Positions 1 to 27,038 of a DNA stretch of 27,038 bases are shown one piece after another. The position numbers and the translations under genes are program-made. Position 1 is the first letter of the stretch. The number at the start of each line of letters is the position of its first letter. Location: positions 1 through 27,038 of IMG/VR virus record IMGVR_UViG_3300025120_000444; one strand, 5' to 3'. The notes beneath the pieces were generated by a model. The model worked only from the letters and a program-made list of their open reading frames with translations. It was not told the origin of the DNA and made no database searches. This DNA comes from a virus.

Positions 1-2
1 AA

Positions 3-713
3 TATTTATCACCTAGCAATATGAACACCTACATAAGCGACATGCCTATGTGGGTAGCTAGGTATCTGTTTGGTATTAAATCAGGTAGTGGAGCAGGAGC
101 AGTCAGAGGTATTGTTCAAGAAGCGGCACTAGCTGATAAATACAAGACAGGTAAGTTTGATTTCGATGCATTAGAAATGCAGTTTATGACTATGTGTACA
201 GAATCTAATATTGATTTAGGGGATGTTAAAGTAGAGAAAGAAAGAAACCTACTACCTAACTTTGGTAAAATTATTGATGAGAATTTTAAGTATAAAAACT
301 TAGAAGACTATCAAGAAAGAGTTGAGGTTCAGTTTGATGACATGCCTATACCTGTTATGGGATATATTGATTTTAGATTTAAAGATAAAATAGTTGACTT
401 AAAGACATCAACACGAATGCCATCAAGACCTACAGAAGCACAAAAGAGACAGATGGCATTTTACTCTATGGCATATCCAAACAATAGTGTAGATTTGTTT
501 TTTGCTACACCAAAGGATCATAAGACTTTTACATTAGATAATTTATCTTTGTATAAAAAACAACTTAAAAGTGTGGCTTTTAGTATACAGAAATTTCTAT
601 CTATTAGTAAAGATAAACACGAGTTAGCTTCTTTAGTTTATCCAAACTTTGATTCATGGACTTGGAGTGCTAAGTTTAAAAAAGAAGCAAAGAAAATATG
701 GGCAGATGTATAA
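3..713 (+). CDS. PD-(D/E)XK nuclease, RecB/Cas4-like (5' end outside window)
   Basis: A probable DNA exonuclease of the PD-(D/E)XK superfamily. Numbering from the first in-window ATG (position 21), the core motifs are GYID (114-117, Asp117), DLK (126-128, Asp126 and Lys128) and QxxxY (Gln144, Tyr148); Glu34 in RGIVQE fits the helical acidic residue of motif I. The frame stays open through position 3, and the codons before the ATG read YLSPSN. That matches the S-x-S-x-(L/M)-N-x-(Y/F) start typical of this family, so the true start lies left of the window and ATG 21 is internal. It leads a plus-strand operon and its stop overlaps the next start (TAATG at 711-715). In phages such proteins usually act in recombination or host DNA breakdown; which role applies here is inference. 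Confidence 0.82.
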   Translation, partial: YLSPSNMNTYISDMPMWVARYLFGIKSGSGAGAVRGIVQEAALADKYKTGKFDFDALEMQFMTMCTESNIDLGDVKVEKERNLLPNFGKIIDENFKYKNLEDYQERVEVQFDDMPIPVMGYIDFRFKDKIVDLKTSTRMPSRPTEAQKRQMAFYSMAYPNNSVDLFFATPKDHKTFTLDNLSLYKKQLKSVAFSIQKFLSISKDKHELASLVYPNFDSWTWSAKFKKEAKKIWADV

Positions 714-1165
714 TGTCAGCATATAGTGCTAGACATGCAGCTCGTAAGAATGGGTATAGGAGTGGTTTAGAAGACAAGGTTGCTGAATACTTAAAGAGTA
801 ACTCTATTGTTTTTCTATATGAAAAAGTAAAAATAGAATGGGAAGACCTTGCCTATCGCACCTATACCCCTGACTTTGTGCTTAATAATGGGATCATTAT
901 AGAAACAAAAGGTATGTTTACTACTGCCGATAGACGAAAACATTTATGTGTAAAGAAACAACATCCTGATTTAGATATACGATTTGTTTTTGAAAATAGT
1001 AATAGAAAATTATATAAGAATGCAAAGTCAACGTATGCACAATGGTGTATTAAGCATGGGTTTAGATACTATACTAGAATTATACCTGAAGATTGGCTAA
1101 AAGAAAAAGGAAAAAACAATTATCCTAAATTTATAAAATTTTTAGGAAAGAAACTAGGGAGTTAA
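713..1165 (+). CDS. Endonuclease I, Holliday junction resolvase (T7 gp3 family)
   Basis: A 150-residue homologue of T7 endonuclease I (149 residues), which cuts branched DNA such as Holliday junctions and helps debranch replicating DNA before packaging. From ATG 713 the catalytic set is Glu20, Asp54, Glu64 and Lys66, almost position for position the Glu20/Asp55/Glu65/Lys67 of T7. Other matching blocks are YRSGLEDKV, YTPDF, ETKG, HPDLDIRFVF and IPEDW. An in-frame ATG at 698 would add five residues, but ATG 713 fits the T7 N-terminus and forms a TAATG junction with the preceding stop, so 713 is preferred. T7-type enzymes act as intertwined homodimers. The pairing with a RecB-like nuclease upstream fits DNA processing. 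Confidence 0.93.
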   Translation: MSAYSARHAARKNGYRSGLEDKVAEYLKSNSIVFLYEKVKIEWEDLAYRTYTPDFVLNNGIIIETKGMFTTADRRKHLCVKKQHPDLDIRFVFENSNRKLYKNAKSTYAQWCIKHGFRYYTRIIPEDWLKEKGKNNYPKFIKFLGKKLGS

Positions 1166-1167
1166 TT

Positions 1168-1479
1168 ATGACAATAGACATTACAACTAAATATCCATCT
1201 GCTTTCTACATAGAACTTTTACCTGAACTCGATGAAGATAATAATTGGCAGGGTGGCTTACAAGTAAATATTATTACATCAAAAGAAAATCCTATGCCTG
1301 TAGAAAGTAAAAGAGACTTAACACATCTAAGTCAACTCGTTGCAAGTTCTATAGCGTTTATGGAAAAGAATGTAGACTATGCAGACAAACTAGAAGAGTT
1401 TATAAAAGAACCTGAAGAAAAACCTGTTGTAAATGGTAACGTAATACACTTTAACTTTAACACTGAAGGGAATGCATAA
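1168..1479 (+). CDS. Hypothetical protein, 103 aa
   Basis: I do not recognise a family. The product is acidic and probably soluble, with no signal peptide or membrane segment. The first half looks like beta strands (FYIELLPEL, GGLQVNIIT), followed by a helix around residues 50-85 and a short hydrophobic end (NVIHFNFN). It starts two bases after the endonuclease I stop and its TAA shares a base with the next ATG (TAATG at 1477-1481), so translation with its neighbours is probably coupled. Its place between endonuclease I and DUF3310 suggests an accessory role in DNA metabolism, which is inference from position only. Confidence 0.7.
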   Translation: MTIDITTKYPSAFYIELLPELDEDNNWQGGLQVNIITSKENPMPVESKRDLTHLSQLVASSIAFMEKNVDYADKLEEFIKEPEEKPVVNGNVIHFNFNTEGNA

Positions 1480-1784
1480 TGGCTGCTAGTATAAAAGAAA
1501 TGATTGACTTTGAAAAAGATTTACCGTCTGAAGATAAACCAAAAATAGTTGGTAGAGAATTAGTAGATGACATGGTTAATCATCCACCACATTACAATCA
1601 ATATGGTATAGAATGTATTGATGCAATAAAAGCTTGTACAGGTAAAGGATTTGAAGCATACTTACAAGGTAATATATTAAAGTATCTTTGGAGATATGAT
1701 TATAAAAATGGAGTAGAAGACTTGAAAAAAGCACAATGGTACTTATCTAAATTAATAGAGATTGTAAATGACGATAAGAGTTAA
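1479..1784 (+). CDS. DUF3310 family protein
   Basis: Residues 33-90 carry the DUF3310 signature common in phages: VNHPPHYN, then GIECIDAI, GFEAYLQGNILKYLWRY, KNGVEDLKKAQWYL. The His/Tyr-rich start, the central N-x-x-K-Y-L-W-R-Y segment and the final helix are all present. The first 30 residues are a charged, probably disordered lead. The biochemical role of this family is not settled; some members are annotated as nucleotide-kinase-like, but no P-loop is visible here. It sits in a nucleotide-metabolism operon and is translationally coupled to the gene before it by a one-base overlap. Confidence 0.85.
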   Translation: MAASIKEMIDFEKDLPSEDKPKIVGRELVDDMVNHPPHYNQYGIECIDAIKACTGKGFEAYLQGNILKYLWRYDYKNGVEDLKKAQWYLSKLIEIVNDDKS

Positions 1785-1785
1785 A

Positions 1786-1944
1786 ATGATGATAACATTG
1801 GATATAGATACAGAAGAGTATGCTGTACCTGCCGATGGAAAAGTAAATATAGAAATAGAAGAATTTGTAAGAGAAGCATTCTACGATTTAGAAGGTGCTG
1901 ATATAAGAAACTTTAGAACAACAAGTGAGGAGATAAATAAATGA
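1786..1944 (+). CDS. Small hypothetical ORF, 52 aa
   Basis: A short reading frame that fills the space between DUF3310 and the reductase. It begins with ATG ATG at 1786, one base after the DUF3310 stop, and ends with TGA at 1942-1944, overlapping the reductase ATG at 1941 in an ATGA junction. The product starts MMITLDIDTEEY and is acidic, with a predicted helix over EIEEFVREAFYDLEG. No known domain is recognised. The tight fit on both sides matches the packing of the other genes here, which argues for a real gene. The GAGGAG just before 1941 would serve as the reductase ribosome-binding site. Confidence 0.6.
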   Translation: MMITLDIDTEEYAVPADGKVNIEIEEFVREAFYDLEGADIRNFRTTSEEINK

Positions 1945-3926
1945 TATCAAACGCAGCAAACAATTTACCTACAGATTACCAAAACTTTATAGCACTTTCT
2001 AGGTATGCTAGGTGGATTCCTGAAGAAAGTAGAAGAGAGGAGTGGTCTGAAACAGTTGATAGATATTTAAACTATATGCAGGATCATGTAATTAAAAAAT
2101 ATAACTTTGATGAGGTAGTATTCTATGAGCTTAGAGATAAGCTATTTAATTATATCACAAATCTAAGCATCATGCCAAGTATGAGAGCATTAATGACTTC
2201 AGGTAAAGCACTTGATAAATGTCATGTAGCAGGTTATAACTGTTCATACTTACCTGTTGATAGCCCTCGTGCTTTTGATGAGTGTATGTATATTCTTATG
2301 TGTGGTACAGGTGTAGGTTTCTCTGTTGAAAGAGAGAACGTAGATAAACTACCTATTGTTAATGAACATTTTGAAGATAGCACGACTACTATTAAAGTAG
2401 GTGACTCACGTTCAGGTTGGGCTAAAGCCTTGCGTGAATTAATTGCTATGTTATACGTAGGTCAAATACCTGAGTTTGATGTAGAAGATGTTAGACCTGC
2501 AGGTGCTAGACTTAAAACATTTGGTGGTAGAGCATCTGGTCCTGAACCTCTTGTAGATTTATATAAATTCTGTATAAATATGTTTAAAGGTGCTGCAGGT
2601 AGAAGATTATATCCTATAGAATGTCACGACCTTATGTGTAAGATAGGTGAAGTAGTTGTAGTAGGTGGAGTAAGACGCTCTGCTCTTATTAGTTTATCTA
2701 ACTTAGGTGATGATCAGATGCGTTATGCTAAGTCAGGTCAATGGTGGGAGAATGAAGGACAGAGAGCTTTAGCAAATAATAGTATAGCATACAAAGGTAA
2801 GATTAATATGGAAACTTTTATGCGTGAATGGTTAGCTCTTGTAGAAAGTAAATCAGGTGAGCGTGGTATCTTTAATCGTAAGTCTGCTGTAAAACAAGCA
2901 GATAAAAATGGTAGACGAAAGACAGACTATGCATTTGGTTGTAATCCCTGTAGTGAGATTATACTTAGACCTTATCAATTTTGTAATCTATCAGAAGTAG
3001 TTATACGAGAAAACGATACAGAAAAGTCTCTATTAGAAAAAGTAGAGATGGCTACTATCCTTGGCACATTCCAAGCTACACTTACAGACTTTAAATATCT
3101 ACGTAAGATATGGAAAGATAATACAGAAGAAGAAAGATTACTTGGTGTATCACTAACAGGTATTATGGACAGTAAACTATTTAATGATTATAATACAATC
3201 TTTCTTGAAGACGGACAACAAGTATTTGATGGATCAAGAGTTGGTGGTATTCTTACAAAACTAAAGGAGAAAGCAATTGAAACAAACAAGAAGTATTCAG
3301 AAATGTTGGGCATACCTCAATCAACTGCCATCACTTGTGTCAAACCTAGTGGTACAGTTTCTCAACTCGTGGATAGTGCAAGTGGCATACATACTAGACA
3401 TAGCAAGTATTACATTCGCACTGTTCGTGGTGACAACAAAGACCCATTAACAGAGTTTATGAAGTCAGCAGGTATACCAAGTGAACCTGACGTTATGAAA
3501 CCTGATAGCACTACAGTGTTTAGCTTTCCTATGAAAGCACCTGATGGTGCAACAACAAGAGACAATATGTCTGCTATAGATCAACTAAGATTGTGGCAAA
3601 CATACCAAGAGTATTGGTGTGAACATAAACCATCTGTAACTATCTCTGTAAAAGAAGATGAATGGATGGAAGTAGGAGCATGGGTGTATAAAAACTTTGA
3701 TGATATATCAGGAATTAGTTTTCTACCTCATAGTGATCACACCTATGCACAAGCTCCTTATCAAGAAATTGGTAAGAAAGAGTATGAAAAACTAAAAAAT
3801 AAGATGCCTGACAAGATAGATTGGAAATTACTGCAAAATTATGAGAAAGAAGACAACACAGCAGGGTCAAAAGAGTTAGCCTGTAGTGCTGGAGTCTGTG
3901 AGGTTGTAGATATACAGTCTACATAA
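1941..3926 (+). CDS. nrdJ: Ribonucleotide reductase, class II (B12-dependent), monomeric type
   Basis: Reduces ribonucleotides to deoxyribonucleotides using an adenosylcobalamin-generated thiyl radical, supplying dNTPs for phage replication. The active-site loop NPCSEI gives Asn335, radical Cys337 and Glu339. The redox pair is Cys101 (YNCSYLP) and Cys348 (FCNLSEV), and the C-terminal shuttle is Cys648/Cys653 (CSAGVC). Spacings match the Lactobacillus leichmannii enzyme: 11 residues from radical Cys to second redox Cys and 5 between the tail cysteines. A KPSGTVSQL loop at 468-476 is the usual phosphate-binding stretch. At 661 residues it is shorter than the roughly 739 of L. leichmannii, mainly before the radical Cys. 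GAGGAG lies upstream, and the ATG overlaps the preceding stop (ATGA). It looks intact. Confidence 0.96.
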   Translation: MISNAANNLPTDYQNFIALSRYARWIPEESRREEWSETVDRYLNYMQDHVIKKYNFDEVVFYELRDKLFNYITNLSIMPSMRALMTSGKALDKCHVAGYNCSYLPVDSPRAFDECMYILMCGTGVGFSVERENVDKLPIVNEHFEDSTTTIKVGDSRSGWAKALRELIAMLYVGQIPEFDVEDVRPAGARLKTFGGRASGPEPLVDLYKFCINMFKGAAGRRLYPIECHDLMCKIGEVVVVGGVRRSALISLSNLGDDQMRYAKSGQWWENEGQRALANNSIAYKGKINMETFMREWLALVESKSGERGIFNRKSAVKQADKNGRRKTDYAFGCNPCSEIILRPYQFCNLSEVVIRENDTEKSLLEKVEMATILGTFQATLTDFKYLRKIWKDNTEEERLLGVSLTGIMDSKLFNDYNTIFLEDGQQVFDGSRVGGILTKLKEKAIETNKKYSEMLGIPQSTAITCVKPSGTVSQLVDSASGIHTRHSKYYIRTVRGDNKDPLTEFMKSAGIPSEPDVMKPDSTTVFSFPMKAPDGATTRDNMSAIDQLRLWQTYQEYWCEHKPSVTISVKEDEWMEVGAWVYKNFDDISGISFLPHSDHTYAQAPYQEIGKKEYEKLKNKMPDKIDWKLLQNYEKEDNTAGSKELACSAGVCEVVDIQST

Positions 3927-3945
3927 TCAGGTACTAGAACCCTCG

Positions 3946-3965
3946 GAGGGTGTGTTTCACCCCTC
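3946..3965 (+). terminator. GC-rich hairpin after the reductase gene
   Basis: In the 84-base gap after the reductase stop, GAGGGTG (3946-3952) can pair with CACCCCTC (3958-3965) across a TGTTT loop, with one bulged C. This is a GC-rich island in AT-rich DNA. An alternative small stem, CCCT-CGG-AGGG (3940-3950), would compete. The sequence after it (tgacggtcttta) lacks a strong T run, so it could be a weak or partial terminator, or a stabilising or processing stem, rather than a full stop of transcription. Confidence 0.45.
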
Positions 3966-3997
3966 TGACGGTCTTTATATGAAGACAAATTTTAAAA

Positions 3998-4003
3998 AAG
4001 GAG
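3998..4003 (+). promoter_or_regulatory. Strong Shine-Dalgarno AAGGAG
   Basis: AAGGAG lies seven bases before ATG 4011 and fixes that start. It is one of the clearest ribosome-binding sites in the left arm, where several genes rely on stop-start overlap. Together with the hairpin just upstream it suggests the genes after the reductase are translated independently of it. Confidence 0.75.
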
Positions 4004-4010
4004 AAAATTT

Positions 4011-4259
4011 ATGAGAGAATTACTAATTGGAGCATCAAGAACCTATTATGTTGGGTTAATTAATAAACATATAGCAAATGTAGAAGTTTTACTTACAAAT
4101 CCTACAGGCATAGGAGAGCATCACGATATTCATGCTTCTATAGAAGAAGAGCTTGGTAAGATTGCAGACTATAATGATAAGTTAGAGATGCTCATTAAAT
4201 ATTTTACTAAACCTCAACAACAAGAGGAGAATAAGGATGATAAAAAAGATAAGAAGTAG
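4011..4259 (+). CDS. Conserved phage hypothetical, 82 aa
   Basis: A small, mostly helical soluble protein. From memory, the layout resembles short hypotheticals found in marine myo- and podophages: an N-terminal helix, a HIANVEVLLTNPTGIGEH block, then an amphipathic helix IEEELGKIADYNDKLEMLI. The last 15 residues are Gln/Glu/Lys-rich and likely disordered. No catalytic motif is visible and the function is unknown. It has a strong ribosome-binding site and its end overlaps the next gene by 23 bases. Confidence 0.75.
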   Translation: MRELLIGASRTYYVGLINKHIANVEVLLTNPTGIGEHHDIHASIEEELGKIADYNDKLEMLIKYFTKPQQQEENKDDKKDKK

Positions 4260-4476
4260 AAAAGAAAGAGGACTTTCTAAATACGATGCTCCTTTAATTA
4301 TACAGTTTAATAAAGGAGTCAATGCTTTTAAGAGAAATGAAAGGTCACCATATCATTTAAACTCTATGGCTTATAGAGAATGGTTACGTGGTTGGAATGA
4401 TGCTTATAGCAGACAGTTTAAAAGGACACAAGTAAATGAAACTAGAAGAAGAGGTAAAGAAGTATATGCAAAATAA
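4237..4476 (+). CDS. Small basic protein resembling ribosome modulation factor (RMF/CrpP fold)
   Basis: A 79-residue basic protein. The middle follows the pattern F-x-x-G-x-x-A-F...PY...R-x-W-x-x-GW-x-x-A (Phe24, Gly27, Ala30, Pro38-Tyr39, Arg47, Trp49, Gly52-Trp53, Ala56), which is how the RMF family (Pfam Rmf/CrpP) reads. RMF itself binds 30S subunits and promotes 70S dimers; phage members are common but poorly understood. A ribosome or RNA target is therefore inference. The start is supported by AGAGGAG seven bases upstream, inside the end of the previous gene. It overlaps the MazG gene by 11 bases. Confidence 0.62.
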   Translation: MIKKIRSRKERGLSKYDAPLIIQFNKGVNAFKRNERSPYHLNSMAYREWLRGWNDAYSRQFKRTQVNETRRRGKEVYAK

Positions 4477-4798
4477 AAACAAAAGTATGATAACTGCTAA
4501 TCATTATCAAACAGAAGCAAAGAAGACTGCTATCTTTCCTGCTAACAAAGCCCTAGAGTATTTATCTCTAGGGTTAGTAGGTGAAGCAGGAGAAGTTGCT
4601 AACAAAGTTAAAAAGATTATACGTGATAAAAAGATTGATGTAGATATAGGTGGGGAGATAGGTGATGTACTTTGGTACTGTGCTATGTTAGCTGACTATC
4701 TAGATGTTGATCTTGGTACTATAATGGAAAACAATATTAATAAACTACACTCTAGAAAAAGTAGAGGTGTTTTAGGTGGTAGTGGTGATAACCGTTAG
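4466..4798 (+). CDS. MazG-like nucleotide pyrophosphohydrolase
   Basis: An all-alpha NTP pyrophosphohydrolase of the MazG/dUTPase-like group, which hydrolyses NTPs or dNTPs to monophosphate and pyrophosphate. Numbering from ATG 4436, the metal-binding motif is GEAGE (Glu50, Glu53) and then GEIGD (Glu74, Asp77), the ExxE...ExxD signature; the end KLHSRKSRGVLGGSGDNR is the usual family tail. In-frame ATGs occur at 4436, 4466 and 4487. I prefer 4466 because GAGG lies 11 bases before it and overlap with the previous gene is short; 4487 would also keep the whole domain (MITANHYQTEA). Phage MazG may adjust nucleotide pools or ppGpp-type signals; the substrate cannot be told here. Its stop abuts the opposing gene. 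Confidence 0.9.
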   Translation: MQNKNKSMITANHYQTEAKKTAIFPANKALEYLSLGLVGEAGEVANKVKKIIRDKKIDVDIGGEIGDVLWYCAMLADYLDVDLGTIMENNINKLHSRKSRGVLGGSGDNR

Positions 4799-7700
4799 TT
4801 ATTTTGGTCTTCTAGCTTTAAACATATCTTTAAGTTTTAGTTTTACTAAATCTTCATCTTCTTGACCAAAGTAATCTGTATACAAAAACATGCCGTATTC
4901 ATAGTTGCCTTTAAGTTTACCGGGTAATACTTCTTCAAATATAGAAACACCTTTAGAAACTTCTTTGTAGGCTTCGGCAACTATATTTATTTTTGATTTT
5001 GGTAATGAGAAAAATATATTTTTAAATTTTTGATGTTGTTCTTCTAGAGTTTCATTGCCAACTAGAGCCATTATCTCACCTCTAGATGCAGTTCTTTTTT
5101 GATTTATTAAAGACTTTAAAAAAAATCTTTTAACTAAATCACTTTTTAAATTTTTATAATCATCACTTAAAATAAACCCTGTTATTTGATCATCCATATA
5201 AGTGCCCATTTTTAATCTAGCTAGATTTGTTTTAGGTCTATCTCCTTTAATTGTTTTAGGTGAAACTTCAAACCAATCAAATCTCAATCTATCTAACTCA
5301 TTTTCTGCTACAGTTTTTTCTTCTTCTATTGTGACACCTGTAGTCATTTTTAAAAATGGATTTACGTTAGTTAAAGGTTTTTTCTTATAGGGTGTATATA
5401 CAGGTACGTCTTCCTTGTCTAAAAGAATATTACCCTCGTTAGCATCATATCTATTTGGAAATGATCTTACAGCTTGTTTTAACATATATTCAAAAAAATC
5501 AACAGATGTACTGTCTGATATTATTCTATATTCAGGATCAAGAAATGTACCTGCTATATCTTTAAGTTGACCCATTCCAACTGTTGCAGAATTAAAAGCA
5601 TCTCCTAAAACTCTTGCAAGAGATTCAGAAATAAATTCTTTATTTAAACCTTGTTCAGCACCATTAACTACAATATCGACAGCAGCATCAACTATATGCA
5701 AACCTGTACCTGCACGACCCTGACCACCTGCTATTGCTTGTAATATTTCTCTTGTTGGTACAGGTATATCTACAGCTACTTTATCATTATCGTGTAATTG
5801 AGGTATCGGTATTCCAAGTACTGGAATCTTTTTTCTTTTTCTATTAGGTCCAGTCATTCTATATATTATATCTGCAACCATAGCATAACCCAAATAAGGT
5901 CCTAATAATGCTTGTAAATTATATTGCCCTTCACCAAATGGATTATTAATTGTGTAAGGACCTGTATCTTCATCTCCAAAATGTGCCCTAATAGCAAAAA
6001 AAGTAGATAGTGTTGCAAGTCCTGTTGTTTGTTTTGCAAAAGATTCAGCATCTAATTTTAATCTAAGTTCTGGTGCTATTTCTATTCCTCTAACACCTTT
6101 TTTACCACCTTTTTTATTAAGTATGCCACCTGCATTTACAAGAGCAAGTATCGGCATATGTTCCCATTGAAATATAAGTTGATTAACTAAATATCGTGGA
6201 AAAGGTGCAGCAAAAGATAGAGGTATAATTCTTTCAAATGTTTTTATAAAAGCATTTGCTCCAATATTAAAAGCACCTTCTTTGTCTGTAAAATTTCCTG
6301 TTTGATAAGTAAACTCAAGTGCTTTTTCCATAGACTCTGCTATTACTTTATCAGGTAAACTACTAAACTTTCCTGTTGAACTAGCTGCGTTGATAGGGTC
6401 TAAATAAGCATCTTCAAAAAATCCTCTTAAACCACCTCTTTGTCCTGATGTATATAACCACTTATCTACCTCTCTTGAAAAAATAGCACGTTTAAACATA
6501 TTATCACTTAAAGTATTTAAGTAATTCATTTTTCTTGCAAGTCTAACAATTCCTGCTTCTTGTCCTGTTATACTACCTATATCTCCTAACTCTTTAAATA
6601 GTTTTTTACCTAAATCTGACTTAGAAAATCTTTCATCTCTTAGTAATAGTTCTAGTGCTTCTGTTTCCCAACTTCTAGTTCCTAGCCATAAATCTTTTCC
6701 TAAAGCTGAGTGCCAACCATTTCTCATCATTCCAAGACCTAAACGAACATTTAAATTTCCTGCTTCTTTTATTTCTTCATCAGTCAATCCTTTTATTGCT
6801 TTTTTTAAACTACCACCTTGCACTTTACCTTTTAGAGTAGTTAATAACCCTTCACCAAAAGTATCAAGAGCGTATGTATAATTACGCATATAACCACTAG
6901 AGTTGTTACGCATTGTAGTAGCAGTTTGTATTGTCATCATTCCAATACGTGCTTTATTTGCAGCACCTAAACCAAACCAGTTTTTCCACAAGGTAGATAC
7001 TTTAGCAGCTCTACTTTCTGAACCTGATTCTTTTATAGCTTTTGTAGCAGGTGTAACAATATCAACTAAATTTAATAGTCTTTGATCTATTTCTGTTAAT
7101 TCAGATAATAATAAATTTTGTTTAGCTTTCTTTTCTGCTTTAGATAATTGTGCAGCTGTTTGTAGAGTTTTACCTGCTAAACTATAATCTTCAACTAAAA
7201 GTCCAGAAAATTGTTGTAAACTTAAACCGTGTTCATCTAATATTTTTATAAATCTAACATCACTAATAACTCCTGATGTTAATCCTCTAGCTATTCTAGA
7301 TGCTATTCTTTCTTTTTTTAACACTTTAGTAAGACCATCTTTTGATACTGCAGCTACATCTTGAGCAGGTATTAAATGTAATACTTTTGCTGCAGCAGTA
7401 GCAATGTTTTCATGTAACTTTCTATCTAAGGATAAATCATAACCTACTTGACCAAAATCAACATCCCCTGAAATACCTACTCTTTCTTTAAGTTTTTGAC
7501 CTGCTTTTTTAAGTTTAGGTACAGACTCTTCTAACGATGCTTTTAAATCACTATATATTGTTTTTGCATTGTCTGCTATAGATTCTCCTTTACCTTTTAA
7601 TATTACTTCTTCACCTTTACTATTAACTTTAATTAAATCACCTTTTGTAGAATCTGTAAATGCTTTTTTTGCTAGTTTTTTATTTACTCTTTCAATACCT

Positions 7701-8581
7701 CTTGTTTCTTTTGCTATTGCAACCATTCTAATTTGTTCAGCTACATTAGCACTTAGTGTTCTACTACTACCTGTAATACCACCTAACACACCACCTGTTA
7801 CCGTAGCTAAACCTGTTGCTAAAGATACATCAAATAAATTTATATTTTCTTTTAGACCTAACTGCTCTGCTCTTAGTCTTTCTTGTTGATAAACAGTTAC
7901 TCCTGCACCTGCACCTTCAACAAGACCTGCACCTATAGCTGTTTTATAACCACCGTGTATAAAACCATCTTTATAATTCATTGCCTGTTGACCTATAGTT
8001 TTTAAAGGGCTTTTTATTGCTTCTTTAAAACCTACACCTCTAATGGCTTGTTCTCCTGCTTCTTTAGCAATATTTTTTTGAGTTAGGGCAACACCTTGTT
8101 TTTCTAATGCTTTTACAGCACCTCTTTTTATAACTTCTCTTATACCTAATTTTATTCCTTGTTGAGCCGCTATTGCACCTGCTTTTGCCGCACCAAAAGA
8201 AAATATACCTGCATATGTAGAAGGTGCAGTAACTATACCTTGAAGATAATCACCTGCAGCTTTAAAACCAAAGTCACTATCCATTCTATCGTAGGTATTC
8301 ATAAGATTACCCATTTGCGTTTTACCTGCAGCGTCTTGTTGTTGAGCGTGAAATAAATCAAAAGTTGCAGTTCCTTCGTTTACATTTTGCATACGAAAAT
8401 GTTCCATAAACTCATCATAAACCTTAGTTTTATCTTCTAGGCTCATTTCGTCTATGTTAGTTTTTAATCCTGCTTTTCTACGTTTATTTAAAAAACTAGT
8501 TGCATCAGTTAAAAAATCTTCATTGTCAATAAGAACTTCTTTTGTTAAATCTTCTTGACCGTAAGTAGTGTATGAACTCAT
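4799..8581 (-). CDS. Large virion protein, probable internal/ejection protein, 1260 aa
   Basis: The last gene of the minus-strand virion module. No catalytic domain is recognised, and no lysozyme or transglycosylase motif was found. Visible features: a helical start with a Gly/Ala-rich stretch (GDYLQGIVTAPSTYAG and the following AAKAGAIAAQQG, about 111-142), a second small-residue segment about 215-272 (AIGAGLVEGAGAGVTV, GGVLGGITGSS) that could enter membranes, and a later PLSFAAPFPRYLVNQ block like the proline-aromatic segments of long phage internal proteins. Size and position at the end of the tail genes recall T7 gp16-type ejection proteins, which cross the cell envelope with DNA. That role is inference. 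AAAGG precedes ATG 8581. Its stop touches the MazG stop on the other strand. Confidence 0.72.
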   Translation of the reverse strand: MSSYTTYGQEDLTKEVLIDNEDFLTDATSFLNKRRKAGLKTNIDEMSLEDKTKVYDEFMEHFRMQNVNEGTATFDLFHAQQQDAAGKTQMGNLMNTYDRMDSDFGFKAAGDYLQGIVTAPSTYAGIFSFGAAKAGAIAAQQGIKLGIREVIKRGAVKALEKQGVALTQKNIAKEAGEQAIRGVGFKEAIKSPLKTIGQQAMNYKDGFIHGGYKTAIGAGLVEGAGAGVTVYQQERLRAEQLGLKENINLFDVSLATGLATVTGGVLGGITGSSRTLSANVAEQIRMVAIAKETRGIERVNKKLAKKAFTDSTKGDLIKVNSKGEEVILKGKGESIADNAKTIYSDLKASLEESVPKLKKAGQKLKERVGISGDVDFGQVGYDLSLDRKLHENIATAAAKVLHLIPAQDVAAVSKDGLTKVLKKERIASRIARGLTSGVISDVRFIKILDEHGLSLQQFSGLLVEDYSLAGKTLQTAAQLSKAEKKAKQNLLLSELTEIDQRLLNLVDIVTPATKAIKESGSESRAAKVSTLWKNWFGLGAANKARIGMMTIQTATTMRNNSSGYMRNYTYALDTFGEGLLTTLKGKVQGGSLKKAIKGLTDEEIKEAGNLNVRLGLGMMRNGWHSALGKDLWLGTRSWETEALELLLRDERFSKSDLGKKLFKELGDIGSITGQEAGIVRLARKMNYLNTLSDNMFKRAIFSREVDKWLYTSGQRGGLRGFFEDAYLDPINAASSTGKFSSLPDKVIAESMEKALEFTYQTGNFTDKEGAFNIGANAFIKTFERIIPLSFAAPFPRYLVNQLIFQWEHMPILALVNAGGILNKKGGKKGVRGIEIAPELRLKLDAESFAKQTTGLATLSTFFAIRAHFGDEDTGPYTINNPFGEGQYNLQALLGPYLGYAMVADIIYRMTGPNRKRKKIPVLGIPIPQLHDNDKVAVDIPVPTREILQAIAGGQGRAGTGLHIVDAAVDIVVNGAEQGLNKEFISESLARVLGDAFNSATVGMGQLKDIAGTFLDPEYRIISDSTSVDFFEYMLKQAVRSFPNRYDANEGNILLDKEDVPVYTPYKKKPLTNVNPFLKMTTGVTIEEEKTVAENELDRLRFDWFEVSPKTIKGDRPKTNLARLKMGTYMDDQITGFILSDDYKNLKSDLVKRFFLKSLINQKRTASRGEIMALVGNETLEEQHQKFKNIFFSLPKSKINIVAEAYKEVSKGVSIFEEVLPGKLKGNYEYGMFLYTDYFGQEDEDLVKLKLKDMFKARRPK

Positions 8582-8600
8582 TTATATGTTTACCTTTAAT

Positions 8601-10175
8601 CTATGATAAATCGTTTATTTGCTTTTTAAGATTATTAGAATCATAAGGATAGCCTATGTTGTCTTCCCAATACTTCTCTAATAAATCTTTTGGTATAGTA
8701 TTTATATACTGTTGTGTTATATTATTTGTTGTAGGAGCACTTGGATGACTATTTTGTATTGCTATTTTTATAAGGGCTTTTCTAGCTGCGTTTTGATTTG
8801 CAGTTAACCCTGTTCTAGGAGATATTTTTGATAATGTTTTTTTGTGGTTAGTTACTGTTGCACTAAGACCTTGTGGAAATGGATTGCTACCACTGCTACC
8901 ACCTGTTGAACCTGTTGAACCAGTATTTGATGGTGGTGTAAATGCAAATTTAGAACCTAGAGTAAGGTAAGGTTCACCTGTACTAGAATCTTTTGCAGAA
9001 ACAAGTTTTACATTATATCCTAAAGTTGTAGCCATTGTTTTTAATTGTATTACAGATATATCTGCACCAATTGCTATACCAAGAGAATCTGCAATATCTT
9101 GTATTTCACTTGAAACACTTGCTTCTAAATATCCTTGAGCAGGTCTTCCATCTGATCTTGACTTAATCATTTTTGCAGACTCTATTACGCTCGTTATATT
9201 TGTTGCAAGTCTAGTTCCTTCATTTACTCTTTCTATTTCTGTGCCTTGATTAATCCACATACCACTACGGCTATCAAATGTTCCACTTAAATTTTGTGCT
9301 TTAGCTATGTCTGCTAGAGTTAATTGTATTTGGCTATTTAATGCTGAAGAAGATAAAGGTTTACTTTCACCTAATATATTTTTTCTAATAATTAATTCTG
9401 ATATTCTATCAGAATACTTTTTCTTTTTATTGTCATCTGATGTATTCATAAAAGCAGCATTAAGCATTTTTATTTTTTGATCTATAGTTCCAACTAAATT
9501 TAACTCAAATAAATCTACAGTGATAGGTTCAATAGCTAAATCAGATTTTTCTGTTTTACCAAAATCTTCTCCAAAACCTGCAATAGCCATCTGTTGTTTT
9601 ACTTTTTTTTCTGTATATTTTTCTACTGAACCTGCACCTTTTTCTACCGAACCTGTACCTGCTATCAAGTTTAAAAGATCACTTCCTGTTCCCTGTAATA
9701 TAGTTCCTAAATCAAAATCAGGTATATTCATAGGTGTTGTAACTATATCCGTTAATTGTTTTGCTGTTATACTTTTTCCTTCTTTTCTTTGAGTGTAATT
9801 TAAAACATCTTCTACAGTTCTATTTTCAGTTGCAGCTTTTTTAACTACTGTAGGAACAAGTGCTTTAGCACCTGAATATCCTCTATTATCTTGTACAATT
9901 AAACTGTGTAATATATCAGAACCATTAGAACCTAAAGAAGCAGCTAATGCCTTTACTTCTTCAAAATTAGCATTGTATTCTGTGTTGTATTTTGTTTCCT
10001 CGTTTAAAAGTCTTCTCTGTCTTATTTCTGTTAAACGACTTATATTATCGTCTATTCTTTTATCCTCATCTTGTATAATTTGTGTAGCTGTATCTCCAAC
10101 ACCTTCCATAACACCGTAACCTGCGTGTTTATCTCCACCACCTAATATTTTAGCAATGCCATCAAATATACTCAT
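8601..10175 (-). CDS. Probable virion protein, 524 aa
   Basis: Not assigned to a family. Residues 35-60 form a charged helix (DEDKRIDDNISRLTEIRQRR) and much of the rest is predicted helical. A Gly/Ser/Thr-rich linker, SNTGSTGSTGGSSGSNPFP, at about 417-436 separates the main body from a C-terminal segment of roughly 90 residues. No membrane segment or enzyme motif is seen. The start overlaps the preceding gene's stop by four bases (ATGA at 10172-10175), so it is co-translated with the 167-residue protein. Being between virion genes and next to the large 1260-residue protein suggests an internal virion component, perhaps a partner in ejection; this is inference. Confidence 0.7.
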   Translation of the reverse strand: MSIFDGIAKILGGGDKHAGYGVMEGVGDTATQIIQDEDKRIDDNISRLTEIRQRRLLNEETKYNTEYNANFEEVKALAASLGSNGSDILHSLIVQDNRGYSGAKALVPTVVKKAATENRTVEDVLNYTQRKEGKSITAKQLTDIVTTPMNIPDFDLGTILQGTGSDLLNLIAGTGSVEKGAGSVEKYTEKKVKQQMAIAGFGEDFGKTEKSDLAIEPITVDLFELNLVGTIDQKIKMLNAAFMNTSDDNKKKKYSDRISELIIRKNILGESKPLSSSALNSQIQLTLADIAKAQNLSGTFDSRSGMWINQGTEIERVNEGTRLATNITSVIESAKMIKSRSDGRPAQGYLEASVSSEIQDIADSLGIAIGADISVIQLKTMATTLGYNVKLVSAKDSSTGEPYLTLGSKFAFTPPSNTGSTGSTGGSSGSNPFPQGLSATVTNHKKTLSKISPRTGLTANQNAARKALIKIAIQNSHPSAPTTNNITQQYINTIPKDLLEKYWEDNIGYPYDSNNLKKQINDLS

Positions 10176-10675
10176 CCTTCTCTCCTAGACATTAATCCCA
10201 TTGACTTTTCTTCTTTCATAGGCATAGGTTCTTTTTCTACAGGTTTAGTAGGCATATCTTTTTCTTTTCTAAGTTTCATTATACTTCTGTTTGCTAAACT
10301 ATCTCTATCAGACATTAATTTTGCATCGTCTTCTAAACCACTATTGTATTTAATACCAAGAGCATCACCAATAGCCATCATATTTTCTATAATTACAGGC
10401 ATTACTAATATACCTGTATCAATACTATGTTTACCTTCCATAACACCTGACATCTGTATTGTATTAGCTAATGTAGTTAAAGGAACACCCATTTCCATTA
10501 CATCTGCTAACATCATAGAAAATTCATCTGAATCCATACGAGAAGTATAATAATTAACAACTTCATTTATATCAGAATATTGAGCAGGTTTTTGCCAAGG
10601 TCTTGCACCTAATTCGTGCGTTAAAGACTCACCCGGAATAGGACCACTAAATTTATGTTGTGCTGTTTCTTGCAT
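10172..10675 (-). CDS. Conserved phage virion-associated hypothetical, 167 aa
   Basis: The N-terminus (SGPIPGESLTHELGARPWQKP) and the block SDEFSMMLADVMEMGVPLTTLANT followed by GVMEGKHSIDTGILVMPVIIE recall a family of short proteins in cyanophages and other marine phages, recognised from memory and not by search. The middle 70-115 is hydrophobic and helical; the C-terminal 45 residues are Met/Lys/Glu/Pro-rich and probably disordered. The function is unknown. It overlaps the upstream small gene by 23 bases and its TGA overlaps the next ATG (ATGA), a sign of coupling with the 524-residue virion protein. Confidence 0.75.
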   Translation of the reverse strand: MQETAQHKFSGPIPGESLTHELGARPWQKPAQYSDINEVVNYYTSRMDSDEFSMMLADVMEMGVPLTTLANTIQMSGVMEGKHSIDTGILVMPVIIENMMAIGDALGIKYNSGLEDDAKLMSDRDSLANRSIMKLRKEKDMPTKPVEKEPMPMKEEKSMGLMSRREG

Positions 10676-10874
10676 TTAAAAATTCCATTCTTTTCTTTTT
10701 AATTGTATTTTTATATCGTGCTACTTTAAATATAGGTTGACTTTTTGAATCATTATTCATTTTAGAAAAACCTGAATTTCTTTTTAGTAAACTATTTTTA
10801 TTTCCTTTTGTTTTTTCAGAAATATTAAAGTTATCAAACAATAAAAATAAATCTTTTGCATAATTTTTTTTCAT
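10653..10874 (-). CDS. Small basic hypothetical, 73 aa
   Basis: A short Lys/Asn-rich basic protein with no recognised domain, membrane segment or signal peptide. A moderate ribosome-binding sequence (TAGGT) lies about ten bases before its ATG, and it occupies an interval otherwise empty between two clear virion genes. Its last 23 bases overlap the following gene. The composition is close to what chance AT-rich sequence would give, so it may not be expressed; the spacing and ribosome-binding site tip the balance toward a gene. Confidence 0.5.
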   Translation of the reverse strand: MKKNYAKDLFLLFDNFNISEKTKGNKNSLLKRNSGFSKMNNDSKSQPIFKVARYKNTIKKKRMEFLNARNSTT

Positions 10875-10886
10875 ACTATTTACCTA

Positions 10887-12842
10887 CTAACTAGCTAGTG
10901 CGTCTGGTCCACCTAATGAATACTTTAGATATGTTCCACCTAATGTAGTAATTAAACTACCTATTGATTTACCTGCAGCAGATTTGCTTTGAGCATCAGA
11001 TGTATATTGTTTTGCTTCTGCATCTAATTGTGCTTCAGCTATTGTTACAATTCTATCTAATTCGCTTTCTGCACTTTTCCAAGCAAACTCCATTGTATCT
11101 GAATACATCTGCCATAAGTTATCATATGACTGTTTTGATATACCTAATACAGCACTAGCATTAAGTTCATTAGCTCTGTTTACACTAGCTGTATCTGCAG
11201 TAGCTATCTGTCTTCGCCATTGTGCATTGTTCTGTGCTATTACTAGCTCGTTCTGTGCATTAAACTGATCACGTTGGTTGTTTAATTCAGCGTTAAATCT
11301 TTCTACAGTATTAACTTGTCCTGCATTAAACTGTGCCTGTGCATTAGACTGTGATGCATTATATTGTGATGCCTGTTGTGAAAGGTTAGCAAAGAATTGG
11401 TCTGTTTGACCTTGTGATGTTGCATTAAATTGTCTTGCTGCATTTGTAGCAGCTTGATCTGTAAATAAAGATTGCACTCTTTGTTGTCCTTTAAACAATT
11501 CAGTTTGTTGTTGATTAGATAAATTAGTCATATCCATCTGTAAGAAATTTTGTGCATTCTGTACACTAGCTTGTTGTCTGTTACTTAAATTAGACATATC
11601 CATATTTGCTAAAGCAGATGCTTCTGCTATAACCATAGCTTGTTTATTAGACAAATTATTTAAATTCATTGTATTTGCAGCACGAGAGTTTTCTAATGCT
11701 ACTTGTTGTTCTGCTGTAAAGTTCATGTTAGCTATGTCAGATACACGACTAGCATTTTGTACTCTAGCTTGAAAGGCTTGGTCAAACTCTTGACCCATAA
11801 ATGTAGCACGTTGCTGTGCAGCTAACATTGCTCTTTGTTGTCTATTACTTAAATTCTGTGCTTCAAACTGTGCAGTTACTTGTGCATCTGCTGATGCTAT
11901 TGGTAAAGCTGACTCCATAGCCGCCTGTACAAATGCCTGTCCTGCCATACTAGAAGCACCCATACCTCTAGCAGCCATACGAGCCATCTCACTTCGCATT
12001 GCCCCTGCAGCCCACACAGGTGTTTTACCACCTTCAAAGTCTGCCATTCTTTCTTCAAGCTGACCTGCTACCGTAGCTTGTTTTGTTGGAGTAGCTTCAG
12101 CAGCTTGTATCTGTTCAGTAAACTGTGATGCTGTTTGTGCATTTGCTACACCTGTAATAAGTTCACCATCCTGTATACTTCTTTGTACAGGATTATCCAT
12201 CTTAATAGCATTACCTTGTGCGGCATTTAAGTTGCCTACACTTGATGCTGTTTGTTGTGCAGCCACTACCTTTGCACGAGGATCATCTTCATTTGTTTGT
12301 GCTGTCTGTACAGCATCCAAGGTTGTACTTACTTGTTGTGATCTTTGATCAGCATCCATTACATTTGCTTGTGTAACAGTAGGCTGTGTAGTTATTGTTG
12401 TTGTAGCTAGTGCAGGATCAACAGCTATATCACCTTGCATTTGACCTGCTAGTGGATCAACAACTTGTCCTTGCTCTATCTTAGTGCCAACAGGAGTTAT
12501 TGTTGCACCTGTAGGTAGACCCGGTGTTTGCAATCTTTCTGCAGCTACTTGTCCTATTTCTGTACCTTGAGCACTTTGCTGTGGTGGCACATAGCTTTGT
12601 GACAATTGTCTTGGTTGTACTTGTCCACCTGCAGCACCATCTTCAGCAACACCACCTTCTTGTAATCTTACCACACCACCTTGTGCCATTTTTCTAGCAG
12701 CATCTTGATAAACAATCATCTCTCGTTGCTTGTTAGGATTTTGTTGCAAATAATTATCAAAGTTTTCCATACTACCTTGATAACCCATTTTACCTGCAAT
12801 CTTTTGCATACCTTGAGGTTTAAAACCCTTAAATATAGCCAT
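10887..12842 (-). CDS. Gln/Ala-rich virion protein with 11- and 22-residue helical repeats, 651 aa
   Basis: Residues 1-35 (MAIFKGFKPQGMQKIAGKMG...) and an MAQGGVVRLQEGGVAEDG block at 52-69 form a conserved-looking head. About 70-260 is low-complexity Gln/Thr/Ala. Then comes GGKTPVWAAGAMRSEMARMA (271-290) and a GMGASSMAGQAFVQAAMES helix. From 330, 22-residue repeats start at 330, 352, 374, 396, 418 and 440 (NLSNxQQ), passing into 11-residue repeats with Q(F/Y)NA at 471, 482, 493, 504, 515, 526 and 537. This periodicity predicts a long continuous hendecad helix, either a right-handed coiled coil or an amphipathic membrane-lying helix. A virion or ejection role is inferred from context. Its ATG shares a base with the preceding stop (TAATG). 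Confidence 0.85.
   Translation of the reverse strand: MAIFKGFKPQGMQKIAGKMGYQGSMENFDNYLQQNPNKQREMIVYQDAARKMAQGGVVRLQEGGVAEDGAAGGQVQPRQLSQSYVPPQQSAQGTEIGQVAAERLQTPGLPTGATITPVGTKIEQGQVVDPLAGQMQGDIAVDPALATTTITTQPTVTQANVMDADQRSQQVSTTLDAVQTAQTNEDDPRAKVVAAQQTASSVGNLNAAQGNAIKMDNPVQRSIQDGELITGVANAQTASQFTEQIQAAEATPTKQATVAGQLEERMADFEGGKTPVWAAGAMRSEMARMAARGMGASSMAGQAFVQAAMESALPIASADAQVTAQFEAQNLSNRQQRAMLAAQQRATFMGQEFDQAFQARVQNASRVSDIANMNFTAEQQVALENSRAANTMNLNNLSNKQAMVIAEASALANMDMSNLSNRQQASVQNAQNFLQMDMTNLSNQQQTELFKGQQRVQSLFTDQAATNAARQFNATSQGQTDQFFANLSQQASQYNASQSNAQAQFNAGQVNTVERFNAELNNQRDQFNAQNELVIAQNNAQWRRQIATADTASVNRANELNASAVLGISKQSYDNLWQMYSDTMEFAWKSAESELDRIVTIAEAQLDAEAKQYTSDAQSKSAAGKSIGSLITTLGGTYLKYSLGGPDALAS
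11202..11855 (-). repeat. In-gene 22-residue and 11-residue (66/33 bp) repeat array
   Basis: This is the coding array inside the 651-residue protein. The units keep exact register: six starts 22 residues apart (residues 330-440), then seven starts 11 residues apart (471-537), with one offset of 31 residues between the two sets of marker positions. At DNA level the copies have diverged, so the repeat is visible mainly in protein. It probably arose by old tandem duplication of a 33-bp unit held in phase. Confidence 0.85.
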
Positions 12843-13075
12843 TATTTACTTCCTATTATTATCTTATCTAATTTATCTTCTAGTCTTTGCATAGCATCCA
12901 TAATGTTATGCATATCTTCTTTAACATCGTCACGCTTAGCATACTCTTCTCGTGTTTTATTGAGAAGTATATCCAATCTTTTTACTTCCATAAACATACT
13001 ACGAAACACCCATATAGCAGGTGCTATAACTACTGTAAGTATTCCATTCCAAAATAGTATAGGGTTTATTTCCAT
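12842..13075 (-). CDS. Small membrane protein with coiled coil, possible holin-like
   Basis: A 77-residue protein with one hydrophobic segment near the N-terminus (about 7-24, LFWNGILTVVIAPAIWVF), a short basic stretch, then a charged helix to the end with heptad spacing (MHNIMDAMQRLEDKLDKII). This layout is frequent in small phage membrane proteins placed next to tail-fibre genes, some of which are holins or lysis accessories (as T7 17.5 lies behind fibre gene 17). No endolysin is present in the window, so holin function is a guess. Its ATG directly follows the fibre stop (TAGATG) and its stop overlaps the next ATG. Confidence 0.68.
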   Translation of the reverse strand: MEINPILFWNGILTVVIAPAIWVFRSMFMEVKRLDILLNKTREEYAKRDDVKEDMHNIMDAMQRLEDKLDKIIIGSK

Positions 13076-16000
13076 CTACGCATCCTCTAATGCTTTAACT
13101 TTTGTTTCTAATGTTTCTATTCGTGTCATTGCTTCCTGTAAGGCTTTAACTGCTTTCATATAAAGAATGGAATATTTAACCTCTTTAACTTTTTCTTTTA
13201 CTTCTTTAACATCACCAATTTTTTTAGCAAAAGTTTTAATATCTCCTACCTTTTTATCGCCATCTTTTACTTCTTGGTCATCTTCAGTATATAGAACATT
13301 ATTTTGAGTTTCGGAATCATCTTTAGTATACAAAGTTCCAAATGATGCATCATGTTTTATATCTAATGAAGATGGTTTTGAATCAGAAACAATATTTGGA
13401 GATATTTTTTCTGCTTCTTGAGCAATTAATCCTAAATGAACTAAATCTTCAGTATCGTATTTTTTAAAATTTTTAAATTTAAATTGTTTAATGTCATTCC
13501 ATTGTGAATTAGCATCTTTAATATCAGACTTTAATCTTTCATCTGAAGTAGAACCATAACTATTTGTTGCACTCTGTACATCACCATTACCTTTAACGAC
13601 AAATTTTGTACCATTAACATCATTTGCACAACTAATATATCCAGAACTTGTATTACTTGTATTAGCTACATGGCGAATTACAAATCCTTGTTGAGATGTT
13701 CCTGTAGCATGTGCTGTTATTGCTAATATTTGGTCATTACCAACAGTAGAATTAAATTCATGCCAGTTGCCTGATGATGGGTCAGTTCCATTATAAAATT
13801 TATCTGTTGCATTAGAACCTTTAAAAAATTGGGTTGTGACTGTATTACCACCAGAGAGTATTTTTAATCTTGCAGAATCACTTGTTTCAAAATTCATTCC
13901 TATTGCTGAAGCTGTTGCAATTCTTAATACATCGCTATTATCGTATTTAAATATTCCAGTTCTAGCAGTACCACCAGAAGTTTCTCCAGTAACTTGAAGT
14001 GAAGCTTCGCCACTAGAACTTGTTGAAATTGCTTTTATATTGGCTGAAGAACCAGTACCAGTAAAACTTAAAATAGAAGAAGTAATACTCATTCTATCTG
14101 TGCCACCAACTTTAAAATCTATTTGGTCATCTGTATCGGCAGTAATAGAAGTATCGTCATCTGCATCTAGTATTATCTCTCTGCCACCTACATCTAATAC
14201 ACCTGCTATAGTTGTTGTTGATGCTGCACCTGCACCGATTGTCACATCAACCTGACCATCTGTAGCGTGTTCACCTTCGAGAATTAACCCTGCTGTCAAT
14301 GCTGTATTTGTTCCATCACTTTCTGCAACAAACAACGATAACTTCCCTGCTTCATCTGTATTTGCAGATTCTGAAACCTCTGCAACTATTTTTGCAAAAC
14401 TAGTTTGAGCCTGACCTGAATCATCAGAAATAAATTCTATTGTTCCAATATCATCACCATCAGCACCTGCAGCACCTTTATCTTTTACAAAATGTAATCT
14501 TCCAGCTGATGTGTCATTAGTAGTATTTTTTATTATTACTACTGGGTCAGTTGAATTTACAGAAGTAAATGTTGCTGTGTCTGTAGTAAAATTAATACCA
14601 CCTGCACTATGAACAACTAATTCACCTGTATCATTAACTATATAAGAATTAGTGCCACCATGATATAAATTTAAATCCTCACCTGCACCCATTGTTAATC
14701 TACCAGTAGCACTATCTCCTGAAACATCATCTGCATCAGAATCTACGTCTAGTTTAACTAACCCACCTGACGTTACATTACTTGCACCATTATCAATGTT
14801 ACCAAAGTTACTTGTTATGCTACCTGAGTCTAATGCTCCTACTGAAACTAAACCAGTAGCAGTCGTTATAGAATTTTGTGTTGCTGTGGCTACTGTACCT
14901 GCTAATGATGTTGCAGTTAACAAACCACTACTACTATTAAAGGTTAAATTAGAACCACTCTTAGGTGGTAAGTCACCTGTTGCAGCAGTTGTAAATAATG
15001 GGAAACAAGTAGTATCTGAAGATTCATCAGCTACTGTAACAGCAGTACCAACAGATGCTAAAGCTACTGCGATATTACCTGTTCCATCAAATGATGTTCC
15101 ACCAATGGTTCTAGCAGTAGCAAGAGCAGTAGCTGTATCTGCGTTACCTGTAACATCGCCTGTTATATCACCAACAAAGGCAGTTGATGTAATTGATGTT
15201 GCACCTGTAACCACACCTGCATCTATACTAATTGTACCATCTAGTAGAATTGCTGACCCTGAAGCAGGTTCAATATTTATTGCAGCTCCAGAGTCTAAAG
15301 TTAATACACCTGCTGAATCAATATCTACAGTACCGTCAGCAGTAATTTGTAAATGTGCCGCAGCACCTGCAGTATCTACTGTTACTAAACTTGTTGCACC
15401 ATTTGTGCCGACAGTTGTTGTAAAAGTATCACCACTTGAACCTGTCATAGTAATGACTTTGCCGTCTACAGCTACTTCATCAACTGTAAGGGCAGTTAAA
15501 GTTCCAACACTTGTAATATTTGACTGAGCAGCTGTACTTAAAGTACCTGCAAGTTCACCAGAAGAACCATATATAACTGCCTTACTATTAACAACACTAT
15601 TTGCACTTGCCGTATCTAATAAATTTAATTCAGCTGCAGTAGATGTAATAGCAGTACTATTTATTGCTAATTTACCTGTTGGAACATTAAAAGTTCCATT
15701 ATCCTCAACTGTTGCTACTACTGTACCATCAAATTGTTGAAATATAATGTCTTTAGCATCGGTTAAAGGTTTAATTACTACATCACTAGAAGAGTTTGCA
15801 ATACTTAATTTATTTCCTACTAAACCTAGACTAGCATTGTCTTCAATACGAATAACTTCTGTTCCATCAAACTGTGAAATAACTAAATCATCAGAGTCTA
15901 CTGCAGGTTTCATTATAACTTCACCTGACGTACCATCTAAATCAAAAGCAATTTGGTCAACTCCACCATCTTGAAGTTTAATATCACCTATAGTTGAATT

Positions 16001-17080
16001 TAAATGCAACTCCCCAGTTGAATCTATTGATATTGGTGTAGCTGCAATCGTTAATCCTGTAGTACCATCGTGTGTAAAAGTAATATCATTTCCTGCACCT
16101 AATGAAAGAACAGCAGAATCTGATAACAATTTTACATCATTACCTAATATAGCATCTTTAGCTACAGATAAACCACCATCTGTTTGTAGAGAACCGTCTA
16201 ATGTAGTTGTAGCATCTGTAGCATCATCTGTTTTTATAATACCACTAGATGTAATAGCACCTGAAGCAACAGTGCCTAAACCACTAACATTACCACTTGT
16301 ATCAAATGTATAGTTACCATCTGAAAATGTACCATCTATGGTTAAGTTACGAACTGTTCCTATATCTTTGTTAGCATCTACAACCATAGCTTTACTAGCA
16401 GCAACAGTACCTGCTGTAATACCATCTAGCATTTCTAATTCAGCTTCAGCTAACTCAGCACCTGAACCTAATGTTAAAGAACCACCTACTGTAAGATTAC
16501 CTGCTACAGCTAATGTAGAACTAGCTACTGTAGAATTAGGAGTTAAAGTAAGATGAGTTACATAACTTCCTGCACTTGCTATATCATTACCTAATGTTAG
16601 CGTACCACCATCAGCTATATTTAATTTCCATTCATCTCCTGCATCATCGCCTTCGTCAGCCATTAATGTAATAGCTAACCCTGCACCTTCAGTTGCAGCT
16701 ATCTTTAGTGAGTCTGTTGTAGTTTCATCATAACTAATTGCTACATTTGAATCTGAACCAAATATTAATTGTTCATCGTCAAGAATTAATACATCGTCAG
16801 AAAATTGGAATTTATTACCATCGTGCAACCATTTTATTTCACCGTCAGAAGCACTAGTATTAAAACTAATAGTTATATCAGAATCTGCACCACTTCCAAA
16901 AGTCAAAGAACTACCTAATAATGTAGTTATAGGACCGCCTTCATTAGGAGTACCATCGTGTGTATGTCCACTAGTTGCTTGAAAAGTTGCTAATAGTTGG
17001 TCAAATTCATCATTGCTATCTGCAGCTGATATTACATCACCATCTGTAAAAGATGACTGTCTTGTATATGTTGCTCCCAT
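13076..17080 (-). CDS. Tail fibre/spike protein with C-terminal peptidase S74 chaperone domain, 1334 aa
   Basis: The likely host-recognition fibre. The N-terminus holds an SGHTHDGT block (about 37-44) seen in phage fibre attachment regions. The body is Ser/Thr/Gly/Asp-rich beta-type sequence with many DG turns and fibre-type blocks such as ADTATALATARTIGG and LNLLDTAS. The C-terminal 156 residues form an intramolecular chaperone: SDERLKSDI gives Ser1179 and Lys1184, followed by HLGLIAQEAEKISPNIV and a final coiled coil (ALQEAMTRIETLETKVKALE). S74 domains trimerise the fibre and then cut themselves off just before the Ser. A Lys/Asp-rich insert lies within the domain. It starts immediately after the nozzle gene stop (TAAATG), with AGAAGG upstream. 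Confidence 0.92.
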   Translation of the reverse strand: MGATYTRQSSFTDGDVISAADSNDEFDQLLATFQATSGHTHDGTPNEGGPITTLLGSSLTFGSGADSDITISFNTSASDGEIKWLHDGNKFQFSDDVLILDDEQLIFGSDSNVAISYDETTTDSLKIAATEGAGLAITLMADEGDDAGDEWKLNIADGGTLTLGNDIASAGSYVTHLTLTPNSTVASSTLAVAGNLTVGGSLTLGSGAELAEAELEMLDGITAGTVAASKAMVVDANKDIGTVRNLTIDGTFSDGNYTFDTSGNVSGLGTVASGAITSSGIIKTDDATDATTTLDGSLQTDGGLSVAKDAILGNDVKLLSDSAVLSLGAGNDITFTHDGTTGLTIAATPISIDSTGELHLNSTIGDIKLQDGGVDQIAFDLDGTSGEVIMKPAVDSDDLVISQFDGTEVIRIEDNASLGLVGNKLSIANSSSDVVIKPLTDAKDIIFQQFDGTVVATVEDNGTFNVPTGKLAINSTAITSTAAELNLLDTASANSVVNSKAVIYGSSGELAGTLSTAAQSNITSVGTLTALTVDEVAVDGKVITMTGSSGDTFTTTVGTNGATSLVTVDTAGAAAHLQITADGTVDIDSAGVLTLDSGAAINIEPASGSAILLDGTISIDAGVVTGATSITSTAFVGDITGDVTGNADTATALATARTIGGTSFDGTGNIAVALASVGTAVTVADESSDTTCFPLFTTAATGDLPPKSGSNLTFNSSSGLLTATSLAGTVATATQNSITTATGLVSVGALDSGSITSNFGNIDNGASNVTSGGLVKLDVDSDADDVSGDSATGRLTMGAGEDLNLYHGGTNSYIVNDTGELVVHSAGGINFTTDTATFTSVNSTDPVVIIKNTTNDTSAGRLHFVKDKGAAGADGDDIGTIEFISDDSGQAQTSFAKIVAEVSESANTDEAGKLSLFVAESDGTNTALTAGLILEGEHATDGQVDVTIGAGAASTTTIAGVLDVGGREIILDADDDTSITADTDDQIDFKVGGTDRMSITSSILSFTGTGSSANIKAISTSSSGEASLQVTGETSGGTARTGIFKYDNSDVLRIATASAIGMNFETSDSARLKILSGGNTVTTQFFKGSNATDKFYNGTDPSSGNWHEFNSTVGNDQILAITAHATGTSQQGFVIRHVANTSNTSSGYISCANDVNGTKFVVKGNGDVQSATNSYGSTSDERLKSDIKDANSQWNDIKQFKFKNFKKYDTEDLVHLGLIAQEAEKISPNIVSDSKPSSLDIKHDASFGTLYTKDDSETQNNVLYTEDDQEVKDGDKKVGDIKTFAKKIGDVKEVKEKVKEVKYSILYMKAVKALQEAMTRIETLETKVKALEDA

Positions 17081-19054
17081 TTACCTTCTTGCTCCTAATT
17101 GATATTCTAATTGAAACCCTTTTAATGAATAAGGTGCTGTTGTTGCATTATCATTTATTCTTAATGCTACAGCAAAACCTGAACCTTCTACAGATTGTCG
17201 TATTAATGGCTGTGAAGGACCTCCGTAAGTACCTGTACCATATTTAGATGTTCCATAAATAGCTACAACATCAGATGAATCTAAAGCATATGCTGCAGGT
17301 TTTGCAGAATTTTTATCTTCATAGTCATATCTTACAAACATATCAGCATTAATAGCTGATTCAGGTTTATAATTTATAAGTACTCTTTGCATATGTTTTC
17401 TTATTCCGGGATCACCAAATGTTAAGTCAGGGCTTCTATATCTACCAGATATTAATTGCCCATCAAAGTCATTGCCCTTTTCTTGTCTATGTACATAGCC
17501 ATCAAACCCACCATGTAAAATTATGACATTACCTTCTTCTACAAAAGTATCTGTACAAGATGGTTTTATACCTCTTAACTCTGCAAACTCAAAGTTTTGA
17601 CCCTTCATAACACATATAAGACCTTTTGATGTAACAGCACCTTGACCGTCTTTAGTAAAAAATAATCTATATTGTGTTTTATTAGGTATAACTAAAGATT
17701 CAAATAGTCCTGAATCACGTAGATTTTCATCAAATACTGATTGTACATTTGAACTTATAGTTCCTAATTCAACGTCACCAATTCTAGCTGTACCTGCTAT
17801 AGTACGTAATCCATCAGGTCCTAAAAATATTAAGTCACCTGCAAATTCTTGTATGGTGTCTCCATTTGTACATCCAATGTTTCTTGTAACAGGAGTCATT
17901 GTAAAGTCAGCTTGTGAACTTCCTGACAATTTAAATATTCTATTTTCACAGAATATAAATAAATCATTACGGAAAACTTTTAATCCAACTACTGTATCAT
18001 CAACTCTTATACTACCACCACCTATAGCTACAGAAAAATTAGTTTCTTCAAAAGGTACAGAAAAAACTAGTTCTTGTGGTGTATTAGACATACCTGAATA
18101 AAACATATGTTCTTTAAAAGCTACTACATGTTTTGCACCTGTTACTGTAGGTGGAAATAAATCAGCTACTACAGCACCTATTGTATGGTCATCTGCAACT
18201 GAACCCTCTTGAGCTCTTGTTACCCCAGTAAAAGTAGTAGCAGTTTTACCTGTATAAGCAAATATTTCACTATTAATTAATACAGAACCACTAGAATTAA
18301 AATTTGTAGTTGCTTTAACTGTTAAAACTCCAGAACCTGTCATGCCTGTTCCAGAAGCTATATCAGCACCTAATTGGGTTACATTACCTGTTGCAGCATT
18401 TGGAGAAGAAACATCTGAAGCTACGATTGATGTATTAAATATAGTAGGGGCATTAGTTCCATCTACTACAATTAACTTATCAGTACCATCAAAATTGTAT
18501 CTTTCAAAATTATACTTACCAGCATTTGTTCTACCATTATCTTTTTCAGTCCAACTTTCTGATACTGCATCATCTACAGCATGTGCTGCGGCTGTTGTGC
18601 TTGATTCAGCTCTTGTTACACCTGAAAATGTAGTAGCTGTTATACCTGTATATGCAAATATTTCAGAGTTAATTTGTAAAGTACCACTAGAACTAAAACC
18701 AGTTGTACTGTCAACTATTATTTCTCCTGAACCTGTCATTGCAGTTGTTGAAAGTATTTTAGTACTTAATTCTGAGGAAGCAGAACTAAATATTTTTTCT
18801 CCTCTAGATGCTACTATTTTATTAGCAAAGGTTGCTGTCATTAAAACCTTTTCGCTACTAGAAGATGTTTGAGGTACTATATGATTTACGTATTTTCTAA
18901 AACCATTGATTCTTTTATAACCACCTTCAATATCAGGTTCAAAGTTTTGTAACTCTAAAGCCTGTCCCGGTTGCATAATAAATGTAGAACGACTTTTAAC
19001 TAAACCACCTTCACACACAAATGCTGAAGGAGTTGTTTGCGATTGATCAGGCAT
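17081..19054 (-). CDS. Tail nozzle-like / DNA stabilisation protein (T7 gp12 or P22 gp10 role), 657 aa
   Basis: Residues 24-51 (TFIMQPGQALELQNFEP, then GGYKRINGF) resemble the start of podovirus tail proteins that thread DNA through the tail: each strand of the nozzle begins by listing input data-like beta repeats. The remainder is beta-rich with propeller-like segments (HVVAFKEHMFYSG, DLIFLGPDGLRTIAG, GFDGYVHRQ). Two copies of a 63-residue domain at 104-166 and 236-298 (GFSSSGTLQINSEIFAYTG; NFNSSGSVLINSEIFAYTG) appear inserted. Assignment rests on layout, length and position between adaptor and fibre, not on a search. It is separated from the adaptor by a single base, so the two probably form consecutive rings under the portal. 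Confidence 0.75.
   Translation of the reverse strand: MPDQSQTTPSAFVCEGGLVKSRSTFIMQPGQALELQNFEPDIEGGYKRINGFRKYVNHIVPQTSSSSEKVLMTATFANKIVASRGEKIFSSASSELSTKILSTTAMTGSGEIIVDSTTGFSSSGTLQINSEIFAYTGITATTFSGVTRAESSTTAAAHAVDDAVSESWTEKDNGRTNAGKYNFERYNFDGTDKLIVVDGTNAPTIFNTSIVASDVSSPNAATGNVTQLGADIASGTGMTGSGVLTVKATTNFNSSGSVLINSEIFAYTGKTATTFTGVTRAQEGSVADDHTIGAVVADLFPPTVTGAKHVVAFKEHMFYSGMSNTPQELVFSVPFEETNFSVAIGGGSIRVDDTVVGLKVFRNDLFIFCENRIFKLSGSSQADFTMTPVTRNIGCTNGDTIQEFAGDLIFLGPDGLRTIAGTARIGDVELGTISSNVQSVFDENLRDSGLFESLVIPNKTQYRLFFTKDGQGAVTSKGLICVMKGQNFEFAELRGIKPSCTDTFVEEGNVIILHGGFDGYVHRQEKGNDFDGQLISGRYRSPDLTFGDPGIRKHMQRVLINYKPESAINADMFVRYDYEDKNSAKPAAYALDSSDVVAIYGTSKYGTGTYGGPSQPLIRQSVEGSGFAVALRINDNATTAPYSLKGFQLEYQLGARR
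18161..18745 (-). repeat. Duplicated 63-residue domain inside the nozzle-like gene
   Basis: Copy 1 covers 18557-18745 and copy 2 18161-18349. Shared marks are TGSG, SSG(T/S)L, INSEIFAYTG, TTF(S/T)GVTRA and AA(H)/DDH near the end. The DNA is also visibly similar. A third, more distant copy lies in the neighbouring adaptor gene at 19428-19625. Confidence 0.85.
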
Positions 19055-19055
19055 A

Positions 19056-19997
19056 TTAAGTTATCCTTAGTGGTGTATCTGCTCCTGTTAAATAACCTGA
19101 TCTAGGTATGTATGTAGACCTTATATAATCAAATCTATTTACTAGTAATGTTTGCATATTTTTTATACCTTGTTCAAATCTTTGCATGTTTAATTGATAC
19201 TGTGATGTTTCACCTCTATACTGATACACAAATGCTGTTGCACCATCTGCTATTATAGGTGCAAATCTGTCAGGTATAGATGTTGTATCACTATGTGCCG
19301 ACATATCAGTAGGAAATGTAAAATAGTCGTATTTAATTGTAAAAGATTTGTTTGGAAAAGAATGTAAAAGATAATTATTATCAGGAGTTCTGACTATAAA
19401 TTGAGGTATACCACCGTGATCAAATTGTGCTACTTGTACTCCACTATCGTGAGCAGATTCTGTTGTTCCATTTGCACCTCTAGTTGCTCCTGTAAAGGTC
19501 GTAGACGAGCCTATTTCTGTGTAGGTTATCTGTTCGTTACCTACAAATAATGTACCTGCACTAGCAAAGCCTGTAGTACTTGCAACAGTAATTGTAGTAA
19601 TTGAATCTGTATGTGATTGACTTAGTGTTGTGGTTTCTACTTCATCTTCTTGTGTAATATAAGAATTTACATAATCATTATAATTTAGTATCCTTAATCT
19701 TCCACCACTTGTACCTAAGTCACTATCTTTAACTAATCTAAATGTGTTATAATCTACAGTTTTAGCATCTGTAGGTATGCTATATTTAATAGTACCTGCT
19801 GTTAATGTTTGTGTTTTAGTTGAGTGATTAAAAGGGTACTGAAATTCTTTTTGATTTACATATCGAATAGCTTCATTAACTGCGTTCTGACACTGTACTT
19901 GAATACCTCTAGCAGACGAAAAATTAGCAGACGTTAATGCTACTTCATTTAATCGTGCAATTACTCTATTCGTGTGTGTGAGAAAACTTTCAGCCAT
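19056..19997 (-). CDS. Head-tail adaptor / tail tubular protein A-like, 313 aa
   Basis: The N-terminal helices (VIARLNEVALTSANF, QCQNAVNEAIRYVNQKEF) followed by a strand segment (TIKYSIPTDAKTVDYNTF) and C-terminal helices (FAPIIADGATAFVYQYRGE, MQRFEQGIKNMQTLL) follow the layout of T7 gp11 / podovirus adaptor proteins that dock tail to portal. A 66-residue insert at about 125-190 (STTGFASAGTLFVGNEQITY... TTFTGATRG) is the same domain found twice in the next gene and makes the protein longer than T7 gp11. It has its own consensus promoter and a purine-rich AGGATAGGAT just before ATG 19997. The family call is by layout and context. Confidence 0.75.
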   Translation of the reverse strand: MAESFLTHTNRVIARLNEVALTSANFSSARGIQVQCQNAVNEAIRYVNQKEFQYPFNHSTKTQTLTAGTIKYSIPTDAKTVDYNTFRLVKDSDLGTSGGRLRILNYNDYVNSYITQEDEVETTTLSQSHTDSITTITVASTTGFASAGTLFVGNEQITYTEIGSSTTFTGATRGANGTTESAHDSGVQVAQFDHGGIPQFIVRTPDNNYLLHSFPNKSFTIKYDYFTFPTDMSAHSDTTSIPDRFAPIIADGATAFVYQYRGETSQYQLNMQRFEQGIKNMQTLLVNRFDYIRSTYIPRSGYLTGADTPLRIT

Positions 19998-20013
19998 ATC
20001 CTATCCTAAATGT

Positions 20014-20042
20014 ATTATAACAGCTTTATGTATAGCTGTCAA
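20014..20042 (-). promoter_or_regulatory. Consensus sigma-70 promoter for the tail genes
   Basis: On the minus strand a perfect TTGACA (plus-strand 20037-20042) and perfect TATAAT (20014-20019) are separated by exactly 17 bases. Initiation is expected near 20007, leaving a leader of about ten bases with the ribosome-binding site before ATG 19997. The spacer is almost wholly an inverted repeat: ACAGCT (20020-20025) and AGCTGT (20034-20039), with an 8-base centre. This could be a repressor or activator site, or allow a hairpin in the DNA. Confidence 0.85.
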
Positions 20043-20083
20043 GAAAAAAGTAAGTTAAGAGGGCAAGTTGCCCTGCCCCCTTA
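20041..20083 (-). terminator. Rho-independent terminator after the decoration gene
   Basis: In minus-strand RNA, UAAGGGGGC pairs with GCCCUCUUA (plus 20075-20083 with 20056-20064) as nine pairs including one G-U wobble, around a ten-base loop. After it comes ACUUACUUUUUUCUUG, a U-rich run from about 20041-20049. On the plus strand the wobble would be an A-C mismatch, so the stem favours minus-strand transcripts. A nested AGGGC/GCCCU stem is a competing fold. It sits after capsid and decoration genes, where T7 also has its late terminator. Confidence 0.75.
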
Positions 20084-20095
20084 GTTATAGTTGAG

Positions 20096-20608
20096 TTACG
20101 CTAATGTATCTCTGTCTACTTCATTTGCTCCGAAATCCGTAGCACTTTGACTTGTGCAGTCTACAAGGATAGCAAACATTCTTAATGAGCCTCCTGTAGT
20201 TGTACCTGTCATTGCTTGAACTTCGAGGTCAATAGTATCCGTTGCTCCAACCATTACTGGTCCACCTTCGGCAGACGCAGCAAAGTCACCAACTGATGCA
20301 CCATCAAAGTCAAAACCATCAACAAAGTTGTCGAGGTCTCCACCTGTAATACCGAAATCAAAATCAGTATTAGATGATGTACCTGCGTGTGCTGTTAGAA
20401 CTTCCAAACCTGCATGTAGTATTAAGTGATTTGCAGGAATAGTTAATCCCGGAATAACATCGTTAGCTGCAAGAGCAGTACCTTTATCGGTAGTTGCTTC
20501 AGCAAAGTCTAACACACCTTCAATCATAAAAGGTTGACCCGGTAGACCTGCTTTACCAGCTCTGCCGTAAGCGTTAACTGTAGAAGTTGTTTGTGCTCCT
20601 AATGCCAT
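20096..20608 (-). CDS. Putative capsid decoration / minor head protein, 170 aa
   Basis: A beta-rich, Gly/Ala/Asp-rich protein right after the capsid gene. It begins MALGAQTTSTVNAYGRAGKAG and contains LTIPANHLILHAGLEVLTAH, DFDFGITGGDLDNFVDGFDF and a final DTIDLEVQAMTGTTTGG block, a jelly-roll-like pattern seen in small proteins next to capsid genes in marine podophages. No enzyme motif or membrane segment is present. A decoration or head-fibre function is inferred from location, size and composition. GGGAGA lies before ATG 20608, and the gene is 13 bases from the capsid stop, so the two are probably made from one transcript that ends at the terminator downstream. Confidence 0.68.
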   Translation of the reverse strand: MALGAQTTSTVNAYGRAGKAGLPGQPFMIEGVLDFAEATTDKGTALAANDVIPGLTIPANHLILHAGLEVLTAHAGTSSNTDFDFGITGGDLDNFVDGFDFDGASVGDFAASAEGGPVMVGATDTIDLEVQAMTGTTTGGSLRMFAILVDCTSQSATDFGANEVDRDTLA

Positions 20609-20621
20609 AATCTAATCTCCC

Positions 20622-21725
20622 TTACGCTAAACAATACGCAGCAGTCACGATAGCTTCAGGTCGAAGTATCTTTCTGCCATACAAATGCATACCACGAACA
20701 ATATCAGCGAAACTGTCAGGGTCTCTGTAAGTTTCTGTCTTATTAATTTGTTCAGCAGTAGCTATAGCTGAAGAATGACCTGCTACAATAATACCAAAGT
20801 TTGAAGCATTCTGACCACCTGTTGTCGCAGGACCTGTGCCTAGTGACGGAAGGTTGTTAGATGTATATACTTTAAAACCATGTAAATTACTTAAAACAAG
20901 ACCATTTTTCAAACCACCTGCATCTCCACCAAAGTCTGAGTTTAGAAGTCTTGAGTCTTCATCTTTTAACATTTCGATAAAAACTGGATCAAGAACTAAC
21001 CACCTACTTGATGTGTCAACATTTTGTTGGTCTAATAGTCTAGACATACGTGCTATAACTTGTAATGGAAATGCATTACCAGTTGTTCCACTTTTAGCAG
21101 CAGTTGCTCCACCTGCTCTTGGCTCAAGTCCAATAGCTTGGTTTGCAGTACCTGCAGTACCATTACTCTGTGTAAAATCAGAGGAATCAAGTGACATTGA
21201 AGTCAATAATTCTGCTCCAACTAAGTTAGAACCACTAGAAGCTGTAGATACAGCCTTAGCACCATTTACTGTTGTGTTAACAGCACTCGCAGCACTGTGA
21301 AGTGATGCTTGTTTAAAACCTGATAAGTAACCAAGAACATCTTGGTCAAATTGATCAGATAGCCTATAAGCAGCTCTATCACTAGCTAACTGTTGAAAGT
21401 TAACATGTGAATGTGCTTCTTCAATATCGTCAACCTTAAATGCAAAGTAATTAGCTTTGTCAATTGTTAGGCTGAACTCTTCATCGTCAAGGTCTTGAGG
21501 TGTAATTGCTGTACCTCTTGTATAAGCCTTAACTGTAATTTCAGGTTCTTTAATAACCTTAACGGAATCACCCATGTTAGCAATTTCGCCAAAGTAATCA
21601 GAATTAGTGATTGCTTCAACGACTGATGACTTGCGAAATGCAAGTTGCACCTGTTTGCTGTAAATAACTGGGCTAAAATTTCCATTAGGAAGGTTACCAT
21701 AACCTGTCGCAGTAGAAAATGCCAT
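20622..21725 (-). CDS. Major capsid protein, HK97 fold, 367 aa
   Basis: The shell protein. Blocks comparable with T7 gp10 are VKVIKEPEITVKAYTRGT (N-arm and strand), LTIDKANYFAFKVDDIEEAH, LASDRAAYRLSDQFDQDVLG, RWLVLDPVFIEMLKD with a following LHGFKVYTSNNL, and the C-terminal YGRKILRPEAIVTAAY, where T7 has LRPEA. An upstream in-frame ATG at 21773 would add 16 residues (with CILC), but AGGAGATATAAAATG gives a clear ribosome-binding site for ATG 21725, whose product begins MAFSTATGYGNLPNG. The scaffold gene lies upstream, separated by an oxygenase gene, and a long 229-base leader precedes it, as expected for the most abundant virion protein. Confidence 0.88.
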   Translation of the reverse strand: MAFSTATGYGNLPNGNFSPVIYSKQVQLAFRKSSVVEAITNSDYFGEIANMGDSVKVIKEPEITVKAYTRGTAITPQDLDDEEFSLTIDKANYFAFKVDDIEEAHSHVNFQQLASDRAAYRLSDQFDQDVLGYLSGFKQASLHSAASAVNTTVNGAKAVSTASSGSNLVGAELLTSMSLDSSDFTQSNGTAGTANQAIGLEPRAGGATAAKSGTTGNAFPLQVIARMSRLLDQQNVDTSSRWLVLDPVFIEMLKDEDSRLLNSDFGGDAGGLKNGLVLSNLHGFKVYTSNNLPSLGTGPATTGGQNASNFGIIVAGHSSAIATAEQINKTETYRDPDSFADIVRGMHLYGRKILRPEAIVTAAYCLA

Positions 21726-21807
21726 TTTATATCTCCTATATTTTAAGCATAGTATACAGATGCGAACATACAAATGTAATAACAGGGCTGACTTACGTTA
21801 GGTGCAA

Positions 21808-21824
21808 ATTGTACAGATTGTACA
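21808..21824. repeat. Direct repeat ATTGTACA, 9-bp period
   Basis: Two copies of ATTGTACA (21808-21815 and 21817-21824) stand nine bases apart, each holding the palindrome TGTACA. They lie in the untranslated leader of the capsid gene. A protein-binding site is possible; nothing else supports it. Confidence 0.5.
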
Positions 21825-21887
21825 TTACTGTAGTCTTTGGGCTAAGTTTATCAGGTACTCTTTAAAACTTTTTGTTGTTTGCGAAAT

Positions 21888-21928
21888 TATAAGTATAGGT
21901 ATTCACATATTTGTGGGCTATACTTATA
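21888..21928 (-). promoter_or_regulatory. Perfect 11-bp inverted repeat in the capsid leader
   Basis: TATAAGTATAG (21888-21898) is followed after 19 bases by its exact reverse complement CTATACTTATA (21918-21928). The centre holds a further CACA/TGTG pair. In a transcript it would fold into an AT-rich hairpin about 165 bases before ATG 21725. It could be a terminator-less stabilising stem, an operator, or a processing site; no T run follows on either strand. Confidence 0.65.
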
Positions 21929-21940
21929 TTATATATTATA

Positions 21941-21968
21941 GTTATACTCATAAATTACTGTTTGTCAA
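21941..21968 (-). promoter_or_regulatory. Possible sigma-70 promoter for the capsid gene
   Basis: On the minus strand TTGACA (plus 21963-21968, inside the end of the oxygenase gene) is followed after 16 bases by TATAAC (21941-21946) and directly by TATAAT (21935-21940). The -35 is perfect; the first -10 matches five of six at a slightly short spacing. It would add transcripts of capsid and decoration that end at the terminator near 20050. In AT-rich DNA TATAAT-like words are common, so support is moderate. Confidence 0.5.
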
Positions 21969-22632
21969 CAGTTTCTTTTGGAACTTCAACAAAAGTAAAG
22001 TTTACACTAAAGGAACGTCTTTCTCCTTTAGTCTTAAATGGATAAACACAATGAAATAATTCTGCAGGAAATATATAAAAATCTCCTACTTTTGGTTTAA
22101 CCATAAAATTTGTTTGGTTGTATCCTGAAGATGTACCATGAGCAAATTGTATATGCCCATTTGCAGGATGATGGTCTTTATAATCTTCTTCCCACTCTTT
22201 CTCTATACCTTTAGGTAACTTTAGATAACCTACACAGGACATTCTAGCACCTGTGTGAATGTGTAAGGGGTTGTATTCATTCTCAAATTGCCTTACAAAC
22301 CATCCTGAAGCTATTTGTATTCCATGATTAAAGTTTTCAATATCTAGTTTAGTTTCTCCAAAAGAATGTCTGTATTCAACATAGTTATGAAATCTACCTA
22401 TAAAATGTGCAAACTCATTATGCCATAGTTGTTCTATTTCTTTAGTAAACTTTAATTCTTGTTTTACTTTACCTACAAGTTTATCAGACCAATCTTCTAA
22501 ATCAGGGTTCATTAACTCATTCATCTTTCGTAAGAAAGCAGGAGTCATTTTTTTATAACCCATTACAGGACCAAAAGGTGCTATGTATTCCTCATCTTTT
22601 TTAGGAGTATATATTTTACTTTGATGTGCCAT
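21955..22632 (-). CDS. 2-oxoglutarate/Fe(II)-dependent oxygenase, 225 aa
   Basis: A probable dioxygenase that uses 2-oxoglutarate, iron and oxygen to hydroxylate a substrate. The double-stranded beta-helix motifs are NPLHIHTGARMSCVGYLKLP (His124/His126, with the strand after it), GDFYIFPAELFHCVYPF (His194, distal iron ligand) and ERRSFSVNF (Arg205 or Arg206, 2-oxoglutarate carboxylate). The H-x-H form and the FP-x-x-x-x-H block resemble the phage and bacterial 2OG-FeII_Oxy_5 group. The substrate is unknown. Its start is nine bases after the scaffold stop (GGAGCAGAGC before ATG), and it sits between scaffold and capsid, suggesting co-expression with head assembly. Confidence 0.85.
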   Translation of the reverse strand: MAHQSKIYTPKKDEEYIAPFGPVMGYKKMTPAFLRKMNELMNPDLEDWSDKLVGKVKQELKFTKEIEQLWHNEFAHFIGRFHNYVEYRHSFGETKLDIENFNHGIQIASGWFVRQFENEYNPLHIHTGARMSCVGYLKLPKGIEKEWEEDYKDHHPANGHIQFAHGTSSGYNQTNFMVKPKVGDFYIFPAELFHCVYPFKTKGERRSFSVNFTFVEVPKETVDKQ

Positions 22633-22641
22633 GCTCTGCTC

Positions 22642-23514
22642 CTACCTTGCTGAACCAGATACATCATATACAAACCTACCACTTCTTATAGATTCCATTA
22701 TTGCGTCTGCATTTTTTTCATACTGTTGAGCAGACATTTTTTCTACTTGAGATTCTTTAAATACACCTTTTGTATCTTTTATAGCAGGTTCTGATCTTTC
22801 AGCTTTTGGATTAACACTTTTTGCAGCTTCATTTGTAGGTTCTACTTTTTTTGTAATACCTTTATCAGACTTATATAAATCTATTGCTCTTGCTGCTGAC
22901 CTTGCATCATTGTCGTTATCATACAAAGCATCTTGAACCCATTTAGGTTGTTCTTCTGCCCACTCGTGAAAAACATCACTATCTCTAATAGTATTAAAAT
23001 CAGGATGAAAACGCAGTAACTCAACTTCAGCTTTTTCTTTTACTGCTGTATTCTGCATTTCGTTTATACTAAGCATTCTATCTTCAAGAGTTTTAGCTTG
23101 TTCCATTGCTTTTTTAGTTGCAATAGTTTCAACGATAGCAGCTACATCAGGATATTCTTTTGCCCATGTTTCTATATCTTCATCTGACTTAGGTAATTTA
23201 ATATTTTGTTTTGTCGATTCAGATAATTGACTTTTTAAAGTATCAATCTGTTTTTGAAAGTCTTGTTCTTTTTGTTGAACATGTCTTCTTAAATCACCAT
23301 ATCTTTTCTTAAAAGTTTTTTCTTCAGCATTAGTAGGTTCTTCTTCTTTTTCTTCTGCTTCTACTGTTTCTGAATCATTATCTTTTTTCTGTTCTTCTAT
23401 TAGCTGTTTTAATTCAGCTTCTTCTTTTTCTCTTTTTTCTTCTTGTGAGTAGGGTTTACTCATAAATGCAGCTTTTTTAGGTGTTGCTTCCTTTGTCATT
23501 ACTTTCTCTGACAT
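22642..23514 (-). CDS. Scaffolding protein (capsid assembly), 290 aa
   Basis: A highly charged, helical protein just upstream of the capsid gene, as in T7 gene 9. The first 70 residues are Lys/Glu-rich and likely disordered; a long coiled coil follows (FKKRYGDLRRHVQQKEQDFQ and onward to LKSQLSES). Next is DIETWAKEYPDVAAIVETIA and FHPDFNTIRDSDVFHEWAEE, patterns found in podophage scaffolds, and the end is RSGRFVYDVSGSAR. An in-frame ATG at 23544 adds ten residues, but AAGGAG seven bases before ATG 23514 marks that start. Scaffolds form the core around which the procapsid assembles and are then removed. No protease is seen next to it. Confidence 0.85.
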   Translation of the reverse strand: MSEKVMTKEATPKKAAFMSKPYSQEEKREKEEAELKQLIEEQKKDNDSETVEAEEKEEEPTNAEEKTFKKRYGDLRRHVQQKEQDFQKQIDTLKSQLSESTKQNIKLPKSDEDIETWAKEYPDVAAIVETIATKKAMEQAKTLEDRMLSINEMQNTAVKEKAEVELLRFHPDFNTIRDSDVFHEWAEEQPKWVQDALYDNDNDARSAARAIDLYKSDKGITKKVEPTNEAAKSVNPKAERSEPAIKDTKGVFKESQVEKMSAQQYEKNADAIMESIRSGRFVYDVSGSAR

Positions 23515-23520
23515 ATTTTT

Positions 23521-23526
23521 CTCCTT
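23521..23526 (-). promoter_or_regulatory. Strong Shine-Dalgarno deciding the scaffold start
   Basis: AAGGAG on the minus strand, seven bases from ATG 23514, chosen over the upstream ATG at 23544, which has no comparable site. Confidence 0.8.
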
Positions 23527-23576
23527 AGGGGTTATCGTAGCCAATTAGTTGGGGGATAAGTAGCCATTAATGTAGG

Positions 23577-25262
23577 TTATTTTTTAGAAGCTAACCCACC
23601 ACGCTTCATAACTTTTTTCTTCTTAGGTTTTTTAGATGCTATACCACCTGCTTTAAAACCTCCAAATCTACCACCACTTTTATAAGGTGTTTGTTTTTGC
23701 ATTTTTTCTCTAGCTGTTTCTTGTCTAGCTTTTGCTTGATTTTTTTCTATTTCATCTTTTCTAGCATTTTGGATGTCTTGCATAGCTTTTTGTGCAGCTT
23801 TTTTTATAGCTTCTTCTTGAATTTTTTGTGTTTGTTTAATTTGAGAAGGGTCTTGAATACCTTGACCCATTTTATTTTTAAACTCTTCTATAGTTTCTTC
23901 AACCTCACCTGTTTTATCAGGTTTATTTACAAAGTTAAGATCAGGAATTTGTATAGGTTTATCTGATAATGACGGAGGTCCTTCATCAAAAGGTTTGTCA
24001 TCTGCAGCTAATTCTTTTTGTACTTGGTCTGCAGGTGGTAATCCTCCTGAAACACTAGTATTTACATTTGAACCTATTGTACTACCGTCTAAACTTTTAA
24101 AAGGAGAAGAATCAAGAGTAAAACTTCCCGGTAATGTGCCCGGAAGAGTTCTTCTGTATATTGTGCCTTCAACAGGTGAATCAGTTACACCATCTACAAA
24201 ATCTTGTTCATTAAATTGTTCTGCACTAGTTATTTGTTGTTGTACTTGTTTTGCAGCTTCTTCTAAACTAAAAGGTATAAATCCTTTTTGATTTCTACTT
24301 TGATTAGCTAATTTAATATCAGGAAATAAAAATCCCGGAACTTTTTTACCCATTACTGTATAGTTACCATCTTTAATAAATTGAACAGCTTCTTTAGCAC
24401 TCATTTCTTTATTATCTTCCATAACTTTTCGAATAGCATTTCTATAACTTTCTTGTATGTTATTTTCTCTTTGTTGCATATTTTGAAAAGAAGTTGAATC
24501 ACCTTCTCTATCTTCTTTTTGTGTAACTTGTGCTGTATCTACTCTTACGTCTGTAGGGTCTTCCTCTACTTTTGTAGGGTCTTCATATGTAAAACCTTTA
24601 TCGGTTAGTTCTTTTAATTTTTGTGTATATGCAGGTAATGGTTCTCCACCTTTAAATGCTATATATTCTATTTCGCCATTAGGTCCTACATACTTACGTA
24701 ATTCATCATAACCATAAGATACATCACCACCAAACAAATCTTCAAATGATGCAATAGGTTGTTGTTCAGTAGTTTGTGTAGGTGCACCATAAAATGTAGC
24801 CTGTTCGTCTGCCATAGGTTGATTTGCAGGTTGTTGTGCACTTTCTACAATTGGTGTACGTTGAAACTTAGATGGCTGTGTAAACACACCATTAGCAGCC
24901 ATTACACCACCCTGTGCCATTTCCTGTGGATCATCTTCCATATCTAAGTCATCCATAGTAAAAGGCATATCATCAGGCATTGTAGCTTCTTCTGAGTTAC
25001 CCATCTGACCCATCTCTTCCATACGTTTAAGACCTGCTTTGGCTTCCTGTCTCATCATCATAAGTTTTTCTAAACCTATAAACCTAACCACATCTGCAGG
25101 AAAGACAAATTCGCCTTCACTTAATTGTGCAGGTATATCGTCTCTAACTTCTTCTTGTGCAGAACCTACAGGTACTTCGTTGCCTGATACAGGATCAACT
25201 GTTCCACCATCTTGTTCTAATCCACCCTCTTGAAATAGGCTCATTTGTTGTTGTAAACTCAT
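23577..25262 (-). CDS. Virion structural protein with Lys/Gly-rich tail, 561 aa
   Basis: The N-terminus carries a block recurrent in marine-phage virion proteins: FQEGGLEQDGGTVDPVSGNE, then EEVRDDIPAQLSEGEFVFPA and DVVRFIGLEKLMMMRQEAKAG. Residues 30-80 thus form a small ordered domain. An MAQGGVMAANG patch follows near 115-125. The middle (about 150-430) is Pro/Gln/Asp-rich. A charged helix (about 445-530, EEFKNKMGQ... NARKDEIEKNQAKARQETAR) leads to a basic end with GGFKAGGIASKK and KKKKVMKRGGLASKK, which could touch DNA. The ATG overlaps the preceding gene's stop (ATGA at 25259-25262). The exact role is unknown; DNA or scaffold contact inside the head is inference from the basic tail and from the scaffold gene next door. 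Confidence 0.8.
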   Translation of the reverse strand: MSLQQQMSLFQEGGLEQDGGTVDPVSGNEVPVGSAQEEVRDDIPAQLSEGEFVFPADVVRFIGLEKLMMMRQEAKAGLKRMEEMGQMGNSEEATMPDDMPFTMDDLDMEDDPQEMAQGGVMAANGVFTQPSKFQRTPIVESAQQPANQPMADEQATFYGAPTQTTEQQPIASFEDLFGGDVSYGYDELRKYVGPNGEIEYIAFKGGEPLPAYTQKLKELTDKGFTYEDPTKVEEDPTDVRVDTAQVTQKEDREGDSTSFQNMQQRENNIQESYRNAIRKVMEDNKEMSAKEAVQFIKDGNYTVMGKKVPGFLFPDIKLANQSRNQKGFIPFSLEEAAKQVQQQITSAEQFNEQDFVDGVTDSPVEGTIYRRTLPGTLPGSFTLDSSPFKSLDGSTIGSNVNTSVSGGLPPADQVQKELAADDKPFDEGPPSLSDKPIQIPDLNFVNKPDKTGEVEETIEEFKNKMGQGIQDPSQIKQTQKIQEEAIKKAAQKAMQDIQNARKDEIEKNQAKARQETAREKMQKQTPYKSGGRFGGFKAGGIASKKPKKKKVMKRGGLASKK

Positions 25263-27038
25263 ATCATACCACCTTTGTATCTGTCTAATCTAGGATCACC
25301 TTTTGTTTTTGTTTTACTAAATTTATATTTAAGTTGATCTTGTTCTAATAGCATATAGCTATCTGCATTCATATCTAATTGATCTTGTTCTCTTGTATTT
25401 TTATATATATAAGAATCATATCCATTTTTATTTGCTACCTCTTTTATTTTATTAAACCACACTTTTTTATCTTCAGGATTAATAACTCTATTTTTTTTAC
25501 GCCTAGTTTGTTCTTTTAATGCACTAAGCACTAAATCTTTCCACAATTTTTCATCTATCTCTTCTCTTACCATAGATTGATTTAATTTTGGATTGTAATT
25601 TTTTACATCCATTTCTTTTGCTGCATCAGACATAAAATATGTAACACCTTCATATTCTACTCTAGGTCTATTTTTTAAATCTATCATTGCTTCGGCTGTT
25701 TGTGTCATAAAATTCATTCCAGCTTTATCGTTTGATGCAACTGTTAATTCTCCAATCCACAAATGAGGTTTATTAAATATTCCTACATCAGGAATACGAG
25801 CAGGTTTTAAATTATCTGCAATCTTAAAAGGAAAAGTTCTTTGTCCTTCAGCTTTTAGTTCAAGTCCGTCAACTGTTAAAGTAGGTTTCATTGTAGGTTC
25901 TACTACTCCATACTTCATTTTATTCATAGAATCTGCTTGTCCTTTTGTGCCTACATGAATACCAAAATCACTTTCACCCATTAAATTAAACTTATTCCCT
26001 TCTATTTCTCCTTTACCTAAATGATATACATTTTTTGTATATGTTGTTGTAGGTTTTAATGTTACATCTTTTGGTCTAATAATTATTTCATCTTCAAAAT
26101 TACCTTCATTTAAATCTGCACTTGCTAATATGTCTTTTTTATTTACTTCATATTTTTCTAAAGGTGGGTAATTTTGACGTCGATTCCAAGGTAAACTTTT
26201 TGGATCAAAGTCTGGATTTAAAGTAAAAGATGTTGGTATATCACTTGCATCTATATCATATTTTTTTAAATTTTTAGGGTCTAAACTTCCTGTTCTGTAT
26301 ACAATCATTTTTTCAGGGTATGCTTCTAATTTTTTTTGAGTTAGATTATATATATTTTTTTTAACTTTATTTAACCTATTTTCTGATACTACATTATACA
26401 TACCAAATTCTTTTTTTCCACCAAAAGTTGTGCTATATAATAATTCTGATAAATATTCTCTCGCTTCATATGTATTTGTGTTAAATAAATCTTTAAAATA
26501 ATCTGTAGCAGGTTTTCCTGTAGTGAATACTGTACTAAAAACTTTTTTTGTTGTTGCATCTAAGTTTTCTATATCTGCTGCTTTTAAAGCTGGAACTGTT
26601 TCTCTAGTAACTTCTAATTGAGATTTAGGAAATTTTAAAGGTTCTTTGTATACTTGTTTAGATTTAGGTACATTAACTTTTTCTTTTGGCAAAGATTTTT
26701 TTATTCCTGTTTGTAATCCCTTAACTAATGCCTTACCTGAAATAAGCCCACTAATTATTTCTCCTGTCATTTGTGCAGGATCACTAGAATCTGAAGGTAT
26801 ACCTATTGAATTTAACATTTGATCAAATTTAGCCCTACCAAATTTTTGTTGTAAAAAATCTATCTGTGGTTGTACAGATGTTGCAATAGCAGATATGTTT
26901 TTTGAACCGTAATTTATTGCTAAATCATTTACAAGTTTATTTAATTCTAATAAATCAAAAGGTATAGCTGCTGTGCCTACAGCAACCCCAATACCTGCTT
27001 TTTTCATTCCTTTTGCTTGTTCTTTAGCAAAATCTTTA
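25259..27038 (-). CDS. Large phage protein with two ADP-ribosyltransferase-like domains (5' end outside window)
   Basis: The frame is open through the right edge (upstream of ATG 27007 it reads KDFAKEQAKG), so this is the C-terminal part of a longer protein. Numbering from ATG 27007: residues 5-20 are small and hydrophobic. Residues 215-320 read like an R-S-E ADP-ribosyltransferase: VYR (Arg238), TSFT (Ser260, Thr262) and EDE (Glu305, Glu307) before IIIRPKDVTLKP. Residues 326-565 read like a second, H-Y type fold: VYHLG (His329), FGIHVGT, then NGYDSYIYKN and ADSYMLLEQDQLKY, as in the C-termini of polyvalent-protein ART domains. Function would be transfer of ADP-ribose to host targets if injected with DNA; this is inference from motifs. 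It is followed by a four-base overlap with the next gene. Confidence 0.6.
   Translation of the reverse strand, partial: KDFAKEQAKGMKKAGIGVAVGTAAIPFDLLELNKLVNDLAINYGSKNISAIATSVQPQIDFLQQKFGRAKFDQMLNSIGIPSDSSDPAQMTGEIISGLISGKALVKGLQTGIKKSLPKEKVNVPKSKQVYKEPLKFPKSQLEVTRETVPALKAADIENLDATTKKVFSTVFTTGKPATDYFKDLFNTNTYEAREYLSELLYSTTFGGKKEFGMYNVVSENRLNKVKKNIYNLTQKKLEAYPEKMIVYRTGSLDPKNLKKYDIDASDIPTSFTLNPDFDPKSLPWNRRQNYPPLEKYEVNKKDILASADLNEGNFEDEIIIRPKDVTLKPTTTYTKNVYHLGKGEIEGNKFNLMGESDFGIHVGTKGQADSMNKMKYGVVEPTMKPTLTVDGLELKAEGQRTFPFKIADNLKPARIPDVGIFNKPHLWIGELTVASNDKAGMNFMTQTAEAMIDLKNRPRVEYEGVTYFMSDAAKEMDVKNYNPKLNQSMVREEIDEKLWKDLVLSALKEQTRRKKNRVINPEDKKVWFNKIKEVANKNGYDSYIYKNTREQDQLDMNADSYMLLEQDQLKYKFSKTKTKGDPRLDRYKGGMI

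What the first reader, a model, noticed from the sequence alone, without database searches (positions are those of the whole stretch)
25259..27038. Possible tandem ADP-ribosyltransferase domains in a protein of the virion module
Seen: two regions with separate motif sets (Arg238/TSFT/EDE at 215-320; VYHLG/GIHVGT/GYDSYIY/SYMLLEQDQLK at 326-565). Known: R-S-E and H-Y-E ART folds share such motifs, and T4 packages Alt, an ART that is injected with DNA to modify host RNA polymerase. Inference: a marine phage with two different ART-like folds side by side in one virion-module protein, ahead of the scaffold gene. Either domain may be degenerate: the STS motif is TSFT and the second domain's Tyr and Glu are uncertain.
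Basis: partly seen in the sequence, partly recalled or inferred. Interest (0 to 1): 0.75.

Follow-up and report, generated by a model that had tools for sequence, protein, structure and literature searches.

The report
Two-ART effector of a marine phage
A phage of an ocean-dwelling group carries, next to its capsid genes, a protein that joins two different predicted ADP-ribosyltransferase enzymes, probably packed into the virus particle and delivered with the DNA to modify the bacterium.

Summary
The gene (25259-27037, minus strand) is cut by the window edge; a near-identical contig gives 626 aa. The phage is HMO-2011-type. The C-terminal domain is an ART-fold domain: 23 of 32 aligned members of the family it joins hit Pfam ART-PolyVal, a profile of the others without the motif used for recruitment finds it at E 4e-7, and an AlphaFold model (pTM 0.63) matches viral models. 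Its pair is His-His, not His-Tyr, a subfamily trait. The middle domain has the R / S-[FY]-T / E-x-E signature; across 14 diverse phage relatives Y-R, the T of S-x-T and both E are invariant. Its link to known R-S-E ARTs (T4 ModA/ModB) is only suggestive and its fold was not modelled. The protein is one state of an exchangeable slot behind the portal: relatives lack, replace or swap domain 1 (dS 0.03 against 0.50 for the N-terminus), and slot relatives carry polyvalent-protein domains (LPD23, MPTase-PolyVal). Best reading: a virion-module polyvalent effector with two dissimilar ART domains, presumably injected. Packaging, activity and target are inferred. New variant of a known kind.

The parts
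25259..27037 (-). Gene of the two-ART protein (592 aa in the window, 626 aa complete in L002)
26645..27037 (-). N-terminal helical backbone domain, conserved in the slot variants found in HMO-2011-type contigs
   Evidence: alignment A1, the only part with pLDDT about 60-76 in the full-length model
26054..26590 (-). Domain 1: predicted R-S-E type ART (Arg238, Ser260, Thr262, Glu305, Glu307)
25262..26056 (-). Domain 2: ART domain of a GIH[FVL]GT subfamily related to ART-PolyVal (His329, His351, Asp531, Glu540, Asp549-Ser550, Gln558)
25259..25262 (-). ATGA: stop codon of this gene overlaps the start codon of the next, suggesting translational coupling
23577..25262 (-). Next gene; its conserved N-terminal part (GGTVDPVSGNEVP...LSEGEFVFPADVVRF) is fused to the slot protein in L008, L128, L107 and in isolates CRP-3, CRP-9, CRP-207, CRP-212
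22642..23544 (-). Scaffold-like protein (phrog_13678, unknown function; scaffold by position), marks the virion module
20622..21773 (-). Major capsid protein

Best explanation
The protein is a virion-module polyvalent effector of an HMO-2011-type marine podovirus. Its N-terminal helical domain, with the co-translated next protein, is the constant part that I infer ties it to the particle (next to portal and scaffold). The rest is cargo: an R-S-E type ART (domain 1) followed by an ART of the ART-PolyVal-related GIH[FVL]GT subfamily (domain 2). I infer that it is packaged, ejected with the DNA, and that each domain uses host NAD+ to ADP-ribosylate a host macromolecule early in infection, as T4 Alt does, with different targets. 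Shown: gene, domain homologies, module exchange, gene neighbourhood, purifying selection. Inferred: packaging, injection, NAD use, targets.
For: Virus group: portal of near-identical contig L002 is 77-81% identical to CRP-345, CRP-1 and HMO-2011. Position: portal - small ORF - this gene - next gene - scaffold-like - MCP. Domain 2: 52 of 56 viral stretches with GIHxGTxxQA encode the same domain with YHGT, NPLRxxD and GYDgivYxN..E..DSYivF..QIK; 23 of 32 aligned members hit PF18760, best 3e-21; HMM of the 27 others finds P0002 at E 4e-19 and, without the recruiting motif, E 4e-7 against 0.012 for the best of 5000 shuffles; AlphaFold pTM 0.63, Foldseek viral probability 1.00 for six models. Domain 1: relatives in other large phage proteins (E 2e-45 with the recruiting part, 1e-29 without); Y, R, T of SxT and both E invariant in 14; hhalign to T4 ModA/ModB in register, P 4e-4, reversed controls 0.5-0.9. 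Polyvalent class: slot relative L107 has LPD23 at 1e-8 over cut-off, L128 MPTase-PolyVal 0.004 below cut-off, L008 an ART-PolyVal-like stretch. Module exchange: dS 0.03 for domain 1, 0.27 for domain 2, 0.50 for the N-terminus between L002 and L003.
Against: The window protein itself reaches no ART model in Pfam. Domain 2 has YHLG where relatives have YH[GAS][TS], a change at the nicotinamide-binding loop that could abolish NAD use; dN/dS is about 0.4-0.6, constrained but fast. Domain 1: no Pfam, PDB sequence or significant profile match to a proven ART, fold not tested; the similarity to the solo phage family loses significance when the recruiting part is removed. PDB fold match of domain 2 is weak (E 0.06). 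No proteomics.
Confidence: 0.62

Rival explanations
1. Domain 2 is an active or once-active ART, but domain 1 is a different alpha/beta domain of unknown function (the phrog_25265 / phrog_4776 family) whose Y-R, S-x-T and E-x-E only resemble the R-S-E signature.
For: No Pfam or PDB match; PHROG families are of unknown function; hhalign to T4 ModA/ModB only 20-35% probability; homologues annotated hypothetical.
Against: The positions invariant across 14 divergent members are just those of an R-S-E ART in the right order, and the T4 alignment puts YRG on WRG/YRG and SxT on SxS; reversed controls give nothing.
Confidence: 0.22
2. Both ART-like domains have lost catalysis and serve as binding or structural modules of the internal virion (ejection) protein.
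For: YHLG instead of YHGT and His for Tyr in domain 2; relatively fast evolution; domain 1 is missing in L007 and L020.
Against: Arg, SxT and ExE of domain 1 are invariant in its closest relatives; His329, Asp531, Glu540 and Ser550 are kept in domain 2 across relatives of about 20% identity; the His for Tyr change is shared by the subfamily; a structural part would not be deleted or swapped so freely.
Confidence: 0.15
3. The protein is made in the cell late in infection and acts there (superinfection exclusion, anti-defence, or against competitors), not from the virion.
For: No proteomic evidence of packaging; a late-gene position is compatible with either.
Against: Constant N-terminal part between portal and scaffold genes and fusion to the next virion-module protein in isolates; published reasoning and T4 Alt precedent for packaged ARTs (PMC5512222).
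Confidence: 0.15

Closest known systems
Polyvalent proteins of phages (Iyer et al. 2017, PMC5512222), ART-PolyVal PF18760, prototype in Roseovarius Plymouth podovirus 1 vRNAP
   Same: Large multi-domain proteins of the virion module with ART domains; relatives of this slot carry LPD23 and an MPTase-PolyVal-like domain; the domain 2 family hits PF18760; RPP1 served as positive control.
   Different: Window domain 2 is below detection by PF18760, has His for Tyr, and stands beside an R-S-E type domain; [quoted passage not shown]
T4 Alt / ModA / ModB (R-S-E ARTs)
   Same: Y/W-R, S-x-S/T and E-x-E in the same order; Alt is packaged and injected.
   Different: No significant sequence relation shown; the T4 proteins are not in an exchangeable slot fused to a virion-module protein.
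Cyanopodophage A4 pre-ejectosome protein gp27 (PDB 9k3a chain B)
   Same: Internal ejection protein of a podophage; has a YHGT...GTYFS ART-like motif at 1425 and is the best, weak PDB match of the domain 2 model.
   Different: H-Y type motif, 1717 aa, otherwise unrelated; the profile of the domain 2 family does not detect it.
HMO-2011-type phages CRP-3, CRP-9, CRP-207, CRP-212, HMO-2011
   Same: Same gene order and same C-terminal GGT...DPVSG...LSEGEFV protein.
   Different: Their slot holds other cargo (Hydrolase_2 and methyltransferase-like in CRP-3) or none (HMO-2011, CRP-1).

Membership tests
ART-PolyVal (PF18760, Tox-ART-HYD2) | His in strand 1 (YHGT) | tested here: met
   His329, nearly invariant in A6; own clade has YHLG
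ART-PolyVal (PF18760, Tox-ART-HYD2) | Tyr in strand 2 | tested here: not met
   GIH[FVL]GT: His351; shared by the relatives, but by construction since the recruiting pattern asked for His
ART-PolyVal (PF18760, Tox-ART-HYD2) | Asp/Glu in strand 5 | tested here: inconclusive
   Asp549-Ser550 and Glu540 conserved; which one is catalytic cannot be told
ART-PolyVal (PF18760, Tox-ART-HYD2) | Profile match | tested here: inconclusive
   none for the window protein, 23 of 32 relatives match, relation of window clade to them E 4e-7 without motif
ART superfamily fold (domain 2) | ART fold in a model | tested here: met
   pTM 0.63; BFVD probability 1.00 for six models, ART-named models lower in the list at E 0.08-0.6; PDB match weak
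R-S-E ART (domain 1) | Arg, Ser of STS, Glu of ExE | tested here: met
   R238, S260 (S-[FY]-T), E305/E307
R-S-E ART (domain 1) | Significant profile relation to a proven R-S-E ART | tested here: inconclusive
   hhalign with T4 ModA/ModB family P 4e-4, probability 34%
R-S-E ART (domain 1) | ART fold with the three residues in one cleft | not tested
Phage polyvalent protein | Two or more disparate effector domains in one polypeptide, virion-module gene | tested here: met
Phage polyvalent protein | Packaged and injected | not testable with these tools
   needs proteomics

The most novel reading that the evidence does not exclude
An exchangeable effector slot in an ocean phage group carries a new lineage of R-S-E ART (the phrog_25265/phrog_4776 family) inside genuine polyvalent proteins, paired here with a His-His variant of ART-PolyVal, so that two chemically different ARTs are delivered as one polypeptide.
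Probability: 0.5. Interest if true: 0.65.

Novelty: new variant of a known kind. Interest (0 to 1): 0.55.

Why it matters
HMO-2011-type phages are described as dominant and broadly distributed in the ocean (PMC9038755), and no held paper names both HMO-2011 and an ADP-ribosyltransferase. The slot makes testable whether they take over hosts with injected ADP-ribosylation. It also gives a family of unknown phage proteins (phrog_25265/4776, e.g. LeBron gp117) a concrete prediction, and shows domain-level swapping of cargo in a virion-module protein. The DraG-like ADP-ribosylhydrolases reported in five subgroup I genomes of this group (PMC9038755) fit an ADP-ribosylation theme, though none was found in these contigs.

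Tried and rejected
Pfam scan of the window protein: only MASE9 at 0.2, chance. phmmer and profile searches of the PDB: chance matches only. tblastn in phages with the whole protein: none; with the domains: only chance, e.g. Stenotrophomonas phage Sonora at E 1, which does not align as protein. First AlphaFold job with 8 close relatives: pLDDT 38.6, discarded. Alignment-based viral scans returned only the same clade. Plasmids: one chance match. ADP-ribosylglycohydrolase in these contigs: none. Pattern matches L049, L062, L085, L086 (GIHxGTxxQA) and about half of the DILA...ExE hits were rejected on reading the frames.

Full report
Observation. The ORF is real: 582 aa from the ATG at 27007, open to the window edge. 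The window is a whole 27,038-base virus record, a fragment. L002 (another IMG/VR contig) is identical over all 592 residues and completes the protein to 626 aa. The stop codon overlaps the next start as ATGA.

Which virus. The portal gene just upstream in L002 is 77-81% identical to portals of Roseobacter phages CRP-345 and CRP-1 and of Puniceispirillum phage HMO-2011; the next gene downstream in the window matches the same phages. So this is an HMO-2011-type podovirus.

Neighbourhood and slot. Order in relatives: terminase, portal, small ORF, slot protein, GGTVDPVSG-type protein, scaffold-like protein, capsid. The slot protein has a conserved helical N-terminus and variable cargo. L002, L003, L004: domain 1 + domain 2. 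L007 and L020: domain 2 only (438 aa). L006: a different insert in place of domain 1. L010 and L022: a long other insert before domain 2. L008 (1603 aa): domain 1, further cargo with a stretch hitting ART-PolyVal at E 2e-5 (for one genome, below cut-off), fused to the downstream protein. L128 (1542 aa) and L107 (at least 1298 aa): domain 1 after other cargo, again fused. In isolates the slot holds other cargo, such as Hydrolase_2 and a methyltransferase-like stretch in CRP-3, or nothing in HMO-2011 and CRP-1. L107 carries LPD23 over its cut-off and L128 an MPTase-PolyVal-like stretch under it, both families named for polyvalent proteins (PMC5512222).

Module exchange. Between L002 and L003 synonymous divergence is 0.03 in domain 1, 0.27 in domain 2 and 0.50 in the N-terminal part; L008 shares 88% of domain 1 but 46% of the N-terminus with L002. 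Domain 1 moves as a unit. dN/dS is 0.12-0.81 in domain 1 (the highest value rests on very few changes) and 0.37-0.64 in domain 2: constrained, not decaying freely.

Domain 2. Alone it hits nothing in Pfam, only phrog_7348 weakly. A scan of viral contigs for GIHxGTxxQA gave 56 stretches; 52 encode one domain with YHGT, F..F, the GIH block, NPLRxxDxGxW, GYDgivYxNxxE and DSYivFxpxQIKS, in ORFs up to 3313 aa. In an alignment of 32, 23 members hit ART-PolyVal, best 3e-21. Because the motif recruited them, I rebuilt the profile from the 27 outsiders using only the part after the motif: it finds P0002 at E 4e-7 and clade members down to 1e-9, best shuffle 0.012. With this alignment AlphaFold gave pTM 0.63 and mean pLDDT 63, with core blocks at 75-88. 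Foldseek in BFVD: six models at E below 1e-3 with probability 1.00, one being Tenacibaculum phage pT24, which the C-terminal tblastn had also picked; models named PolyVal ADP-ribosyltransferase follow at E 0.08-0.6. In the PDB only a weak match (E 0.06) to chain B of the cyanophage A4 pre-ejectosome, which is A-4L gp27; that protein has a YHGT...GTYFS motif, so the weak match may be meaningful, but I could not see which residues align. Active site: His329 and His351 take the H-Y places; Glu540 and Asp549-Ser550 are candidates for the third. The HGT motif is HLG in this clade only, so substrate use may be altered or lost.

Domain 1. A scan for DILA...ExE[VI]I[VI] gave 36 stretches, of which L128, L099/L109, L107 and a set of short phage proteins (L097, L098, L104, L111, L115, L123, L125) carry the same arrangement. 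Relation to the large proteins is certain: E 2e-45, and 1e-29 for the part before the recruiting motif. Relation to the short ones: hhalign 96% with the motif included, but not significant without it; phrog_25265, made by others, matches L128 at 0.0015, L107 at 0.06 and L104 at 7e-52. In 14 members the invariant residues are Y-R, the T of S-x-T and both E of E-x-E. The combined profile aligns with T4 ModA/ModB with the R and S motifs in register, P 4e-4, probability 34%, reversed controls 0.5-0.9. I call this a likely R-S-E type ART, not a proven one. Domain 1 and domain 2 profiles do not match each other.

Mechanism. Shown: two dissimilar domains, the second an ART fold, the first with an R-S-E signature; late virion-module position; exchangeable cargo. 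Inferred: particle association through the N-terminus and the coupled or fused downstream protein; ejection with DNA; ADP-ribosylation of host factors at the start of infection, as for T4 Alt (PMC5512222). The reported DraG-like hydrolases in five subgroup I genomes (PMC9038755) fit such chemistry, but none is in the contigs studied.

Novelty. ARTs in phage polyvalent proteins are known. What differs: a likely R-S-E domain in such a protein, where the 2017 survey states that Alt-clade ARTs do not occur; the pairing with a His-His relative of ART-PolyVal; and domain-level swapping in HMO-2011-type phages, for which no held paper mentions an ADP-ribosyltransferase. Hence new variant of a known kind.

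Noticed in passing
window 21955-22632 (-): A 2OG-Fe(II) oxygenase gene (PF13759, 1.6e-18) sits between scaffold-like and capsid genes; relatives L006 and L020 have no ORF of that size there, so it is a second mobile insertion in the virion module.
   Followed up: partly
L096:20116-25269 (Anabaena phage A-4L gp27): The pre-ejectosome protein solved as PDB 9k3a chain B has a YHGT...GTYFSKSSQAA motif near residue 1425, an H-Y type ART signature in a structurally observed ejection protein.
   Followed up: partly
phrog_25265 / phrog_4776 members: L104, L123, L111, L097, LeBron gp117 (L135), Mori gp79 (L137), LysYB1 (L136): Short phage proteins of unknown function with YRG, SWT, A..FA and RGExEVI motifs; predicted stand-alone R-S-E ARTs, common in mycobacteriophages.
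   Followed up: partly
L008:5890-10701 and L128:18-4643: Slot protein and downstream virion-module protein are one ORF here and two ATGA-coupled ORFs in the window: gene fission or fusion.
   Followed up: partly
L010:737-4057 and L022:3292-6108: A cargo region of roughly 750 residues without any Pfam match precedes domain 2.
   Followed up: no
L006:2400-4112: A different insert of about 110 residues (NPITEKDLENPLFFAAMKNE...) replaces domain 1.
   Followed up: no
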